This document shows positions 1 to 64,000 of a DNA stretch of 64,000 nt, piece by piece; positions within the stretch are counted from its first letter, which is position 1; every line of letters begins with the position of its first letter. Origin of the DNA: Methanofollis formosanus. Lineage in GTDB: Archaea; Halobacteriota; Methanomicrobia; Methanomicrobiales; Methanofollaceae. The notes below the pieces were generated by a model that had not been told where the DNA came from, made no database searches, and saw nothing but the letters and a program-made list of their open reading frames with translations. The stretch is from the NCBI RefSeq assembly GCF_019633745.1, contig NZ_CP037968.1:936789-1000788 (forward strand). Direction: 5' to 3'. A program made the translations under genes and the position numbers.

Positions 1-121
1 CCGCCGTCCCCCAGACCCCGTAGGCCGCGAAGGTCGCCAGGTCGGCCTGGATCCCGGCCCCGCCGCCCGAGTCGGAGCCCGCGATCGTCATGGCGCACGG
101 AGAAGAGGAATACCGGATCAT
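1..121 (-). CDS. thiD: Hydroxymethylpyrimidine/phosphomethylpyrimidine kinase, N-terminal part (runs off the window)
   Basis: Reads leftward off the window edge, so only about 40 N-terminal residues are present. They contain [16 protein letters not shown], the substrate and nucleotide-binding start of ThiD (ribokinase fold), followed by a hydrophobic strand. ThiD phosphorylates HMP and HMP-P to HMP-PP for thiamine synthesis in the cytosol. The start at 121 gives [17 protein letters not shown], matching the usual ten or so residues before the IAGSD motif. An internal ATG at 91 is possible but would start right at the motif. In archaea ThiD is often fused to ThiN, which cannot be judged here. 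Confidence 0.85.
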
Positions 122-405
122 GATCTGAAGATGGGCACTTCGAGCAGAAGTAGGTGGCGCACTGCCATGGCGGAGACGCCGTGCCGGGTCAAGAACAATA
201 AGGATGGTCACATCTCCAGATGCATCGGCTCCAGAGAAATGCCCTGGAGAACGATCTCCGCGTGGCAACCTCCCCTTCAGGTGCACCGATGGTGCCAGTG
301 CCTTCCCGGCCCAATCCTCATCCAGAAAAAGAGAGATGCGATCCGGGCGCTCAAACCGCCTGCAAACGACCAGGACACGACAAATTAGATCACCGACACA
401 ATGAA

Positions 406-576
406 ATGATGAACACGATGGAAAAAGTAGGGAACGTGCTCCTCCAGGCGATCGTCATATTTCTTCTCATCTGTGGGCTCGGTTATGTCGTCGATGGGAA
501 CGTGAACTTGGTTCTTGCCATAGGAGTTCCGCTCGGCTTCTCAATCGCAGGCCTCCTCATCAAAAAACGGCATTGA
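406..576 (+). CDS. Small two-helix membrane protein, unknown function
   Basis: A 56-residue ORF starting [14 protein letters not shown]. It has two hydrophobic segments, roughly residues 8-25 and 33-50, separated by a short polar turn (VDGN), and ends in the basic tail KKRH. This is a typical small integral membrane protein. The open frame extends upstream to 220, but that part is not protein-like, so an ATG at 406, 409 or 418 is preferred. There is no strong ribosome-binding site and I recognise no family. It lies alone between thiD and the HicAB-like pair. Confidence 0.45.
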
Positions 577-797
577 AAAGGAGGAGGGCAGGCCCCGGCG
601 CGTATGGAAGGGAAGTCGTGAGAATCAGGCATGCCGCCCACCAGAAAAATTCTCACCTGCCGTCTCATGCCATACCCTCATGACGACGATAGTCTGCGGG
701 AGAGAGAGCAAGGATCTCCCCACCCAGAAGCGCTGCTCAAAACAACGTCCATCCGGCAGGCTTGAGAAAACAATTTGTCCCTCCTTCTCCTCCACCC
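577..797. other. Intergenic, no gene seen
   Basis: I see no convincing coding frame, RNA gene or repeat copy here. The short frames crossing it have no protein-like composition. Confidence 0.4.
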
Positions 798-1058
798 TCA
801 GGAAGAGACCGCAATCGCCTCACGGACGAGCAGGAGAAACCGCTCCTTCGGGAGGTCGGCCTGCTGGAGCACCGAGAGAAGCGTCCCCACCGGGAGGTCG
901 CCGCGGCGCGGCACGACCACCAGGAGGCGACGGCCGCTCTCGTCGACGCGGGTGAGGGCGACCTGGCTCCCCCTGCTCCGTTTCGGTGCGAAGTCGAACC
1001 CGGCCCTCTTCAGCGCCCTGATGACCCGGTCGGAAGAGACCATCGAGAGGCGCGTCAC
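798..1058 (-). CDS. HicA-family toxin-like protein with substituted catalytic histidine
   Basis: 86 residues with the HicA layout: an N-terminal helix ending RALKRAGF, then the strand and turn where HicA toxins carry Gly-Ser-His, then LLVVVPRRGDLPVGTLLSVLQQADL, the usual 'VP.H.....GTL..ILRQA' stretch. HicA is a double-stranded-RNA-binding-like fold mRNase held inactive by HicB. Here the motif reads RGSQVALTR, so the histidine needed for RNA cleavage in studied HicA proteins is glutamine, and the second conserved His (VP.H) is Arg. Activity is therefore doubtful. The GTG start overlaps the hicB stop by 4 bases (GTGA), pointing to coupled translation. An ATG at 1043 is an alternative. Confidence 0.75.
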   Translation of the reverse strand: MTRLSMVSSDRVIRALKRAGFDFAPKRSRGSQVALTRVDESGRRLLVVVPRRGDLPVGTLLSVLQQADLPKERFLLLVREAIAVSS

Positions 1059-1291
1059 TCCGCCACCTCGAAGGTCGTCGTGAACTTGCGCGGCGAGCGG
1101 AGTGCCGGGGCCATGTCGCCGTTCATGCCGAGCGCCTTGGCGTTCTCCAGATAGAGTTCAGCCGCCTCCCTGAGATGGGCGAGGGCACGGTCGGGCGTCT
1201 CGCCGCAACTCGCGACGCCGATCTCAGGACACTTCGAGACATAGACCCCGCCCTCCTCCCAGAGGGCCGCGGTCAGGGTGTACCTCCTCAT
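1055..1291 (-). CDS. HicB-family antitoxin-like protein
   Basis: 78 residues. The HicB-like RNase H fold domain is visible from RYTLTAALWEEGGVYVSKCPEIGV through ETPDRALAHLREAAELYLE, close to the family pattern 'YVA.CPELPG..S.GET.EEAL.NL.EALELYLE'. No separate DNA-binding domain is visible after residue 60, so it may neutralise its partner without acting as a strong repressor. It is the first gene of the pair and overlaps hicA by 4 bases. The hicB-first order is known for part of the family. The role is inferred from the family, and the toxin partner has lost key histidines. Confidence 0.75.
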   Translation of the reverse strand: MRRYTLTAALWEEGGVYVSKCPEIGVASCGETPDRALAHLREAAELYLENAKALGMNGDMAPALRSPRKFTTTFEVAE

Positions 1292-1419
1292 TCCTCATCT
1301 CCCCCCACATACCGGACAGGCCGGCACCCTCCCAGTGGGACGCCCCCGATATCAACCCTTGCCCCTCCCGCACGGCCACCCATCACTGCCTTTAACATGG
1401 CTCCGGTCGACCTCTTTTC

Positions 1420-2748
1420 ATGGACATCGAGGGATTCGCCCGCCGCGAACGTGCGGCAGGCAGGAGCAGGGAGGACGTGGTCGAAGCCCTCACCGACAGG
1501 ATCCTTGAGATCAAGAGCGGCGTCTCCAGGGCATATGCCCGGCAGTTCGCCGCGGCCGTCGTCGAGGAGGTGGAGAACACCTCAGGGCTGACCGGCGACC
1601 TCTTCGAATACGAACATGCAAACGTCACGATGGGCGAGTTCGGCGTCGGGTCCAGGGGCCGGGGCGACTTCTTCGCCCACCGCCAGTTCCCCAGGATCAT
1701 CGGGAAGGCCGCGGCCGCCGTCGGCGTCGACGAGATGGACGACGCCGGGGCCGTCAGGGCCGGCGGAGAATACATCATCACCACCGTCGACGGGATGCAC
1801 TCGCGCCTCTCCGACTTCCCCTTCCTCGCCGGGTTCCATGTGACCCGGGCGACGCTCCGCGACGCCTACGTGATGGGTGCGCACCCCATCGCTCTCCTCT
1901 CCGACATCCACGTCGCCGACGACGGCGACGTCGCCAAGATCTTCGACTACACCGCCGGGATCGCCGCCGTCGCCGAGGCGATGAATGTCCCGCTGGTGAC
2001 CGGGTCGACCCTTCGCATCGGCGGGGACATGGTCATCGGCGACCGGATGACCGGGTGCGTCGGGGCCGTCGGGGTCGCCGACCACCTCACCGCCCGCAAA
2101 GAGACCAGGCCCGGCGACGTGCTGCTCATGACCGCCGGCGCGGGCGGCGGGACCATCGCCACCACCGCCCTGTACTTCGGCCGCTCCGAGGTCGTCGAGG
2201 AGACGATCAACCTCCACTTCCTCAAGGCCTGCGAGGCGCTCCTCAGGAGCCCGGTCCTCGAGCAGATCCACACCATGACCGACGTCACCAACGGCGGACT
2301 CCGCGGCGACGTCTACGAGATGGCCGAGACCGCCGACTGCAAGATCGTCGTCGACGACGGCAACCTCAGGAAACTCGTGCAGCCGCAGGTGCTGGAGATG
2401 CTCGACGACCTGGAGATCGACTATCTCGGCGTCTCCCTCGACGCCCTCCTCATCGTCGTCCCCCCCGAATATGCCGATGAGGTCATGGCCGTCGTCAGGT
2501 CTGCCGGCGTCCCGATCGCGGAGATCGGGTACGTCGAGGAAGGCCCGGCGGCGTCGGTCCTCATCTCCGAGGGCGAGGAGCGGGACTTCCAGCCGCGGTT
2601 CAGGGAATCGGCCTACACCCCGGTGAAGAAGGTCGTGGACACCGAACCGCGCGACTTCGAGGAGATGAAGGAGCAGGTCCGCCGCGCCGCCGACGCCGCG
2701 GTGGCGAAAAAAGAGCGGATCCTCAGAAGGCTCCAGAATACCGGGTGA
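1420..2748 (+). CDS. AIR synthase-related protein (PurM/HypE/SelD superfamily)
   Basis: 442 residues. The PurM-like N-terminal domain (about 60-225) holds the ATP-binding-type stretches GEFGVGSRGRGDFF and TTVDGMHSRL. The C-terminal domain (about 230-390) has the Gly-rich loop TAGAGGGTIATTALYF and MTDVTNGGLRGDVYEMAE. This matches the archaeal AIR-synthase-related proteins long annotated as HypE-like. It differs from true HypE in lacking the C-terminal PRIC cysteine, and from PurM in having a roughly 60-residue helical N-terminal extension and a charged C-terminal helix. An ATP-dependent dehydration or phosphorylation is likely from the superfamily, but the substrate is unknown. It stands alone, with the next plus-strand gene about 14 kb away. 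Confidence 0.8.
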   Translation: MDIEGFARRERAAGRSREDVVEALTDRILEIKSGVSRAYARQFAAAVVEEVENTSGLTGDLFEYEHANVTMGEFGVGSRGRGDFFAHRQFPRIIGKAAAAVGVDEMDDAGAVRAGGEYIITTVDGMHSRLSDFPFLAGFHVTRATLRDAYVMGAHPIALLSDIHVADDGDVAKIFDYTAGIAAVAEAMNVPLVTGSTLRIGGDMVIGDRMTGCVGAVGVADHLTARKETRPGDVLLMTAGAGGGTIATTALYFGRSEVVEETINLHFLKACEALLRSPVLEQIHTMTDVTNGGLRGDVYEMAETADCKIVVDDGNLRKLVQPQVLEMLDDLEIDYLGVSLDALLIVVPPEYADEVMAVVRSAGVPIAEIGYVEEGPAASVLISEGEERDFQPRFRESAYTPVKKVVDTEPRDFEEMKEQVRRAADAAVAKKERILRRLQNTG

Positions 2749-2769
2749 AGCGGGGAGAGATCTGCCCGG

Positions 2770-3000
2770 ATCAGCCCCGGTTTCGGGACCGGCCACCCCG
2801 ATTCCCGGCCGGATCGGGGAGATCGAGCGATCTCCCCGGAATAATCCTGTTTTCCAGAATACGCCCCGAAAACCGCGGCCATAAACGCCCCCTGATGAGC
2901 CATATGACCGGAAGTGATATTGCCAGTCAGATGACCACAGTGCGGCGGCCAGGGGGCGTCGTGAATGCCCGGATATCGGCGCGATTTTGAAGGGATCATG
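2770..3000 (+). repeat. Long degenerate intergenic element, copy 1
   Basis: Carries ATAAACGCCCCCTGA, then ATATGACCGGAAGTGATA, then an inverted GGGGGCG core and GGCGCGATTTTGAAGGGA. The same landmarks recur in the same order in copy 2 at 3105-3370. A diverged partial copy appears at the right edge of the window (63815-64000). Confidence 0.6.
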
Positions 3001-3104
3001 GGAGCTTTTGAGCCATAATACGGCCATTTATACGCCCAATCCCTGTAAAGAGGCCATTCGCTCGAAGATCTTTTTCGACCCTTTCTCTTCATGCCCCCGG
3101 TCCG

Positions 3105-3370
3105 GGCCGGGGCCATCCTGATCCCGGGGAGAATACGCCCATATCGGCCCCCGATTCGGGATCTGCCAGACCGATCGCGGCCCGTACCGGGCAAATCGAG
3201 CAATCTCGTCAGAATAGGCTCAATTTCCCGATCATGCCATGGAAACCACCCCCATAAACGCCCCCTGACGGGCGTTATGATTGGAAGTAATGCTGAGGTC
3301 AGGAGAGCCGCGGTACGCGGGCCAGGGGCCGTTGTAAACGCCCGGAGATCGGCGCGATTTTGAAGGGAGA
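3105..3370 (+). repeat. Long degenerate intergenic element, copy 2
   Basis: Aligned by eye with 2770-3000: CCATAAACGCCCCCTGACGG near 3251, GATTGGAAGTAATGC near 3280, CGTTGTAAACGCCCGGAGAT near 3329 and CGGCGCGATTTTGAAGGGA ending near 3369. It is a direct repeat of copy 1, spaced about 360 bases, with many substitutions. Confidence 0.6.
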
Positions 3371-3495
3371 CAGGAAGGCTTTTCTGAGATGATAAAATGC
3401 CGTTGAAATCGTTTCGAAGCCCAATGGGCCATCCGAAAGGCTGGCCGCCCGAAGGATCAGACCGGGGACCACGCTCTATCCTTCAGAACCGGTTC

Positions 3496-3556
3496 AGTTG
3501 AATCTGGCATGAAGCGAGAACACGCCCCAAGCATGCCTGATGATAATTTGGCTCTG
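3496..3556 (+). repeat. Short palindrome element, copy 1
   Basis: The hairpin is closed by GGCATG (3506-3511) and CATGCC (3532-3537), with a GAAGCG/CGCCCC interior. The family tail TGATGATAATTT follows. Confidence 0.6.
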
Positions 3557-3608
3557 GAGAATTCGGCATGAACCCCGGGTTCAAGCATACGGGATGAAAA
3601 TTCTCGTT
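3557..3608 (+). repeat. Short palindrome element, copy 2
   Basis: Perfect arms TGAACCC (3569-3575) and GGGTTCA (3577-3583), followed by the family tail AGCATACGGGATGAAAAT. It lies directly after copy 1 in the same orientation, with a shared GGCTCTGGAGAAT linker. Confidence 0.75.
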
Positions 3609-3780
3609 GGTCTCGAGGGCGTGTGGATCCATGCTCCTTCGTCGGAGCAGAACCCGCCCTCGGGCCACCACCTCCTTGCCGCCCCCCGGCGCGAGACAGC
3701 GGGAAAGATCCTGCGATGAGGACGGCGATGGATTGAGGTCTCCACCAATTCTCCGGTCTTGAAAAGAGAGAGCAAGCGAC

Positions 3781-3842
3781 GAGAAATTATCATCCCGCAT
3801 GTTTGAGGCGTGCTTCCGCTTCATGAGCAATTCTACAAAGCC
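3781..3842 (-). repeat. Short palindrome element, copy 3 (inverted)
   Basis: Arms TGAGGCG (3804-3810) and CGCTTCA (3817-3823), with ATTCTACAAAGCC on the right (the inverse of GGCTCTGTAGAAT in other copies). Its arm sequence differs from copy 2 yet still pairs, with one wobble. Confidence 0.65.
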
Positions 3843-3904
3843 AAAAATATCTCATCGGTTGCTCTCTCTCATCAAGGCAAGAGAATCGGTGGAGCCCATG
3901 TTCC

Positions 3905-4062
3905 AGTGCCGCCCCCGCCTATCTCCATCGTGGAGGATTCCGGGGGGTCGGCGGGAAAGAGTCTACGATGAGGGCGGCACGCTGCAAAGATCATCACGCC
4001 TTCCACACCACCCCGCCGGGGGGGGCCAGCCCCCCGCAGAGATAGGTATCCCGAGCATTTCC
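3905..4062. repeat. GC-rich hairpin module
   Basis: Starts GCCGCCCCCGCCTATCT and continues through TCCGGGGGGTCGGCGGGAAA to GATGAGGGCGGCACG, then a second G-run against C-run pair ending in GGGGCCAGCCCCCCGCAGAG. The outer GCCGCCC and GGGCGGC are complementary. The same module appears at least ten times in the window. Confidence 0.6.
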
Positions 4063-4072
4063 ACGAAGCCGA

Positions 4073-4801
4073 TTATTCCTCTTTTTTCCCGCTCGCACAG
4101 AGGTTGAAGGCGAGGTACGGCACCCGGCGTTCCACAAAGGGCTCGAACCGCCGGGTGAATTCGAAGATCGGTTTCGCCAGGTTCACATGCGCGAAGGAAC
4201 AGCGGCGGGTCTCGACCCCGGTGAACCCGGCCGCCGTGAAGAGCGCACAGATCTCCTCGTCCGAATAATAATGCTCGTCGAAGTCGCCGACCCCCACCCG
4301 GCCCCAGTGCACTTTCTCCCCGATCTTGTAGACCGCCGGGAGGGCCGCGGTGAAGAGGTTGTGGCCGAGCGTGCAGATCGCGACCCGGCCGCCCGGACGC
4401 AGCACCCGGTAGACCTCGTCGAGCATCGCCGCCGGGTCCTGGACATAACTGAACGCCAGGATACTCGAGACCGCGTCGAAGGAATTGTCCCTGAAGGGGA
4501 GGTAGTCGGCCGTGCCGGTAATCAGGTGGTCGAGCCGGTTCCTGGACCGCCCCTCCCGCAGCATCGCCGGGGAGAGATCGAGCCCGACCGCCCGGCCGCC
4601 GCCGTGGGAGAGATAATAATTCATGAACAGCCCGGTCCCGCATCCGATATCAAGGAGGTCGCCGCCCTTCGGGAGACAGCACATCACCTGCTCCCTGATA
4701 TGCCCGTGATACCGCTCGCCGACATCGCCCCCATACCGCGAGTCATAGACCTCCGCGACGTGGTCGTAGTGCTCCTGCACCTTCTCCAGGTTCTCTTTCA
4801 A
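4073..4801 (-). CDS. Class I SAM-dependent methyltransferase
   Basis: 242 residues with a complete Rossmann methyltransferase core: motif I LLDIGCGTGLF at about 49-59, the acidic ribose-binding strand end AVGLDLSPAML near 72-82, GTADYLPFRDNSFDAV near 95-110, and the post-motif LRPGGRVAICTLG. A C-terminal extension of about 80 residues may recognise the substrate, which I cannot name. The set of motifs resembles UbiE/Methyltransf_11 small-molecule enzymes. It is last in the minus-strand run and overlaps the RFC-like gene by 4 bases (ATGA), so it is probably co-translated with it. Confidence 0.85.
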   Translation of the reverse strand: MKENLEKVQEHYDHVAEVYDSRYGGDVGERYHGHIREQVMCCLPKGGDLLDIGCGTGLFMNYYLSHGGGRAVGLDLSPAMLREGRSRNRLDHLITGTADYLPFRDNSFDAVSSILAFSYVQDPAAMLDEVYRVLRPGGRVAICTLGHNLFTAALPAVYKIGEKVHWGRVGVGDFDEHYYSDEEICALFTAAGFTGVETRRCSFAHVNLAKPIFEFTRRFEPFVERRVPYLAFNLCASGKKEE

Positions 4802-5796
4802 AAAAACACCTCCCTGCTGATCCTGGCCAGCAGGGCATTGATCTGGACGTATTCGTTCCCACCCCTCAGGATCCCGAGTTCTGCATCGGCCAGGGCGACC
4901 GCGGTCCGCGGGTCGGCATAGGCCCGGTCGGCCGCCCGCGCCAGTTCCCTGATCACCTCGTGGCCGGTCAGCCCGTAATCGATGAGCATCGACTCGGCCC
5001 GCTGCCGTGCGCCCTGAATATCCTTCTTTGCCAGGGCCTCGAAGATCGAGGTGGCCATTGTTTCGGTCTCCGACGTTGCCGTCGCCGCAAGGTCGACCTC
5101 TCCCCCGGACCCGGCATAGAGTTGAAGGAGGAGGATCGCCCGGCGGAGGTCGCCGCCTGCCGCCGGGACGATGAGGTCGAGGTCGGCCGGCCCGACCTGG
5201 TCGGCGCCGACGCCCTCGGCCGCCATCACCTCCTCGAGCCTCCGTCTCACCACCCGGTCAGGGAGGGGGACGAAGGTGAGCGGGAGACAGCGCGAGGCGA
5301 TCGCCGGGATGATCGCACTCTGGTTGGAAGTGAGGAAGACGAACCGGCACGTCCGCGAGTAGCGCTCCATCGTCCGGCGGAGCGCCTGCTGCGCATCGCG
5401 GGTGAGGGCGCCGGCGCCCTCGAAGACCAGGAGCCTGAACTCGGCGTCCAGCGGACGGATCGAGGCGTACCACCGCACCACGTTCTTGAAGTTCGAGATG
5501 ACACTCTCGTCTTTCCGGTAGATATGCGCAAACCGTTCCTCGGCCTCGAAATACTTCTTCCCCCCCTCGAAGAGGTCGGCCGTCGGGAGGACGGTGGTAT
5601 TCTCCTGCCAGTGCGTGCCGTACAGCGCCCGCGCCAGCGCCTCGACGGCCACGCTCTTGCCGGTGCCCGGGGCGCCGACGACCAGGAGGTGCGGGACGTT
5701 CTTGCTCGCGGCAAAGGAGGAGAGGACCCGCACCACCTCGTCCTGCCCCAGGATCTCCGAAAACTCGGTCGGCCGGTACTTCTCACTCCAGAGCAT
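4798..5796 (-). CDS. Replication factor C small subunit paralog with degenerate Walker B
   Basis: 332 residues from ATG 5796 (MLWSEKYRPTEF, the standard RFC start); the longer frame to 5889 is out-of-frame overlap with the gene before. The AAA+ clamp-loader core is clear: RFC box, Walker A GAPGTGKS at 41-48, DAQQALRRTMERYSR, sensor 1 LTSNQS and the SRC arginine motif IASRC. The Walker B box, normally DEAD, reads LLVFEGAGAL, so both acidic residues that activate water are altered and ATP hydrolysis is probably weak or absent. Some methanogens and halophiles carry two RFC small subunits, and this looks like the divergent second one. Its placement beside CoA genes is unusual. Confidence 0.85.
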   Translation of the reverse strand: MLWSEKYRPTEFSEILGQDEVVRVLSSFAASKNVPHLLVVGAPGTGKSVAVEALARALYGTHWQENTTVLPTADLFEGGKKYFEAEERFAHIYRKDESVISNFKNVVRWYASIRPLDAEFRLLVFEGAGALTRDAQQALRRTMERYSRTCRFVFLTSNQSAIIPAIASRCLPLTFVPLPDRVVRRRLEEVMAAEGVGADQVGPADLDLIVPAAGGDLRRAILLLQLYAGSGGEVDLAATATSETETMATSIFEALAKKDIQGARQRAESMLIDYGLTGHEVIRELARAADRAYADPRTAVALADAELGILRGGNEYVQINALLARISREVFF

Positions 5797-6529
5797 CGGC
5801 CACCTCCTCCAGGCGCCGGGCCATCGTCCTGAGCGCCTCCTCCAGGAAGACGCGGTTGTCCACGTCGGCCGCCAGCGCCCGCACCTCATCGTCAGAGAGC
5901 GTGCGGCAGGCCGTGGTGATCGCCGGGACCGCCCGCGTCACCTCGTCGATGACCGCCAGCGTCGCGGTTTGGGCCGTCCTGGAGAGCGGGTTGAGGTCGA
6001 TGGTGATGACCTTCTTCCCCATCCGGCGCAGGGCCTCGCACCGGTCGCCGTCCTCCAGCGGGACCAGGACCAGGTCGGCCCCGCCGATCCCCTCGGGGAG
6101 GCAGAGAGCCCGGTCATGGGAGAGCGGGATCAGCCGTTCCGAGGTGCCGGTGAGCACCGCAACACCGTGCTCCTCCAGGAGGGCGGTGATCTTTGCCATC
6201 CGCTCCTCGGTCCGGTGGAAGAGGTTCACCTCCACCGCCGCCCCGCTCGCCTCCTGGAGGGCGGCGAGCTGATGGGCGCAGAGGGCCGCCGTGTTCCCGT
6301 TCACCGAGATGACCGGGCGCTCGGCCGAGAGGAGCATCGCCGCCGCGGCCAGTTCGGCCCGCGCGGCGCTTTCGGTCGTCTGCTCGCCCAGGAGATAGTC
6401 GAAGGCCTCGCCCCGGCCCTGGGCGATCAAGCCCTCGGGGGCGACGAGTTTCGCCCACATCGCCTCTGTCAAACGGTCGCGGACCATCAACGCCGCATAG
6501 CGCGGGTGGTCTTTCGGGATCTCGGTCAT
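5783..6529 (-). CDS. 4-phosphopantoate--beta-alanine ligase (archaeal phosphopantothenate synthetase)
   Basis: 248 residues matching the archaeal PPS family (DUF137). Landmarks are the start EIPKDHPRYAALMVRDRL, the conserved RGEAFDYLLGE near 40-50, PVISVNGNTAAL near 73-84, VNLFHRTEERM, and ITIDLNPLSRTAQTAT toward the C-terminus. The enzyme joins 4-phosphopantoate and beta-alanine using ATP to give 4'-phosphopantothenate, the archaeal replacement for PanC/CoaA order. It sits between pantoate kinase (4-base overlap) and the RFC paralog (14-base overlap), and coaBC, which uses its product, is two genes upstream. Confidence 0.92.
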   Translation of the reverse strand: MTEIPKDHPRYAALMVRDRLTEAMWAKLVAPEGLIAQGRGEAFDYLLGEQTTESAARAELAAAAMLLSAERPVISVNGNTAALCAHQLAALQEASGAAVEVNLFHRTEERMAKITALLEEHGVAVLTGTSERLIPLSHDRALCLPEGIGGADLVLVPLEDGDRCEALRRMGKKVITIDLNPLSRTAQTATLAVIDEVTRAVPAITTACRTLSDDEVRALAADVDNRVFLEEALRTMARRLEEVADALE

Positions 6530-7392
6530 GATTCACGCACCTCCACCAGTCTGAACCCTTCCTCCGCCACGCTGAGCGGGTAGACGTCGCCGAACCCTGC
6601 GAGCACCTCGCCAGCACCCTCGCCCGCGGCAAAGACGCCGAGCCCGAGCATCGTCATGCTCGCCGGCACCCCGGCCTCGTCGCAGGCGTCGAGGGCCGCA
6701 CGCACCTCTGGCCTCACCAGCCCGCTCTTCTCGGCGAACGCACGCGAGAAAGAGAAGAACTCGGCGAAGTCGCGGGGACATTCGGGCGGGAAGGCTGCGG
6801 CCACCCGCGCGAGTTGTTCGGGAGAACCGATCACCTCGGGGGTGGGCAGCGGCCCGAAGGAGAGGGCGTGGACCGTCTCGTCGGTCATCACCCGCGTGAT
6901 CCTGGCACCGGCAGTCCCCGGGCCTTCCCGGCAGACGACGCCGCCGCCCTGGCAGGCCGCCACATCGCCAAGTCCCGTGTTGTGCACCACCTCGGCCCGG
7001 TGGGCGAGGGCCGCGACCCCCTCCCGGCCGAGGCCCAGGTCGAAGAGGGCATCGAGGGCCGTGGCCGAGGCAAGGAGCGCCGCCGCCGAGAGCCCGAAGC
7101 CCGAGCCGATCGGGAGATGGCAGGTCGTCTCCACCCTGGCGGCGACCCCGAGTTCGGTCATCAGGTACTCGACCGGCGGCGCACCCGTCGACTCAGAGAG
7201 CGTTCGGCCGCGGCCGTCGACCTGCCTGATCACCACGCAGGGACGGTCGGCCGCGGACGCCGTGACCCTGACACCCTCGTCGACGACGATCCCGGCGCCG
7301 AGGCTCCCGGTCGTCTCCGGCGTCTCGCCGGCCACCTTCTTGAAATATCCGGAGATGTGCCCCGGACAGAAGGCTACAGCAGTGCGGACCAT
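6526..7392 (-). CDS. Pantoate kinase (GHMP family)
   Basis: 288 residues. The archaeal PoK signature is visible: AVAFCPGHISGYF at the start, the GHMP ATP loop PIGSGFGLSAAAL at about 94-106, and GDVAACQGGGVVCREGPG in the middle. It phosphorylates pantoate with ATP as the first archaeal-specific step toward CoA. It overlaps coaBC by 19 bases and the PPS gene by 4, so three consecutive CoA-pathway steps are made from one message. Archaeal PoK is CoA-feedback-insensitive in studied species (family knowledge, not visible here). Confidence 0.93.
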   Translation of the reverse strand: MVRTAVAFCPGHISGYFKKVAGETPETTGSLGAGIVVDEGVRVTASAADRPCVVIRQVDGRGRTLSESTGAPPVEYLMTELGVAARVETTCHLPIGSGFGLSAAALLASATALDALFDLGLGREGVAALAHRAEVVHNTGLGDVAACQGGGVVCREGPGTAGARITRVMTDETVHALSFGPLPTPEVIGSPEQLARVAAAFPPECPRDFAEFFSFSRAFAEKSGLVRPEVRAALDACDEAGVPASMTMLGLGVFAAGEGAGEVLAGFGDVYPLSVAEEGFRLVEVRES

Positions 7393-8516
7393 ATCGCCTC
7401 TGCAACCTCCTCTTTGGTCCCTGAGACCGGGGTCTTCCCTTCGGCCGTCAGGATCTCAAATGCTCCGCCCGTCGCCCCCATCGCGGGCGGCGTATTCATC
7501 ACCACCATGCTCACTCCAGTCTTCTCGATCATTGCCCGTGCCCGTGCTTCCTCGGCCCACCCGAGTTTGAAGGCGACCGCCGTCCCCTCGAACCCCTCGA
7601 TCACGGCGTCGAGCACCTTCGGGAGGGGACGGAGGGCGAGGTCCACCGGCGTCCCGCTCGGGATCTTTCCGCGCGCCCGCACCGGGGCGAAGTCCGAGAT
7701 CGCCGCCGCCGAGATATAATAGTCGGCGCCCGCACGCACCGCCGAGAGGGCGGCCTCCATCATCTCGGCCGCCGTATCCACCGGTATATTCTTCACGCAC
7801 GGCACCGCGGGCCCTGCGTGGACGATCGTCACGTCCGCCCCGAGCCTGAAGGCCTCCAGGGCCAGCGCCCGGCCCATCCTCCCGGTCGACCTGGAGGTGA
7901 GCACCCGCACGTCGTCGACCGGTTCGGCACAGGCGCCGCTGGTGACGACCACCCGTCTGCCCGCGAGCGGTCGGCCCGAGAGGGCGCGCTCGACATGGAG
8001 GACGATCTCTTCGATGCCGGCGATCTTCGCCTTCTCTTCCTCGATCCTGGGCGGGACCACGTCGATCCCCCACCTGCGGAGCTTCTCCAGGTTCTCCACC
8101 ACGCCGGGGTGGCGGTACATGCTCTCGTGCATCGCCGGCACGACCACCACCGGCATCCCGCGGCCCAGGGCCGTCGTCGCGAAGGTGGTCACCGGGGTAT
8201 CGTCGATCCCGACGGCGATCTTGCCGATCGTATTCGCGGTGCAGGGCGCGACGAGGAGGAGGTCGGCACACCCCCCTTCGCCGCAGTAGAGCACATGCTC
8301 CACCATCCCGGTGCACCGGGTGATCGCCTCCCGTCCGGTGGCGTAGGTGAGGGCGTCAGGATGAACGATCCCGCACGCCGCCCCGCTCATCACCGCCTGC
8401 ACCGTCGCCCCGCGGCGCCGGAGTTCGTGGGCGAGTTTCACCGTCTCGACGGCGGCGATGCTCCCGGTGACCGCAAGGACCACCGTCTTTCCGTTCAGCC
8501 TTCCGCCATCACTCAT
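7374..8516 (-). CDS. coaBC: Bifunctional phosphopantothenoylcysteine decarboxylase / phosphopantothenate--cysteine ligase
   Basis: 380 residues from ATG 8516. The N-terminal flavoprotein (CoaC, about 10-180) shows VLAVTGSIAAVETVKL, the FMN-site stretch LLLVAPCTANTIGKIAVGI and PAMHESMYRHPGV. The C-terminal ligase (CoaB, about 190-375) shows the Rossmann start RRVVVTSGACAEPVDDVR, the STGRMG turn, and VAFKLGW carrying the catalytic lysine region. Together they turn 4'-phosphopantothenate plus cysteine into 4'-phosphopantetheine. The start overlaps the upstream taw2 stop by 4 bases (ATGA). The upstream-extended frame to 8546 is not needed. Confidence 0.93.
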   Translation of the reverse strand: MSDGGRLNGKTVVLAVTGSIAAVETVKLAHELRRRGATVQAVMSGAACGIVHPDALTYATGREAITRCTGMVEHVLYCGEGGCADLLLVAPCTANTIGKIAVGIDDTPVTTFATTALGRGMPVVVVPAMHESMYRHPGVVENLEKLRRWGIDVVPPRIEEEKAKIAGIEEIVLHVERALSGRPLAGRRVVVTSGACAEPVDDVRVLTSRSTGRMGRALALEAFRLGADVTIVHAGPAVPCVKNIPVDTAAEMMEAALSAVRAGADYYISAAAISDFAPVRARGKIPSGTPVDLALRPLPKVLDAVIEGFEGTAVAFKLGWAEEARARAMIEKTGVSMVVMNTPPAMGATGGAFEILTAEGKTPVSGTKEEVAEAIWSALL

Positions 8517-9382
8517 GAGAGCACCACATCGTGTACGACATGCCATATATGCGGCCCATATTTCTTTACTTTGCGGGTTGTAACCTCCGCCGCAAACCCG
8601 GCGCCCTCTGCCGCCGCCCTGGCCGCCGCTGTGGCGTCCCCCAGGGCGTGGAGATGGATGACCGTCCCGGCCTCTGCATGGGCGAGGGCCGCGGGGAAGA
8701 AATCGGGGGCGTCGAAGTGGCCCATCACCACCCGGTCGTAGACGCCGTCGAGGAGGTCGCGGCAGTCGTCGTTCTCGGGTCGCACCCGCTCTTCAAGTCG
8801 GTTCTCGTGAACATTTCTCTGGAGGTACCCAAAAGAGACGGGGTTGATCTCCATCGCGTGCACCTTCGCCCCCGCAGACGCCATCGGGACCGTGAAATAC
8901 CCGATCCCGGCGAACATATCGGCCACCCGCTCGCCGGGCGCGACGACCCGGCCCATCAACCGCCGCTCCTCCAGGTTGCCCTGGGCGAACATCACCTCAG
9001 CCGGGTTGAGCCAGTAGCGAAACCCGTTCTCGTGGTGACAGACCGGGTGGGGCTCGCCGTACAGCACCTCGGTGCTGGGGAGACGGCGGACCCCGTCGAT
9101 CCCGCCGAGGTACAGCACGCAGGCCGGAGAGCGCCATGCCAGGATCGCCGCCACCTCCTCGTCGGTGGGGCGGGGACCGTGGAGGACGGCGGTGTCCCCC
9201 ACCATCTGGAATGAGCGGCCCTCGTACGGCCGGCGCTCCGGCAGGTCGAGGTCGGCCTCATACCCGTCCCGCACCGGGACATAGGCCAGACCTTCCTCGA
9301 CATAGGGGCGGCGGGACGGGTCGGCCCACACCTCCCGCATCGCCGCCGCGAGGCCGGCCCTGGAGACCGTGCGCACCCGCAT
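8513..9382 (-). CDS. taw2: tRNA-Phe wybutosine-synthesis transferase, Tyw2/Taw2-type (Trm5 superfamily)
   Basis: 289 residues from ATG 9382. The order is a small N-terminal region, a beta-rich Trm5-type part with GEPHPVCHHENGFRYWLNP and VMFAQGNLEERRLMG, then the SAM domain: motif I VADMFAGIGYFTVPMA, AMEINPVSFGYLQRNV, and VVMGHFDAPDFFPAAL. The MGH in place of the Trm5 N-L-P type catalytic triplet points to Tyw2/Taw2, which transfers the aminocarboxypropyl group of SAM to demethylwyosine-37, rather than to the m1G37 methyltransferase Trm5. Lies between nmd3 and coaBC. The choice between Taw2 and Taw22 activity is inference. Confidence 0.8.
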   Translation of the reverse strand: MRVRTVSRAGLAAAMREVWADPSRRPYVEEGLAYVPVRDGYEADLDLPERRPYEGRSFQMVGDTAVLHGPRPTDEEVAAILAWRSPACVLYLGGIDGVRRLPSTEVLYGEPHPVCHHENGFRYWLNPAEVMFAQGNLEERRLMGRVVAPGERVADMFAGIGYFTVPMASAGAKVHAMEINPVSFGYLQRNVHENRLEERVRPENDDCRDLLDGVYDRVVMGHFDAPDFFPAALAHAEAGTVIHLHALGDATAAARAAAEGAGFAAEVTTRKVKKYGPHIWHVVHDVVLS

Positions 9383-9384
9383 GC

Positions 9385-10425
9385 TCACCCGACAAGGACG
9401 AGCCGTTCGGTCTCCTCGTCCCTGAGGATCCGGATCGTCCCCCCGTCCTCGACCTGGAGCCAGGGAACCGCCCGGCACTCGACCGGCGCCTGGGTCCCGG
9501 GGTCGAGGAGCCCGATGACGTCGCCGTCATGGTAGGTGACCAGGGCGTTCTCGGCGTCGCCCACATTGCCGACAAGCCGTTCGATCTCGTCCTCGGCAAT
9601 AAAACGCGCCGTGCCTTCTTTGAGGTCGTAGACCTGAAGGCGGCCGTGGCCCGCGCCCCGCACCTCCATATACCCCTTGCGGACGACGACGACGTCGCCG
9701 GTCTGGAACCTGGGGAGGCGGACGAGATAGGTGACGCGGTACAGACGCTTGCCGTCCCTCTCGCCGACGAGTTTGGGGTGAGTGGTCATCTTCCCGCCGA
9801 GGACGGAGCAGAGCTGGGAGGAGATGATCTGCCCGATGTGCTGGGAACCGACGACGATGTCGATGCCGTCCTTCGTCTCGTCGATACTCGAGACAAACGA
9901 GAGACGTTCTCCGGCCTCCTGGAGCCCGTCCTCGGTCTCCTCCGCGATTCTCATCGCCCGGTCCATCTCGCGGCCCGAGGGTTTCCGGCCGGTAGCCCTG
10001 AGCTGGATGATCCCCTCGTAATACCCGCCGCTGATCCGGTTGCACCGGTCACACTGCTCTTTTATCCAGACGATCTTGACCTTGCAGGTCCCTGAGACCT
10101 CGACGCCGTACAGTCTTCCCGAGACCGTCAGGTCGACGAAGGTCCGGTTCGGCGTCGGGTCGGTATAGGTCAGCGTCGTCTCGGCACCCCGGAGATCGGG
10201 GTGGAGGATGAGGGCCGCGAGGGCGATCTCGTTGACCAGGGTCTCGTGGTCGACGGTGGTGTCGGTCCAGGTCCTGCCGTGCTTCTGGGAACCGCAGACC
10301 GGACAGAAGATACTCTCCACCCTGGGCTCGCACTTCAGCCACTCGGTCTCCGCCGCCCGGCACTCGTTGCAGAGCCCGGCCGAGGGTTTGCCGCAGCGCG
10401 GGCAGACGCTCCTGAGGATCTCCAT
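9385..10425 (-). CDS. NMD3-family ribosome-associated protein
   Basis: 346 residues. Paired zinc-binding cysteines are at C8/C11 and C19/C22, a third pair CPVC at about 41-44, and a fourth, CDRCN, near 123-127, as in archaeal and eukaryotic NMD3. After the ribbons come the OB/SH3-like domains, with VVVRKGYMEVRGAGHGRLQVYDL in the second half. In eukaryotes NMD3 carries the 60S subunit out of the nucleus. The archaeal protein is thought to act in large-subunit maturation. It is 2 bases from the DUF424 stop and its own stop lies 2 bases from the taw2 start, so the three are co-transcribed. Confidence 0.9.
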   Translation of the reverse strand: MEILRSVCPRCGKPSAGLCNECRAAETEWLKCEPRVESIFCPVCGSQKHGRTWTDTTVDHETLVNEIALAALILHPDLRGAETTLTYTDPTPNRTFVDLTVSGRLYGVEVSGTCKVKIVWIKEQCDRCNRISGGYYEGIIQLRATGRKPSGREMDRAMRIAEETEDGLQEAGERLSFVSSIDETKDGIDIVVGSQHIGQIISSQLCSVLGGKMTTHPKLVGERDGKRLYRVTYLVRLPRFQTGDVVVVRKGYMEVRGAGHGRLQVYDLKEGTARFIAEDEIERLVGNVGDAENALVTYHDGDVIGLLDPGTQAPVECRAVPWLQVEDGGTIRILRDEETERLVLVG

Positions 10426-10427
10426 GG

Positions 10428-10718
10428 TCAGAGGGAGAAGATGAGGGCGTGCGGGACGTTGCCGATCGTCATGCAGCCCTCCCTGGTGATCAGTCCCATC
10501 GCGACCGCGACCCCGACCGCCTCTTCGCCGATGAGGTTGGCGTTGGAGGCACCGCGGAGGGCGGCCCGCACTTCCTCTTCGGTCGCGGGCGTCGAGCCGT
10601 AAAAGGCCTCGGTGACGGCGATCTCGACATCACCGTGGCAGAGGGTGGTGTTGAGCAGGTCTTCGTCGCAGACCGCCACCACGGCACCCTCCCTGGTATG
10701 GTGGACCTTGAGGTACAT
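10428..10718 (-). CDS. DUF424 family protein
   Basis: 96 residues from ATG 10718 (MYLKVHHTREGAVVAVCDEDLL); the longer frame upstream overlaps tatD and is not coding-like. The family signature includes CDEDLLNTTL, GDVEIAVTEAFYG and ANLIGEEAV, followed by GCMTIGNVPHALIF. DUF424 is an archaeal beta/alpha protein found next to nmd3 and translation factors. The function is unknown, but the neighbourhood points to ribosome or RNA biology. Confidence 0.9.
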   Translation of the reverse strand: MYLKVHHTREGAVVAVCDEDLLNTTLCHGDVEIAVTEAFYGSTPATEEEVRAALRGASNANLIGEEAVGVAVAMGLITREGCMTIGNVPHALIFSL

Positions 10719-10762
10719 CAGTACGTACGTTGTACGGCGATGGTAAAAAAGAGGTGGATCGT

Positions 10763-11590
10763 TCAGAGAGAAATTTCGACGCCATAGACCGCAGACGGCG
10801 TGTGAGCGTGGATCTGCCAGGCCTGGTCCGCGGTGATCGCACCCGACTCGAGCATCGTGCGGGTGACTCTCGGGACCGATTTGGGGCCGAGCACCGCGCC
10901 GGGCCGGGTGTTGTCGTCCATGTAGTCGGTCTCCATCGTGAACCGCCGCCCGGCACGCGCCATTTCGGCAAGCCCTTCCTGTTTGGCGAGGAAGGAGGGC
11001 ATCAGGGGAGTGTCGGGAGTGGCGTAGTGTTTGACGACGCGGCCGGGGTCCATCCCGGCCCGTCTCGCGAGGTCGACGATGTCGGCGCATGGTCCGCTCT
11101 CGGCATGGAGTTGCACCGCACACCCGAGGTCGGCGCCGAGTTCGAGGGCGTGGACGAGCACCTGCTCGGAGGCGGCGGCGACGTCGGGCTCCACCGGGAA
11201 GTGGGGGCGACCGCTCTTGAGGGCGACGGCCTTCCCCTCCTCGACATACTCGGCCGCCACGTCGAGTCCGGCGCAGGCAAGGTCGGCGGCGGCGGCAAGC
11301 CCGATCCGGTCGGCATATTTCAGGACTTCGATGGGGTGGACGCCGAGGATGGGAAAGACCGTGACGCCCACCTCGCGGACCATCCCGGCGACCCGCAGGG
11401 TCTCGTCGAAGGCCGTCCGGTAGTCCTCCCCTCGCCGCGGGCAGACGCCGACGGTGTAGGCCGGGAGGGCGACCATGAAGACGTGCGTCCCGCCGGCACG
11501 CTTGAAGTCTTTCGCCGCCTCCACCCCGCGGCCGTGGACCGGGTCGAAGTGGATGTGGTCGTCGGTGATCGGGGTCTCAGGCAGTTTCAT
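10763..11590 (-). CDS. TatD-like metal-dependent hydrolase
   Basis: 275 residues with an amidohydrolase-type TIM barrel. Metal ligands are visible as DDHIHFDP near residue 9-16, ILGVHPIEV near 100, the H-x-E site QLHAESGP near 160, HYATPDTP near 188 and METDYMDDN near 220. This archaeal branch is related to TatD DNases but usually annotated only as a metal-dependent hydrolase. Substrate unknown. It overlaps mptD by 14 bases, and the 44-base gap to DUF424 contains TTTTTT and a GTACGTAC palindrome on the minus strand. Confidence 0.85.
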   Translation of the reverse strand: MKLPETPITDDHIHFDPVHGRGVEAAKDFKRAGGTHVFMVALPAYTVGVCPRRGEDYRTAFDETLRVAGMVREVGVTVFPILGVHPIEVLKYADRIGLAAAADLACAGLDVAAEYVEEGKAVALKSGRPHFPVEPDVAAASEQVLVHALELGADLGCAVQLHAESGPCADIVDLARRAGMDPGRVVKHYATPDTPLMPSFLAKQEGLAEMARAGRRFTMETDYMDDNTRPGAVLGPKSVPRVTRTMLESGAITADQAWQIHAHTPSAVYGVEISL

Positions 11591-11915
11591 CGATAGACCT
11601 GATGCTCATGAGAGGATACTCGCCGGTGAAACGGAGGTCGGCGACGCACCGTGCCGTCCCGACCTGCGTGGTGATCTCCACCGAGAACATCGCCCCGGCC
11701 AGTTCGGAGTAGCCGAAGGGGTTGGCGGTCATCATCTCGCGGTCCAGAGTGACATGGATCTCCTCGACGTACGGCTGGAGCCCGACGGCCTGCTCGATCG
11801 CGGTCTCCACGCTTGCGGCCGTCGCACGGGAGATCGGCGTCCCGACCCACTGGTGGTACAGGGCGCCGAGTTTGATCCCGGCCTCGAAGGCCGCCTGTTC
11901 ACGGTCACTGCTCAT
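11577..11915 (-). CDS. mptD: Archaeal dihydroneopterin aldolase MptD
   Basis: 112 residues. The family pattern is complete: FEAGIKLGALYHQWVGTPIS at 10-29, a central helix TAASVETAIEQAVGLQPYVE, and IHVTLDREMMTANPFGYSELAGAMF. MptD cleaves 7,8-dihydroneopterin to 6-hydroxymethyl-7,8-dihydropterin for methanopterin (H4MPT) synthesis, so it links the run to methanogenesis cofactors. It is the first gene of the minus-strand run down to 4073, with no close upstream gene on that strand. Confidence 0.92.
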   Translation of the reverse strand: MSSDREQAAFEAGIKLGALYHQWVGTPISRATAASVETAIEQAVGLQPYVEEIHVTLDREMMTANPFGYSELAGAMFSVEITTQVGTARCVADLRFTGEYPLMSIRSIDETA

Positions 11916-11933
11916 GGAGGATCATGGGCGGTG

Positions 11934-12158
11934 ATGGGATTTATAGGGTGGCGAGGAGGAACGGGGGGCGACGCACACGGCACTGAGAGTGGGAAGGCCG
12001 CCTCACCAGCAGGAGAAAAAAATGCTATCCCCCTCTCGCGCGCCGGGAGCCTGACCGCCGCCGTCGAGGAGATGAGAAAAGACGCCGACCGGATCTTCGA
12101 CGACCTCCTTGAGGTGGCCGGCGAACCGGACGAGACGATGGGGGTCAGGCGGTCGTGA
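11934..12158 (+). CDS. Possible short ORF or gene remnant
   Basis: A 74-codon frame whose last 40 residues look protein-like (SLTAAVEEMRKDADRIFDDL, an amphipathic helix) while its first 30 do not. It may be a short protein starting at an internal ATG near 12069, a remnant of a larger gene, or chance. I recognise no family and there is no clear ribosome-binding site. Confidence 0.2.
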   Translation: MGFIGWRGGTGGDAHGTESGKAASPAGEKNAIPLSRAGSLTAAVEEMRKDADRIFDDLLEVAGEPDETMGVRRS

Positions 12159-12167
12159 GACCGTCCG

Positions 12168-12743
12168 CTACACCCAGGTGACCCGTCCCGGCGACGCCCA
12201 GGCGACCGAGAAGCCCGGGGCCGCCGCAAGCAGGGCCAGGAGGAGGAGTGGGAGACCGAAGACCAGCACCAGTGCCAGCACCGCCCTCGCCTTCGAAAGG
12301 TCCTGGAGTTCCTGCAGCCCGAGATAGAGCAGAAGAACAGACCAGAGGAACCCGACAAGGGCGACGCCGGGAATCCACCCCAGGAGCGCCGTCGGCGTCA
12401 GTCCGACGACGGCCACCCTGCAGGTGGTGCCGACGCCGTTGCGTCCGCCGAGTCCATAGACGAAGAGATGGAGCCAGAAAATACCGATACAGACGGTCAG
12501 GACCGATGCGATCGCCATCGGGAGCATGAGTTCGGGGGTGAGCCCGCTCACTGCGGCAAGGACGGTCATGATGAGGTTGAAGAGGACGATCACGAGGCCG
12601 TACGCCAGGACCGTCCCTGCACGCTCCTGCCGGATCTGCTGGAAGATCCCGGTGGGATGAACGAGGGCTCGAACGATCAGACGAGGATATTTTTGCAGAG
12701 CATTCTTCAGGTGCATGAGTTTCTCTCCATACGATGAGGTCAC
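12168..12743 (-). CDS. YIP1-family membrane protein
   Basis: 191 residues with about five hydrophobic helices, starting near residues 45-65. The N-terminal HLKNALQKYPRLIVRALVHPTGIFQQIRQER is the cytosolic lead typical of archaeal YIP1/DUF1282 proteins, followed by YGLVIVLFNLIMTVLAAVSG and a GLGGRNG turn. Function in archaea is unknown. The start at 12743 overlaps the lipoprotein stop by 4 bases (ATGA), and the internal ATG at 12716 is an alternative. It is last in the envelope-gene run. Confidence 0.75.
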   Translation of the reverse strand: MTSSYGEKLMHLKNALQKYPRLIVRALVHPTGIFQQIRQERAGTVLAYGLVIVLFNLIMTVLAAVSGLTPELMLPMAIASVLTVCIGIFWLHLFVYGLGGRNGVGTTCRVAVVGLTPTALLGWIPGVALVGFLWSVLLLYLGLQELQDLSKARAVLALVLVFGLPLLLLALLAAAPGFSVAWASPGRVTWV

Positions 12744-13861
12744 GTCCTCCCCTCCAGGGGGCCGACCGAGGTGGCGATCCGCACCATCACCTCTCTCCGC
12801 TCCGGCCCCCCAAGCCGGTAAGCCGTCGTGCCGTCCGACCAGACGAAGATGGCGGCACCGTCTTCCCTGAAATACCGGGCCTCCACCCCGTCGACCATCA
12901 CCTCTTCGGCGTCTTCGGGGACGGGCGGGACCGGGAGGTCGGCAGGCCGGACCGTGAGCCTGATCTGGTCGGCGTCGTCCTCCCGCGCATAGATCACGGT
13001 GGTGGAGAGAGCAGGGATGTGATGGGCCTCGACGAACGCGTACCCCTCAGGGATCCAGGACGGCGCCGGGATGCCGGGGCCTGCGAATGTCTCCAGTTCG
13101 TCAAGGCTCTCCACCAAGATCGGGGTGAGAGCAAAGGTCCGTGCCAGGGTGACGTTCGTCCCGGGCGGCGGTTCGAAGACGAAGGTCTCCGCAGGGAATG
13201 CCGGGTCCAGATCGACCTCCGCATACTGCGCGGCGATCACCTCGCGCCCCCCTCCATCCAGGAGAGACGCCTCGACCAGGGTCCAGGCCCCGGCATCGAT
13301 CACCGCCCGCACGCCATAGACCTCGTCGCGCCCGCCGATCGGCGCCGTCCCGATCGGACCGTCGCCTCTTACCTCCACCTCATAGACCGGACGGCCATCG
13401 CACTTCCCCTCTGCAACGGAGGAGAGAGGGCCCTCCACGACGGCGGCCACCGCCGCCTGGTACACCTCCCGTCCGGTCTGCGCCTGCCTGACGGTGTCGG
13501 CGAAGAGAGAGCTGGCATATGCTGCCGGGATCACCGCGGCGTTGCCCGCGGTCGGGTCATAGATCCAGACCCTCCTGCCGTCGTTGACGACGAGGGTCCC
13601 GGCGTACTCGCCTTCGAGATACTCGAAACGGTAGCGCTCCCCGTCTTCAGAAGAGATCCTGGCCGTGGTGTTCCAGTCCTGGGCGGCCAGATCAACAAGG
13701 GCCGAGAAGCCGGCGGTCCCGTCATGAACCCGGGCGACCTGCGTCTGCACCTCCGCTGCAGAGGGGGCGTTGCACCCGGCGGCAAGCACCGCGGCGACGA
13801 GTAGGACGATGAACATCGCCTGCCAGGGAATCACTTTCCTTACCGGTTCTCCGGTAGGCAT
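12740..13861 (-). CDS. Secreted lipoprotein with LolA/DUF4367-like domain
   Basis: 373 residues from ATG 13861. Basic N-terminus VRKVIPWQ, a hydrophobic core MFIVLLVAAVLAAGC with a lipobox LAAGC, then a mature part starting NAPSAAEVQ. The next about 220 residues have the LolA/LolB-like open-barrel pattern (helix, then strands such as YRFEYLEGEYAGTLVVNDGRRVWIYDP). The last about 120 (PSWIPEGYAFVEAHHI, VWSDGTTAYRLGG) match a DUF4367-like domain. It is probably anchored outside the cell membrane. Binding partner unknown. The frame is open far upstream to 14224, but that part is not protein-like. Confidence 0.75.
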   Translation of the reverse strand: MPTGEPVRKVIPWQAMFIVLLVAAVLAAGCNAPSAAEVQTQVARVHDGTAGFSALVDLAAQDWNTTARISSEDGERYRFEYLEGEYAGTLVVNDGRRVWIYDPTAGNAAVIPAAYASSLFADTVRQAQTGREVYQAAVAAVVEGPLSSVAEGKCDGRPVYEVEVRGDGPIGTAPIGGRDEVYGVRAVIDAGAWTLVEASLLDGGGREVIAAQYAEVDLDPAFPAETFVFEPPPGTNVTLARTFALTPILVESLDELETFAGPGIPAPSWIPEGYAFVEAHHIPALSTTVIYAREDDADQIRLTVRPADLPVPPVPEDAEEVMVDGVEARYFREDGAAIFVWSDGTTAYRLGGPERREVMVRIATSVGPLEGRT

Positions 13862-14365
13862 GGCCCGGTTTCGGGTTTCTCCATCTGTCTGATAACAGGA
13901 ATCTTTTCGGTCCATCTTCCAGTGATTGCAGGGGCTTGGTCCTTTCCGACTGTCCGTCTTCTCCCTCCCTCCGAAGAAAGACCGATGCCGGTTCATGCGG
14001 CAGGGAGCGGCCGGACCATACCTGCCGCAAAGGCCGGGACCGAAAAGGTGCAGGATTAGAGATTCGTCCTGCGGTTCGCCTCCCGGGATGCCGGCCCTCA
14101 AGAGAGATGGGGGGTGCCCCTCCAGGTGGGGCAAAACGCCCTCCTGAAGGGTCAGATGCAGGCACAGGAAGGGAAGTCCGGTGTCATCAGCCCTCGGCCG
14201 GAGACAGGCACCCGGTTCCGGCATCCACGGTTACGAGTATATTTTTCTGGTTATATATTGATTGTGTGCCGATTCTATGCACATCCAGAGGAAGAATGGT
14301 GGGAAGAAGAACATTTTATCGAAGAGAGGGGTCGGCGTCTTCGGGGTTGTGCCTTGCATTTCACT
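13862..14365. other. 500-base gap with a likely minus-strand promoter
   Basis: No protein-like frame. The only notable signal is an AT-rich stretch at 14235-14262 with TATA-like sequences on both strands, part of a motif shared with the 17.0-kb gap. If it serves the lipoprotein gene the leader would be about 370 bases long. Confidence 0.4.
14218..14246 (-). promoter_or_regulatory. TATA plus conserved GTGGATGCC leader motif, copy 1
   Basis: On the minus strand AAAAATATACT is followed seven bases later by GTGGATGCC. The same arrangement and spacing occur at 17023-17051 upstream of another lipoprotein gene on the same strand. Probably an archaeal TATA box with a shared leader or regulator site. 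Confidence 0.5.
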
Positions 14366-14731
14366 TTACCGGGGATAAAGTTTCACCGTGCCTTCTCTCT
14401 CCTCGACGGCATGCTGAGCACCCCTCAACCGCCAGAGCGCCCGGACGCCATAGACGGCGACCGCCCCTGATATCACAACCCAGGGCGTGCAGATGAATAG
14501 CACGAATCTGATATCGAGTGCCATGGGATTGCTGTACCACTGGTCCAGAAATAGAATCGTGATAGAAAGACCCAACCCGAAGACCGGAATACACACAAAG
14601 GAGAGAAGAAACCAGGCATACTCGTTCGGCGATATTTTTTCCTCTCTTTTGCCCGTGAAGGAGGGATAGAAGAACCAGACGGCAAAAAAAACCGTCACAA
14701 TCGGGATCAGATAGATCGATTCAAAGAACAT
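14366..14731 (-). CDS. Three-helix membrane protein, unknown
   Basis: 121 residues: MFFESIYLIPIVTVFFAVWFF (helix 1), a basic loop with TGKREEKISPNEYA, helix 2 WFLLSFVCIPVFGLGLSITILF, a short polar loop with DQWYSNP, helix 3 FVLFICTPWVVISGAVAVYGV, then a basic tail. No family recognised. It lies 39 bases downstream of the secreted protein 14771-15718 and is probably co-transcribed with it and 15722-16246. Confidence 0.6.
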   Translation of the reverse strand: MFFESIYLIPIVTVFFAVWFFYPSFTGKREEKISPNEYAWFLLSFVCIPVFGLGLSITILFLDQWYSNPMALDIRFVLFICTPWVVISGAVAVYGVRALWRLRGAQHAVEEREGTVKLYPR

Positions 14732-14770
14732 GGCCTGCTCCTCCGCCGGGCAGAGACAGAAAAATCGGGA

Positions 14771-15718
14771 TCATTCCATCTCTCCCTCAACCGCCGCCAC
14801 GTACTCCCGGTACGGTTCTTCGGCACCGTCATGATAGGCGATCCCCGAGAAGACCCAGACCGGCGCGACGGTGTTCTGTTCGGAGATCCTCGGTTCCATC
14901 CAGTACCCGACCGAGATCTCCTCGATCGATACCCGGTCGTACCCGCTCATCTCACAGGGGCGAACGGTCTTTCCGGCCTTCAGGTGATCATATGCCTCCT
15001 CTGCGGAGATGACCGGTGTCTCCCCTGCAGCCTCGACCTCACGCCAGCACCTCACCATCCCGACGACATCGCCGCCGTCGCCGATGGTCACCGCCATCTC
15101 GTCGCCGTAGACCGGGACGCCGTCGAGTGTCCTCGCGTACCTGACGGCGAGCGTCACATCGTAGATCTCTTCGGGTTCGCTGCTCCCCGCCTGCCAGACC
15201 TCGTGCCGCTGGTCCACCTCGACGGCGCTCACCTCCGCACCGGCCGGCAGCAGTCCCCGCTCCTCCAGGAAGGCGTCGGCGATCGCTATCGCTTCATCTC
15301 TGGAAGGGAGGGCGGGCGGTTCGGTGACGGCATCGGGGAACATGCGGTCAGGGACTTCATAGAGAACCGCCCCGGAGGCGGGATACATCGAGAGGCGTAC
15401 GGGACCGTCCTTCGAGTCGTCGACCACCCGGATCTCTCCGGTCCTCTGGTTGCACACCTCCGCCTTTCCGGTCATCCCGAACCGTGCCGCGACCTCCTCC
15501 ACCGACTGCGTCGTCACCGTCGGCACATCGGTGCGGTACAGAGGGTACGATGCATTGGTCAACTCCGGAAACGCTGTCGACACCTCGAACGCAGTTCCGG
15601 CACCCTTCAGGTCTGCCGGCAACGGTCCGCCCTCTCCGTCATCCCCGGGGAAGAGTGAGAATATGGCAAGTACGAGGATGAGGGCGAGAACGCCGGCGAT
15701 GAGGATGATCTTTTTCAT
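14771..15718 (-). CDS. Membrane-anchored extracellular protein, PepSY/YycH-like layout, unknown function
   Basis: 315 residues. One N-terminal anchor (MKKIILIAGVLALILVLAIF) is followed by a soluble domain. The repeated pattern PSRDEAIAIADAFLEERGLLP and VISAEEAYDHLKAG, each with acidic helices, resembles PepSY/YycI-type extracytoplasmic domains. No lipobox cysteine is present, so the first helix probably stays as an anchor. It is followed 3 bases later on the coding strand by nothing conserved, and preceded by the multi-pass protein 15722-16246 with a 3-base gap, so the two are likely a pair. Confidence 0.6.
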   Translation of the reverse strand: MKKIILIAGVLALILVLAIFSLFPGDDGEGGPLPADLKGAGTAFEVSTAFPELTNASYPLYRTDVPTVTTQSVEEVAARFGMTGKAEVCNQRTGEIRVVDDSKDGPVRLSMYPASGAVLYEVPDRMFPDAVTEPPALPSRDEAIAIADAFLEERGLLPAGAEVSAVEVDQRHEVWQAGSSEPEEIYDVTLAVRYARTLDGVPVYGDEMAVTIGDGGDVVGMVRCWREVEAAGETPVISAEEAYDHLKAGKTVRPCEMSGYDRVSIEEISVGYWMEPRISEQNTVAPVWVFSGIAYHDGAEEPYREYVAAVEGEME

Positions 15719-15721
15719 GGT

Positions 15722-16246
15722 TCACTCTCCTTCTCCAATCTCTTCTCCCCCTTTCCCGAGATCGATCAGGAAGAGAGGAATACAGAGAGCCGTCGAGATG
15801 AGGAGCATCCTGAGAAACGACTCCAGCATCTCCATCGTGAAATACAGCGGCCCGATCATCCCGAGAGTGCGCTCTATCGCGTCGTAATCAGGGAAGACCT
15901 CGCCGCTCGCAAAGCCGATGAGCATCGCAATGATCTGGGAGAAAAAGGGGATGCAGCAGATGTAGATCCACTTCCACGTCCCCCTCGTCCTGAGAGGGAT
16001 GAGCACGAACGGTGTCATCGTCGCCAGCACCTGCACGGTCAGGATGACAAAGGTCGCCGCCGGCGTTTGCGGCCCCATGGCCTCGAACGGGATGAGAAAC
16101 GGCATGACAAGGGCAAGGAGTCCGGCCAGAGCAGGCGGGGCGATGGAACGGAGGGACGGATGCGGGATCCTCTCGATGCCGGTATAGAGGAGGGCGGGGT
16201 AGAGGAGAAGGAATAAGATGATGAGAGGGACGTCGAACAGCATCAT
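15722..16246 (-). CDS. Multi-pass membrane protein, unknown
   Basis: 174 residues with about five hydrophobic segments: MLFDVPLIILFLLLYPALL, PPALAGLLALVMPFLIP, FVILTVQVLATMTPFVLIPL, WIYICCIPFFSQIIAMLIGF, and MLLISTALCIPLFLIDL near the C-terminus. The acidic tail KGGEEIGEGE is cytosolic if the usual topology holds. No family recognised. First gene of the small unit running to 14366, with a TATA-like sequence TATATACTC on the minus strand about 45 bases upstream (near 16290-16300). Confidence 0.6.
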   Translation of the reverse strand: MMLFDVPLIILFLLLYPALLYTGIERIPHPSLRSIAPPALAGLLALVMPFLIPFEAMGPQTPAATFVILTVQVLATMTPFVLIPLRTRGTWKWIYICCIPFFSQIIAMLIGFASGEVFPDYDAIERTLGMIGPLYFTMEMLESFLRMLLISTALCIPLFLIDLGKGGEEIGEGE

Positions 16247-16440
16247 AAGACTCCAGATATCCGGGATATCTGATTGTCATTATACTATGAATGAGTATAT
16301 ATGATTTCTATGCCGTTTCTCTACAGATCAGAACATCGGGGCGCCACCGGGGGCGGAAGAGGGCGGAGAGGGGATGATCTTTCATCACGCCGTCATCGCG
16401 TATCGCGTCGGGCCGCACTCCCACGACAAGAGTTACGATC

Positions 16441-16917
16441 TCATGCCCCTCTGATCTCGGTCACGGTCGTGACCACCCGCCCTTCCCCCTCGTCGACCAG
16501 GAAGTCGACGCTCGCGGTCTTGTTCGTGATCCTGAGGGCCGGGGCGCACCCTCTCCCAGAAGAGGGGAAGGGTGTCGAGTGACAGGAGAGGAACACTCCT
16601 TCGACCTCCCCTCCACCGAGATACATCTCTCTCGCCGCCCTGTCCCTGAGCGCGACACGAGCGACATGTGAGGCGTTTGTCTCCATCCAGTCGGTACCGC
16701 CCGGAGAGATGACCAGGACGTTTGCGTAATCGAAGTCAGGAAGGTCGGCGGATACGGCGGGGCGGAGGGTGAGCGGTGCCGGGGTTTCCTTAAGGGCCGG
16801 CATCTCTGTCTGCGGGACCGGCGTCGTCTCGAGCGTCGTGTTGTCGACCGGAGTCGTGCACCCGGCCACAGATGCCATGACGCCGACGATCAGAAGAGCA
16901 CACCATATTTCTCTCAT
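16441..16917 (-). CDS. Small lipoprotein, unknown function
   Basis: 158 residues: signal peptide MREIWCALLIVGVMASVAGC with lipobox SVAGC, a Thr/Pro-rich linker (residues 21-50), then a compact domain with PDFDYANVLVISPGG and ITNKTASVDFLVDEGEGRVV. The Thr-rich linker is typical of glycosylated archaeal surface lipoproteins. It has its own promoter region (TATA at 17041-17051) sharing a leader motif with the lipoprotein gene at 13861. No known domain recognised. Confidence 0.65.
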   Translation of the reverse strand: MREIWCALLIVGVMASVAGCTTPVDNTTLETTPVPQTEMPALKETPAPLTLRPAVSADLPDFDYANVLVISPGGTDWMETNASHVARVALRDRAAREMYLGGGEVEGVFLSCHSTPFPSSGRGCAPALRITNKTASVDFLVDEGEGRVVTTVTEIRGA

Positions 16918-17022
16918 GTAAGCACCTATTTTCCCGCTCTTCTCGCAGGAATGATCGCCCGGTTTGCCGTGGAAGTCTTATTCCAGCAGACCAGAGCGTC
17001 CTGCCCCTTCTGGACACCGCGT

Positions 17023-17051
17023 CTGGCATCCACAGCGCACAGTATATTTTT
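17023..17051 (-). promoter_or_regulatory. TATA plus conserved GTGGATGCC leader motif, copy 2
   Basis: Minus-strand AAAAATATACT, then a seven-base spacer, then GTGGATGCC, matching 14218-14246. The start codon of the lipoprotein gene is about 105 bases further on. The adjacent TTTAAAAATATATAATC could drive a divergent plus-strand transcript. Confidence 0.55.
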
Positions 17052-17101
17052 AAAAATATATAATCTCTCTGAGCACCCCCTATACATATCAGGAGGGAAT
17101 T

Positions 17102-17129
17102 AGAGGATCAGCTCACAAAGTTTAAGATT
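17102..17129 (+). promoter_or_regulatory. Shared promoter/operator motif, copy 1
   Basis: AGAGGATCA followed by CACAAA and TTTAAG matches 19091-19118 at 23 of 28 positions by direct comparison. Each copy precedes a cassette ending in a membrane-anchored double winged-helix regulator, so it may be a TATA element plus a site bound by these regulators. Confidence 0.5.
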
Positions 17130-17159
17130 ACAGATCTCGATTCAGGATATGGCGATACC

Positions 17160-17642
17160 ATGCAGCCTGAAAAAACTATTCTGATTCTTATCATCGCCGC
17201 AGCACTGCTTGTGCCTGCTGCGGCCGCCCACGACCTGAGGGCGGAGACCGCCGACCAGATCACCGTCTCATCCATCCCGGACGGGCTGATCGATCTGGAC
17301 AAATTCAAAATTGGCATTCGTTCGGTCGGTGGTACCATCTATCCAAGCGAGTGGGATCTCATCAACAAGTACATCCCCTCTAATGTCGAGACCATAGAAG
17401 TGTATCTCGACTGGAGCGGGCACAGCGGTGGCCCCTACTCTGTCGCCCTGACCATCTACCCCCCAGGAAACAACGGCCACTTCGGCCCGTATTATGACAG
17501 TGCCGATGGAAGGAGCGATGAAAAGATCACCCTGTCCTTCTCGGACTCGTCCGGCCTCCCGAGCGGCACCTGGCAGTTCTATGTCTTTGGTGACGACGTG
17601 CCGGCCAGTGGGATCTCGTACACCCTGAATGTCGTATACTAA
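17160..17642 (+). CDS. Secreted protein, unknown function
   Basis: 160 residues. A signal peptide MQPEKTILILIIAAALLVPAAAAH is probably cleaved after AAA. The mature part is beta-rich and acidic, with VETIEVYLDWSGHSGGPYSVALTIYPPG and a late WQFYVFGDD strand, which resembles a jelly-roll or pre-peptidase C-terminal-like extracellular domain. I recognise no family firmly. It lies 22 bases upstream of the membrane-anchored regulator at 17665 and is probably co-transcribed, so it could be the sensed or regulated surface partner. Confidence 0.65.
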   Translation: MQPEKTILILIIAAALLVPAAAAHDLRAETADQITVSSIPDGLIDLDKFKIGIRSVGGTIYPSEWDLINKYIPSNVETIEVYLDWSGHSGGPYSVALTIYPPGNNGHFGPYYDSADGRSDEKITLSFSDSSGLPSGTWQFYVFGDDVPASGISYTLNVVY

Positions 17643-17664
17643 ACCCACATCACCGGAGCAGGAC

Positions 17665-18453
17665 ATGCAACCAAAATTCGTTCTTTTTTTGATATTCACA
17701 CTTCTTCTCTTCAGTCCGGGGTATCAGGCAACGGCAAAGATCGTCGTCGAGCCCATACCTGCGGAGATTCACCCAGACAGGATCAGTCTTGACGACGAAG
17801 AGATTGTGCCGATCTGGCACTCCTCCCCCATGCGATTACTCACATGCTTCCTCCTCATCTATTGCCCCCTCCTCGCCTGCCCGGTCGAACTCTTCTACTC
17901 GCTCGGCATCTGGACCTACCTCGGCTACCGTCGCGCCTCGCGTCAACGCCCCTTCGACAACCCAAACCGGTGGCAGATCTTCACATGCATCAGGGAAAAC
18001 CCAGGCATCTCCGTAGCCGAGGTCGTCGCCGCCACCGGGGTCAGCCGCGGCACGGTGCATTACCATCTCGCCCATCTGCAAAAGAGGAACATTATCCACA
18101 AAAACATCGAGGGAAATTCTATCGGCTACTTCGCATATACCAACGACTTCGACGTCACCGAAGAGCACATCCTCATGCACCTCAAAAACAAGACCAAAAA
18201 GAGTCTCCTCTCTCTTCTGCTGGAGACACCAGGACTCTCCCAGTCTGAGGTCGCCGAGGCGATCGAAGTATCGAGGCCGACGGTCTGCTGGCATATGGAG
18301 CGACTCATCAAAGACGGGGTGGTTGAGTCAAAGAAAATAGAGGGGAGGGTGCGGTACCGGCTCACCCACGATGCCTGGGAGATGCTTGAGAAGGAGAGGA
18401 GGAGTGGGGGGACCAAAGACGATACTACAGATTCCAGGCCGGCGGCGGCCTGA
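17665..18453 (+). CDS. Membrane-anchored transcription regulator with two winged-helix domains (paralog A)
   Basis: 262 residues from ATG 17665, with GGAG about 10 bases upstream. A signal-like helix (2-24), a short extracytoplasmic part of about 35 residues (KIVVEPIPAEIHPD, IVPIWHSSP), a second helix near 62-84, then YRRASRQRPFDNPNRWQI. The cytosolic part holds two winged-helix domains: PGISVAEVVAATGVSRGTVHYHL, then PGLSQSEVAEAIEVSRPTVCWHM. Similar membrane-tethered winged-helix proteins are common in methanogens, with unknown signals. A paralog with the same layout is 0.7 kb downstream. Confidence 0.8.
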   Translation: MQPKFVLFLIFTLLLFSPGYQATAKIVVEPIPAEIHPDRISLDDEEIVPIWHSSPMRLLTCFLLIYCPLLACPVELFYSLGIWTYLGYRRASRQRPFDNPNRWQIFTCIRENPGISVAEVVAATGVSRGTVHYHLAHLQKRNIIHKNIEGNSIGYFAYTNDFDVTEEHILMHLKNKTKKSLLSLLLETPGLSQSEVAEAIEVSRPTVCWHMERLIKDGVVESKKIEGRVRYRLTHDAWEMLEKERRSGGTKDDTTDSRPAAA

Positions 18454-18720
18454 AGAAAATACTCGGAATGATCTCCAGAAATGATATCGGGTGTGAAAAT
18501 ATATCTGAGAATGAAAACGCTATTCTGGTTTTGTCGGTTCATTCAATGTTCAGGAACCACCATACGTTCTATCGCCGATCATCCCTGTCGAAGAGGAGTC
18601 TGCCGTCTTCTTTAATTTCAAGCCATGAACCCCGCCCCTTGATTCCAGGATGAAGATTAGAGCCTGAAGGCAGAAAGAAATATGGTGAAATAACGGCTCT
18701 GTAGAAATCTTCTTGATAGT

Positions 18721-18885
18721 TCTCTTCGCCGGGGGACTGGCTGCCCCCCCGGCGCGATTGATGTGGAAGGCGTGGTGATCAGGCGTGCCGCCCTCATCGT
18801 AAAATCTTCCCTGTAATCTCGTGCCGGGGGGAGACCCCCGGACCCCATGACGAAGATAGGGGCGGGGCGGCAATGAAGTGGCAGT
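18721..18885. repeat. GC-rich hairpin module (inverted)
   Basis: Contains GCCGGGGGACTGGCTGCCCC near 18729, CAGGCGTGCCGCCCTCATCG near 18781, then GTGCCGGGGGGAGACCCCCG and ACGAAGATAGGGGCGGGGCG. Same module as at 36.9, 46.0 and 63.5 kb, in the opposite orientation. Confidence 0.6.
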
Positions 18886-18932
18886 CCCATCTGGTGTCCT
18901 GCTCTGAAGAGGGAGCAAGGATCCGCACCGGA

Positions 18933-18997
18933 GACCAACGAGAATTTTCATCGCGTATGCTTGAACCCAGGATTCATGCTCAATTCTACAGGGCCAT
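18933..18997 (-). repeat. Short palindrome element, copy 4 (inverted)
   Basis: CATCGCGTATGCTTGAACCC, then GGATTCATGCTCAATTCTAC, then AGGGCC. The core TGAACCCAGGATTCA has one non-Watson-Crick position. Flanks match the other copies in reverse. Confidence 0.7.
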
Positions 18998-19090
18998 TCG
19001 GTGAAACACCAGCCTCCTAACACTCACACCAGATATTTTCCAAACCCCATATTTTTCATAGGCGACCTATATGACAATCAAAGAGCATGG

Positions 19091-19118
19091 AGAGGATCAA
19101 CACACAAAATTTAAGGAT
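19091..19118 (+). promoter_or_regulatory. Shared promoter/operator motif, copy 2
   Basis: AGAGGATCA, CACAAA and TTTAAG as at 17102-17129. It lies 79 bases before the second double winged-helix regulator gene. The similarity continues weakly downstream (AATTCACAGTATGCCGA against GATTCAGGATATGGCGA), so the promoter region was duplicated with the gene. Confidence 0.5.
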
Positions 19119-19196
19119 CAATATATCAATTCACAGTATGCCGACAGTATCCAGACCCCTTCCCGCCCCCGGCCCCGAAGATCATGAGTTGAAATT

Positions 19197-19982
19197 ATGC
19201 ATCAAAACCCCGCCGCCATATCTGTCCTCATCATGACCCTGCTCCTCCTCTGGAGCCCGGCGGCGGCGAAGATCGTCGTCGAACCCGCACCCGCGGAACT
19301 GCCCGCCAATGTAACTTTCATCGACGACGAGGAGTTCGTGCCGATCTGGACTGTTTCGCCGATGCGGCTGCTCACCTACTATACCCTCATCCACTGCCCC
19401 GCCCTCGCCGTGCCGGTCTGCCTCCTCTATTCATCCGGCATCCTGGCATTCCTCGGCTACCGGCGTGCCTCGCGCCAACGTCCCTCCGACAACCCGAGCC
19501 GCCTACAGATATGTGCGTGCATCAAAGAGAACCCGGGCATCACCGTGCCCGAGATCGCCGATGCAACCGATTTCAGCCGCGGCACGGTGAACTATCACCT
19601 CTTCCGTCTGCAAAGGAAGGGCCTTGTTCACAGAAAGGGGCAGGGAAATACCTTCGGTTATTTTGCATACTCCGACAGCCTCGACGCCACAGAAGAGCAC
19701 CTCCTCATGCACCTCAAAAACCAGACCAAAAAAAGTCTGATCTCTCTTCTGATTGAGGCACCGTGTGTCTCCCAGTCTGAGGCCGCCGAGGCGATCGAGG
19801 TATCGAGACCGACGATCGCCTGGCATATGGAGCGACTCATCAGAGACGGGCTCGTCGAGTACAGGAGAGACGGACGGACGGTGCGCTACCGTCTCACCGA
19901 TGAAGCCGGGGAAGTGCTCGGGAAGATAAGGAAAGGAAGAACAGAAGAGGGTCTGATGGATAAAGGGCCTGCAACGGCCTGA
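19197..19982 (+). CDS. Membrane-anchored transcription regulator with two winged-helix domains (paralog B)
   Basis: 261 residues, collinear with the protein at 17665. An N-terminal signal-like helix is followed by the same extracytoplasmic motif KIVVEPAPAELP and VPIWTVSPMRLLTYY, a second helix (CPALAVPVCLLYSSGILAFL), and YRRASRQRPSDNPSRLQI. Two winged-helix domains follow: PGITVPEIADATDFSRGTVNYHL and VSQSEAAEAIEVSRPTIAWHM. Recognition helices differ mainly in the first domain (TGVSRGTVHYH against TDFSRGTVNYH), so the two probably bind related sites. Unlike copy A it has no secreted-protein gene before it. Confidence 0.8.
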   Translation: MHQNPAAISVLIMTLLLLWSPAAAKIVVEPAPAELPANVTFIDDEEFVPIWTVSPMRLLTYYTLIHCPALAVPVCLLYSSGILAFLGYRRASRQRPSDNPSRLQICACIKENPGITVPEIADATDFSRGTVNYHLFRLQRKGLVHRKGQGNTFGYFAYSDSLDATEEHLLMHLKNQTKKSLISLLIEAPCVSQSEAAEAIEVSRPTIAWHMERLIRDGLVEYRRDGRTVRYRLTDEAGEVLGKIRKGRTEEGLMDKGPATA

Positions 19983-19993
19983 ATAGAGGCGAG

Positions 19994-20124
19994 CGGCCCC
20001 GGAACCCCCCACGACGAAGATAGGGGCGGGGCGGCACCAATCTCTCGAACGACACCGTGCTTCAGAAACGTCTTCCACTCACCTATCAAGCCCTGAGAAG
20101 TTTTGGGATGACCTCGATGAAATT
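19994..20124 (-). repeat. Truncated inverted copy of the 340-base composite element
   Basis: On the minus strand GAGGTCATCCCAAAACTTCT, GCTTGATAGGTGAG, TTTCTGAAGCACGGTGTCGT and CGCCCCTATCTTCGTCGTGG match the first about 125 bases of the element at 31089, then stop at the regulator gene end. Confidence 0.7.
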
Positions 20125-20133
20125 AATCTCAGG

Positions 20134-20182
20134 AGGTATGCCCGAGGCGTGCTCTCGCTTCATGAACGATCCAACAGAGCCC
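20134..20182 (-). repeat. Short palindrome element, copy 5 (diverged, inverted)
   Basis: GGTATGCCCGAGGCGTGCTC then CGCTTCATGAACGATCCAAC then AGAGCCC. It resembles copy 3 but has lost part of the stem. Confidence 0.45.
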
Positions 20183-20219
20183 AAAAAAGAAAAAATCACC
20201 TTTCCCTAGAAAAAGAAAA
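20183..20219 (-). terminator. T-rich terminator region of the rsmA operon
   Basis: Minus strand has two T-runs (CTTTTT and TTTTTCTTTTTTGGG-like stretches) just after the rsmA stop, typical of archaeal T-rich termination. Confidence 0.45.
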
Positions 20220-20234
20220 TCATGCAGCGGCCGC

Positions 20235-21017
20235 TCACTCTTCCTGCGGCGCCAGGAGGTTGGCGACCATCGCAAAGGTCATCATCGAGAGTTCTTCGGG
20301 ACGCAGGGAAAGCAACTCGTCGGGGAGTTCTGCAAACGCCCGCTCCAGTTCATCCTTCCCGAAGACCCCCTTCGCCCCCCGCAGCCCGTTCTTCACCGTC
20401 TTCCTCCGGTGAGAGAAGAGTTCGCGCACCACATCGGCATACACCTTCCGATCGGCAATGAAATACGGCGGTTCGTGGGGGGTGAGGCGCACCACCGTCG
20501 AGGCGACCTCCGGCGGCGGGGAGAAGGAGCCAGGACCGAGATTGAAGCAGAGTTCCACGTCGGCGTAGGTCTGCACCATCACCGAGAGACGGCCGCAGGC
20601 CGACGTCCCGACCCTCGCCGCCATCCGCTCCGCAAACTCCCGCTGGTACATCAGCACCGCCCGCTCGAACCCGGCCTCGAGGAGACGGAAGGTGATGGGT
20701 GAGGAGGCAGAATAGGGAAGATTTGCGACGACGATCTCGAACGGCGGGAACGCAACCCTGGTCGCGTCGCCATGGACGATCTCAAGACGTCCTGCCTCGA
20801 TCTCGTCGGCAAACGTGAACGAGAGTTCCTCCACCAGGGAACCGTCGAGTTCGACGGCGACCACCCTGGCACCGGCCTCAAGGAGGGCAGCGGTCAGCAC
20901 ACCTCTCCCTGGGCCTATCTCCAGAACCCGTCGGTCCGCAAGGTCGCCTGCCAGATCAACGATCCGGCCGACCGCCCGCGGGTCAATCAGAAAATGTTGA
21001 TCATGCCGTGCTTTCAT
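20235..21017 (-). CDS. rsmA: 16S rRNA dimethyladenosine methyltransferase RsmA/KsgA (Dim1)
   Basis: 260 residues from ATG 21017 (MKARHDQHFLIDPRAVGR). SAM motif I VLEIGPGRGVL at 31-41, the acidic end VVAVELDGSL, and the catalytic NLPY at 99-102, which defines the adenine-N6 dimethylases. The C-terminal helical domain has FSHRRKTVKNGLRG. It dimethylates two adjacent adenines near the 3' end of 16S rRNA during small-subunit assembly. It overlaps the DUF655 stop by 4 bases and is the last gene of the information-processing run. Confidence 0.95.
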   Translation of the reverse strand: MKARHDQHFLIDPRAVGRIVDLAGDLADRRVLEIGPGRGVLTAALLEAGARVVAVELDGSLVEELSFTFADEIEAGRLEIVHGDATRVAFPPFEIVVANLPYSASSPITFRLLEAGFERAVLMYQREFAERMAARVGTSACGRLSVMVQTYADVELCFNLGPGSFSPPPEVASTVVRLTPHEPPYFIADRKVYADVVRELFSHRRKTVKNGLRGAKGVFGKDELERAFAELPDELLSLRPEELSMMTFAMVANLLAPQEE

Positions 21018-21577
21018 CGTGCCGTAAAGAGACGATACTTGACCTCGGGATCCTCGAGCTCTTCCATGACCCGCCCGACGATCAATTTGGTCGGGTTCGG
21101 GATGGACTTGATCCGCTGAGCGATATCCGCGAAACTCTCGTACGGCTTCTTGTTCCGCTCCTCGACCAGTTCCCACATGAGTTTCTTCCCGATACCGGGG
21201 AGAAGATGGAACATATGGAGCTTCGGCGTGATCGGAACCGCCTTGTTGAAGAACTCAACAAAGCGCGCCTCGTCCTCCTTCACGATCGACTCGATCGCGA
21301 AGGGGAGTTCGACCTTCGCCGTGTTCGTCAGGTCGGTATAGCTGATCCGACGCTTCACCCGCTCGACCTTGTCCCGCTCGCTATCACCGATATAGACCGA
21401 ATCATGGATCTGGATATCGGCGCCCTTCTTCGGGATCAGTTCGAGCAGTTTGAACTGCCCGGTCCCCACCGCCTGCACGACAGGTTCGCGCTTGAAGCCG
21501 CGTCGCTGATCATCAATACGACCCTGAAGAAGTACATCCACAACTACCGCGTAGATCTCCTTTTTCTCAGCCTTCAT
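21014..21577 (-). CDS. DUF655 family RNA-binding-type protein
   Basis: 187 residues. Typical N-terminus EKKEIYAVVVDVLLQGRIDD, an OB-like part (GADIQIHDSVYIGDSERDKV), then a helix-hairpin-helix-like region with HLLPGIGKKLMWELVEERNK. DUF655 proteins are archaeal, sit between rpoF and ksgA in many genomes, and are thought to bind nucleic acid. The function is not established. Confidence 0.88.
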   Translation of the reverse strand: MKAEKKEIYAVVVDVLLQGRIDDQRRGFKREPVVQAVGTGQFKLLELIPKKGADIQIHDSVYIGDSERDKVERVKRRISYTDLTNTAKVELPFAIESIVKEDEARFVEFFNKAVPITPKLHMFHLLPGIGKKLMWELVEERNKKPYESFADIAQRIKSIPNPTKLIVGRVMEELEDPEVKYRLFTAR

Positions 21578-21586
21578 AGCAACCCC

Positions 21587-21946
21587 TCAGAGATGAGTGA
21601 TTACCATCTCCAGAATAGCATCGAGTTCCTCGCCGGTGAGCGTGTAGCGCTCCTTGGCGTAGATCGCTCTCAGTTCATCCCGTGATCTGGGCATGATATT
21701 GGCGATCCTGAACGCGATGTCAGGTTTCATCTTTTCAAGAGTGAGGAGTTTGTCCACGAGGTCGCGTGAATGCTCGGCTGAAGCCTTGGAAAGGTGATTG
21801 GCATGCTCAATGCTCTGACGGAGCTCATAGGACATCTCCTGCCCGGCATCGAGACGCCGCGCTTCGACCTGTGCGAGCTGGCCCTTCATCTCCGGAAGGG
21901 TGATCCGCTCCTCGCTAATTACTCCTTTAACCTTCATGCCAATCAC
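21587..21946 (-). CDS. rpoF: DNA-directed RNA polymerase subunit Rpo4/F
   Basis: 119 residues. Rpo4 features: KGVISEERITLPEMKGQLAQ at the start, a long helix, and the HRDC-like end with ARIANIMPRSRDEL-type sequence (here RIANIMPRSRDELRAIYAKE) and LTGEELDAIL. It pairs with Rpo7 to form the polymerase stalk. The start may be the ATG at 21946 or 21937 (MKVKGV). It lies between rpl21e and DUF655, the standard archaeal order. Confidence 0.93.
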   Translation of the reverse strand: MIGMKVKGVISEERITLPEMKGQLAQVEARRLDAGQEMSYELRQSIEHANHLSKASAEHSRDLVDKLLTLEKMKPDIAFRIANIMPRSRDELRAIYAKERYTLTGEELDAILEMVITHL

Positions 21947-21956
21947 TCGGTGGACA

Positions 21957-22250
21957 TTATACTTTCTGAGGCTTTAGATGTTGTGGTCTGGAAATTACAA
22001 TCTTCATACTGTTCCCATCGGGAACCTCGACGAGCCAGGCGCGGCCACGCTGACCGACGACCGTTCCGGTCCTCCCGTGGAACCTCCGATTGGGCATCCC
22101 CTTCTGGATGCTCGGTTCACAGACGATGTGGACCTTCTGTCCCATCTCGAACTTCTGGATAACCGCAGTCGGCGGGACAATGCCCCGGCGCCTGAGATCT
22201 TTCTTCAGCTTATACCGCGTCTTCTTCCTCGGACCGTTATGATGAGCCAT
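21957..22250 (-). CDS. Large-subunit ribosomal protein L21e
   Basis: 97 residues from ATG 22250 ([20 protein letters not shown]). It has the L21e SH3-like domain: [40 protein letters not shown] and the basic end [10 protein letters not shown]. Binds 23S rRNA near the central region. The longer frame to 22262 overlaps the pus10 end and is less likely. Confidence 0.95.
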
Positions 22251-22251
22251 C

Positions 22252-23484
22252 TCATTCACCACTCTCTGGTTCTTCCACCAGCACTACATCGAGGCTGGTG
22301 ACTCGAGCTTCTTTGCCCAGGAGCCCAGCAAGACTGGGGTTCGTTCTCCCGCCGTCGCCGGAGACCAGTTCCTTAATATAAAGACCGGCCTCGCCGACGA
22401 CCTCGATGACGAACTTCCCGTCCTGCATCCCCGGAGATTGAATATTTATAACCCCGCGCTCTCGGATCTTGTCGGCCCGGCGGTGCGCCACCCGTTTCGG
22501 GGTGCGCTGGTGAATCGTAACACCGTTCAACCGGTCCAGTGCGGATCTGAGTTCGTCCAGGGAAATATCTTCATCGATCTCTACGAGAATCCTGTATTTT
22601 TTATGCGCTTTGTTCGATTTAAGGGTTTCCACCTCAGCGTGAGAACTCCATCCAGTCAATTCGACCGCAACGCGGCCGTCCGCACGCTCGTTGATCAGCG
22701 CCTCCAGGGCGGCAAGATCGACCTCCCGACGCTTCGGGTTGAAGAGTTCCATCACGAAGGGCCGGCCGCTCCCGAGCATCCTGGCATCGATGTCTTCTCT
22801 GCCCGAGCCATGGAGGATCGCCGCTTCGGCCTCGAAGACCTCGGCCGCCGGGCGGCCGATGAGCTCTTCCACCGAATCGGCGTACATCTTGCCGGTGAAG
22901 TTGCACCGCTCGCACCCTTTACCGCGGCAGACCCGGCAGTCCCAGTGGGTCTGCGGGATCCCGCGCTCGTACTTGCAGTACCGGCCCCTGAAATAAACCG
23001 GGTTGACCTCGACCTCCACCCGGTCCTCGGCCAGGTTGAGGATCGCGACCACGTCGGGCCGCTTGAACTCTACCGTCTTGCCGGTCAGGGCCGAGACCGC
23101 CTTGCCGACCTCGCGGTTCAGCTCCGACTTGATCGGCTCGGGGTCGGTGAGGGAGAGGTCGGACCAGACCATCTCCTCGCTCTCGGCGATGAGCGGGGGC
23201 ACCCGCGTCCCGACCAGGAAGGTCGCATACTCGGTCCCCTCCAGGGCCTCGACGACGCGGGCCGCCCACCCGGCGATCTGGTCGAAGGCCCGGTCGCAGA
23301 CCCAACACTCCTCCGGCTCTCCGGTGAAGGGTTCGTTCTTCGCCAGGGCATGGGCGGTCCGCAGGGCCAGACCGCGTTCGTCGTTCGACAGCCCGAACGA
23401 GCGCTTCCCGAAGAAGCGCCCGAGACAGTGGTCGCAGATCGGGCCGTATTCCAGGACCGCCCCGACCGTCTCGATCAGATCCAT
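22252..23484 (-). CDS. pus10: tRNA pseudouridine(54/55) synthase Pus10
   Basis: 410 residues. N-terminal THUMP-containing region with zinc cysteines CDHC (17-20), CWVC (60-63) and CRVC/CERC (183-194). The catalytic domain has [16 protein letters not shown] at 228-243 with the essential aspartate. It makes pseudouridine at tRNA positions 54 and 55. The next gene, trmY, methylates pseudouridine-54, so the pair encodes two successive steps at one base. The stop lies just 1 base past the preferred rpl21e start. Confidence 0.95.
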
Positions 23485-24051
23485 TCAGCTCTCTCTCCTG
23501 TCACGTTCGTTGTGCAACACCACGATCGCCTGATCCGCATGGAGGACTCGCGGCCCCAGGGAGTAGGCCGGAAGCCCGCCGGTCAGTTCTTCCTCCTCTT
23601 CGGTGAAGTTGAGGTGGTCGGAGAGGAGGACCGTCTCGGGAAGAGACGACGCCTCGCGCACGTCCTCGCCCCCTTCGTCCAGAACTCCACACGGGCACTC
23701 CGCGAGCACCGCATCGAGCCCTCCTTTCCGCACCATCACGCCCGGACTCGCCTCCCTGAAGGTCGTCCCGCAGGGGAGGGCCAGGGCCTTCTTGATCAGG
23801 CCTGCAATGTTGCGCTCGTCGGGGCTGAGGTTTCGTACCTTCGCCCCGGAAAAACCGATCGTCTTGGGACCCTTCGGCTCGCCCAGCAGGACGAGCCAGC
23901 ACTCGGCGTCCCGCCTCATCCCATGGGAGAGACAGAGGGAGGCCGCCACGCACCGGCAGAGTTCGTCCATCCGGCCGGCACCAGGGAGATCGTTCAGCGA
24001 AAAACCGGGGTCAGTGCTCCCCCGGTGCCCGACCACGACAAAACGTCTCAT
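23485..24051 (-). CDS. trmY: tRNA (pseudouridine(54)-N1)-methyltransferase TrmY
   Basis: 188 residues. SPOUT-family pattern: RRFVVVGHRGSTDPGFSLND at the start, a middle with RRDAECWLVLLGEPKGPKTI, and the knotted SAM region with LSDHLNFTEEEEELTGG and LHADQAIVVLHNE. It makes m1-pseudouridine-54, the archaeal counterpart of ribothymidine-54. The stop abuts the pus10 start (no gap), matching their consecutive reactions. Confidence 0.94.
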   Translation of the reverse strand: MRRFVVVGHRGSTDPGFSLNDLPGAGRMDELCRCVAASLCLSHGMRRDAECWLVLLGEPKGPKTIGFSGAKVRNLSPDERNIAGLIKKALALPCGTTFREASPGVMVRKGGLDAVLAECPCGVLDEGGEDVREASSLPETVLLSDHLNFTEEEEELTGGLPAYSLGPRVLHADQAIVVLHNERDRRES

Positions 24052-24052
24052 C

Positions 24053-25372
24053 CTACTGCATCTTCCCGAACCGTTTCATCATGCGCTGCATGGAGAACTT
24101 GCTCCCCCGCATCCCCTTCAGCGCACGCTGCATGACCCGATAATATTTGAGCAGTTCGCGCACGTCCTCGGGCGGCACGCCCGACCCCTGCGAGATCCGC
24201 TGGACCCTGGGACCTGAGATGATCTGGGGGTCGTCGAGTTCGGCCGGGGTCATCGAGTCCATGATCACCTTGTAGCGGTCCATCTTCGTCGAGGTGACGT
24301 CGTAGGCGTCGTCCGGGATCTGCATCCCGCCCATCGGGAGCATGGACATCACCTGCTTGAGCGGCCCCATCTTGTTCACCGCCTCGAGCTGTTTGTACAT
24401 GTCCCGGAGGGTGAACTTGCCCCTGAGGATGGCGTTGACGTCCATCTCGTCCTCGGAGATGACCTCCTCGGCCCGCTCAACCAGGGCCTTCAGGTCGCCC
24501 ATCCCGAGCAGCCTGGAGATGAACCCGTCGGGGTCGAACCGCTCCAGGTCGTCGGGGGTTTCCCCGGCACCGATGAAGACGATCCCGCTCTTCGTCTCCG
24601 AGACCGCGGAGAGGGCGCCGCCGCCCTTGGCCGTGCCGTCCATCTTGGTGATCAGCACGCCGTCGATCCCGATGGCCTCGTTGAACCGCCGCGCCTGCTC
24701 TTTGGCCTGCTGGCCGAGCGCCGCGTCGATGACGAGCCACCGGTGGTCGGGACGGGCGATCTCGTTGATGTTGATGATCTCCTCGATCAGTTCGTCCTCA
24801 AGGGCGTGGCGCCCCTGGGTATCGATGATGACGACCTCGGTCTCCTCGAAGTGTTTCATCCCCTCGCGCACGATCTTGAGGGCGTCGTGCTCGTCGGGAC
24901 TGCCGACGATCGGGACGTCCACCTTCGCACAGAGGGTGGCGAGCTGCTGGTAGGCGCCCGGCCTGAAGGTGTCGGCGCAGATCACCCCGACCTTCAGCCC
25001 CTTGCGCTTGAAGTAGCGCGCGAGCTTCCCGGTCGTGGTGGTCTTGCCGCTCCCCTGCAGCCCGGCCATCAGGATCGTCTGCGGGGCGAGGTCGACCTTG
25101 CCCGCGCCGCCCATCAGCCCGACCAGTTCCTGGTAGACGATCCGCAGCACATGCTCGCGGACACTCATCCCGCGCGGGGGTTCCTCCTCCAGGGCCCGCT
25201 GTTTGATCGACTGGGAGAGCTGCATGACGAGCTTGACGTTGACGTCGGCCTGGAGAAGGGCGCGCTGGAGGCTGCGCACCAGCTCCTCCACTGCCGCCCG
25301 GTCGACGACCGTCTTGCCTGCGAGTTTCTTGACCGCGTCTTTCAGAGACGAACTGAGCGAGTCGAGCACCAT
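24053..25372 (-). CDS. srp54: Signal recognition particle protein SRP54
   Basis: 439 residues in the N-G-M order. N domain helices (1-95), G domain with G1 [15 protein letters not shown] at 104-118, [15 protein letters not shown] (G3 region; the usual DTAGR is DTQGR), [11 protein letters not shown] (G4) and a [12 protein letters not shown] stretch. The M domain has [15 protein letters not shown] and a methionine-rich basic end. With 7S RNA it targets nascent membrane and secreted proteins to FtsY, encoded just upstream. The G3 Ala-to-Gln change is worth noting but is tolerated in some archaeal sequences. Confidence 0.96.
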
Positions 25373-25378
25373 GTGTAT

Positions 25379-26545
25379 CTATTCCTCCGCACCGAGAAGT
25401 TCGCCGACCACGGCGTCGGGCTTGAAGGGCACGATGTCGCTGTAGGCCTGCCCGGTCCCCAGGAAGAGGATCGGTTTGCCGATCGTCTGGGCGATCGAGA
25501 TCGCCGCACCGCCCTTCGAGTCCATGTCGGCCTTGGTGAGCATAACGGCATCGGTCCCGACCAGATCGTTGAAATCCTTGGCCCGCACCACGGCGTCGTT
25601 GCCCGCGACCGCCTCGTCGACATAGACGACGAGGTCGGGCTTCATCACGCGCCGGATCTTCTCGAGCTGGTTCATCAGGTTCTTGCGGTTGTGGAACCGG
25701 CCGGCCGTGTCGGCAAGGACCACGTCGATCCCGTGTCCTTTCGCGTACTCGACGGTGTCGTACAGGACCGCCGCCGGGTCGGAACCCTCCTGGTGCTTGA
25801 TCACCTTGATGTCAAGCCTTCGGCCGTGTTCGGCGATCTGGTCGATCGCCCCGGCCCTGAAGGTGTCCCCGGCCCCGAGCACGACCGAGTAGCCGTTCGC
25901 CTCGAGGTAATGGGCCATCTTCGCAATGGAGGTCGTCTTCCCGGTGCCGTTCACGCCGGTGATCAGGATCTTCACCGGACGTTCGTGGACCCTGATGTAC
26001 TCCAGGAGATCGAAGCCATCTCCGAGAACCTTCAGAAGGGCGCCCCTGAGCGCCGACATCACGATATCGTCGACCGGCGCGCCGATCTTGCGGTGGCTCC
26101 CGACGAGATCCTCGCGCATATAGCCGATGATCGCGTCGGTCACCTCGAGGGCGACGTCGTTCTCCAGGAGGACCATCTCGAGTTCGAAAAGAGGCTCTTC
26201 GATGTCTTTCTCAGAGATCACCAATTCGCGCTCGAGCACCAGCGTCTTGACCCTGGAGACCAGCCCGCCAAACCGCGTGCGCTCCTCTGCCGGCCGCTTT
26301 GCAGGCGCAACAGGCGCCGTTGGTGCGGGGGCGCGGGGCGCGGGTTCAGGTTCGGGCGCGGGTTCAGGTGAAGGTTCAACCGCCGGTTCTTCCGGCTCGA
26401 AAACAGGTGCAACGACCTCTGCCTGAGCAGGGGCCGGGATCTCGGCCCTGACCTCCTCACGGACCGCCTCACCGGCGGCGTCCTTGATGGAGTGGCCGAA
26501 CTTCTCTTTGATATTCTGCAGTTTGTTCTTCAGGCCCTCAAACAT
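25379..26545 (-). CDS. ftsY: Signal recognition particle receptor FtsY
   Basis: 388 residues. Acidic, Pro/Ala-rich N-terminal A domain (about 30-95, with PEPAPEPEPAPRAPAP), then N and G domains: G1 GVNGTGKTTSIAKMA, DTAGRFHNRKNLMNQL, TKADMDSKGGAAIS and FLGTGQAYSDIVPF. It docks SRP54 at the membrane. It lies directly before srp54 (6-base gap), a common archaeal pairing. The A-domain repeats vary between strains in this family and should not be used to judge orthology. Confidence 0.96.
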   Translation of the reverse strand: MFEGLKNKLQNIKEKFGHSIKDAAGEAVREEVRAEIPAPAQAEVVAPVFEPEEPAVEPSPEPAPEPEPAPRAPAPTAPVAPAKRPAEERTRFGGLVSRVKTLVLERELVISEKDIEEPLFELEMVLLENDVALEVTDAIIGYMREDLVGSHRKIGAPVDDIVMSALRGALLKVLGDGFDLLEYIRVHERPVKILITGVNGTGKTTSIAKMAHYLEANGYSVVLGAGDTFRAGAIDQIAEHGRRLDIKVIKHQEGSDPAAVLYDTVEYAKGHGIDVVLADTAGRFHNRKNLMNQLEKIRRVMKPDLVVYVDEAVAGNDAVVRAKDFNDLVGTDAVMLTKADMDSKGGAAISIAQTIGKPILFLGTGQAYSDIVPFKPDAVVGELLGAEE

Positions 26546-26550
26546 GGGGA

Positions 26551-27000
26551 TTACCTGCCCGGAGCTATCTGCTGCTGTTGACGGTAGGCAGCATCAAGAC
26601 GGGCCGCGATCTCGTTCATCTGGCCTTTCAGATTCTCGATCGTCTCGGCGACCTTCTTCTCCGAGGCCTCGAGCTCGCGTGCCCGCCCCTCGAGGAACGA
26701 GATTGCGTCCTCGTTGCTGCGTTCGACGGTGACATCCGCCCCGATGGCGACCAGCACTTTTTCAGGGTCAGGGACCGTTGCCCTGACACTCACGCCGCCG
26801 CCGAGCGGGAGAAGGACTGTCCCGTCCTGCGCCTCGCCAAGGGACCGGAGGGTTTCGATCGCCGCGAAGGCCTCCACCCTCTGCTGGTCCATCATCTCCA
26901 GCTGCCTGGCAAAGACCTCTGCCTGCTGTCCGTACTCGTTGAGATAATACTGGAGCGACTGCAGCTCCCTCGGGTCGGCCTGTTCCATGGACTCAGTCAC
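26551..27000 (-). CDS. pfdA: Prefoldin alpha subunit
   Basis: 149 residues. Two long coiled-coil helices (about 8-50 and 95-140) separated by beta hairpins with GTVLLPLGGGVSVRATV, the alpha-class pattern. Two alpha and four beta subunits form the jellyfish-like chaperone that hands unfolded proteins to the thermosome. It overlaps the ribosomal L18Ae gene by 8 bases. Confidence 0.93.
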   Translation of the reverse strand: MTESMEQADPRELQSLQYYLNEYGQQAEVFARQLEMMDQQRVEAFAAIETLRSLGEAQDGTVLLPLGGGVSVRATVPDPEKVLVAIGADVTVERSNEDAISFLEGRARELEASEKKVAETIENLKGQMNEIAARLDAAYRQQQQIAPGR

Positions 27001-27181
27001 CTACTACGGTAACGCCATCGATTGAGATATACCTTCTCTTCAGGTTGTGTTTACTGCCGATATCGGCGTAAATGTGTTCCTTTGCAACCTTCTCGTTCGG
27101 GGCCTCGACGACCTTGGTGAAGGACTGCCTGGTCCCACCCATCTGGCAGGCGCCCGTAATTTCAAACTTCTGCATCTCCAT
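26993..27181 (-). CDS. rpl18a: Large-subunit ribosomal protein L18Ae (LX)
   Basis: 62 residues from ATG 27181 (MEMQKFEITGACQMGG). It has the LX core with FTKVVEAPNEKVAKEHIYAD and SKHNLKRRYISIDGV. A GTG at 27190 with a GTGA overlap on the aIF6 stop is an alternative, but GGAG lies well placed for the ATG at 27181. Known position in archaea between aif6 and pfdA. Confidence 0.9.
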   Translation of the reverse strand: MEMQKFEITGACQMGGTRQSFTKVVEAPNEKVAKEHIYADIGSKHNLKRRYISIDGVTVVGD

Positions 27182-27186
27182 TCTGC

Positions 27187-27852
27187 TCACTCCAGAAAGC
27201 CAAACACTTCCTCAATCCGCCCGAGTTCAAAACCGGTGGTCTCGAACCCGGCGACATATCCCTTGCTGTTCGCAAGAACCCCGGTCCCGACGAGGCCACT
27301 GCCCATATTCACCGTGCCCGTTCCGATCACGAGCTCGTCCGCACATCCGGCGAGGTCGGCGATCTCGGCCTCGGTGCTCCGCGCATGGACAAGGACACCC
27401 TTGTTGGTGGCGACCGCAGCCATCCCGACGGTCCTCACACCGGCGAAGGTCAGTCTGCGCACCGGCACTCCGAGGAACGTCCCGATCTCCTCTGCCTCCT
27501 CTATCGGCATCTCAGGGTGTACCGCAGCAAAGATATCGTTGGCAAGGATCACGTTCCCGGCGGCGTTCATCGACGTCCCGAGAGTCATCACCTCCCCATA
27601 TTCCCTGAGCACGGCGAGTTCATCCTCGGATGCAAGCCCGCTCACCACCATCCCGTTCGAGTTGCCGGCGAGGAGCGAACCGATGATCGATGAGCCCTGG
27701 ATCGTCGTCCTGACGACCTCGACATCAAGCGCCTCGGCTACTCTCTCTGCAAACTCCTCGGTTGCCATGGGGGGAACGACGGCGAACTCCTCGAAGGCCC
27801 GCGCGAAGACGCCGATATGCGGATCGGCGGCAAAGTCGATCGTTCTCTCCAT
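27187..27852 (-). CDS. eif6: Translation initiation factor 6 (aIF6)
   Basis: 221 residues, the usual length. The five-fold pentein repeats are visible, e.g. [53 protein letters not shown] and [20 protein letters not shown]. It keeps the ribosomal subunits apart by binding the large subunit. Part of the rpl39e-rpl31e-eif6 order found in most archaea. Confidence 0.96.
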
Positions 27853-27853
27853 T

Positions 27854-28117
27854 TCACTCCTCAGCGAGTTCGGCCTGGACCTGCCCGTCCTCGAACTTCA
27901 TGGCACGGATCCTGATCGATGCCGGCGGCTTCTCGGCCCCGCGCTCCCAGACCTTCTCGTTGATGCTGCTGTCCAGTTTGATATTCTCGCTCTTCATGTG
28001 CCGGACAAGATATGCCCTGATATCTTTAATCGCAGCATTACAGCGCCTCCGGCTCGGAGCGCGCCTGCTGTTGCGGAGAGGAACAATATAGATCTGCTCT
28101 TTGAGTGCTTCTACCAT
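27854..28117 (-). CDS. rpl31e: Large-subunit ribosomal protein L31e
   Basis: 87 residues. [20 protein letters not shown] at 12-31 and the C-terminal [20 protein letters not shown] are the L31e landmarks. It lies near the exit tunnel, where SRP binds. It is 1 base from the aIF6 start and 4 from the L39e stop. Confidence 0.95.
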
Positions 28118-28121
28118 GTCT

Positions 28122-28274
28122 CTACACCTTCAGCGTGCTTCTTCTCCACATGCGCCTCTTGGGGTGGGAGACCACCTGGCGCTTCGTCCGAATCATCACC
28201 CACGCAGGAACGCGGCGGTTCTGCATGGATGCCTTTGCCAGCCGGACCTTGCGGCCCTTGGTAATTTTGCTCAT
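28122..28274 (-). CDS. rpl39e: Large-subunit ribosomal protein L39e
   Basis: 50 residues from ATG 28274 ([20 protein letters not shown]), very basic, with the family end [18 protein letters not shown]. It lines the exit tunnel. Found by reading past the longer frame that starts at 28352, whose first 26 codons overlap the PP-loop gene. Confidence 0.95.
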
Positions 28275-28288
28275 AGTTATCACCGTCA

Positions 28289-28879
28289 TCAGGTGCCGGT
28301 CGCACCCGTGACCAGGGACTGCTCGTGGCGTGCAGGAAAGAGCTCCGCACACCGGTGGCCCATACGCCCGACCGCAGCCCTGATCTCGTACTCATAATCA
28401 CCGTTTTCGATGGTGCCGGTCTCGCCGTAGGCGACACTGAGGTGCCGTGCGGCGAGCCGCTGCACCTCGACCTTTCCGTAGCCGAGGAGCGGGCGGACAT
28501 AGGAGCAGCCGTACCGGTCGGCGAGGCTCATCGCATCGCCCCGGGTCAGCATCGGCACCCGGTCGTTCATCCGGGTGCCGTCCGCGACCACTTCATACTC
28601 TTGCGCGAGAAGACGGACCGCCCGACGGTGGACCGCCGTGATGGCGGTGCAGGGGTGGCCGTCTCTGACCACCTGCCCGGCCGCCGCCGTCAGACACTCA
28701 AGACCCAGCGACCGTTTCTGCCACGGGAACCCGAGTGCCCTGGCCGCAGCCTCGACCGACGGCACCTCCCGGTCGGGGTCGAAGACAAAGGTATTGAGTT
28801 CGACCTCGTAGTCGCGGGAGAGGAGCACCGCAGCAAGGGCGCTGTCTTTTCCTCCACTGAAGAGCAGACCGGCTTTCAT
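28289..28879 (-). CDS. PP-loop ATPase-like protein (adenine nucleotide alpha hydrolase superfamily)
   Basis: 196 residues. PP-loop [11 protein letters not shown] at 8-18, followed by a [15 protein letters not shown] strand-helix, [28 protein letters not shown] and [13 protein letters not shown]. The folding pattern matches enzymes that adenylate a carbonyl or a base (asparagine synthetase C-domain, TtuA/QueC-type). Substrate unknown. A PP-loop gene in this position, between PDCD5 and rpl39e, is common in methanogens, hinting at a tRNA or translation-linked role (inference). Confidence 0.8.
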
Positions 28880-29209
28880 CTACTTCCGCGTGATCCGAAA
28901 CTCTTTCTTCTTCGGGGTGATCTGCACCAGCAGCGCCTTCAACTGCTCGTCAGAGATCTTCTGCCGGATCCGGCCGCTCTGCGCAAGCATTATCAACTGC
29001 TGTTCGATCGCCCGTGCAAACTCGGGTTTGGCGAGTTTGATCGTATTCAGCCGTTCACGCGCCTCGGGTTCAAGGATCTGCATGAGCGCGAGCTGCATCT
29101 CTGACTCAGCACGTTTCTGCCGTTCCAGTTCTTCTTGCTGGTCTACAGCCTGGTGCTGGAGTTGTTCCAGTCTCCTGCGCCTGATCTCAGAGAGTTCGTC
29201 GTCACCCAT
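28880..29209 (-). CDS. DNA-binding protein, PDCD5/TFAR19 family
   Basis: 109 residues with the three-helix PDCD5 core: DELSEIRRRRLEQLQHQA, a Q/E-rich coiled region, then LEPEARERLNTIKLAKPEFARAIE-type sequence (split here at residues 48-70) and ISDEQLKALLVQI with the basic end KKKEFRITRK. Archaeal members bind DNA non-specifically. It abuts the PP-loop gene start and follows rps19e, the usual order. Confidence 0.93.
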   Translation of the reverse strand: MGDDELSEIRRRRLEQLQHQAVDQQEELERQKRAESEMQLALMQILEPEARERLNTIKLAKPEFARAIEQQLIMLAQSGRIRQKISDEQLKALLVQITPKKKEFRITRK

Positions 29210-29224
29210 CAGTATCCCTCAAAC

Positions 29225-29674
29225 TTAGTAGTGCGCAAGGTCGGGCACGGCCTCTGAAGCCGCTGCCTTCTGGCTGTTCGCAGCATTGTCCAGGAATGCG
29301 CGGCCCTTCGCAGAGACCTGCCGGCCGTCGCGCACCTTCTCGACGAGGCCTTCGGCCTCGAGCTGCTGGAGCGCCTTTCTCAGGATCGAGCCGCTCCCCT
29401 TCTTGAACCGGTTCGGGTTGGCACCGCGGTTCCGGGCTCCGCCGTATGCGGTCCTCAGTCTCTCCACGCCGACCGGGCCGTCGATGTAGATCCGACGGAG
29501 GACGGCCGCCGCCCTGACATACCACCAGTCGGGGTCCTCAGGAGGCATTTCCTTGTGGATCCCGGTCTTGGCAAAAGCCGCCCATTCAGGAGGCTCAATG
29601 GCAGGAAGCTCCTTTAACTCACGGGCCACCTGCGGGATGAGCATCTCAGCCGGGATGTCATATACAGTTGTCAT
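29225..29674 (-). CDS. rps19e: Small-subunit ribosomal protein S19e
   Basis: 149 residues. TVYDIPAEMLIPQVARELKE at the start, WAAFAKTGIHKEMPPEDPDW, YVRAAAVLRRIYIDGPVGVE and the wing SILRKALQQLEAEGLVEKV. An archaeal/eukaryotic-only protein of the small-subunit head, with a winged-helix fold. It lies 15 bases before pdcd5. Confidence 0.95.
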   Translation of the reverse strand: MTTVYDIPAEMLIPQVARELKELPAIEPPEWAAFAKTGIHKEMPPEDPDWWYVRAAAVLRRIYIDGPVGVERLRTAYGGARNRGANPNRFKKGSGSILRKALQQLEAEGLVEKVRDGRQVSAKGRAFLDNAANSQKAAASEAVPDLAHY

Positions 29675-29811
29675 TGGTTAACCTCACTGTAACGATCGAT
29701 GTTACCAGTCTTTATCTATTTGCCATGGATGTTTTTATATATTTCGAGCAGCAAAACCCGGGCTTTTTCCGGCAATCTGACCCAGAATGCCCGGAGAAAA
29801 GAGGGATCGGA

Positions 29812-30021
29812 TCAGGCCGGCCTGCTCCCTTTCCGCTTCTCGGCAAGGACCATGGTCCGGCCCCGCACGCCGACGAGTTCGGCGCCTGCCCGGCGTGCGA
29901 TATCGTCGGCGTCCACCTCGGTGCTGCGGAGCCATTTGATCTTGATAGCCTTGCGCTGCTTGATCTGGAGCCGGATCTCCTCGATGAGGGTATCCGAGCA
30001 CCCCTGTTTGCCGATCCACAC
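29812..30021 (-). CDS. YhbY/CRM-domain RNA-binding protein (start uncertain)
   Basis: 69 residues from a GTG at 30021: WIGKQGCSDTLIEEIRLQIK, KIKWLRSTEVDADDIA and VGVRGRTMVLAEKR, the CRM fold with its GxxG loop. YhbY relatives help ribosome assembly. The family normally begins about 12 residues earlier, and the same frame upstream reads NELFQELKPTV, which fits the family, but contains no ATG, GTG or TTG. Either a non-standard start is used, the short form is made, or the sequence has a frameshift: an ATG at 30050 is in the wrong frame. Confidence 0.8.
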   Translation of the reverse strand: MWIGKQGCSDTLIEEIRLQIKQRKAIKIKWLRSTEVDADDIARRAGAELVGVRGRTMVLAEKRKGSRPA

Positions 30022-30046
30022 GGTCGGCTTCAGTTCCTGGAAGAGT

Positions 30047-30370
30047 TCATTTTTTTCGATGTTTTTTCACCACCGGATAGCGTTTCTGGTGACCGCAGAC
30101 ACGACAGGTGACGATCACCTTCCCGTGCTGCACCCGGACGCGGGCATTGGAGCCGGGGACGAGATATGACGAGCACCGCCTGCAGAACCGCAGCCCCAGG
30201 CCTTTCGGGATCCGGGCCCGCTGGCGCATCGCGATCCGTCGGGCGAGGGCAACGCACCGGTTGCTCAGGTCGGGATCCGCAGGGTAGAACTCGGCCGCCC
30301 GTTCGAAGAGGAGCGCGATCCGTTCGTGCGCGATCTTTTTTGCGTTCTGGTCCTTGGGTCTCCGCCGCAT
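30047..30370 (-). CDS. rnp4: Ribonuclease P protein component 4 (Rpp21)
   Basis: 107 residues. N-terminal helical part (KDQNAKKIAHERIALLFERA), then zinc ligands C63-x2-C66 and C89-x2-C92 in RFCRRCSSYLVPG and VIVTCRVCGHQKR, and a basic tail. It pairs with Rpp29 to support the RNA catalyst that trims tRNA 5' ends. First gene of the run down to rsmA. Confidence 0.94.
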   Translation of the reverse strand: MRRRPKDQNAKKIAHERIALLFERAAEFYPADPDLSNRCVALARRIAMRQRARIPKGLGLRFCRRCSSYLVPGSNARVRVQHGKVIVTCRVCGHQKRYPVVKKHRKK

Positions 30371-30405
30371 GGGTGCCTCAGTACTCCTGATACGTTATGC
30401 AGGAA

Positions 30406-30416
30406 GATAATTATAG
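30406..30416 (-). promoter_or_regulatory. TATA-like element of the rnp4-rsmA run
   Basis: Minus strand CTATAATTATC, about 36-46 bases before the rnp4 ATG, where an archaeal TATA box would sit for a short leader. Confidence 0.45.
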
Positions 30417-30603
30417 CAGTGCATCGGGGCCGGCCGGATTTGTTGAGAGCATTCGCACCCACGAACAGAGGATAGGCTGCGGCGGTGAGAGGAGGGGTTC
30501 CTCATCTGTTCTTTTGTTGCGAGAGGAATGAACGGAACCCCTGTCATGGCCTTCCCGGCCCTATCTCCGGCGTCGCGAGGGTGTGACTGTGTCGGGATCA
30601 AAT

Positions 30604-31066
30604 ATGCCGCCCCCCAATCACCGGATCTTTTCTGTCATTTCACGAGAGGATAAGGCAGGGGCGGCATCACGCGTGATCCCGCTGAACGACGACGGCCCGT
30701 TCTCGTCCTACTCCAATCTTCGGGGTCATGACAGCGGGACCGCGCGATGATCAAAACGTGCCGTCCCCCCATCGCGAGATCTTTCCTGCCGTATCGCGAG
30801 AAGATTGAGCATGGGACGGCATCACGCGTGATTCCGCCGAGAACAGATCGGTGCTCTTCCGTCCGGGTTCTATCTTCGTGGTCACCACGACAGAACAGCG
30901 CGGCGATCGGATGTGCCGTCCCCTGTCACCGGATCTGTCCTGCCATTTCGCGAGAGGATTGGACAGGGGACGGCATCACGCGTGATCCCACTGAAGAATG
31001 ATCGCCTCTTCTCCGTCCGATTCTATCTCCAGGGTCACGACGACAGGACGGCGCGGCGACAATGAA
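30604..31066. repeat. Tandem array of 154-base hairpin repeats, array 1 (three units)
   Basis: Three direct units start near 30604, 30758 and 30913. Each opens with a hairpin whose arms are GCCGCCCC/GGGGCGGC (30606/30658), GCCGTCCC/GGGACGGC (30760/30813) and a perfect 13-base GCCGTCCCCTGTC/GACAGGGGACGGC (30915-30927 with 30962-30974). Each loop carries a CGCGAG or CACGAG motif and each hairpin is followed by ATCACGCGTGAT (itself a palindrome). Arms differ between units but stay complementary. The rest of each unit ends in GTCACGACGACAG-like sequence. Confidence 0.85.
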
Positions 31067-31088
31067 GCGGGGTTCCACCCCGCCGAAC

Positions 31089-31441
31089 GGTCACACAACC
31101 GAAGAGGTCATCCCAAAACTTCTCTGGCCTTGATAGGTGAGGAGAAGAAGTTTCTGAAGCACGGTGTCGTTCAAGAGATTATTGCCGCCCCGTTCCGATC
31201 TTCGTCGTGGGGGGGGTCCGGGGGGTCTCCCCCCGGCAGGAGAGAGCAAGGAACCATTCTTTATGCTCTCTGTGGGCGGCACGTCTGATCGGTCTGCCTT
31301 CCTCCGTCACTCACACGGGGGGCGTTGCCTCTGGAAACCTCCGGATGGCAATTGAAGCAGGGAAGGCAGATGAACGGCCGAAAAGAGTCTTGATCCGGAG
31401 ATTGATCGAACTCTGGCTACTTTTGGGATATGCTCGAAGAA
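31089..31441 (+). repeat. 340-base composite repeat element, copy 1
   Basis: GAGGTCATCCCAAAACTTCT, TTTCTGAAGCACGGTGTCGT, the GC-rich hairpin (GTCCGGGGGGTCTCCCCCCG), GGAACCATTCTTTATGCTCT, GGGCGGCACGTCTGATCGGT and an end at TTTTGGGATATGCTC. The same landmarks in the same order occur at 39873-40208. No protein-like frame inside. Confidence 0.8.
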
Positions 31442-31446
31442 AAAAA
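31439..31446 (-). terminator. T-run after purN
   Basis: Minus strand CTTTTTTTCTTC directly after the purN stop, a typical archaeal T-rich terminator. Confidence 0.5.
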
Positions 31447-31449
31447 GAT

Positions 31450-32061
31450 TCAGGCCGGGGGGAGGATCCGGACGCGCCGGCCTTCGACCTGAATGCGGTC
31501 CTCGCAGAAGAGGGCCACCGCCTCGGGGAGGGCGCGGTGCTCCTCCTCGATGATCCGGTCGGCAAGGCTATCCTCGTCGTCGTCCTCGAGCACCGGCACG
31601 CAGCGCTGGATGATGATCGGGCCGCTGTCCATGCCAGTATCGACGAAATGGACGGTGCATCCGGCCACCTTCACCCCATACTCGACCGCCTGCCGCTGCG
31701 CGTGGAGGCCGGCGAAACTCGGGAGGAGGGCCGGGTGGATGTTGATCATCCTGCCGGCAAAGGCCTCCACGATCGCCGTACCCACGATCCGCATGTAGCC
31801 GGCAAGCACGAAGAGGTCGGCCCGGCACGCCTGCATCGCCGCCAGGAGGTCGGCCTCGTAGGCCTCCTTCGAGGGATACGCGCGATAGTCGAGGACCGTC
31901 GCCTCGATCCCTGCCTCGCGGGCGCGGGTGATCGCATAGGCCCCGGGATTGTCGGTGATCAACCCGACACACTCGGCCCGGATCGTGCCCGCGCCCAGGG
32001 CGTCGAGGACGGCCTGGAAGTTCGAGCCCCTTCCTGATGCCAGCACTGCGATGCGCTTCAT
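31450..32061 (-). CDS. purN: Phosphoribosylglycinamide formyltransferase (GART)
   Basis: 203 residues from ATG 32061 (MKRIAVLASGRGSNFQAVLD). Phosphate loop SGRGSNF at 9-15, formyl-transfer site INIHPALLPSF at 106-116 with the catalytic N-x-H, and TGMDSGPII around 142-150 with the conserved Asp145. It uses 10-formyl-tetrahydrofolate in the third purine step. Many methanogens use the folate-free PurT/PurP instead, so the cofactor here deserves care. Its start is 25 bases from the stop of the CNNM gene. Confidence 0.93.
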   Translation of the reverse strand: MKRIAVLASGRGSNFQAVLDALGAGTIRAECVGLITDNPGAYAITRAREAGIEATVLDYRAYPSKEAYEADLLAAMQACRADLFVLAGYMRIVGTAIVEAFAGRMINIHPALLPSFAGLHAQRQAVEYGVKVAGCTVHFVDTGMDSGPIIIQRCVPVLEDDDEDSLADRIIEEEHRALPEAVALFCEDRIQVEGRRVRILPPA

Positions 32062-32086
32062 GCTCACACGTCGGCGCGAGAGGGTA

Positions 32087-33355
32087 TTAACGGTTCTCAC
32101 CCTCCTCGGCCGGGGGCGGCGGGAGGATGAGTTTGACCTTGGTGATCCGCCGGCCCCGCATCTGCATCACCGCGAGCGAGGTCCCGTCCTGGAGTTTGAC
32201 CACCTCGCCCCTGAGCGGGAGGTGGCCGAGCATGTTGAAGATGAGGCCGCCGATCGTCTCGTACGACTCACCGATCGGGAGCGCAACGTCCAGGTCCTCG
32301 TTGAGGTGCTCGACCCAGACCTGGGCGTCGACCATATAGACGCCGCCGCCGAGTTTCTGGACCGCCGGTTCCTCCTCGTCGAACTCGTCCAGGATCTCGC
32401 CGACCAGTTCCTCCAGGATGTCCTCCACCGTCACCACCCCGGCGAACCCGCCGTATTCGTCGAGGACGATGGCCATGTGGACCTTGCGGATCTGCATCTC
32501 CTTGAGGAGGTCGTCGATCATCTTCGACTCGGGGACGAAGAAGGCGTCGTACATCATCTCGCTGATCGAAGCCTCTTGTTTCGAGAACTCGGCCGAGAAG
32601 ACGTCCTTGACATTGAGGACACCCACCACGTTGTCGATCTGGCCGTGGTAGACCGGCAGACGGGAGAGCCCGGTCTCGTTGAAGAGGTTGATGGAACCGT
32701 CCATCGAGTTGGTGTCCTCGATCATCACGACGTCCACCCGCGGCGTCATGATCTCGCGAGCGGTCGTCTCCCCGAACTTGAAGACCGAGTAGAGCATCTC
32801 GCGCTCTTCCTCCTCGATCGTCCCTTCCTCCTCGCCGACGTCGATCCATTCCTTGATCTCTTCCTCGGTAATCGAGGGTTCTCCTCCCTGCATCAGGGAG
32901 AAGTGGGCGCTGAACCGGTCGTAGCCCCAGAGAATGGGGTACAGCACCTTCGCCATCATCAGGATCCAGGGGGCGGCAAAGAGGGCAAGCCGGTCGGTGT
33001 ACCTGGCGGCATAGGTCTTGGGCCCGATCTCGCCGAAGATCAGCATCAGGATGACGACGACCCCGGTGGCGATCCCGACACCGGCGTCACCGAAGCGTGC
33101 GATGGCGACGGCCGTCGCCAGCGAGGCGGCCGCCACGTTGACGACGTTGTTCCCGATCAGGATGGTGATGAGGATGTGGTCGGGATATTCTTTCAGCTGC
33201 GCAAGGGCCTCGGCACCGTCCCTCCCCTCGTTGACGAGGGTCCGGACCTTTGCTCTTGTGATCGAGATCAGCGCCACTTCGGCACTGGAAAAAAAACCAG
33301 ACAGAACGAGACAGACGACAAAAAGCCCGATTAAAACAATCTCATCGGGGGTCAT
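32087..33355 (-). CDS. CNNM/CorC-type membrane transporter with CBS pair (HlyC/CorC family)
   Basis: 422 residues. DUF21/CNNM domain with about four membrane segments in residues 1-150, including LSGFFSSAEVALISITR near 18-34 and the end IFGEIGPKTYAARYTD. A CBS pair follows (about 190-310, REIMTPRVDVVMIEDTNSMD and VLDEYGGFAGVVTVEDIL), then the CorC_HlyC domain (about 325-415). Related proteins export Mg2+ or Na+ and are controlled by nucleotide binding at the CBS pair. Ion not established here. Confidence 0.9.
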   Translation of the reverse strand: MTPDEIVLIGLFVVCLVLSGFFSSAEVALISITRAKVRTLVNEGRDGAEALAQLKEYPDHILITILIGNNVVNVAAASLATAVAIARFGDAGVGIATGVVVILMLIFGEIGPKTYAARYTDRLALFAAPWILMMAKVLYPILWGYDRFSAHFSLMQGGEPSITEEEIKEWIDVGEEEGTIEEEEREMLYSVFKFGETTAREIMTPRVDVVMIEDTNSMDGSINLFNETGLSRLPVYHGQIDNVVGVLNVKDVFSAEFSKQEASISEMMYDAFFVPESKMIDDLLKEMQIRKVHMAIVLDEYGGFAGVVTVEDILEELVGEILDEFDEEEPAVQKLGGGVYMVDAQVWVEHLNEDLDVALPIGESYETIGGLIFNMLGHLPLRGEVVKLQDGTSLAVMQMRGRRITKVKLILPPPPAEEGENR

Positions 33356-33454
33356 TGCTGCCTCGCCGATCTACGGCATAACGCAATCCAACTATCGTTC
33401 ATAAACTGTAGGTCGATTTTCTGGTATGTACTGAAGAGACTTAAACCCAGCGTT

Positions 33455-34276
33455 TCAGGAGAGGCACCAGGCCACATATCGATGTTCGTCCCTGAGGACC
33501 GTGACCTTCTCCTCCAGAGAGAGGGGGTGCGAAAAACTCTGGTCCTCGATCTCCAAGGTGAGCGGGCCGCGGTAGCCTCTCTCTTCCAGGGCGCGGACGA
33601 CCGCACATGCCTGCGGGCTCCCGGCGACCGGCAGGTGCCGCTGCCGGTCCGCTGCCATGCTCAGGTGAACATTGGCGAGCCGGTCCCCGCAGAGATCGAG
33701 GTACCGGAAGACTTCATCGTTCGAGACGGCCATGGCGTGAGCGACGTCGAGGGTGAACCAGAGCCAGGGGTTGGCGTCGAGCACCTCGCGCATCCCCTCG
33801 GGCGTGCAGAGGAGCGAGTTCACCTTCGGCTCCATGTTCTCGATCGCGACCTTCACCCCGGTGCCCCCGGCCGCCTGCCGCAGGCGCGCGAGGTAGGTCT
33901 CGAAGTGCTCGTAGTCGTACCGGCTCGGCGGGCGTCTGGCCGTCCTCCGGCCCGGGTGGACGGTGACCACGTCAGCCCCCACCGCACCGGCCAGTTCGAC
34001 CGCCTCGACGGCGTACTGCCTGGAGGCGGCGGCGACCCTGGGGTTGATGGAGCAGGGGTTGAGGTCGAGGACCGGCGCATGGATGGTGAGCGGGGCAAGG
34101 GCCGGATGGGCCCGCACCGCCGCCTCGAGTTCGGGGAGGGGCCGGCCCCGCAGCCAGTAGTGCGGGGTCTCGACCCAGAACTCCACCCCGGTGAGCCCGG
34201 CCTCCTCGATGGAGGAGAAGATCTCGTCGACCGGGTATTCGTGAAAGAACATGCTGGAGACGGCGAGACGGAGCAT
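33455..34276 (-). CDS. Sugar phosphate isomerase/epimerase-like TIM-barrel protein
   Basis: 273 residues of the xylose-isomerase-like/AP endonuclease 2 superfamily. Metal-ligand positions are visible: VEFWVETPHYW, ITIHAPVLDLNPCSINPR-type sequence near 68-85, VTVHPGRR, VAIENMEPKVNSLLC, TLDVAHAMAVS, VHLSMAADRQRHLPVAGSPQ and LTLEIEDQSF. Methanogens often carry several such genes of unknown substrate. Divergent from xseA, whose start lies right after its own. Confidence 0.85.
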   Translation of the reverse strand: MLRLAVSSMFFHEYPVDEIFSSIEEAGLTGVEFWVETPHYWLRGRPLPELEAAVRAHPALAPLTIHAPVLDLNPCSINPRVAAASRQYAVEAVELAGAVGADVVTVHPGRRTARRPPSRYDYEHFETYLARLRQAAGGTGVKVAIENMEPKVNSLLCTPEGMREVLDANPWLWFTLDVAHAMAVSNDEVFRYLDLCGDRLANVHLSMAADRQRHLPVAGSPQACAVVRALEERGYRGPLTLEIEDQSFSHPLSLEEKVTVLRDEHRYVAWCLS

Positions 34277-34311
34277 TGGTTGATATAGACCTCCTGCCCA
34301 AGATAAACGTG

Positions 34312-35559
34312 ATGGGTCCGGCAGAAGGGCCCGACGGTCCGGCGGTCCTCGGGGTCGCCGAGGTCACCGGGATCATCAGGGACGCCCTGGACCTCCCCGA
34401 GCTTGCAGGGCTCTGGGTGCGGGGCGAGGTCACCAACTACACGCACCATCGTTCAGGCCACCGCTACTTTTCCCTTGGGGAGGGCCGGGGCAGAGATCAG
34501 GCGCTCATCAATGCCGTGATGTTCAGGGGGAGCGCACGCGCCCTCTCCTTCGAACCGGCCGAGGGGATGGACGTCCTCGCCTATGGACGCGTGGGGGTGT
34601 ACGGGCCGCAGGGGAAGTATCAATTTTATGTCGAGGATATGCGCCTGGCCGGGGAGGGCGAGAAGCATCTCCTGGTCGAGCGGTGGAGACGTGAGCTTGC
34701 GGCCGAGGGGTGTTTCGAGACGTCACGGAAGAGAGGGATCCCCGCGTTCCCGCGGCGGGTGGCGGTCGTCACCTCGCCGACCGGCGCCGTCCTCCACGAC
34801 ATCACCAACGTCCTCTCGCGCCGGTACCCCCTCGAGGTCCTCCTCTCGCCGACGGCCGTCCAGGGAGAGACGGCCCACCTCGAGATCGCCGGGGCGATCA
34901 GGCGGGCCGACGGCCTGGCCGACGTGCTGATCGTCGGGCGGGGCGGCGGGAGTTTTGAAGATCTCTTCCCCTTCAACCGTCCCGAGGTGGTGCGGGCGAT
35001 CGCTGCCTGCGAGACGCCGGTGATCAGCGCGGTCGGGCACGAGGTGGACGTCACCCTTGCCGACCTGGCGGCAGACCTGCGGGCCCCGACACCCTCGGCA
35101 GCGGCCGAATGTGCGGTGCCAGACCGGCAGCGGCTCCGGGAAGATCTTGAGGCCGACCGGCGGCGGATGAGGGATGGAATCGTCGCGGCGCTCGACCGGC
35201 GGCGGACCGGGCTTGAAGATCTGCGGCTGAGGCTCAGGCCCGCACGGCCGCTGCGCCGGGTGGCCGAGGTGAGGCAACAGACCGCCGACCTCGAAGAGCG
35301 GCTTTTCCGGGCCGCGAGCATGAAGATAAAGAACGAACGGCTGGTTCTGACAGGGCTGAAGGCCACGCTCGATGGGAAGAACCCGTATGCTCCCCTCAGG
35401 AGAGGGTACGCCCTCGCTCTCAGGGACGGCGAGGTGGTGCGGTCGGCCGGCGCCCTCGGTCCCGGCGATCGGCTCGACCTCCTCCTCGCCGACGGGCGGG
35501 CCGGGGTCGTGGTGGAGAGTGTGCATGATGACGAAGACGTACGAAGACCTGATCCGTGA
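34312..35559 (+). CDS. xseA: Exodeoxyribonuclease VII large subunit
   Basis: 415 residues from ATG 34312. N-terminal OB fold (GLWVRGEVTNYTHHRSGHRY, VLAYGRVGVYGPQGKYQFYV), then the catalytic domain with the family landmarks PRRVAVVTSPTGAVLHDI, VGRGGGSFEDLFPFNRPEVV and ISAVGHEVDVTLADLAADL plus RAPTPSAAAE. A coiled middle and a C-terminal PYAPLRRGYALA follow. It degrades single-stranded DNA together with XseB, encoded 35 bases inside its 3' end. A bacterial-type enzyme kept by some Methanomicrobia. The TTG at 34276 is a weaker start. Confidence 0.93.
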   Translation: MGPAEGPDGPAVLGVAEVTGIIRDALDLPELAGLWVRGEVTNYTHHRSGHRYFSLGEGRGRDQALINAVMFRGSARALSFEPAEGMDVLAYGRVGVYGPQGKYQFYVEDMRLAGEGEKHLLVERWRRELAAEGCFETSRKRGIPAFPRRVAVVTSPTGAVLHDITNVLSRRYPLEVLLSPTAVQGETAHLEIAGAIRRADGLADVLIVGRGGGSFEDLFPFNRPEVVRAIAACETPVISAVGHEVDVTLADLAADLRAPTPSAAAECAVPDRQRLREDLEADRRRMRDGIVAALDRRRTGLEDLRLRLRPARPLRRVAEVRQQTADLEERLFRAASMKIKNERLVLTGLKATLDGKNPYAPLRRGYALALRDGEVVRSAGALGPGDRLDLLLADGRAGVVVESVHDDEDVRRPDP

Positions 35560-35710
35560 ACTAAAAGAGACGATCAAAAAGATCGAGGACGATTCGACCG
35601 GGCTCGAGGAGAGCATCGCCCTCTACGAGAAGGGGGAAGAACTGGTGAAGGAGTGCGAGCGCCTCCTCGACGAGGCCGAGGTGCGGGTCACCACCCTCAC
35701 TCAGGAATAG
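35525..35710 (+). CDS. xseB: Exodeoxyribonuclease VII small subunit
   Basis: 61 residues from ATG 35525 (MMTKTYEDLIRELKETIKKI), a short two-helix coiled coil with the family SIALYEKGEELVKECERLLD-type stretch. It overlaps xseA by 35 bases in another frame, and ends overlapping the convergent DUF371 gene by 14 bases. ATG 35528 is an equal start. Confidence 0.92.
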   Translation: MMTKTYEDLIRELKETIKKIEDDSTGLEESIALYEKGEELVKECERLLDEAEVRVTTLTQE

Positions 35711-36125
35711 AGGCCTCGATCTCGACGACGAGGTCGGCGCCTTCCTGGAGGAGCGCGACCAGACGGCGGTCGATGGTCCTGGCGACGGTGTCCGCGCCGA
35801 CGGCGGCGGTCCGACCGCAGACAAAGGAACTTCTCCGCCAGACCAGGTCGGAAGGATGATCGAGGGCGAGCCCGGCGCTCCCCTGCGCACGGACGACGAC
35901 CTCGACCTCGCCGGCCCGCAGCCTGACGGTCACTTCGGCACGGTCGTCGGCGAGGATGCGCTTGAGCGCGGGGTCCAGGTCGGCGGCCCCTTTGTCGGCC
36001 GCGACGCCGATGATGCAGTCGCCTGCCGGACTGAGGTCCGGCGCTGTGGTCACCTCAAAGGTGGTGGGGTGGAGCGCCCTGACATTCGGGTGCCCGCGAC
36101 AGTGGATGACGTCCCGTGCCTTCAT
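35697..36125 (-). CDS. DUF371 family protein
   Basis: 142 residues with the DUF371 order: VIHCRGHPNVRALHPTTFEV at the start, SPAGDCIIGVAADKGAADLD, VRAQGSAGLALDHPSDLVWR and FVCGRTAAVGADTVARTIDR. An archaeal-only family of unknown function, structurally a beta-rich single domain. Divergent from the zinc-finger gene at 36158, from which it is separated by only 32 bases. Confidence 0.88.
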   Translation of the reverse strand: MKARDVIHCRGHPNVRALHPTTFEVTTAPDLSPAGDCIIGVAADKGAADLDPALKRILADDRAEVTVRLRAGEVEVVVRAQGSAGLALDHPSDLVWRRSSFVCGRTAAVGADTVARTIDRRLVALLQEGADLVVEIEASIPE

Positions 36126-36157
36126 TATTAATAATCATGGAACTCCCATGCTATTGA

Positions 36158-36736
36158 ATGTACATCACCGTAGTCTGTCCGCAGTGCGAGGACGAGACCG
36201 ACCATGAGGTCCTCAAGGAGGCACCGGCCGACCTCCTGGTGCGTTGTACCGTCTGCGGAACCATCTATCATATCCCGGTCCCCAAGGAGCGGCTCATCGA
36301 CGTGAAGACGATCGTGAGCATGGAGAAGGAGTCGCTGGTCGGCAGCGTCGAACTCCTGGAGGACGACCTCGTCTCGGTCGGGGACAACCTCCTCGCGGAT
36401 TGCGGGGACGACGAGGTGATCTCGGTAGAGGTCACCTCCATCGAGGTCGGCGAACGCCGGGTGAAGCGGGCAAAGGCCTCGGAGGTCTCGGCCCTCTGGA
36501 CGCGGGTGATCGAGGAGGTCGTCGTCAAGGCCTCGGTCCACCACAAGGCAAAGACGATACCGCTGTACCACCTGTGCGACGGAGAAGAGTCCTTCGTCGT
36601 GGACGAGGTCTATACCTTCGACAATGTCAAGTTCAGGATCTCGCACATCAAGATGCGCACCGGCCAGGTCCTCAGAAAGGACGGCTGGAAGACGGTTGCA
36701 AAAAAGATCAAGCGGATCTACGGCAACAAGATGTGA
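36158..36736 (+). CDS. HVO_0476-family zinc-finger protein
   Basis: 192 residues. Two CxxC pairs at the N-terminus (VVCPQCEDETDHEVL and RCTVCGTIYHIP) form one zinc ribbon. The rest is beta-rich with VTSIEVGERRVKRAKASEVS, VVVKASVHHKAKTIPLYHLC and RISHIKMRTGQVLRKDG. Archaeal family of unknown function. The ribbon and basic C-terminus (KKIKRIYGNKM) suggest nucleic-acid binding. Confidence 0.85.
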   Translation: MYITVVCPQCEDETDHEVLKEAPADLLVRCTVCGTIYHIPVPKERLIDVKTIVSMEKESLVGSVELLEDDLVSVGDNLLADCGDDEVISVEVTSIEVGERRVKRAKASEVSALWTRVIEEVVVKASVHHKAKTIPLYHLCDGEESFVVDEVYTFDNVKFRISHIKMRTGQVLRKDGWKTVAKKIKRIYGNKM

Positions 36737-36737
36737 A

Positions 36738-36774
36738 GCGTCCCGGAAAGGCGGGACGTCATTTTATCTTTTTT
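36738..36774 (+). terminator. Hairpin plus T-rich terminator
   Basis: Inverted CGTCCCG (36739-36745) and CGGGACG (36752-36758), then ATTTTATCTTTTTT, right after the zinc-finger gene. Confidence 0.7.
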
Positions 36775-36785
36775 GCCTGTGTTGA

Positions 36786-36845
36786 AACGGGCATGAACCC
36801 CGGGCTCAAGCATACGTGATTGAACATTCTTGGTGGTCTCCGGCG
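36786..36845 (+). repeat. Short palindrome element, copy 6
   Basis: GGCATGAACCCCGGGCTCAA with arms TGAACCC/GGGCTCA (one mismatch), then AGCATACGTGATTGAACATT. Confidence 0.7.
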
Positions 36846-36896
36846 TGTTTGGATCGGTGTTGCCCCTTCAGAGACACCATAGGAAAACACTGCTTC

Positions 36897-36990
36897 ATTG
36901 CCGCCCCTCGGCTATCTTCGTCCGTGGAGGGTCCGGGGGGCAAAGCCCCCCGGCGCGAGATGACGGTGAAGAGTCTGCGATGAGGGCGGC
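36897..36990 (+). repeat. GC-rich hairpin module
   Basis: GCCGCCCCTCGGCTATCTTC, GTCCGGGGGGCAAAGCCCCC with perfectly paired GGGGGG/CCCCCC-type runs, GGCGCGAGATGACGG and GATGAGGGCGGCCGAT. Outer arms GCCGCCC and GGGCGGC. Confidence 0.7.
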
Positions 36991-37255
36991 CGATCATTCA
37001 GGAGATGTATCTGGAAGCGGTGTATCACTCTTGAAGGAGTCAGTGAATTCGGCTTTGAAAAAATCATCGTGACGGCTCTCTTCGATTGGAGGCTGGTCGT
37101 CCCCCGAACCTTCCGTGCGAAGATAGGCGGCGGACGGCAATACGCTCTTCATAGTTATTGATTGGGCCTTCCCGGACCTCCTTCCTCTCGGGGGGCAGGA
37201 GGCAGCGCTCACGGCGGGAGGATGGGGGAAGGCGAGATGATCAGGCGTGCCGCCC

Positions 37256-37528
37256 TCATCCCTCGCGATCCGGATATTTTTTGATCGCCGCTTCCAGTGC
37301 TTCGGCATGCACGACCCCTTCGAACCGCTCCCTCACCTCGCCGTCCACCACGATCAGAAGGGTGGGAGTCACCTTCAACCCGAAGGTCCGGATCTCTTCC
37401 TGGCGTTCGACGGCGTTGCGGGCCTCGATCTCGATCCCGAGCAGGGCCGTCACCTCACGGTTGATCGCTTCCTGCTCCATGCACCCCATGCACCCGTCCT
37501 GAAAATAGTAGAGCACCTGCACCGGCAT
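37256..37528 (-). CDS. Small thioredoxin-like protein
   Basis: 90 residues. Active site QDGCMGCMEQE with C13-M-G-C16 after the first strand (VQVLYYF), and the cis-proline stretch KVTPTLLIVVDGEV. The length and single-domain form fit archaeal glutaredoxin-like thioredoxins. Probably a cytosolic disulfide reductase. Partner unknown. Own unit, downstream of the FKBP-like gene by 40 bases on the same strand. Confidence 0.85.
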   Translation of the reverse strand: MPVQVLYYFQDGCMGCMEQEAINREVTALLGIEIEARNAVERQEEIRTFGLKVTPTLLIVVDGEVRERFEGVVHAEALEAAIKKYPDREG

Positions 37529-37568
37529 GGGGGAAAAGAAGATTAGAGGGTATAAATACCCACCGATT

Positions 37569-38270
37569 TCAGATCTTGGTGATCTGCAGGACCGTCACTT
37601 CGGCATCGGCATAGTCGAAGTTGACGGTCATGTTCTCGTTGTTCTTCTCGGTGACCGTGCCAAGACGGAGGTACGAGATCGAACTGTTCGGATCGGTGAA
37701 GACCGTCGGTTCGTCGGCGATCGTCATCTGGATGGGGAAGCGGTCACCGACCCGGATCGTGGAGAAGTTCATCCCCAGTTTCTCGGTGCTCTCGGCATCG
37801 AAGGTCTGGATGATGGGGAGGTCTTTGATCGAGATCCGTTTGGTCTCGCGCTCGTGCATCCCGACGATGCCATTGTTCAGGGCCTCGATCTCAGGACTGA
37901 GGAGGGCAAACTCACCCTGCATCTCACCGACGAACGCAGGAACCGCTTCGACATAGGAGGAAGCGTTCGCCCCGCCCGTCAGCGAAAACGGGGTCGTCAG
38001 GAAGGCAAGATCGCCCTGCTTGATGGTCTTCTCCAGAACCTTCTGGCTGGTGGTGATAACCGGTTTGCCGTCATTATCCAGGATGGTGTACTCGACCAGG
38101 GCCGAATCGCCGGGGTCGACGCTCCTGAAGGCGCTCATTGCCGGAATACCATAGGAGGCCACCATAAGGAAGGCGAAGAGGACGCCGAAGACGACCATGC
38201 CGATCTGCGTCCAGTTTCTCTCTTCAGAGTCCTTCTTTTTGGGACTGCGCTTCGCAGGTTTGGCAACCAT
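37569..38270 (-). CDS. Membrane-anchored FKBP-type peptidyl-prolyl isomerase-like protein
   Basis: 233 residues. A basic N-terminus (MVAKPAKRSPKKKDSEERNW), one transmembrane helix (about 23-42), then an extracellular part starting DPGDSALVEYTILDNDGKPV, the first strand of the FKBP fold, with GMHERETKRISI later. An insert-in-flap arrangement is present (about 75-120). Key aromatic residues of active FKBPs are not obvious, so a chaperone role without strong isomerase activity is possible. Confidence 0.75.
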   Translation of the reverse strand: MVAKPAKRSPKKKDSEERNWTQIGMVVFGVLFAFLMVASYGIPAMSAFRSVDPGDSALVEYTILDNDGKPVITTSQKVLEKTIKQGDLAFLTTPFSLTGGANASSYVEAVPAFVGEMQGEFALLSPEIEALNNGIVGMHERETKRISIKDLPIIQTFDAESTEKLGMNFSTIRVGDRFPIQMTIADEPTVFTDPNSSISYLRLGTVTEKNNENMTVNFDYADAEVTVLQITKI

Positions 38271-38339
38271 TAAATATTCAATGGTGTGCTGTGCTCATAA
38301 ATCACTATGGTCCGCGGCATGAGCGGAATCAACAAATAT

Positions 38340-38385
38340 GATAATCACTAACGAAAGGTTAGCACTCCTTCGGGAATGCAAGGAG
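38340..38385 (+). promoter_or_regulatory. Inverted repeats upstream of hsp20
   Basis: CTAAC-5-GTTAG at about 38348-38362, partly overlapping TTAGCACTC, one half of the bacterial CIRCE heat-shock operator, followed by an imperfect GAATGCAA. A ribosome-binding site AGGAG lies at 38381-38385. The operator reading is speculative. Confidence 0.35.
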
Positions 38386-38395
38386 ATGAGCGTAT

Positions 38396-38860
38396 ATGGT
38401 ACGGAGAAGAGGTTTTTACTCGTTCTGGAGAGATTTCGACGAGATGATGAACGAGATGCGGGGGGATATGGAGAGCCGCGTCCAGTCCCTCCTCACCGAG
38501 ACCGGCGCAGGGAAGTACCTCCCGACGGTCAGGGGCGAGGATCTGCGGGTGGACGTCTGCGCCCACGAGGGCGAGGTGATGGTCGTCGCCGATCTCCCCG
38601 GCGTCGAGAAGGAGAACATCTCCCTGCAGCTTATCAACCCCAGACTCCTTGAGATCTCCGCAGTCCAGGCGCAGGAGCAGGAGGCCGAAGAGGCCGGGTA
38701 CTACATGCGCGAACGCTACTACGGGACCGTGCGGCGGGCCGTCGAGTTGCCGGAGGAGGTGAGGGAGGAGGACGCCAGCGCCACCTTCAAGAACGGCGTC
38801 CTCGAAGTCCACCTCAAGAAGGTTGAAGAAGAGAAGGGAACCGCCATCCCGATCGAATAA
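38396..38860 (+). CDS. Hsp20/alpha-crystallin small heat-shock protein
   Basis: 154 residues. Variable N-terminal arm (1-45), alpha-crystallin domain (about 48-145) with LRVDVCAHEGEVMVVADLPG, VEKENISLQLINPRLLEISA, and the consensus A-x-x-x-N-G-V-L ASATFKNGVLEVHLKK. A C-terminal IPI-like anchor (TAIPIE) follows. It holds unfolding proteins in oligomers. AGGAG lies 10 bases before the ATG. Confidence 0.93.
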   Translation: MVRRRGFYSFWRDFDEMMNEMRGDMESRVQSLLTETGAGKYLPTVRGEDLRVDVCAHEGEVMVVADLPGVEKENISLQLINPRLLEISAVQAQEQEAEEAGYYMRERYYGTVRRAVELPEEVREEDASATFKNGVLEVHLKKVEEEKGTAIPIE

Positions 38861-38950
38861 ACGGGTGGCGGCCCCCTCCCTCCCCTCCTTTCCCGGGACC
38901 GAAAAGATTTATGAATCACCGAACCCTTGATGTAGCCCTGGTAACAAGAG

Positions 38951-39745
38951 ATGATAATGGACAAAAAACGGGTCAAGGACTACATGACCTATGACGTCGT
39001 CACTGTCAACGTCAACGAGACCGCCCGTGATGTCATCGACTATATTCAGAAGACGCGGCATGACGGGTTTCCGGTCATCAACGACCAGAAGAGAGTCCTT
39101 GGCTATATCTCAGCCAGAGACCTGCTGACCGTCCATCCGGAGACGCCGGTCGATCGGATCATGAGCCGCCACCTCATCGTCGCCGACCCGGAGATGAGCG
39201 TCAACGATGCCGCCAGGGTGATCTTCCGGTCCGGGATCCAGAAGCTCCCGGTCGTGGACGAGGAGAACCGGCTCATCGGGATCATCTCCAACGCCGACGT
39301 GATCAGGTCGCAGATCGAGCACGTCTCTCCTGAAAAAGTCTACAATTTTATGGACACCCTCCGGAGGCTCTACAATATCGAACCGAGCCTGGAGCGAGGT
39401 TATGTCCCGATCAACAATCTCCTCCCGACCCAGCCGCGGATCTACGAGGACGAACTGGAGGGGCGGATGTACGAGATCAAGAAAGGGCTTGCCGAGCCCC
39501 TGATCGTGGTCAGGCGTCCGGGACGGTTCATCCTGGTCGACGGTCACCACCGGGCGATCGCCGCAAAGCGCCTGGGGTACAAGACGCTCGACGCCTATAT
39601 CATCAATGTCACGGAGAAGATCGAGCTCGGCATGGAGCGGACGGCGCAGGCGCAGAACCTCAAGACGCTCGACGACATCAAGGTCATGGACTATGCCCGT
39701 CACCCACTCGTCGCCGTCACTCACCGCCTGGTGCGGCAGAGTTAG
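38951..39745 (+). CDS. CBS-domain protein with C-terminal ParB-like domain
   Basis: 264 residues. Two CBS repeats (about 8-58 YMTYDVVTVNVNETARDVID, and 72-122 IMSRHLIVADPEMSVNDAAR) followed by a ParB/sulfiredoxin-like domain (about 145-250) with AEPLIVVRRPGRFILVDGHH and RAIAAKRLGYKTLDAYII. The DGHHR motif resembles ParB box II-type DGHHRY. It probably binds an adenine nucleotide at the CBS pair and a phosphorylated or nucleotide ligand at the ParB part. Known in methanogens, function unknown. ATG 38957 is an alternative start. Confidence 0.85.
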   Translation: MIMDKKRVKDYMTYDVVTVNVNETARDVIDYIQKTRHDGFPVINDQKRVLGYISARDLLTVHPETPVDRIMSRHLIVADPEMSVNDAARVIFRSGIQKLPVVDEENRLIGIISNADVIRSQIEHVSPEKVYNFMDTLRRLYNIEPSLERGYVPINNLLPTQPRIYEDELEGRMYEIKKGLAEPLIVVRRPGRFILVDGHHRAIAAKRLGYKTLDAYIINVTEKIELGMERTAQAQNLKTLDDIKVMDYARHPLVAVTHRLVRQS

Positions 39746-39764
39746 AAATCACACTCATTTTTCA

Positions 39765-39789
39765 TCTCTGTAGAGAGCCTCATTTTTTT
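39765..39789 (+). terminator. Weak hairpin and T-run
   Basis: CTCT-GTAG-AGAG followed by CATTTTTTTC after the CBS-ParB gene. Confidence 0.4.
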
Positions 39790-39872
39790 CAGATTTGAGT
39801 ACGATTCAAAGGTCGTCTCGCATCTTCGTGCGGAGGTTTCACTCCCGGACCTCGAAAATGAAGATCTTCTCC

Positions 39873-40208
39873 CCGAGGTCATCCCGAAACTCCCCCGGCC
39901 CTGACAGGTGAGGGGAATGAAGGTTCTGAAGTACGGTTTCGTTCAAGAGCGTGCTGCCGCCCCACCCCTATCTTCGTCGTGGGGGGGCCCGGGGGGTCTC
40001 CCCCCAGCAGGAGAGAGCAAGGAACCATTCTTTCTTCTCTCTGTGGGCGGCACGTCGGATCGGCCTGCCTTTCTCCGTCATTCGCACCGGGGTCACCGAG
40101 CCCGAAATCCCTGGGATGGTGATTGAAGTGCGGGAGAAAGAGGAATGGCCGGGAAGAGTTTCGATCCCGAGGATTGATCGAGACCAGGATCTTTTTGGGA
40201 TATGCTCC
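39873..40208 (+). repeat. 340-base composite repeat element, copy 2
   Basis: Collinear with 31089-31441: GAGGTCATCCCGAAACTCCC, GGTTCTGAAGTACGGTTTCG, GGCCCGGGGGGTCTCCCCCC, GAACCATTCTTTCTTCTCTC, GGGCGGCACGTCGGATCGGC and TTTTTGGGATATGCTC at the end. Confidence 0.8.
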
Positions 40209-40253
40209 CTGACAAAGATAAACGGGGGATGGCAGGGTGCGCGATCCCTCTGA

Positions 40254-40738
40254 AAAGAGATCGTCCCTCTCCCGACCGGGTTCTATCCTCGGGGTCACGA
40301 CGACGGGGCAGGTGTGGTGATCAATGTGCCGTCCCCCTTGCAGGATCTTTTCTGCCATCTCGCGAGAGGATAGGGCGGGGGACGGCATCACGCGTCTTCC
40401 CTCCGAAAATTGATCAACTCTCTTCCGTCCAGGTTCTATCTTCGGGGCCATAACAACGGGGCGGCGGGATGATGATCTAACGTGCCGTCCCCCGTCACCT
40501 TATCATTTCTGCCGTCTCGCGTGAAGATAGAGCAGGGGAAGGCAAGGGTTGGTGTGATCCCCGCTGAAAAAAGATCAGTTATCTCTCGTCCTGGTTCTAT
40601 CCTCAGAGTCACGATGAGAGGGTGGTGTGACGATCAGACGTGCCGCCCCGCAGACCCTTCACTGCCATCTCGCGCCAGGGGGTTGCACCTCCCTGACCCC
40701 CCTCGGACAGAAGATAGGTGGGGGCGGCGATGAAACAC
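40254..40738. repeat. Tandem array of hairpin repeats, array 2
   Basis: Two full units with hairpins GCCGTCCCCC/GGGGGACGGC (40328-40337 with 40377-40386) and GCCGTCCCC/GGGGAAGGC (40484 with about 40535-40543), spaced 156 bases, preceded by a partial unit. A third hairpin opening at 40642 (GCCGCCCCGCAGACCC) passes without a break into a GC-rich module ending GGGGGCGGCG near 40727, so the two repeat types appear related. Confidence 0.8.
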
Positions 40739-40782
40739 GGCCTTCACCACCTCTCCTGTCTTGAAAAAGAGCGATCAAGCGA

Positions 40783-40832
40783 CGAGAAATGTTCATCCCG
40801 TATGCTTGAACCCAGGGCTCATGCCGAATTAC
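40783..40832 (-). repeat. Short palindrome element, copy 7 (inverted)
   Basis: TTCATCCCGTATGCTTGAAC, then CCAGGGCTCATGCCGAATTA. Arms TGAACCC/GGGCTCA with one non-paired position. Confidence 0.7.
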
Positions 40833-41106
40833 CATGAAAATGATCCTGACGATCCTCTCTTCAGGTTTGCATAAGAGTTTGAACTTGCCATATCACGTTG
40901 AAGTCGATACGCAGCGGATAGATAATTCCTCTGATGGAATCGGCCGCCCCCGTCGTCGAGATTTCCCTGCCATCTCGCGCCGGGGGGTTTCACCCCCCGG
41001 ACCCCCCACGACGAAGATAGCCAGGGGGCGGCACGATGCTCGACTCCGATTCGCTCCTCGAACACACGGATGAGGGTCAAGAACCGATCCAGATCTGATC
41101 TGATAT

Positions 41107-41166
41107 TTTCATTGCGTATGCTTGAGGCGGGGCGCTCGCCTCATGCTGAATTCTACAGAGCCTTAA
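41107..41166 (-). repeat. Short palindrome element, copy 8 (changed arms, inverted)
   Basis: ATTGCGTATGCTTGAGGCGG, GGCGCTCGCCTCATGCTGAA, TTCTACAGAGCC. The arms are TGAGGCG (41123-41129) and CGCCTCA (41137-41143): three changes relative to copy 2, each matched in the other arm. Confidence 0.75.
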
Positions 41167-41279
41167 AAACAGAAGTTTATGCCGGGCAGGGGGCGTGGGA
41201 TCCCGGCGCGGCCGGTTTGTGCCGCTCTCGGTTGACGGTATTTCTGGAAAAAATATGGTTGAAAATAGAGATCCTGGGG

Positions 41280-41585
41280 TTAACTGATCTGCTCCAATTT
41301 ATACCCCTTTTGTGCGAGCAGGTCCTTAACCCGTTCTTTATGGTTGCCCTGCAGCTCGATGGACGTGTCCTTGACCGTTCCACCGCAGGCGAGTTTTGCC
41401 TTCAGGAATTTTGTGAGGTCGTTGAGGTCAATCTCGTACGGGTCGAGCCCTTCGATGACGGTGACTTCTTTCCCGTAACGGCGCCGGTTGACCTTTACCT
41501 GGATCCTCTGTTGTTCCTTCGCTACCTCCTCACAGATACACAGTTCTTTGGGTAGTCCACATTTTGGACATATACCACCGTTCAT
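41280..41585 (-). CDS. Translation initiation factor 1 (aIF1/SUI1) with N-terminal zinc cysteines
   Basis: 101 residues. Cysteines C6, C9, C16 and C18 ([16 protein letters not shown]) precede the SUI1 fold with [33 protein letters not shown] and [15 protein letters not shown]. It promotes start-codon checking on the small subunit. A TATA-like TTATATATTT sits 23-32 bases before the ATG, pointing to a nearly leaderless message. Confidence 0.93.
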
Positions 41586-41607
41586 TGGTTATACCTTCAA
41601 GTTCTCG

Positions 41608-41617
41608 TTATATATTT
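41608..41617 (-). promoter_or_regulatory. TATA box of the aIF1 gene
   Basis: Minus strand AAATATATAA centred about 27 bases before the aIF1 ATG, consistent with a leaderless or very short-leader transcript. Confidence 0.55.
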
Positions 41618-41748
41618 CTTGGCATGAATATCACTTCCAACTTTCTAGATATGACTCTTTAGGTCCCATATCGGCCTTCGGTTCCTTGAAGAGAGGAGCG
41701 ACCCGGCCCACCTACCGCACCACATATCCCCTCAGGCGATCAACCACA

Positions 41749-43239
41749 ATGTCGATGTCACTGATGGTCCTCGGGACCGCCTCCCATGTCGGCAAGAGCA
41801 CGGTCGTCGCCGGGATCTGCCGGGCCCTGAAGAACCGGGGCATCGGGAACGCCCCCTTCAAGTCGCAGAACATGAGCCTCAACTCCTGGGTGACCGCCGA
41901 CGGGGCCGAGATCGGGATCGCCCAGGCGGTGCAGGCCCGGGCCGCCGGCGTCGAACCCACGGCCGAGATGAACCCGGTCCTCCTCAAGCCAAAGGGGGAG
42001 ATGGTCTCGCAGGTCGTCCTCCTGGGCCGGCCCTATAAGGACGTCAGGATCGGCGAGTACTATCGCGAGACCGACGAACTCCTCGAGACCGCGGTCAGGG
42101 CCTTTACCCACCTCGAGGAGGAGCACGGGACGGTCGTCGTCGAAGGTGCCGGCGGCGCCGCCGAACTCAACCTCTACGACCGCGACATCGCCAATATCAG
42201 GCTCGCCCGCGCCCTCGGCCTGCCCATCCTCCTGGTCGCCGACATCGAGCGGGGCGGGGTCTTCGCCCAGGCCTACGGGACGATCGCCCTTCTTCCCGAG
42301 GACATCCGTCCCCTGGTCGTCGGGATTATCGTCAACAAGTTCAGGGGCGACCCCACACTCTTCGCCTCCGGCGTCGACGCCCTCCAGGAGATCTGCGGGG
42401 TCCCGGTCCTCGGCGTCCTCCCGTATACCGGGATCGACCTCCCCTCAGAAGACTCTCTTTCCATCGGCGACAAATCGGCCCGGAGCGAAGGGGTCAGGAT
42501 CGCCGTCGTCAGGCTCCCGCACATCGCCAACTTCACCGACTTCGAACTCCTGGAACGCCGGGCCGCGGTCACCTATGTCAGGCCCGGCGACCCGCTTGCG
42601 GGCTACGACTGCGTCGTCATCCCGGGCACCAAGAACACCATCGACGACCTCCGCCTCCTCCGGTCCTCGGGGGCCGCCGACGAGATCTGCCGGGCCCGTG
42701 CCGCCGGCGTCCCGGTCATCGGGATCTGCGGGGGCTTCCAGATGCTGGGCCGGCGCCTCGTCGACCTCGGGTACGAAGGCGACGGCCCGGCCGAGGCCGA
42801 GGGGCTCGGGCTCCTCGACGTCACGACTACCTTCTCGGCCTACACCAAGACCACCAGACAGGTGCACCACCGGGCGGTCGACGTCCCCCCCTTCCTCTCG
42901 CGGATGGGAGAGGTGAGTGGCTACGAGATCCATATGGGCACGACCGAGCGGGGTGCCGACGGCCCGGCCTTCGGCGATGACGGCGCGGTGAGCGAGGACG
43001 GTCTGGTCATCGGGACGTACCTGCACGGGCTCTTCTCCGACCCCGACGCCGTCGACGCCCTTCTCGGGTCTCTGGCGGACCGCAGGGGGATCGAGTACCG
43101 GCCAGCAGAGGACGACGGCGACCCGTACGACCGTCTTGCGTCGCTCTTCGAGGCGCACCTCGACATGGGCCTGGTCACCGCCCTCGCTTGCGGAGGGGAG
43201 CGCGAGGGTTACCTTTACGAGGGGCGTGACCAACCGTGA
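41749..43239 (+). CDS. cobQ: Cobyric acid synthase
   Basis: 496 residues from ATG 41749 (an ATG at 41755 also fits). N-terminal P-loop domain [20 protein letters not shown] at 6-25 and NMSLNSWVT, middle [18 protein letters not shown] and [18 protein letters not shown]-terminal glutaminase follows, with the catalytic cysteine in [10 protein letters not shown] and histidine in GTYLHGLF, plus [11 protein letters not shown]. It adds amide groups to the corrin ring using glutamine and ATP, for the B12 needed by methyltransferases of methanogenesis. No riboswitch seen in the 163-base gap upstream. Confidence 0.95.
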
Positions 43240-43276
43240 TTACTGCGTCCAGACGACTGTCGCGGAGTGAAGACTT

Positions 43277-43621
43277 ATGGTGATGCGGTGTTCCTTCACC
43301 CTCGATCCCGAGCTCCTCGAAGCCATCGACGCCTTCGCCAAGAAGGGTTCGATCGGGCGGAACGAGGCTATCCTTGAGTTGATCGAGGCAGGATTTGCCA
43401 GCCTTGAGGCCGGAAAAGAGTTTGAGATCAAGAAACAGCGTTCATTTGAGGAGTACGCCACGATCAGAAGAGATGTCGAGGAGATGAAGGGCCTCGTCCA
43501 GAATATGCGCGACGAGTTGCGGCTCGTCCACCATACCATCGAGTCGGACTACTGCAAGGAGGCGCGTGGCGTCCCCTACCAGCGGCGGAGTCTCTGGGAC
43601 TATATGAAGAGACGGGACTAA
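43277..43621 (+). CDS. Ribbon-helix-helix regulator
   Basis: 114 residues. An N-terminal RHH fold: RCSFTLDPELLEAIDAFAKK with the strand then helix, and GRNEAILELIEAGFASLEAG for helix 2. A coiled C-terminal part (IRRDVEEMKGLVQNMRDEL) probably forms the dimer or tetramer. It may regulate its own operon or the adjacent cobQ, 37 bases upstream on the same strand. Ligand unknown. It ends overlapping the convergent small Cys gene by 4 bases. Confidence 0.75.
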   Translation: MVMRCSFTLDPELLEAIDAFAKKGSIGRNEAILELIEAGFASLEAGKEFEIKKQRSFEEYATIRRDVEEMKGLVQNMRDELRLVHHTIESDYCKEARGVPYQRRSLWDYMKRRD

Positions 43622-43839
43622 CTGATCACCGTCATGATGCTCCGAAACCCTTCGTTTCGGTCGTCGTCGCACTCGACGGCGTTCACCGCCGTGAGATCGA
43701 CCTCTTCGGTCGCCCGCTGGAGCGTGCAGTAGGCGCGGGCCGGCGAGGGCACCCACCGGTCGCCCAGACGAAAGCGCCTGGAATGGACACAGAACCGGCA
43801 GTTGTCCAGAGGGCGGTCCCTGCCCTCAGGGCAGGGCAC
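43618..43839 (-). CDS. Small cysteine-containing protein, unknown
   Basis: 73 residues with CPEGR, DNCRFCVHSRRFRL and RAYCTLQRATEE: C3, C14, C17 and C38, a possible zinc or [Fe-S] site, then an acidic C-terminal half (NAVECDDDRNEGF, with a fifth Cys). Composition is protein-like and codon use matches neighbours. I recognise no family. The 4-base convergent overlap with the RHH gene is real on both strands. Confidence 0.55.
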   Translation of the reverse strand: MPCPEGRDRPLDNCRFCVHSRRFRLGDRWVPSPARAYCTLQRATEEVDLTAVNAVECDDDRNEGFRSIMTVIS

Positions 43840-43877
43840 GCGCCCCCTTTTTACCTCCAGAACCCGGACGCCCGTGT

Positions 43878-44375
43878 TCAGTCCTCCTGCTGCCGGTACC
43901 AGACCGTCTCGTAGCCCGCGCCGGTGAGGATCCGGTTGGTCTCCGTCTCCCAGTCAAAATCCGGCAGGGAAAGGGGCTCGATCTCGTCGTCCCAGATCCG
44001 CTGCAGTTTTTTGTCCCCGGTCTTGAGCGTCCGCCTGCCCTTCAGTTCACCTGCGATCTCGCCACCCTTGAGCACCCGCATCCTGGAGCAGATGTACTCC
44101 CTGCAGAACTCGGGACGGTAGGCATGGATGGTGCAGATATATCGCCCGCTGTCCTCCCTGAGAAACGGGCACGCCGTGGGCCGGGACCACTGGACCGACG
44201 GCCGCCTGAAGAAGGGAAGATATTCGGCCTCGACCCTGGCCGTGAACTCCTGCCTGGTGATCGTCTCCTGGCACCGATACTCCTGTGGTCCGGTCCGTTT
44301 GATGATGGTGATGTAGCGCCCGAAGCCCATGCAGCACTTGCCGCAGAGGGTGCAGGTGAAGGGCTCTTCTCTCAT
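43878..44375 (-). CDS. YkgJ-family cysteine-cluster protein
   Basis: 165 residues from ATG 44375 (MREEPFTCTLCGKCCMGFGR). The family cluster TCTLCGKCC (residues 7-15) plus CPFLREDSGRYICTIHAYRP and EFCREYIC supply conserved cysteines for a metal or [Fe-S] centre. YkgJ/UPF0153 proteins are widely distributed, with proposed metal-chelating roles. The longer frame to 44423 or ATG 44402 is possible. It is divergent from the nucleotidyltransferase gene. Confidence 0.85.
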   Translation of the reverse strand: MREEPFTCTLCGKCCMGFGRYITIIKRTGPQEYRCQETITRQEFTARVEAEYLPFFRRPSVQWSRPTACPFLREDSGRYICTIHAYRPEFCREYICSRMRVLKGGEIAGELKGRRTLKTGDKKLQRIWDDEIEPLSLPDFDWETETNRILTGAGYETVWYRQQED

Positions 44376-44456
44376 GTGTTGGTACTGTCCCCCACGGAGC
44401 ATAGCCTTTCTCTTACGGGCCAAGGTTCAAATGCTTTTTCGCGCCACACTATCTTT

Positions 44457-45635
44457 ATGAAGGTCTGCATCATGTGCGGCGGTGAGGGCACCCGCCTGCG
44501 GCCGCTCACCTTTGGGCGCCCCAAACCATGCATTCCGATCGTGAATAGGCCCTCGATCACCCATCTGGTCACGCACCTCGCGGACCTCGGTTTCACTGAG
44601 ATGGTCGTCACTCTGGGGTACAAGGGCACCGACATCGAGGAGGCCCTCGGCGACGGATCGCTCTTCGGTGCCGAGATCACCTATGTCCACGAAGAGATCA
44701 AACTCGGCACGGCCGGGAGCGTCAAGAACGCCCAGCAATTTCTGGACGGCTCACCCTTCCTCGTCGTCGGAGGCGACCATGTGGCAGACCTCAACCTCCT
44801 TGAGTTCTACCGTGAGCACCTGAAAAACGACGGCATCGCCACCATCGGGCTCATCTCCATCGATGACCCCTCTGAGTACGGGATCGCGGAGATCGATGTG
44901 AACTATGACATCAAGCGATTCAAGGAGAAGCCCGGGCCCGGCGAGATCTTCTCGAACCTGGCATCGACCGGGATGTACGTCTGCGACCCCGAGATCTTCG
45001 ACTATATCCCCGAGGGCGAGAAGGTCGACTTTGCCCGCAACGTCTTCCCCGCCCTCATGCAGGAGGGACGGAAGGTCAAGGCCTGGCTTGCACGCGGGAA
45101 CTGGACCGACGTGGGCAGCCCACGTTCGCTCCGTCAGGCCGAGCGCTGGAAACTCCAGGAGATCACGACGACCAACATCACCGGCGACCTCCATGTGAAG
45201 GGGGCGAAGATCGTCGGCCCGGTCTCGCTGGGGAGTTCGATCTCGCTGGGCACCAACTCGCAGATCATCGGGCCGGTCTCCATCGGCCGCGGGACCACCA
45301 TCGAGAGCAACGTTCTCATCGGCCCCTATACGAGCATCGGGGAGGACTGCGTCATCAAGAGCAACGCGAAGATCTTCTCCTCCTCCATCTACAACCAGGT
45401 CGTCATCGGCAACAGGACCACCGTCTCGGGAGCGATCATCGACAACGACACCATCATCGGTGACGACGGTTCGGTCGAGAACGACACCGTCATCGGCCCC
45501 GGGGCCGTCCTCCAGAACGGCGTCACCATCCACTCGGGAACCCGGCTCTGGCCCGAGGTGATCGTCCCGGACGGTTCGGTGGTGAAGGAGCATGTGCTCA
45601 ACGAGAAGTACGACCTCAGGTGCGAGGGGTCGTAG
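44457..45635 (+). CDS. NDP-sugar synthase / mannose-1-phosphate guanylyltransferase-like with left-handed beta-helix
   Basis: 392 residues from ATG 44457. Nucleotidyltransferase core: MCGGEGTRLRPLTFGRPKPC at 6-25 with the GGxGTRL...K signature, VVGGDHVADLNLLEFY (metal Asp), FKEKPGPGEI and WTDVGSPRSL. From about residue 235 on, hexapeptide repeats (e.g. IVGPVSLGSSISLGTNSQII, NDTIIGDDGSVENDTVIGPG) form a left-handed beta-helix. It makes a GDP- or UDP-sugar for surface glycans or protein glycosylation. The sugar is not readable. Ends in a hairpin terminator. Confidence 0.9.
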   Translation: MKVCIMCGGEGTRLRPLTFGRPKPCIPIVNRPSITHLVTHLADLGFTEMVVTLGYKGTDIEEALGDGSLFGAEITYVHEEIKLGTAGSVKNAQQFLDGSPFLVVGGDHVADLNLLEFYREHLKNDGIATIGLISIDDPSEYGIAEIDVNYDIKRFKEKPGPGEIFSNLASTGMYVCDPEIFDYIPEGEKVDFARNVFPALMQEGRKVKAWLARGNWTDVGSPRSLRQAERWKLQEITTTNITGDLHVKGAKIVGPVSLGSSISLGTNSQIIGPVSIGRGTTIESNVLIGPYTSIGEDCVIKSNAKIFSSSIYNQVVIGNRTTVSGAIIDNDTIIGDDGSVENDTVIGPGAVLQNGVTIHSGTRLWPEVIVPDGSVVKEHVLNEKYDLRCEGS

Positions 45636-45643
45636 ATCCTTCC

Positions 45644-45672
45644 GGGTTCTGGCGAACCCTTCATACTTTTTT
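45644..45672 (+). terminator. Hairpin plus T-run terminator
   Basis: GGGTTC (45644-45649), loop TGGC, GAACCC (45654-45659), then TTCATACTTTTTT. Confidence 0.7.
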
Positions 45673-45806
45673 GTGGGGAGTCTCTGATCGTGCGCCCCGC
45701 CATACCCCTGCGCCGGGGATCCTGAGGAGGATAGCCGGCGAATGATTCTGTGAGGGGGGCGGCCCGTCTGATCTCGCATATCCCTTCTCAAGATTTCTGA
45801 ACGATC

Positions 45807-45862
45807 GGCTCTGTAGAACCGGGCATGAACCTTGGGCTCAAGCATACGGGATGAAAATTTTC
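45807..45862 (+). repeat. Short palindrome element, copy 9
   Basis: GGCTCTGTAGAACCGGGCAT, GAACCTTGGGCTCAAGCATA, CGGGATGAAAATTT. Carries the full left flank of the family. Confidence 0.75.
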
Positions 45863-45929
45863 TGAGCTGCGCTACGGCGTGTGGGCGGGATCCCAATCTT
45901 CGCGACAGAACCTTTGGAAGATCTGGTTT

Positions 45930-46025
45930 CATCGCCGCCCCTCGGCTATCTTCGTCGTGGGGGGTCCGGGGGGCACGGCCTCCCGGCGCGAGATGGCAGG
46001 GAAATCTGCGACGATGGGGGCGGCC
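45930..46025 (+). repeat. GC-rich hairpin module
   Basis: GCCGCCCCTCGGCTATCTTC, GTGGGGGGTCCGGGGGGCAC, GGCCTCCCGGCGCGAGATGG, GATGGGGGCGGCCG. Almost identical to the module at 36897 over the first 40 bases. Confidence 0.7.
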
Positions 46026-46131
46026 GATCCATCAGAAGAATTTTCTATCCTCTGCGTATCGGCTTAAACGTGATATGACGAGTTCAAACCCTCATGCAAA
46101 CCTGAAGAGAGGATCTTCTGGATCATTTTCA

Positions 46132-46190
46132 TGGTAATTGGGCATGAACCCGACGTTCAAACATACGGGATAAAAATTTCTCGTCACTTG
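46132..46190 (+). repeat. Short palindrome element, copy 10
   Basis: GGTAATTGGGCATGAACCCG, ACGTTCAAACATACGGGATA, AAAATTTCTCGTCACTTGCT. Arms TGAAC/GTTCA. Confidence 0.65.
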
Positions 46191-46558
46191 CTCTCTCTCA
46201 TTTTAAGACAGGAGAGTCGGTGGAGACCTCAATCCATCGCCGCCCCGCCCTCTCTTCTCGCGAGATGGCAGGAACGATCGTGCGATAGGGGGGCGGCACG
46301 CCTGATCATCTCGCCTTCCCCCATCCTCCCACCGGGGGCGCTGCCCCCGGCGTGAACAGGAGGGAAGGCGATGGATGAAGGTCACAGGGAGTTTGAGGTG
46401 ATGAGAAGAGGATGTTTCCTACAGAGCCGAAAGATCTCTCCACAACCCAAAAAAAAAATCGTTCCGAGACTCACACCCCGTCACCATCCTGGCGGGGGGT
46501 TCCACCCCCCGCCCGTCGGCAACAGCGCCGGTGAAGAGAGGATCTCTTCCTTTCCGTT

Positions 46559-47596
46559 CTAGATCGCGAACCTGAAGAGCACCCAGGCGATGAAGAGCAT
46601 CACTGCCGAGAACTTGAGCCCGGCGGCCGCCCGGCCCTCGCCCATCTGCCCTGCGACCAGTCCCGAGAAGAACCCCATGATCATCGCGGAGTGGGAGAAG
46701 AGCCGTTTGTACAGGTCCATGTTCACGTCGCCGATGAACTGGCCGCCTGCCCCAGAGGCCGCCGCCTGCGCCCCGGCCTCGGCCATCGTGGAGAGGAAGG
46801 TGGACTCCAGAATCGCGATGACGAAGAGGAAGACGAAGAAGGCGGCGACGATGATCACCTCATAGATGAGCATGTTGCTCGCCCGCTCGCTCTTGAGGTT
46901 GATGAACTCGTAGCTGTCCCGTGCCGCGGCCCGCAGCACCTCGGAGACGTCGCCACCGGCGGTGCTCGCCTTCGCGATGAGGTCGACCGACCGCTCGGCG
47001 AGCGGGGTGCCGATCCGCCGCCCGAAGTTCGTGATCGCCTCGACGAAGGGGACGTTCCAGGACATGTCGACGTCGAGTTTGCGGATGTACGGCGTGAGCG
47101 TGCCGTACTCGCCCTCAGAGACGATGTGGATGGCGTTGGGGAGTGTCATCCCCGAGTCGTTCATCCCGGCGACGTCCCTGAAGAAGTTCGGGAGGGCGTT
47201 TTCAAGATTTTTCTCCCGTCTCCCTTCCCTGAAGTCCAGAAGCGCGAGCGGCACCACCGGGATGAGGACCGAGAAGACGATGACGTCGTCGACGAGGGTG
47301 GAGTTCATGACCGCCTGCCACCCGTAGTTCACGATGATCAGGGAGACCCCCACGATGAAGAAGAGGAACGAGATCGGCACCGTGGCGATGAGACTGTTGG
47401 TCGGCGTCTCGGTGAGCACCGCGAGGGGGTGTTTGAGGAACCGACCGAGGCCCACCTGCATCTTGCGCTGGTGCTCGATCTTGCTGATGATCTCCTGTTC
47501 CTGCCGCTCGTAGCGGTCGAGTTCTCCTGACGCCACCGGCGCGGTGCCGGTACCGTCGCGGTTAAGGAAATCGTCGAAGAGTGTCTTGAATCCCAT
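46559..47596 (-). CDS. Type II/IV secretion (pilus) inner-membrane platform protein, GspF/TadC family
   Basis: 345 residues. A soluble N-terminus with a coiled stretch (YERQEQEIISKIEHQRKMQV), two membrane helices (about 68-125), a cytosolic GspF domain with NALPNFFRDVAGMNDSGMTL and RSVDLIAKASTAGGDVSEVL, then two or more helices (about 245-340). Platform proteins transmit ATPase rotation to the growing pilus. It is the last gene of the minus-strand unit starting at minD and lies 1 base from the second GspF gene. Two platform genes in tandem resemble TadB/TadC or the split archaeal T4P platform. Confidence 0.88.
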   Translation of the reverse strand: MGFKTLFDDFLNRDGTGTAPVASGELDRYERQEQEIISKIEHQRKMQVGLGRFLKHPLAVLTETPTNSLIATVPISFLFFIVGVSLIIVNYGWQAVMNSTLVDDVIVFSVLIPVVPLALLDFREGRREKNLENALPNFFRDVAGMNDSGMTLPNAIHIVSEGEYGTLTPYIRKLDVDMSWNVPFVEAITNFGRRIGTPLAERSVDLIAKASTAGGDVSEVLRAAARDSYEFINLKSERASNMLIYEVIIVAAFFVFLFVIAILESTFLSTMAEAGAQAAASGAGGQFIGDVNMDLYKRLFSHSAMIMGFFSGLVAGQMGEGRAAAGLKFSAVMLFIAWVLFRFAI

Positions 47597-47597
47597 C

Positions 47598-48521
47598 TCA
47601 CACCTCCGGGGTCATCGAACTGATCAGGATGATGAACATCACGCTCCCGAAGGGGACGATCAGATAGATGATGATGATCAGAAAGATCGGGTTCGATTCC
47701 CCGCCCATAATCGACATGATCGACTGGAGGATGATCAGGAAGAGGGTACCGGCCACCATCGCCGTCACATAGGACTCGGCAATGAGTCCCAGGGTCTCGA
47801 GAAACGTCTTCTGCTGCTGCTGGTTCTCGTTGCTGTACTGGACCGCCTTGTTCCGGAAATAGTCGGTGAGGTTCGCCCCCGAGGAGATGGTCGCCATGGC
47901 GCCCTGGAGAAACTCTTTCATCCTGGGACTCGGGGTGAAGGTCGACGCGATCCGCATCGCCTCGATGAGGTCCTTGCCGAACATATCGATCTCGCGCGAG
48001 ATGTAGCGCGCCTCGACGGCGGTCTCCCCGTAGATCGGACTCTGCCCGAGGAGCCGGAAGATCTCGGCCGGCGTGATCCCGGCCGTCGACATCGCGGTTA
48101 CGTAGTTGATGGCGTACGGGAGAGTGGCGTCGATGTTTCGCCGCCTGTTCCCGGCGACCACCTTGGGATACATGAGGAACGAGAAGTAGGTCACCCCGCC
48201 GAAGATGAGCAGGGAGAGAAGGACCGCGATGGTCGTCCCGATGAAGAGGCGGTAGTCGGAGAGGTCGAGGAAGAACGCGGGCAGCGACCCTTTGTAGGTG
48301 ATCATCGAGGGGATGTTGAGGAGAAAGGTGAAGCCCCCGATGAGAACGGCCATGACCAGACCGGCAAGGACCGAAGAGACGTAGGCGGTCGCAAGGTAGG
48401 CCTCGAAAGGCGTTTTCATCCGCGCCTGCACGAGGTCGCTCCTCAACTCGACGAAATCGTTTCTTTTCGCCTTCGCCCGCTGTCCCAGCAGGTTGAAACT
48501 GAACCGTTCAAAACCATTCAT
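47598..48521 (-). CDS. Type II/IV secretion (pilus) platform protein, GspF family (second copy)
   Basis: 307 residues. Cytosolic start, helices at about 44-68 and 85-115, a central GspF domain with RRRNIDATLPYAINYVTAMS, PAEIFRLLGQSPIYGETAVE and a TFTPSPRMKEFLQGAMATIS stretch, then two C-terminal helices with ESNPIFLIIIIYLIVPFGSV. It overlaps the ATPase gene by 4 bases (ATGA) and is followed by the first GspF gene. Likely partners in one membrane platform. Confidence 0.88.
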   Translation of the reverse strand: MNGFERFSFNLLGQRAKAKRNDFVELRSDLVQARMKTPFEAYLATAYVSSVLAGLVMAVLIGGFTFLLNIPSMITYKGSLPAFFLDLSDYRLFIGTTIAVLLSLLIFGGVTYFSFLMYPKVVAGNRRRNIDATLPYAINYVTAMSTAGITPAEIFRLLGQSPIYGETAVEARYISREIDMFGKDLIEAMRIASTFTPSPRMKEFLQGAMATISSGANLTDYFRNKAVQYSNENQQQQKTFLETLGLIAESYVTAMVAGTLFLIILQSIMSIMGGESNPIFLIIIIYLIVPFGSVMFIILISSMTPEV

Positions 48522-50836
48522 TTCTGATCACCCTCTCGATAGAGTTCTTCGCGCACCACCCCGATCACCGCATCGGCGTCGCGGAAGTAGGAGATGAGCA
48601 TCTTGGAGACGTCCTGGTAGTGGCGGATGTTCTTGACCCGCATCCACTCCAGCATCTCCTGGCGCCTCTTCAGTTCCTCACGCATCCTGGCCTCGCTCCA
48701 TCCCTTCGTCTCCATGATCGACTCGAGGATGTACGACTTGCCCGAGTACCGGATATCGTCGGTGGCCTGGTGCCAGGAGAAGACCTCGTTGGTGATCAGT
48801 TCGTTGGTCCTGGGGTCGATGTCCAGGATCTCGACGATCTGTTTGTTCCGCCGGATCCGCTGCCCGCCGATCCTGGACTGGACCTGGATGCAGATGAGGT
48901 CGAGGGCGTTGAGCATGTTGCGCGGCACGTCCAGCGGCGGGTTCTCGAGACGGTGGACGACGCTCGCGACCGAGTCGGCGTGCATCGTCGCATAGGTGAC
49001 GTGGCCGGTCGACATCGCCTGGAAGAGGGTCTGGGCCTCCGCACCCCTCACTTCGCCCACACACATGTACTCGGGCCGCTGTCGCAGGGCCGCACGGAGG
49101 AGTTCGTACATGTCGATCGCGCCCTTGCCTTCGGTGTCGAAGGAGTCCCTGGTCACCGAGGGGATCCAGTTCGCGTGCGGGAGTTTCAGTTCCCTGGTAT
49201 CTTCGAGGGAGACGATCTTCGCCTGCGGCGGGATGAAGAGCGAGATGGCGTTGAGGGCGGTGGTCTTGCCCGAAGCCGTGCCGCCCGCAAAGATCGCCGA
49301 GTTCCCGGCCTCGACCGCGAGCCAGAGGAAGGCGATGGAGAGGGGGGAGAAGGTGCCCCAACCGATGAGGTCGGTCGGGGTGATCGGTTCGTCCTTGAAC
49401 TTCCTGATGGTGAAGGTCGAACCGTGCGCAGTCACCTCCTTGCCCAGGGTCATCTGGATACGGGAACCGTCCGACATCGTGGCGTCCAGGATCGGGTCGG
49501 CGATGGAGATGTATTTCCCGGCCCGCTGGGCGAGTTTGGTGACAAATGAGTCGAGTTCGATGGCGCTGGTGTACATCAGGTTCGTCTTGATCGATTCATA
49601 GCCCGAGTGGAAGATGAAGATCGGATTGTCCAGGCCGTCGCAGGAGATGTCCTCGATGTACGTGTCGTGCATGATCGCATCGATCAGCCCGTCGCCGAGG
49701 AAGTCGCGTTCGATCGTGTAGTAGATCTTCTCCCTGGAGAGGGGGGTGAGGCGGATCCCGTAGTCGGCGACGATCTCGTCGGAGAGGTCGCGGAGGATCT
49801 GGCGCGCCCCGGCCCGCGAGAGGTCCTTGGTGCTGACGTCGAGCCGCTCGAAGAGGCGGTCCTTGATCTCGCCGAGGAGTTCGGTCTCGGCGGCGGTGAG
49901 GACGGGTTCGAGCACTTCGTAGCTGTACTCGTGAGAGGCGTTGTCGTACGAGATCCGCACATAGGCAAAAGGTTCGTTGACCGGGTAGAGTTCGACCTCT
50001 TCGACACCGGCGGGCGGGACGAAGGCGAGGTCGACGAGCGGCCCGTGGACCGTCGGGTCATACTCCTCGACCCCGGACTTCTGGCGGGTGCGGTCGAGGG
50101 CGCCGATCTTCCCGAGTGCTCCGATCTTGCCGAGAAGCCCGGATTTCTCTCCCTCCTCCCGGCCGATCACAACGCTTCTCGCCTCGTCCGCGATCGACGG
50201 GAGGGTGTCGGTCCAGAGGTCGTTGACCTCGGAGGAGAAGTTGTTGACGCTGAAGGTCTCATGGGATCTGGGACGCTGGAGGGTGAACTCCTCGATGTCG
50301 AAGGTCGCGGCCTTCGGGAGGATGAGGTCGGAGTACATGCTGAGGTCGTCGACGTCGGTGACGGCGGCGCCCGCGTCCCCGTCCTCGTCCCCGGTGACGG
50401 CTGACCATCGGCTCGGTCTGGAAGTGGGCCTGACCGCCGGAGGGGGAGAGAGAACCTCCTCCTCGGCGAGCGGGGGCGGCACCGGGGTCTCGTCTTCCCG
50501 GCTGCTCATAACCGCGTCGACTGCCGATTTCAGTTCCAGGATCGTCTGGTCGTCGAATGCTTCCGCTGGAGGGTCGCAGGGCGGGGGCGGCACCGGGTCA
50601 GGGGGGGCGGCCGGTTCCCCGGTCTCCGGGAGTTCTGCCGCTCGCTTCTCGCCCAGTCCATAACTGCGGGGATCCCGGACAAGGGCTCCAAGGTCGAGCC
50701 CCTCCTTCTTCCCGATGAGGGCCCTGAGACCGCCGGTTTCATCGGGGCCCTTCTGGCGTTCGTTTTTACTTTCAGGGCCTTTCATCCGTTCAAGGATATC
50801 ATGAAGACGATTGTGGGGTCGCTGTTTCTCAGACAC
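48518..50836 (-). CDS. Type II/IV secretion (pilus) ATPase, GspE/PilB/TadA family, with long N-terminal extension
   Basis: 772 residues. About 200 N-terminal residues are Pro/Glu-rich and probably flexible (RMKGPESKNERQKGPDETGG, VPPPPCDPPAEAFDD). Then a domain rich in acid/aromatic strands, the N-domain with EIVADYGIRLTPLSREKIYY, and the AAA-like motor: Walker A GGTASGKTT at about 518-526, VSLEDTRELKLPHANWIPSV, the Walker B-side GEVRGAEAQTLFQAMSTGHV with YATMHADSVASVVHRL. It powers pilus assembly, archaellum-like rotation or secretion. Overlaps the gene at 50829 by 8 bases. Confidence 0.93.
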   Translation of the reverse strand: MSEKQRPHNRLHDILERMKGPESKNERQKGPDETGGLRALIGKKEGLDLGALVRDPRSYGLGEKRAAELPETGEPAAPPDPVPPPPCDPPAEAFDDQTILELKSAVDAVMSSREDETPVPPPLAEEEVLSPPPAVRPTSRPSRWSAVTGDEDGDAGAAVTDVDDLSMYSDLILPKAATFDIEEFTLQRPRSHETFSVNNFSSEVNDLWTDTLPSIADEARSVVIGREEGEKSGLLGKIGALGKIGALDRTRQKSGVEEYDPTVHGPLVDLAFVPPAGVEEVELYPVNEPFAYVRISYDNASHEYSYEVLEPVLTAAETELLGEIKDRLFERLDVSTKDLSRAGARQILRDLSDEIVADYGIRLTPLSREKIYYTIERDFLGDGLIDAIMHDTYIEDISCDGLDNPIFIFHSGYESIKTNLMYTSAIELDSFVTKLAQRAGKYISIADPILDATMSDGSRIQMTLGKEVTAHGSTFTIRKFKDEPITPTDLIGWGTFSPLSIAFLWLAVEAGNSAIFAGGTASGKTTALNAISLFIPPQAKIVSLEDTRELKLPHANWIPSVTRDSFDTEGKGAIDMYELLRAALRQRPEYMCVGEVRGAEAQTLFQAMSTGHVTYATMHADSVASVVHRLENPPLDVPRNMLNALDLICIQVQSRIGGQRIRRNKQIVEILDIDPRTNELITNEVFSWHQATDDIRYSGKSYILESIMETKGWSEARMREELKRRQEMLEWMRVKNIRHYQDVSKMLISYFRDADAVIGVVREELYREGDQK

Positions 50837-51455
50837 CCGTCACACCACCCATTTCAATGACTAGTTCACTCCGTTCGCCTTTGAAGTCCACCATAAATGT
50901 GGCGACCTCGCCTCTGCTGTCGACGACCATGATGTCGTAGGTACCGTTAAACAACCTGAACGAGACCTGGCCGTCGCCTGTCGTCGCATCGCTTGCAAGG
51001 ACATGTCGTCCCTTTCTGATCGAGACCCTGGCACCTTCCTGCGCAACGTCGTCCCTGAGAATGAGGAGGGCGAGCACGCCGGGCATCTTCCGCACGCCCC
51101 CGATCTCGGGGAGGTCTGAGGAGAGGTGCCTGGGAAAATAACTCCGGTGAAAGACCCGGCATCGTGCCACGACGAGGTCGACCACCTGCCGGTCGACGGC
51201 ATAGAGATCGTACCCGTCGGATTCCTGGATCTTCAGGACGGCCGGATCGCCGTACAGTGCCCCTTTCTCGTCGAGATAGATCGCACCCCGGGGTTCTCCG
51301 CCGGAAAACAGGATGGTTGAAGTTCTCTTTCCATCGACGAATACACCAATCGCACCCTGTTCGTCCTTTGCCTCCCGGGCCATCTCAAAATAGGCGAATA
51401 GTCCGAGATAGCGCGACCGGCCAAGGATCTCATTGATAACGTCCATTATATCCAT
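50829..51455 (-). CDS. Unknown protein with possible C-terminal Ig-like domain, in the secretion unit
   Basis: 208 residues. An N-terminal GTPase-activator or DUF2226-like part (SRYLGLFAYFEMAREAKDEQ, IGVFVDGKRTSTILFSGGEP, IYLDEKGALYGDPAVLKIQ) resembles the opening of the roadblock-linked proteins at 52472-53781. The last about 60 residues (VSIRKGRHVLASDATTGDGQ, FRLFNGTYDIMVVDSRGEVA) have the pattern of a carboxypeptidase-regulatory/Ig-like sandwich. It shares an 8-base overlap with the ATPase gene, so it probably binds or regulates the motor. Confidence 0.6.
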   Translation of the reverse strand: MDIMDVINEILGRSRYLGLFAYFEMAREAKDEQGAIGVFVDGKRTSTILFSGGEPRGAIYLDEKGALYGDPAVLKIQESDGYDLYAVDRQVVDLVVARCRVFHRSYFPRHLSSDLPEIGGVRKMPGVLALLILRDDVAQEGARVSIRKGRHVLASDATTGDGQVSFRLFNGTYDIMVVDSRGEVATFMVDFKGERSELVIEMGGVTGV

Positions 51456-51560
51456 TGCCTATCTCCCTGGCCCTCTTACAAGGGTTTCAGGCCGAGACCT
51501 CCTGCTGAAATGGGATAGATCGGAGATAAGGAGAGAATAGACCGCCCCAGGCCTGATCAA

Positions 51561-52346
51561 TCAGCGACTCCCTCCAAAGAGGGTGTGCGCAAGTCTGTCG
51601 ACGAAGTTCTGTTTTCTCTCCTCGGTCTCCTCTTCATACTCCATACCGGTGATATCGGCCGCAATCCGTCTGAAGGCCCTGGAGGCCTCCGATGTCGGGT
51701 ACTTGATGACGATGGGGGTCTTGTAGGCCGCAGACCTCCGAACATTGGGGTCTTCGGGGATCATGTCGACGACCCGCACGCCCAGGACGTCTTCGACGGA
51801 ATTTCTCCGAATTTCAGTGTTTTCCATCCCCGATCGGTTGATGATGGCCCCATAGACCTGACCGCCGACCATCTCGGTGAGGATCTTCGTCTTCAACGCG
51901 TCGGCCATGGAGGAGAGTTCGGGGTTGACGACGAGGATGACTTCGTCGGATATGGCGAGAGCGACAACCCCGTCCTTGCTGATCCCGGCGGCGGCGTCGA
52001 CGAGGAGGTAGTCACACCGGTCCACAAGGGAGCGCATGACGTCTCGCAGGCGATCGGGATCGGCGTTCTGAAATCCCTGGAGGGAGATCCCGCTCGGTAC
52101 GACCTTGACACCGTTGGGTCCCTCGTAGATTGCGTCGTCGATCTTTGCCTGACCGGCAAGGACCTCATGGAGGGTTATCGGAGCCTCCTCCAGTCCGAGC
52201 ACGAGTCCCAGGTTCGCCATCCCGATGTCAGCATCGAGGATGTAGGTTTCTTTGCCAAGTTGGGCGAGGGTGGCACCGAGGTTTACGGTGACCGTCGTTT
52301 TCCCGGTTCCCCCTTTCCCGGATGCGATCGTGAATGCCCTGATCAA
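51561..52346 (-). CDS. minD: MinD/ParA-family ATPase
   Basis: 261 residues. Deviant Walker A KGGTGKTTVTVNLGATLAQL at 11-30 (the two lysines K11 and K16), YILDADIGMANLGLVLGLEE, VVPSGISLQGFQNADPDRLR, LLVDAAAGISKDGVVALAIS and the C-terminal membrane-targeting-like end QNFVDRLAHTLFGGSR. Such proteins place pili, archaella or chemoreceptors at cell poles. It has its own TATA-like element at 52383-52392 and is separated by 105 bases from the next gene down. Confidence 0.93.
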   Translation of the reverse strand: MIRAFTIASGKGGTGKTTVTVNLGATLAQLGKETYILDADIGMANLGLVLGLEEAPITLHEVLAGQAKIDDAIYEGPNGVKVVPSGISLQGFQNADPDRLRDVMRSLVDRCDYLLVDAAAGISKDGVVALAISDEVILVVNPELSSMADALKTKILTEMVGGQVYGAIINRSGMENTEIRRNSVEDVLGVRVVDMIPEDPNVRRSAAYKTPIVIKYPTSEASRAFRRIAADITGMEYEEETEERKQNFVDRLAHTLFGGSR

Positions 52347-52382
52347 TACGACACCTTCTACTCCAATGATAGTGAGAGATGG

Positions 52383-52392
52383 TATTTAAATA
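52383..52392 (-). promoter_or_regulatory. TATA-like element before minD
   Basis: TATTTAAATA, 37-46 bases before the minD ATG and just after a T-run terminator, so the minD-ATPase-GspF unit probably starts here. Confidence 0.5.
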
Positions 52393-52452
52393 TTCTGAAA
52401 TTGTATCGGACCCATAGGGGCGCCTAAACACTCATTTAAGCACATTAATATG

Positions 52453-52459
52453 AAAAAAA
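52453..52459 (-). terminator. T-run after the hydrogenase/roadblock unit
   Basis: Minus-strand TTTTTTT about 13 bases after the stop of the 52472 gene. Confidence 0.45.
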
Positions 52460-52471
52460 GGATTGAGCGGG

Positions 52472-52939
52472 TTACTGAGGTTCCTTTTCCTCTCCAATAA
52501 GGAGGTGTTCCATATTCATCCCTTTAAGGAGCACAGAGACATCTTTCTGGAAATCGTCCTCAATATGCCTGAGCGCTTGAATCGCCGCAGGGTTCAGAAC
52601 CTCTTTTCTCGTATGGGACGACGGATCGGGGTTTTCTCGCTCGGGCCGCCGGGCCGCCTCCTCGCCGGCGTCGTACGTCCGCACCGTCCGCACCCTGGCG
52701 GCGGTCGTTCTCCCCCCCACCCGCACCGCCCTGACGGTCGTGCTCGCCTCGCGGCCCGCTGTGAGGGGGCCGGTCAACCATGCGACGTTGGAGGGGAGGA
52801 CGGCGTCCAGGTCGGAGAGAGAACAGGGATAATATTCCCCCCGTGCGACCTCATCGCCGGCCTCGATCCTCCCGAGGGCCGCCGTACCGGCAAGCCCCCC
52901 GTACCTGGCACAGACCGGTTTCCCGCACCTGAAGAGCAC
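52472..52939 (-). CDS. Roadblock-linked DUF2226-like protein, N-terminus unresolved
   Basis: 155 residues from a GTG at 52939, but the same frame stays open and protein-like upstream to about 53062: GGLLVLPLGEIVAECRKR and SFTGALALSVGASRG precede VLFRCGKPVCARYGGLAG. Only CTG codons are available there as starts, behind a GGAGGGG stretch at about 53075-53082. The pattern 'F.G.L.L......G.VLF..G.P.CA.Y' is shared with the first part of the next gene (53071) and with DUF2226-like proteins found beside roadblock genes. The C-terminal part has a helical stretch AAIQALRHIEDDFQKDVSVL. Function unknown. Confidence 0.6.
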   Translation of the reverse strand: MLFRCGKPVCARYGGLAGTAALGRIEAGDEVARGEYYPCSLSDLDAVLPSNVAWLTGPLTAGREASTTVRAVRVGGRTTAARVRTVRTYDAGEEAARRPERENPDPSSHTRKEVLNPAAIQALRHIEDDFQKDVSVLLKGMNMEHLLIGEEKEPQ

Positions 52940-53070
52940 GGTGCCCCTCGACGCTCCGACAGAGAGTGCCAGGGCTCCGGTGAACGACCGCTTCCTGCAC
53001 TCGGCGACGATCTCGCCAAGAGGAAGGACGAGGAGGCCCCCCTGATTCCCAGGACGCGGCAGGTGCGTAC

Positions 53071-53781
53071 CTACCCCCTCCAGACGAGGCTGCGGAGCGC
53101 GAGCCTGACCAGGCCCAGGTTCGCGTTCGCCCTGGCAAGCACGCAGATGGAGAGGTCGCCGAAGGGGGCGATGATCAGTTTCCCGCCCGGCGTCTCAAGG
53201 ATGATCTGGTCGAGCGGGCCCATCTCCATATCGCCGGCGATCCGGGAACTCGACCTGAGGAGATCCTCGGAGATCGCCGCGATCCGTTCGAAGTCGGCGG
53301 CACCGGCGGAGTGAACGGCAAAGCCTTCATAAAAGGCGGAGACCGCCACCACGCCCGGTTGTGAGAGGACAAGGTTGAGAGATTCGTTGTCCAGTTCAGG
53401 AACCTGAGCAGAAGCAGTGAGGCCTTCCGGTTCTGAGAACGCCTCCGGTTCAGGCTCGAACTCCTCGACCTCGCCGCCGGTCAGGCAGCCCATCCTCTCG
53501 CACCATGCCAGGGCCAGGGTGTATTCTTCATCGCTGTACCGACTGAGTTCATAGGAGAGCGACGGTTCGGCAGAAAGGTACTCCAGGGCGGCATTTCCCT
53601 TCAGGTTCCGGGAAGCGTCCTGATACCCTGCGGCCACCGGTTTCCCCTCGTCAGAGAGGACAAAGCCCTCCCTGTCCTCGGAGCGGATGCGCACGACCGC
53701 CCGGAAGGCGCTGGTGAAGGGGAGCACCTCCTCCAGCGGGGCGGTCATGCTGCCAAAACTCCGTCCATCTGGCAGTGTCAT
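53071..53781 (-). CDS. Two-part protein: DUF2226-like N-terminus plus roadblock/LC7 C-terminus
   Basis: 236 residues. First about 110: FTSAFRAVVRIRSEDREGFV, VLSDEGKPVAAGYQDASRNL and LEYLSAEPSLSYELSRYSDE, an arrangement also seen in the gene at 52472. A Glu/Pro-rich linker (104-128) is followed by a roadblock domain (about 130-230): ESLNLVLSQPGVVAVSAFYE, GFAVHSAGAADFERIAAISE, MGPLDQIILETPGGKLIIAP. Roadblock proteins switch or scaffold small GTPases (MglB in bacteria). No MglA-like GTPase is seen in the window. Confidence 0.75.
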   Translation of the reverse strand: MTLPDGRSFGSMTAPLEEVLPFTSAFRAVVRIRSEDREGFVLSDEGKPVAAGYQDASRNLKGNAALEYLSAEPSLSYELSRYSDEEYTLALAWCERMGCLTGGEVEEFEPEPEAFSEPEGLTASAQVPELDNESLNLVLSQPGVVAVSAFYEGFAVHSAGAADFERIAAISEDLLRSSSRIAGDMEMGPLDQIILETPGGKLIIAPFGDLSICVLARANANLGLVRLALRSLVWRG

Positions 53782-53783
53782 AC

Positions 53784-54137
53784 TTACAGTGCTGCAGTTA
53801 TCCGGTCTCTGTTCTTCTTCAGTTCATACCTGATCCTGCCGATATTGACGCCGTCGTTTGCGACGATCGCGATCAGTTCGTCTTCCGAGAGGGGCGAGAG
53901 GAGGATCGGGCCGTTCTGCAATTCCACGAGCATCTGGTTCAGGTCGCCCTTGCCGAGTTCGGCACCCATCGCCTCGGAGGTACCCATGCCGGTCGAGGCC
54001 ATGGCGCCAAGGGCGTCGGTGTCGATCTCGGCGGCGACGGCGTCCTCGATCACGAACCCGTCCCTGCCGACGACGACCGCTGCGGTCACTCCGTCCAGTC
54101 GTAGAAACTCCATCAGGATCTGTTTCAGGATTTCCAT
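53784..54137 (-). CDS. Roadblock/LC7-domain protein
   Basis: 117 residues, one roadblock domain: MEILKQILMEFLRLDGVTAA, VVVGRDGFVIEDAVAAEID, ALGAMASTGMGTSEAMGAEL, LNQMLVELQNGPILLSPLSE and ELIAIVANDGVNIGRIRYEL. Dimers of this fold flank MglA/Ras-type switches. It lies 2 bases from the hydrogenase large-subunit stop and 2 from the two-part gene, so all three are one message. Confidence 0.88.
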   Translation of the reverse strand: MEILKQILMEFLRLDGVTAAVVVGRDGFVIEDAVAAEIDTDALGAMASTGMGTSEAMGAELGKGDLNQMLVELQNGPILLSPLSEDELIAIVANDGVNIGRIRYELKKNRDRITAAL

Positions 54138-54139
54138 AT

Positions 54140-55543
54140 TCAGTTCACCTCGGTGACGTCGAGCACCTCACACCCGGTGCCCGTACGCCTGACCACCTCG
54201 ATGCGCATCGGCATCCTGCCGATGGCGTGAGTTGCACATGAGATGCATGGATCATAGGCACGGATGACCATTTCGATCTTGTTTGATCCCTCTTCGGTAA
54301 GTTCTCCATCTTTTATGACCTTGCGGGCAACATCCTCGACGCCACGGTCCATGGCATAGTTGTTCTGGCAGGTGGCCACGATCAGGTTGCACCGCTCGAT
54401 CATCCCGTCGCCGTCGACGGTATAGTCGTGAATGAGGGTGCCGCGCGGGGCTTCGATGATCCCGATGCCCCGGTTGGCGGCGACGCCGGTGACCGGCGTC
54501 CTGACCTCGGTCCCGGTGATCCCGGGGTCTTCGAGGAGGGCGACGGCCTGTTCGCAGGCCGAGAGAAATTCGATGTACCGTGCGATGTTGTAGGCGAGCG
54601 GGGCCTGCACCACCCGGCCGAATACGCCCCTGTACTCGGCAAGGGCGGCGTCGGCCTCGGGCGTGCCCATCGATTCGGCGATGTTCAGTCTGGCCAGGGG
54701 GCCGACGCGGTAGGCGTCGCCGCCGGCAAGGCGGCAGAACTTGAGGTACGACCAGCCCTCTGAGTACTCCTCGATGTGGTCGAGGTAGTCGGCGCCGGCA
54801 AAGGAACCGATCTCCCGGCCGTCGGGGCCGATGACCTTCACCTCGCCGCCGCTGAGGGCATGGACGCCGTCCCGCGCCATCCCCAGAAACGCCGTCTCCA
54901 CGCCGCCGAAGGAGGGGTCGATCCCGTCCATCAGGCCGCGGGCGGTCTCCCATCCCTCTCTGGCGATGGCAAGCCCGCCCTGTGCCGAGGCCAGCAGGGC
55001 CTTCCGGCGCTCCTCCGCGAGGGGCAGGGACATCCCGCCGGGAACGGCGTTGCTCGGGTGGATCGGTTTGCCGCCGACGGCCTCGGTGATCCGCTGGCCC
55101 AGTTTTCTCACCTCGATCGCCTTCTTCGCGATCTCGGGCGAGCGCCTGGCCAGGCCGATGACGTTGCGTTCGGCCGCGGGGGCATCGCCGAGGAGGAAGT
55201 CGGGCGCGGCGAGCATGAAGAAGTGGAGGGCATGCGAGTGGATGAACTGGCCCGTCAGGAGGAGGTCGCGGAGGAACGTGGCGGTCGGCGGGGGCGCGGC
55301 CCCGAAGATCCGGTCGCAGGCCATCGCCGCGGCCAGGTGGTGGGAGGTCGGGCAGATCCCGCAGATCCTGGGGGTGATCCGTGGGGCCTCCTCGACGGCG
55401 GCGCCGAGGAGGAACTTCTCGAAGCCGCGGAGTTCGACCACGTTGAAGTGGGCCCCCGCGACCTCGCCGGCCTCGTCGAGTTCGATCCGCACCTGGGCGT
55501 GCCCCTCGATCCTGGTCACCGGCGAGATGGTCAGCTGCGTCAC
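54140..55543 (-). CDS. [NiFe] hydrogenase large subunit, group 3 (MvhA-like)
   Basis: 467 residues from GTG 55543, whose GTGA overlaps the small-subunit stop. Ni-Fe ligands are C61 and C64 in PRICGICPTSHHLAAA and C433/C436 in DPCISCATH near the end, leaving 28 residues after H439. In the middle are GGMSLPLAEERRKALL and KFCRLAGGDAYRVGPLARLN. H2 oxidation or evolution occurs at this site. The length and L1/L2 motifs fit F420-nonreducing (Mvh) or related group 3 enzymes. No MvhD or FrhB gene nearby. Whether the C-terminus is cleaved, and by which protease, cannot be read here. Confidence 0.9.
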   Translation of the reverse strand: MTQLTISPVTRIEGHAQVRIELDEAGEVAGAHFNVVELRGFEKFLLGAAVEEAPRITPRICGICPTSHHLAAAMACDRIFGAAPPPTATFLRDLLLTGQFIHSHALHFFMLAAPDFLLGDAPAAERNVIGLARRSPEIAKKAIEVRKLGQRITEAVGGKPIHPSNAVPGGMSLPLAEERRKALLASAQGGLAIAREGWETARGLMDGIDPSFGGVETAFLGMARDGVHALSGGEVKVIGPDGREIGSFAGADYLDHIEEYSEGWSYLKFCRLAGGDAYRVGPLARLNIAESMGTPEADAALAEYRGVFGRVVQAPLAYNIARYIEFLSACEQAVALLEDPGITGTEVRTPVTGVAANRGIGIIEAPRGTLIHDYTVDGDGMIERCNLIVATCQNNYAMDRGVEDVARKVIKDGELTEEGSNKIEMVIRAYDPCISCATHAIGRMPMRIEVVRRTGTGCEVLDVTEVN

Positions 55544-56463
55544 TGTGCTCCCCCCCGCACGAGGTCGCGGATCTTGGAGATGTCCTTGTCTTCCATGACG
55601 AGGCTCCCGATGGTGAAGGGGTACATCGTATGAGCGACGTCGTAGAGTTGTTTCTCGACCTCCTTCTCCGGGAGGTCGGTGAGGTCGGCGATCCGGCGGA
55701 CCATCATGTTGTAGATGTCGCGGCAGGGTTCGCGCAGGATGTCCAGGGACGGGCCGTTGCACCCGTGGCAGGGGACGTTGTTGCGCGGGCAGGAGGCCCC
55801 GCACCGCCCGAAGGTGACCGGGCCCAGGCAGAGGTAGCCCTGGCCGAGGAGACATTTCCCGGGTTCTGGGACGCCTTCGTACCGGCGTTTGAGGTGCCAG
55901 TCCTTGATCTCCCCCATCTTCCGGTCGCACTCGGAGCAGACCGACTTCTTCGAGAGTTCGGTCTTGTCCCCAGCGACGAGGGCCGGGAGGATGGTCTTGA
56001 GGAACTGCTCTTTGGGCGGGCACCCGGTGACGTAGTAGTCCACCTTCACCAGGTCGCCGACGGCGAAGGCCCGGTACAGGAAGGAGGGGACGTCGGTGGG
56101 GACGACGTTGTCGCCGGCCGCGCTCTCCACGCCCTGGTAGACGTAGTTGAAGAGGTCTTCCTGTTTGCCGATCATCGAGAGGCCCGAGACCCCGCCGTAG
56201 CAGGCGCAGGTGCCGAAGGCGACGAGAACCTTCGAACGTTTCCTGAGGAGGTTCAGCCGTTCCTGGTTCTCTTCGTTCCTGACCGCGCCGGTGACGAAGG
56301 CGACGTCGATCCCTTCGGGGGGTTCCTTGGCGTCCATGATCACCGGCGAGTAGACGATCTCGGCCTGAGCGACGAGGTCGAGGAGGGCCTCGTGGAGGTC
56401 AAGGACCGAGATTGTGCAGCCTGAACACCCGGCAAGTTCTTCGATTGCAATCTTTACGCTCAT
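55540..56463 (-). CDS. [NiFe] hydrogenase small subunit, group 3 (MvhG-like)
   Basis: 307 residues. Proximal cluster cysteines C13-x2-C16 in EELAGCSGCTISVLDLHEAL, then FGTCACYGGVSGLSMIGKQE and a GCPP motif. The C-terminal part supplies the other cluster ligands: SECDRKMGEI, KCLLGQGYLCLGPVTFGRC-type sequence (residues about 202-224) and NNVPCHGCNGPS. No twin-arginine signal, so it is cytosolic. It carries electrons between the large subunit and an unknown partner. First of the hydrogenase pair, 4 bases from the V4R gene stop. Confidence 0.9.
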   Translation of the reverse strand: MSVKIAIEELAGCSGCTISVLDLHEALLDLVAQAEIVYSPVIMDAKEPPEGIDVAFVTGAVRNEENQERLNLLRKRSKVLVAFGTCACYGGVSGLSMIGKQEDLFNYVYQGVESAAGDNVVPTDVPSFLYRAFAVGDLVKVDYYVTGCPPKEQFLKTILPALVAGDKTELSKKSVCSECDRKMGEIKDWHLKRRYEGVPEPGKCLLGQGYLCLGPVTFGRCGASCPRNNVPCHGCNGPSLDILREPCRDIYNMMVRRIADLTDLPEKEVEKQLYDVAHTMYPFTIGSLVMEDKDISKIRDLVRGGAQ

Positions 56464-56467
56464 CTCA

Positions 56468-57028
56468 TCACTTCAGGATCAGTTTCTTCAGGCAGGCGTT
56501 CGGGCCGGTGTGCACGATCTCGAGTTTCGCACGCCGACCGGTGATCTCCTCGATCGCCCCGACGACGTAGCCGTACAGCGTCTGGCAGAGAGGGCCGCCC
56601 TGTTCCATGCCGTTGCACCTGAGGGTCTGGCGGACGATGCAGTCGTGGAAGACCAGGAAGATGAAGGTCTCCCCGTTCTCGGTGACCACATAGTCCTCCT
56701 TGTCCTCGGGTTTCCAAAGTTCGAAGGTATACTGACCATGGAGGATGTACGAGAGTTCGCGCAGGGCCTCCTCGATGTCGTCGATCTTTCTGAAGTACTT
56801 CGCCGTCTCATGACCGAACTTCTTGCCGGCCCTGAAGGTGACGGCGTTCGCACCCCTCCCCGAGATCTCCTGGAGCGACCTGATGATCAGGCCGTTCATC
56901 CGCATGACACCGTGGAGGGTCGGTTCCAGTTCTTTTGCCGAGGGCGTGCAGGAGAGGGGGACGTCCTCGGCCTTGAAGACCGAACCGGTCTTGAATTGTT
57001 TGTTTATCTCGTCGATACTTTCCGCCAT
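56468..57028 (-). CDS. V4R-domain protein
   Basis: 186 residues. N-terminal basic/helical lead, then NGLIIRSLQEISGRGANAVT, KKFGHETAKYFRKIDDIEEA and the V4R core with cysteines CIVRQTLRCNGMEQGGPLCQ and GPNACLKKLI. V4R domains bind small molecules, often hydrophobic or metal-linked, and sit in sensors. Between a ferredoxin (1-base overlap) and the hydrogenase it may sense a ligand or hold a cofactor. Ligand unknown. Confidence 0.8.
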   Translation of the reverse strand: MAESIDEINKQFKTGSVFKAEDVPLSCTPSAKELEPTLHGVMRMNGLIIRSLQEISGRGANAVTFRAGKKFGHETAKYFRKIDDIEEALRELSYILHGQYTFELWKPEDKEDYVVTENGETFIFLVFHDCIVRQTLRCNGMEQGGPLCQTLYGYVVGAIEEITGRRAKLEIVHTGPNACLKKLILK

Positions 57029-57273
57029 CAGATCACCCGGTTGAGCATCTCGCAGACGCGAAGGTCGACATAATGCCGTTTCGAGGGATAGACCCCCCGG
57101 TGCTCCAGCGCCTGGGCGGGACAGATCTCATGACACGAGAGGCATCCCATGCAGTTTTCAGGGCGGACCGGGACACTGACATCCCCCCGGAGTTCATAGA
57201 CCCGCATAGGACAGTCTTTCACGCAAAGGCCGCAGCCGTTGCATGCCGATGGGTCAACAGAGATTTCTATCAC
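57028..57273 (-). CDS. Ferredoxin with two [4Fe-4S] motifs
   Basis: 81 residues from GTG 57273 (the TTG at 57285 is an alternative). Two CxxCxxCxxxC(P) sites: NGCGLCVKDCPMRVYEL and NCMGCLSCHEICPAQALE. Probable electron partner of the hydrogenase that follows. The stop and the V4R start overlap by one base (TGATG). First gene of the unit running to 52472. Confidence 0.88.
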   Translation of the reverse strand: MIEISVDPSACNGCGLCVKDCPMRVYELRGDVSVPVRPENCMGCLSCHEICPAQALEHRGVYPSKRHYVDLRVCEMLNRVI

Positions 57274-57321
57274 ACACACCACCAAACATAATTGCAGGAC
57301 GATAAAACTTACCGACTCTAC

Positions 57322-57331
57322 AATATTAAAA
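57322..57331 (-). promoter_or_regulatory. TATA-like element of the hydrogenase/roadblock unit
   Basis: Minus-strand TTTTAATATT about 50-58 bases before the ferredoxin start, the only AT-rich TATA-like stretch on this side of the divergent gap. Confidence 0.45.
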
Positions 57332-57350
57332 GCTATTGAAAATCGTTAGG

Positions 57351-57360
57351 CTTAAAAACG
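57351..57360 (+). promoter_or_regulatory. TATA-like element of the prepilin peptidase gene
   Basis: CTTAAAAACG, 26-35 bases before the ATG, consistent with a leaderless transcript. Confidence 0.45.
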
Positions 57361-57385
57361 GTGCCATTAATAAGAATTAAGCACC

Positions 57386-58180
57386 ATGATCCTTTCTCTC
57401 CTCATTGCCTCGGCCGCGGTCGGGATCACCCTCCTCTATGCCTCGGTCCTCGACCACCGCGACCGCCGGGTGCCTTTCAGGACCTGGTATCCTATGCTCG
57501 CCGTCGCATTCCCGGCGGTACTCGTATTTTATGCCGGTCTGCTCCTCGGCGGCGAGATGAAGATGGCCGTCTACTTCGTCGCGCTCTCTCTCGTCTTCTC
57601 CGCGGTCTTCTATGCCTTCGGGAGTCTCCACCTCTTCGGCGGCGCCGACGCCTGGGCCCTGATCTTTCTCTCGGTCTGCATCCCGGCCTTTCCCCTCGAA
57701 CCCATCGTCGGGATCCCGCCGCTGGAGTTCTTCCCCTTCTCGGTCCTGACCAACGCCCTCATCCTCAACCTCGCCGCACCGCTCATCCTCTTCGCGAGGA
57801 ACGTCGCGAACCGGGATCTCGCCCCCTTCCCGTACATGTTCCTCGGGTACCCGGTGGACGGGGAACAGATCAGGGACCACTATGGGTTTGTGATGGAGGA
57901 GATCGAGGAGAGCGCCGACGGCACCCTGACCCGCCGGTTTCTGCGGATCAGGGACTCGCTGCGCCGGACCGTGAAAGGAGGCGAGCGGCGGATGTACACA
58001 AAAGACCTCCGCGAGCATCCAGAGAAGTACCGAAAAGAACTTGCGCTCTACAAACAGGCCGGACCAGTCTGGATCAGTTACGCCGTCCCCTTCATCATCC
58101 CCATCACCGCCGGATTCCTCACCGCGCTGTTTATTGGCGATCTCTTCTATATGATCATGAGGATCCTCATAGGGGCCTGA
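57386..58180 (+). CDS. Prepilin/preflagellin peptidase, A24 family
   Basis: 264 residues, mostly membrane helices. A24 aspartates: the first in [15 protein letters not shown] near residues 23-26, the second in the GGAD box at 85-88 ([13 protein letters not shown]), as in archaeal FlaK/PibD. A long cytosolic loop (about 165-230) is unusual. It cleaves class III signal peptides of type IV pilins or archaellins. It is divergent from the ferredoxin/hydrogenase unit and faces hisI downstream, so it is probably the processing enzyme for the appendage encoded at 46.6-52.3 kb, though no pilin gene is seen. Confidence 0.9.
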
Positions 58181-58185
58181 AGAAG

Positions 58186-58548
58186 ATGGAACTGAACTAT
58201 ACCGACGGCCTGGTGCCGGTCATCGTCCAGGACGCGAAGAGCCGCGAGGTGCTGATGCTCGCCTACGCGAACGAGGAGGCGGTGAGTCTGACCCTGGAGA
58301 CGGGGCTTGCCCACTACTGGTCACGCAGCCGGGCGAAACTATGGAAAAAAGGGGAAGAGAGCGGGAACGTCCAGCGGGTCCTCGAGGTGCGCGCCGACTG
58401 CGATGCGGACACCCTTCTCTACCTTGTCGAGCAGAAAGGGGCGGCCTGTCATACCGGGCATTATTCGTGTTTTTATCGACGTATCGACGGAGAAGAGATC
58501 GCCGCCCCCCTCTTCGATCCATCAAAAGTATATGCTAATAAGGAATAA
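58186..58548 (+). CDS. hisI: Phosphoribosyl-AMP cyclohydrolase
   Basis: 120 residues from ATG 58186 ([20 protein letters not shown]). HisI landmarks: [60 protein letters not shown] and [12 protein letters not shown] with the zinc cysteines. Third step of histidine synthesis. The stop of the prepilin peptidase lies 5 bases before, so the two may be co-transcribed by position only. Confidence 0.93.
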
Positions 58549-58575
58549 ACACACGTAAACTATGGTGAATTTTTT

Positions 58576-60498
58576 ATGAAAATAGTGCCTGATACCAGTG
58601 TCGTCATAGACGGACGCATAACCTCCATGATAAAGGCCGGCGAATATACAGGTGCGACAATAATCATCCCCGAAGCAGTCGTCGCAGAACTCGAGGCCCA
58701 GGCAAACCAGGGGCGCGAGATCGGGTTTTCCGGGCTTACCGAACTGCAAGAACTCTCCAGAATGGCGACCGAAGGGACGATCGAACTGCGGTACGTGGGC
58801 GAACGCCCCAACCTCAACCAGGTCAAACTCGCCAGCGGCGGCGAGATCGACGCCCTGATCCGGAATGTCGCCATCGAGTACGATGCGAAGTTCATCACCA
58901 GCGACGTGGTCCAGTCCGAGGTGGCGAAGGCCAAGGGGATCGATGTCCTCTATCTCAGACCGCAGACCGGGGAGGCGACCCCGCTGCTCATCGACCAGTA
59001 CTTCGACGAGGACACGGTCGCGGTGTACCTTAAGGAACGGGTGCCCCCGGTGGCAAAGAAGGGGACGCCCGAGGCGATGCACCTGGTGCAACTGCGCGAG
59101 AACCCGATGAACGAGTACGAGCTCCGCACCATGGCGCAGGAGATCCTGGAACGGGCCAAGCGCGACCCCGACGGCTTCATCGAGATCGAGCGCCGCGGGA
59201 TCACGGTCGTGCAGATCGGGTCGATCCGGATGGCCATCGCCCGCCGGCCCTTCGCCGACGGAATGGAGATCACGGCGGTCAGGCCGATCCGGGACGTGAC
59301 CCTGGACCAGTACGCGATGGCCGACCTGATCAAGGAGCGGGTCAGGGACACCCGCCGCGGGGTGCTGATCGCCGGGCCGCCCGGCGCCGGGAAGAGCACC
59401 CTTGCCCAGAGCATCGCGACTTATCTCTCGGACGAGGAGTTTATCGTCAAGACGATGGAGGCGCCCCGCGACCTCCAGGTGCCCGACAACATCACGCAGT
59501 ACACCGCCCTCGAAGGGAGCATGGAGAACACCGCCGAGGTGCTCCTCCTGGTCAGGCCCGACTACGTGGTCTTCGACGAACTGCGCAAGAACGAGGACTT
59601 CAGGGTCTTTGCCGACATGCGGCTTGCGGGCGTCGGGATGGTCGGCGTGATCCATGCCATGCAGGTTCAGGACGCCCTCCAGCGGTTCTTCGAGCGGATC
59701 GAATCGAGCGTCCTCCCCCAGATCGTGAACACCATCATCTTCGTGGACAACGGGAAGATCACCCGGGTCTTCGATGTCGATTTCGCGATCAAGGTGCCCG
59801 AGGGCATGAACCCCAACCTCCATATCCGCCCGGTGACGACAGTCCGCGACTCCCTCTCCGGCGAGATCGCCTTCGAGGTCTTCAAGTACGAGGGCGAGAC
59901 AGTCGTGGTACCGTTCCGCGGCGCACCCCGCCCCCGTCCTGCAGAGCCGCAGCGGCCCAGGCCGACGGCAGCGGTCGTCGAGAAGGCGGCGCCGAAGCCC
60001 GAAGCAGTCGAGGAGATGGAGGAACCGACGAAGGAAGCGACCGAAGAGCAGATCAGACACGAGCTCGGACGCTACACCGTCGGGCAGGTGGACGTCTTCA
60101 TGAAGAGTGACACCAAGGCGGTCGCCTATATCGAGGACAAGGACGTTCCGGCGGCGATCGGGCGCGGCGGGAAGAATATCGCGGCGATCGTCAACAAACT
60201 CGGGGTCGGGATCGATATCAGGCCCAGGTCAGAACTCCCCAAGACGGCAGTCGAGACTGAGGCCGAGGAACTCGAGGCGAGCGAGGGGCTCAGGCTTCGT
60301 ATCGAGAAGCGGCACCTGACCCTCGTCGCCCCCGAGCACAGAGAGGCGATCGTGGACGTCTTCGCCGGGAAAGAGTATCTCTTCACGGCGACGGTGAACG
60401 AGAAGGGCGAGATCGATCTTGCAAAGAGCAGCAGCATCGCGCAGGAGTTGATTCGCAGATACAACGACCATGAGATCATCAGGCTGAGAGCAGTATAA
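58576..60498 (+). CDS. PIN-domain ATPase with C-terminal KH domain (PINA type)
   Basis: 640 residues. PIN domain 1-130 (VPDTSVVIDGRITSMIKAGE with acidic residues of the nuclease site, then GGEIDALIRNVAIEYDAKFI). The VirB11-like ATPase has Walker A GPPGAGKSTLA at about 267-277 and VVFDELRKNEDFRVFADM. A charged linker follows, then a KH domain near 527 (IGRGGKNIAAIVNKLGVGI). Archaeal PINA interacts with Holliday-junction proteins in other species. Despite its GspE-like motor it is a separate family from the pilus ATPase at 48518. Confidence 0.9.
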   Translation: MKIVPDTSVVIDGRITSMIKAGEYTGATIIIPEAVVAELEAQANQGREIGFSGLTELQELSRMATEGTIELRYVGERPNLNQVKLASGGEIDALIRNVAIEYDAKFITSDVVQSEVAKAKGIDVLYLRPQTGEATPLLIDQYFDEDTVAVYLKERVPPVAKKGTPEAMHLVQLRENPMNEYELRTMAQEILERAKRDPDGFIEIERRGITVVQIGSIRMAIARRPFADGMEITAVRPIRDVTLDQYAMADLIKERVRDTRRGVLIAGPPGAGKSTLAQSIATYLSDEEFIVKTMEAPRDLQVPDNITQYTALEGSMENTAEVLLLVRPDYVVFDELRKNEDFRVFADMRLAGVGMVGVIHAMQVQDALQRFFERIESSVLPQIVNTIIFVDNGKITRVFDVDFAIKVPEGMNPNLHIRPVTTVRDSLSGEIAFEVFKYEGETVVVPFRGAPRPRPAEPQRPRPTAAVVEKAAPKPEAVEEMEEPTKEATEEQIRHELGRYTVGQVDVFMKSDTKAVAYIEDKDVPAAIGRGGKNIAAIVNKLGVGIDIRPRSELPKTAVETEAEELEASEGLRLRIEKRHLTLVAPEHREAIVDVFAGKEYLFTATVNEKGEIDLAKSSSIAQELIRRYNDHEIIRLRAV

Positions 60499-60521
60499 GT
60501 GAAGTTCAGGAGTGACAATTC

Positions 60522-63314
60522 GTGGCTGAGTGGGATATACAGAAACTGGAAGAGAAGTACCGCGACGTCTGGCCGTCGACCTTCGAGGCCGACCCTGACG
60601 AGAAGGACAAGTTCTACCTGAACGTCGCCTTCCCCTACCCGAGCGGGGCGATGCATGTCGGGCACGGCCGGACCTATATCGTGCCCGACGTGGTCGCACG
60701 GTTCTGGAGGATGCAGGACAAGAACGTCCTTTTCCCGATGGCGTTCCATGTGACCGGGACGCCGGTGATCGGGATCTCCAAGAGGATCGCGAAGGGCGAT
60801 CCCGACACGGTGCGGTTGTACCGCGATCTCTACCAGGTGCCCGAGGACGTGCTGGCACGTTTCGACGACCCCATGACGATCGTCCAGTACTTTGCCGGGG
60901 ACTACGAGCGGATCATGCGCCGGTGCGGGCTCTCCATCGACTGGCGGCGGCGGTTCATCACGGTGGACCCGCAGTACTCGAAGTACATCGAGTGGCAGTA
61001 TGCTCACCTCAAGGAAGGCGAGCATGTGGTCAAGGGCGTCCACCCGGTGAAGTACTGCCCGTCCTGCGACAACCCGGTCGGCGACCACGACCTGCTGGAG
61101 GGCGAGAAGGCCGAGATCATGAAGTTCACCCTCATCCTCTTCGAGTGGCAGGGTGCGAAGATCCCGTGCGCCACGCTCAGGCCCGAGACGGTCTACGGTG
61201 TCACGAACCTCTGGGCCAACCCGGAGGTGACGTATCTGCGGGCAAAGGTCGACGGCGAGGAGTGGGTGCTCTCTCGCGAGGCGGCGTACAAACTGGAGAT
61301 GCAGGACCACACCATCGAGGTGACCGGCGAGGTGTCGGGCGCTGAGATCGTGGGGTCGACGGCCTCCCACCCGCTCTGCGGCGAGGTGCCGGTCCTGCCG
61401 GCGGCCTTCGTGGACCCCGATATGGGATCCGGACTGGTGATGTCGGTGCCAGCCCATGCGCCTTTCGACTACATCGCGCTCCGCGACCTCCAGGAGCAGG
61501 GCGAGTTCACCGGGATCGAGCCGGTGGCGATCATCACGTCCGAGGGCTACGGCGATCTCCCGGCAAAGGACGCCATCGAACGGGCCGGGATCACCCATCA
61601 GCTCGATCCCAGGATGGACGAGGTGACCCGCGAGGTCTACGGCGCAGAACTCCTCCACGGCACCCTCCTCGCCAACTGCGGTGATCAGGCCGGCAAGCCG
61701 GTGAAGCAGGCCCGCGACGATGTGGCCGCAATCATGCTCGAGGAGTACGGCTCGAAGGTGATGTTCGAGTTCGATACCCGCGATGTGGTCTGCCGGTGCG
61801 GTGGCCGGGTGTATGTGAAGATCCTCCATGACCAGTGGTTCCTCCAGTACTCGGACCCGGCGTGGAAGGCCCAGGTGCACCGGCAGATCGACGAGATGAA
61901 GATCGTGCCCCAGGAGGTCCGCGCCGAGTTCGACCGGACGGTGGACTGGCTCAAGGACTGGGCCTGCACCCGCCGGGTGGGGCTTGGGACGAAGCTCCCG
62001 TGGGACACGAACTGGATCATCGAGCCGCTCTCAGACTCGACGCTGTACATGGCGTTCTACACGATCGCCCACCACATCAAGAAGATCGAACCTGAGAAGC
62101 TCACGCCCGAGGTCTTCGACTATATCATCTACGGGACCGGGAACCCGACGACGGTGCCGAAGGAGACGCTGGATCTGATCAGGGCGGAGTTCCTGTACTG
62201 GTATCCGTACAACTACCGGTTCTCGGCGAAGGACCTCATCTCCAACCACCTCACCTTCCAACTCTTCCACCACCGTGCGGTGATGGAGGAGGACAAGCAG
62301 CCGCAGGGTATGGTCATCTTCGGGATGGGGTTGCTGAACGGGGCGAAGATGTCCTCGTCCAAGGGGAATGTGGTGCTCCTGGACGACGCCCTCAACGAGT
62401 TCGGGCCCGATACGGTGCGGATGTTCCTGGTGGGTTCGGCCGAGCCCTGGCAGGACTTCGACTGGCGTAACGAACTGGTGATCGGTGCGAAGAAGCAGAT
62501 CGAGCGGTTCTGGAATACGGTCTCCGAGGGGATCGCCGTCGAGGAGAACGACGGGCGCGAGATCGACGGGTGGCTCATCTCCAGGCTCCAGCACCGGATC
62601 GAGAATACCACCCTGGCGCTGCAGAACTTCCAGACGCGGCAGGCGCTGCAGGAGGCGTTCTTCGGGATCGAGGCCGACCTGAAGTGGTACCGCCGGCGTC
62701 TGCCGACGATCGCCCCGGGTTCGGCGGCGGTGCAGGAACTCTGCTCGGCCTGGGTGCGGTTGCTCGCCCCGGTGGTCCCGTACACCTCCGAGGAACTCTG
62801 GCACCAGATGGGACACGACGAACCGGTGGCCTTTGCCCCGTGGCCGGTGGCCGACGCCGCGAAGATCGACGAGAGGACTGAACTGGCCGAGGAGTTCCTG
62901 GCGAGGACGGTGGAGGACATCGAGTCGATCATGCGGATCATCCAGATGAAGCCGCGTGCGGTGAACCTGTACGTGGCCCCGGCATGGAAGCGGCAGGTCT
63001 TCTCGATCATCGCGGGCGCCGCGGACCCGAAGCAGGCGGTCAAACTGGTGATGGCCGACGAGGGCCTCCGCGGCAAGGGCAAGGCGGCGGCCGATGCGGC
63101 CAAGCAGGTGACGAAGTTCATCCACCGTCTGCCCCCCGAACTGGTCGAGAGTGTCGCCGCCCACGACCTCGACGAGACGGCAGTGCTCACTGCGGCGCAG
63201 GAGTTCCTGCAGCGGGAGTTCAATGTCCCGGTCAGGGTGCTGGAGGCAGAGGGGAGCGGCGAGATGAAGGCCGACGCCGCTCTGCCGTTCAAGCCGGCGA
63301 TTGTCATCGAATAA
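60522..63314 (+). CDS. leuS: Leucyl-tRNA synthetase
   Basis: 930 residues from GTG 60522, with AGGAGTGA shortly upstream. Class I signatures: PYPSGAMHVGHGRTY (HIGH box) near 40-54, editing domain (CP1), and KMSSSKGNV (KMSKS) at about 609-617. The archaeal-type C-terminal domain has PVVPYTSEELWHQMG and a tail ending PFKPAIVIE. It charges tRNA-Leu in the cytosol. Followed by a T-run terminator. Confidence 0.97.
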   Translation: MAEWDIQKLEEKYRDVWPSTFEADPDEKDKFYLNVAFPYPSGAMHVGHGRTYIVPDVVARFWRMQDKNVLFPMAFHVTGTPVIGISKRIAKGDPDTVRLYRDLYQVPEDVLARFDDPMTIVQYFAGDYERIMRRCGLSIDWRRRFITVDPQYSKYIEWQYAHLKEGEHVVKGVHPVKYCPSCDNPVGDHDLLEGEKAEIMKFTLILFEWQGAKIPCATLRPETVYGVTNLWANPEVTYLRAKVDGEEWVLSREAAYKLEMQDHTIEVTGEVSGAEIVGSTASHPLCGEVPVLPAAFVDPDMGSGLVMSVPAHAPFDYIALRDLQEQGEFTGIEPVAIITSEGYGDLPAKDAIERAGITHQLDPRMDEVTREVYGAELLHGTLLANCGDQAGKPVKQARDDVAAIMLEEYGSKVMFEFDTRDVVCRCGGRVYVKILHDQWFLQYSDPAWKAQVHRQIDEMKIVPQEVRAEFDRTVDWLKDWACTRRVGLGTKLPWDTNWIIEPLSDSTLYMAFYTIAHHIKKIEPEKLTPEVFDYIIYGTGNPTTVPKETLDLIRAEFLYWYPYNYRFSAKDLISNHLTFQLFHHRAVMEEDKQPQGMVIFGMGLLNGAKMSSSKGNVVLLDDALNEFGPDTVRMFLVGSAEPWQDFDWRNELVIGAKKQIERFWNTVSEGIAVEENDGREIDGWLISRLQHRIENTTLALQNFQTRQALQEAFFGIEADLKWYRRRLPTIAPGSAAVQELCSAWVRLLAPVVPYTSEELWHQMGHDEPVAFAPWPVADAAKIDERTELAEEFLARTVEDIESIMRIIQMKPRAVNLYVAPAWKRQVFSIIAGAADPKQAVKLVMADEGLRGKGKAAADAAKQVTKFIHRLPPELVESVAAHDLDETAVLTAAQEFLQREFNVPVRVLEAEGSGEMKADAALPFKPAIVIE

Positions 63315-63328
63315 TTTTCTTTTTTTTC
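63315..63328 (+). terminator. T-run terminator of leuS
   Basis: TTTTCTTTTTTTTCG immediately after the TAA stop. Confidence 0.6.
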
Positions 63329-63416
63329 GTTCTGGAAAGATTCTCAGTTCTGGTGTCAGCGCGAATCTTTCGCGGTTCCACATCGTCTCACCGGGGCAAC
63401 GGTGGAGAGGGAAAAA

Positions 63417-63472
63417 GGCTCTGTAGAATCAGGCATGAACCTGAGGCTCAAGCATACGGGATGAAAATGATC
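63417..63472 (+). repeat. Short palindrome element, copy 11
   Basis: GGCTCTGTAGAATCAGGCAT, GAACCTGAGGCTCAAGCATA, CGGGATGAAAATGA. The outermost arm position changed from C/G to T/A, still paired. Confidence 0.75.
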
Positions 63473-63491
63473 ATGGTCATCCTGGTTAGAC

Positions 63492-63592
63492 CCTCCCCAT
63501 TGCCGCCCCCGCCTATCCTCTCTCCGGCGGGGTCCGGGGGTGCACCCTCCGGCGTGAGAGGGCAGGGAAATCTCGACGATTGAGGGCGGCCG
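63492..63592 (+). repeat. GC-rich hairpin module
   Basis: GCCGCCCCCGCCTATCCTCT, GGCGGGGTCCGGGGGTGCAC, CCTCCGGCGTGAGAGGGCAG, GATTGAGGGCGGCCGAT. Confidence 0.65.
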
Positions 63593-63814
63593 ATCCGATC
63601 GACGTGCCTTCCTCCATCCTCACGCTGGGAGCGATTGCCGCCCGGACCCTGGGATGGCGATTGGGCAGGGAAGGCGGAATTGAGAAGCATGAAGAGGGGA
63701 TTGCCGTCCGCCGCCTATCAGGTTTCTCGCAGGGGACCGTGGGGTGGCACCTCGAAACGACGTATCCCCTTTATCACTCGCGCCAGGTGCTCTACCCCTC
63801 GACCTCCCCAAATA

Positions 63815-64000
63815 CGGCCATATCCTCCCCGGATCCCGGTACAGATCCCCGGATCCGGGACCGGATCGGGCTTCATTTCAGGTCCAGGCGGAATAGTCGT
63901 ATTTTCTCCAACGCGAGGGAGAAAACGCCCCTCACAAGGCCCACAGACTGCCGATATGACTTCCAGTAATACAAAACCTCATGGACCCACCGTACGCCCC
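63815..64000 (+). repeat. Diverged partial copy of the long degenerate element
   Basis: GATCCGGGACCGGATCGGGC, AGAAAACGCCCCTCA and GATATGACTTCCAGTAATAC echo the order of landmarks at 2770-3000. It runs off the window. Confidence 0.4.

Follow-up and report, generated by a model that had tools for sequence, protein, structure and literature searches.

Organization of the locus

The window, by which we mean the whole analysed stretch of 64,000 nucleotides from Methanofollis formosanus, carries genes for two paralogous regulators, here called RegA and RegB, and for a secreted protein, SecA, encoded directly upstream of RegA. These names, and RegC for a paralogue elsewhere in the genome, are working labels; SecA in this sense is unrelated to the bacterial translocation ATPase SecA. 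The central features are as follows (numbers for the parts of RegA are residues).

17106-17126, + strand: promoter element GATCAGCTCACAAAGTTTAAG, ahead of secA; probably a half-site for the regulator, at or near the core promoter
17160-17642, + strand: secA, first gene of the predicted operon; predicted signal peptide and a probable beta-sandwich of the PPC fold (pre-peptidase C-terminal, similar to collagen-binding domains)
17665-18453, + strand: regA, second gene of the predicted secA-regA operon (from reading frame, homologue alignment and model)
RegA, membrane part: signal-type helix 1; loop, about 25-57, with KIVVEPIPAE and W51; transmembrane helix 2, about 58-88
RegA, DNA-binding part: winged helix 1, about 98-157; winged helix 2, about 170-235
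19095-19115, + strand: promoter element GATCAACACACAAAATTTAAG upstream of regB, the same element as at secA
19197-19982, + strand: regB, for a RegA paralogue built in the same way; KIVVEPAPAE, and a tryptophan before helix 2

The secA and regA frames are separated by 22 bp, a spacing from which we infer that they form an operon, and regB has no secreted partner gene of its own directly upstream. Translation of regA probably does not begin at the in-frame ATG farther upstream, at 17629, since homologues align from 17665. RegA and RegB are 60% identical over 262 residues, and each contains two HTH_24-type winged-helix domains (E-values of 1.4e-23 for RegA and 7.7e-23 for RegB, above the Pfam cut-off). 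Together with the reading frames and an alignment of 31 family members, these data bear out the original prediction of two paralogous regulators, each with a signal helix, a membrane helix and two winged helices, and the loop motif KIVVEP.PAE that it described as shared was found in both proteins.

Predicted topology and fold of the regulators

Hydropathy, charge pattern and helix prediction were evaluated over the 31-member family alignment. All members except one show the same succession of a neutral or positive charge, a hydrophobic helix, an acidic loop, a second hydrophobic helix and a neutral-to-basic stretch (30/31); the exception, locus L007, has a shortened loop. An AxA-like cleavage site follows helix 1 in most of the aligned sequences, the loop spans 26-52 residues with charges from -1 to -7 (net about -5; about 33 residues in RegA), and R89, after the transmembrane helix, is nearly invariant. 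From the helix order and the charge asymmetry of the family, the N-terminal segment is predicted to lie outside the cell and the DNA-binding part inside. In an AlphaFold2 model of RegA, residues 3-16 and 73-92 are helical and there are two winged-helix units; pLDDT is about 90-97 over residues 101-240 and lower in the membrane part.

A fold search with this model matched SmtB/ArsR-type and tandem winged-helix proteins, and the PHROGs matches were generic HTH. The NCBIfam subfamily NF033788 (ArsR/SmtB) gave 64.5 and 74.4 bits against a cut-off of 55, scores that sum two domains, and the assignment of RegA and RegB as ArsR/SmtB metalloregulators would appear to hold at the level of the name only. 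If the hydrophobic N-terminus were no membrane anchor in vivo, the proteins would be cytoplasmic ArsR/MarR-like regulators of the ordinary kind, set apart by their leader, as might be suggested by their closest annotated relative, MM2441, which PMC3510493 describes just as an ArsR-family regulator. We regard this as very improbable, given the two hydrophobic segments, the near-uniform charge asymmetry and the cleavage-like motifs described above. It is also difficult to reconcile with the regulator at 87.5 kb of the same genome (L005), in which a large LolA/DUF4367-like, lipoprotein-related domain of roughly 200 residues replaces the loop, exactly at the predicted extracytoplasmic position. 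The same replacement is found in its orthologue (L059, genome G021), and the two inserted domains match the lipoprotein encoded at 12740-13879 in the window with E-values of 1e-9 and 2e-11.

The original reading of the pair as membrane-tethered regulators that carry surface information to genes is thus upheld at the sequence level by the topology statistics, the predicted fold, the loop signature and the palindromic putative operators described below. It did, however, overlook the predicted secreted PPC-type partner encoded upstream of RegA, and it took the architecture to be unusual, whereas transmembrane transcription regulators (TTRs) are widespread and enriched in Methanomicrobia according to Demey et al. 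(2023; PMC10269533). Like TTRs, which that census defines by their domains only, RegA and RegB appear to unite a DNA-binding domain and a transmembrane region in one protein; with predicted DNA-binding domains and at least one predicted transmembrane region each, they would fall within the definition. The N-out/C-in layout with tandem winged helices, the secreted PPC partner and the operators were not found described in the passages of that source that were consulted.

Distribution of the regulator family

The genome of 2.97 Mb, a single contig, encodes seven regulators of the family. A comparison across methanogens, which the original prediction had proposed as a check, gave family matches in 128 of 150 genomes of the order at E-values of 1e-5 or better, often several per genome. 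At 1e-10, matches were obtained in 149 of 295 genomes of the phylum, some of the distant ones spanning the winged-helix part only. The nearest named relative found was the Methanofollis MAG STE_20, and a literature search on COG3398/arCOG02611 gave no match. Frames of 660-770 aa at some Methanoculleus-type homologues, considered as large fused sensors, contain a normal signal-helix start and are most likely over-extended.

Relatives of about 180 aa that are soluble and have tandem winged helices were also seen in the phylum. Such proteins would be in keeping with RegA being a latent factor stored in the membrane, whose winged-helix part is freed by regulated proteolysis while SecA guards or triggers the cleavage, in the way that TcpH protects TcpP. 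The short loop, the single transmembrane helix and the stretch before winged helix 1 would suit a proteolysis substrate, and bacterial TTR partners that inhibit regulator proteolysis are documented in PMC10269533. On the other hand, no cleavage signature was identified in the regulators, and the conservation of the transmembrane helix and of the basic segment behind it (R89) suggests a role beyond anchoring; we therefore consider release by proteolysis improbable.

In genomes of family f4 (loci L063, L065 and L072), partnerless regulators are divergent from a conserved set of genes for a multi-spanning membrane protein and a single-span protein, and in L065 and L072 the divergent set also includes a lipoprotein related to that at 12740 in the window.

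The secreted partner and its pairing with regulators

The SecA model (pLDDT 78.9) is an all-beta domain. Foldseek searches with it returned the collagen-binding domain of ColG (1nqd/1nqj), C-terminal domains of subtilases and GOLD domains, with TM-scores of up to 0.72 by target. Pfam PPC (PF04151) was matched by 5 of 21 SecA relatives (best E-value 9.7e-8), and SecA itself gave no match; because of the fold matches and the PPC matches of its relatives, SecA is most probably one domain of the PPC type.

In the same genome SecA has a single significant homologue, which is likewise encoded directly upstream of a regulator of the family. An iterative profile over the fetched loci collected 24 distinct SecA relatives, all with E-values below 1e-26, 22 of which lie directly upstream of a regulator. 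The partner profile was then searched against 100 genomes of the order, and the 99 best SecA relatives were compared with the list of regulators. Seventy of them are directly upstream of a listed regulator. The remaining 29 at first seemed unpaired, but 19 of the 20 that were inspected are followed directly, in the same orientation, by a diverged regulator, and for the twentieth one lies about 1.1 kb downstream. With nine of the 99 not inspected, at least 89 of the 99 best relatives are thus immediately upstream of a regulator. Such pairs also occur outside the order, in Methanosarcina-like and other families of the phylum, and the two reading frames often overlap.

This fidelity bears on whether SecA belongs to the sensing apparatus at all. 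RegA might be a plain one-component transmembrane regulator that senses through its loop or the membrane, SecA being a co-regulated surface output. RegB, RegC and many Methanoculleus-type regulators indeed have no adjoining partner gene, and, according to PMC10269533, about 57% of known TTRs are without a recognisable sensor domain and the membrane itself is proposed as a signal. However, in several methanogen families the partner almost never occurs without a regulator directly downstream, and a mere target gene would be expected to be less faithful. We consider the one-component alternative rather unlikely.

Six loci (L018, L056, L058, L061, L123 and L126) have partner/regulator pairs beside ABC-2 permeases and large secreted proteins, the latter with NPCBM_assoc/CARDB-type domains in L018; such sets are a possible second class of targets. 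Near 2.013 Mb of the same genome (L020:3377-6468), some 3 kb away from regulator 2016757, a 411-aa secreted protein with a partner-like domain is encoded beside a protein of 619 aa that weakly matches PGF-CTERM.

A motif shared by partner and regulator

KIVVEP is the local form of a motif, [IY]xVxP, located directly behind the predicted signal-peptide site, with a tryptophan just before helix 2. Among the 31 aligned members, V28 is conserved in 28, P30 in 27 and W51 in 28. The SecA relatives carry [IY]xVxP near their mature N-terminus (DQITVSSIP in the SecA of the window; AGYTVRPS and SGYTVRPS in the pair at L115), and its presence in both the partner and the regulator loop argues against the partner being an output only. 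The I or Y type agrees between regulator and partner in 34 of 34 scored pairs, and true pairs are more alike than shuffled pairs, within the Y class too (P = 0.0006); the motif is short, the pairs share ancestry and were anchored by eye, and pairs without the motif were omitted. In the SecA model the motif segment forms a beta strand (residues 35-38). The partners of several paralogues (L004, L050 and L073) have longer N-termini without the motif. RegB and RegC have kept the I-type motif and may therefore share SecA.

Promoter element and putative operators

The original prediction had pointed to a promoter motif shared by the pair. Such a motif is indeed common to the regions upstream of secA and regB, but it is not directly upstream of RegA. 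Allowing at most two mismatches, the element GATCNNCNCANAAANTTTAAG has five sites in the 2.97 Mb (reversed control, 0): at secA, regB and regC, about 270 bp from the regulator of L007, and upstream of another membrane regulator. Among 12 genomes of the genus, 20 sites with at most one mismatch were found, most of them beside family regulators or partners and two inside unrelated coding frames.

In five sister genomes the element is one arm of an inverted repeat of 19-21 bp, with matches of 16 to 18 out of 19 in G039, G057, G033 and G051 and of 18 out of 21 in G045, and a spacer near 13-15 bp; the repeat is located about 40 bp upstream of the partner start codon. Another palindrome, comparable in geometry, was found at the paralogue locus at 1.80 Mb of the genome and at its orthologue (17/20 and 17/21). 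In the window promoter itself, the search for an intrinsic palindrome gave just the AT-rich TATATTTTT/AAAAATATA repeat and a weak upstream arm (11/19, P about 0.1), so that the palindrome stands out clearly in the sister species alone. Long half-sites fit two winged helices per monomer. Part of the conservation of the element is explained by duplication of the promoter along with the genes, and its CACAAAGTTTAAG part could be core promoter (BRE/TATA) and not a regulator site, as the end of the element resembles an archaeal core promoter. Conservation of the downstream arm alongside decay of the upstream one, together with a recurring A-C mismatch, favours a DNA site over an RNA hairpin, which was also considered, but does not prove it.

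The fifth-site regulator (L080:3869-4564, near 45.0 kb of the genome, - strand) has a perfect copy of the secA/regB element upstream, two hydrophobic segments, a linker and a C-terminal MarR/DUF7343 winged helix; its neighbours include an ABC-2-like permease and, at 5227-5676, a small, all-beta-like secreted protein. The copy at 349453 (L081:3454; see also L081:1897-2187) is an orphan with no clear gene behind it and adjoins a transposase-like fragment and the divergent regulator with the shortened loop, L007. A G+C-rich intergenic repeat, cgaagataggggcggggcggc, flanks regB at 18800-18880 and 19995-20045 in the window; similar stretches appear translated in other Methanofollis loci, and it is perhaps a dispersed repeat.

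Divergent envelope genes as candidate targets

A set of genes on the opposite strand (14366-16917) shares its intergenic region with secA, and a further lipoprotein gene lies nearby.

16441-16917, - strand: small lipoprotein, transcribed away from secA-regA; heads a probable divergent envelope operon with a common operator region; homologues near or divergent from regulators in sister loci L054, L061 and L032
15722-16246, - strand: multi-spanning membrane protein of the divergent operon; conserved in L054
14771-15718, - strand: secreted or anchored protein of the divergent operon with weak FTP/PepSY similarity; conserved in L054
14366-14731, - strand: small membrane protein of the divergent operon; in L061 and L032 its homologue is directly divergent from regulators
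12740-13879, - strand: DUF4367/LolA-like lipoprotein, nearby; related domain fused to the regulator in L005 and L059

G015 has the same arrangement, and in G033 and G051 the outer two of these genes have homologues that are divergent from regulators. The divergent envelope genes are candidate targets of the regulators.

A proposed archaeal co-component system

We propose, with a probability of about 0.6, that SecA and RegA, and probably RegB and RegC too, form an archaeal co-component sensing system with a strand-docked partner and a palindromic operator. RegA would be inserted with its short acidic N-terminal segment outside, one transmembrane helix and the two winged helices inside, and SecA would be exported and fold as a single PPC-type beta-sandwich. 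SecA would dock on the strand at the mature N-terminus of the regulator (KIVVEP; family-wide [IY]xVxP), probably by beta-strand addition or by exchange with the corresponding strand of its own. What SecA senses, be it a ligand, envelope stress or a state of the cell surface, would change the state of a regulator dimer, which would bind or leave a long palindromic operator made up of two half-sites of about 20 bp, one per tandem winged-helix monomer; the double winged-helix part would bind the GATCNNCTCA palindrome. RegA may in this way control its own operon, its paralogues and the neighbouring divergent envelope operon. Sequence and comparison speak for the predicted architecture, the co-conserved gene pair, the operator-like element with its distribution and the shared motif; the physical contact between SecA and the regulator, the regulator dimer, the sign of regulation and the signal are what we infer from these.

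To our knowledge, systems of the co-component type have so far been known from gut bacteria. The bacterial systems consist of a tethered factor and a partner of lipocalin-like fold, and the word archaea is absent from the main text of PMC9214523. As in ToxR/ToxS, VtrA/VtrC and TcpP/TcpH, a tethered factor appears to be co-encoded with an extracytoplasmic beta-rich partner, the frames often overlapping (PMC9214523), but no homology of the SecA-RegA module to these pairs was found. Bacterial factors of the ToxR/VtrA type have an N-terminal HTH, a partner gene downstream and a lipocalin-like partner (PMC9214523), whereas the module described here has two C-terminal winged helices, the partner gene upstream and a predicted PPC/jelly-roll fold. 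Compared with VtrA/VtrC, the module has neighbouring genes in a predicted operon and a predicted extracytoplasmic partner domain; the lipocalin-like partner fold, the N-terminal HTH and the VtrA-like periplasmic fold were not found. ArnR and ArnR1 of Sulfolobus acidocaldarius are likewise archaeal membrane-bound one-component regulators in a paralogous pair, but ArnR combines a single HTH at its N-terminus with HAMP and sensor domains and with two transmembrane segments at its C-terminus (PMC6396743), a domain order opposite to that of RegA. As judged from sequence, the SecA-RegA module is a TTR by the general definition and would work like a co-component system without being homologous to one, and the archaeal variant appears to be new.

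How information from the cell surface is passed to the DNA in archaea is poorly known, and a multi-copy two-gene module that recurs across methanogen families with recognisable putative operators offers a defined and testable system.

Relation to MM2440-MM2441 and sRNA162

In three Methanosarcina-like loci (L120, L121 and L122), Rfam sRNA162 (RF02792) was found just downstream of the regulator, with E-values of 1.1e-36, 7.9e-26 and 5.5e-29. In Methanosarcina mazei, sRNA162 is located between MM2441 and MM2442, and MM2441 starts 37 nt before the MM2440 stop (PMC3510493). In L120, a regulator frame likewise opens at a GTG that precedes the partner stop by 37 nt; this regulator begins MVLKITRLLLRS and carries ATEYIVSPAP and a tryptophan before helix 2. 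This match in synteny and geometry suggests that MM2440-MM2441 is the M. mazei form of the partner-regulator module.

According to PMC3510493, MM2440 is hypothetical, the MM2440-MM2441 operon is a target of sRNA162, and MM2441 is proposed to repress mtmB2C2 and to activate other methyltransferase operons, indirectly from sRNA overexpression; no mention of "transmembrane" or of membrane anchoring was found in the searched main text. The pair appears homologous to SecA-RegA, but the L120 regulator is only 26-27% identical to RegA and RegB, and the M. mazei regulon is therefore not transferable to them. The link would place the module in a genetically workable species and would turn MM2441, so far taken for a common ArsR protein, into one component of a two-part membrane sensor tied to carbon-source switching and a known small RNA. 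A broader version of the proposal, for which we would give somewhat less than even odds, is that of an undescribed, lineage-wide archaeal co-component system which works by strand exchange through the common [IY]xVxP and includes the sRNA162-controlled MM2440-MM2441 pair, with its link to the methanol-to-methylamine switch of M. mazei.

In L120 (3168-3200; genome G266), the third codon of the partner gene is an in-frame TGA (MK*WKILILC). Its relatives are intact, and the L120 gene may be damaged or have another start.
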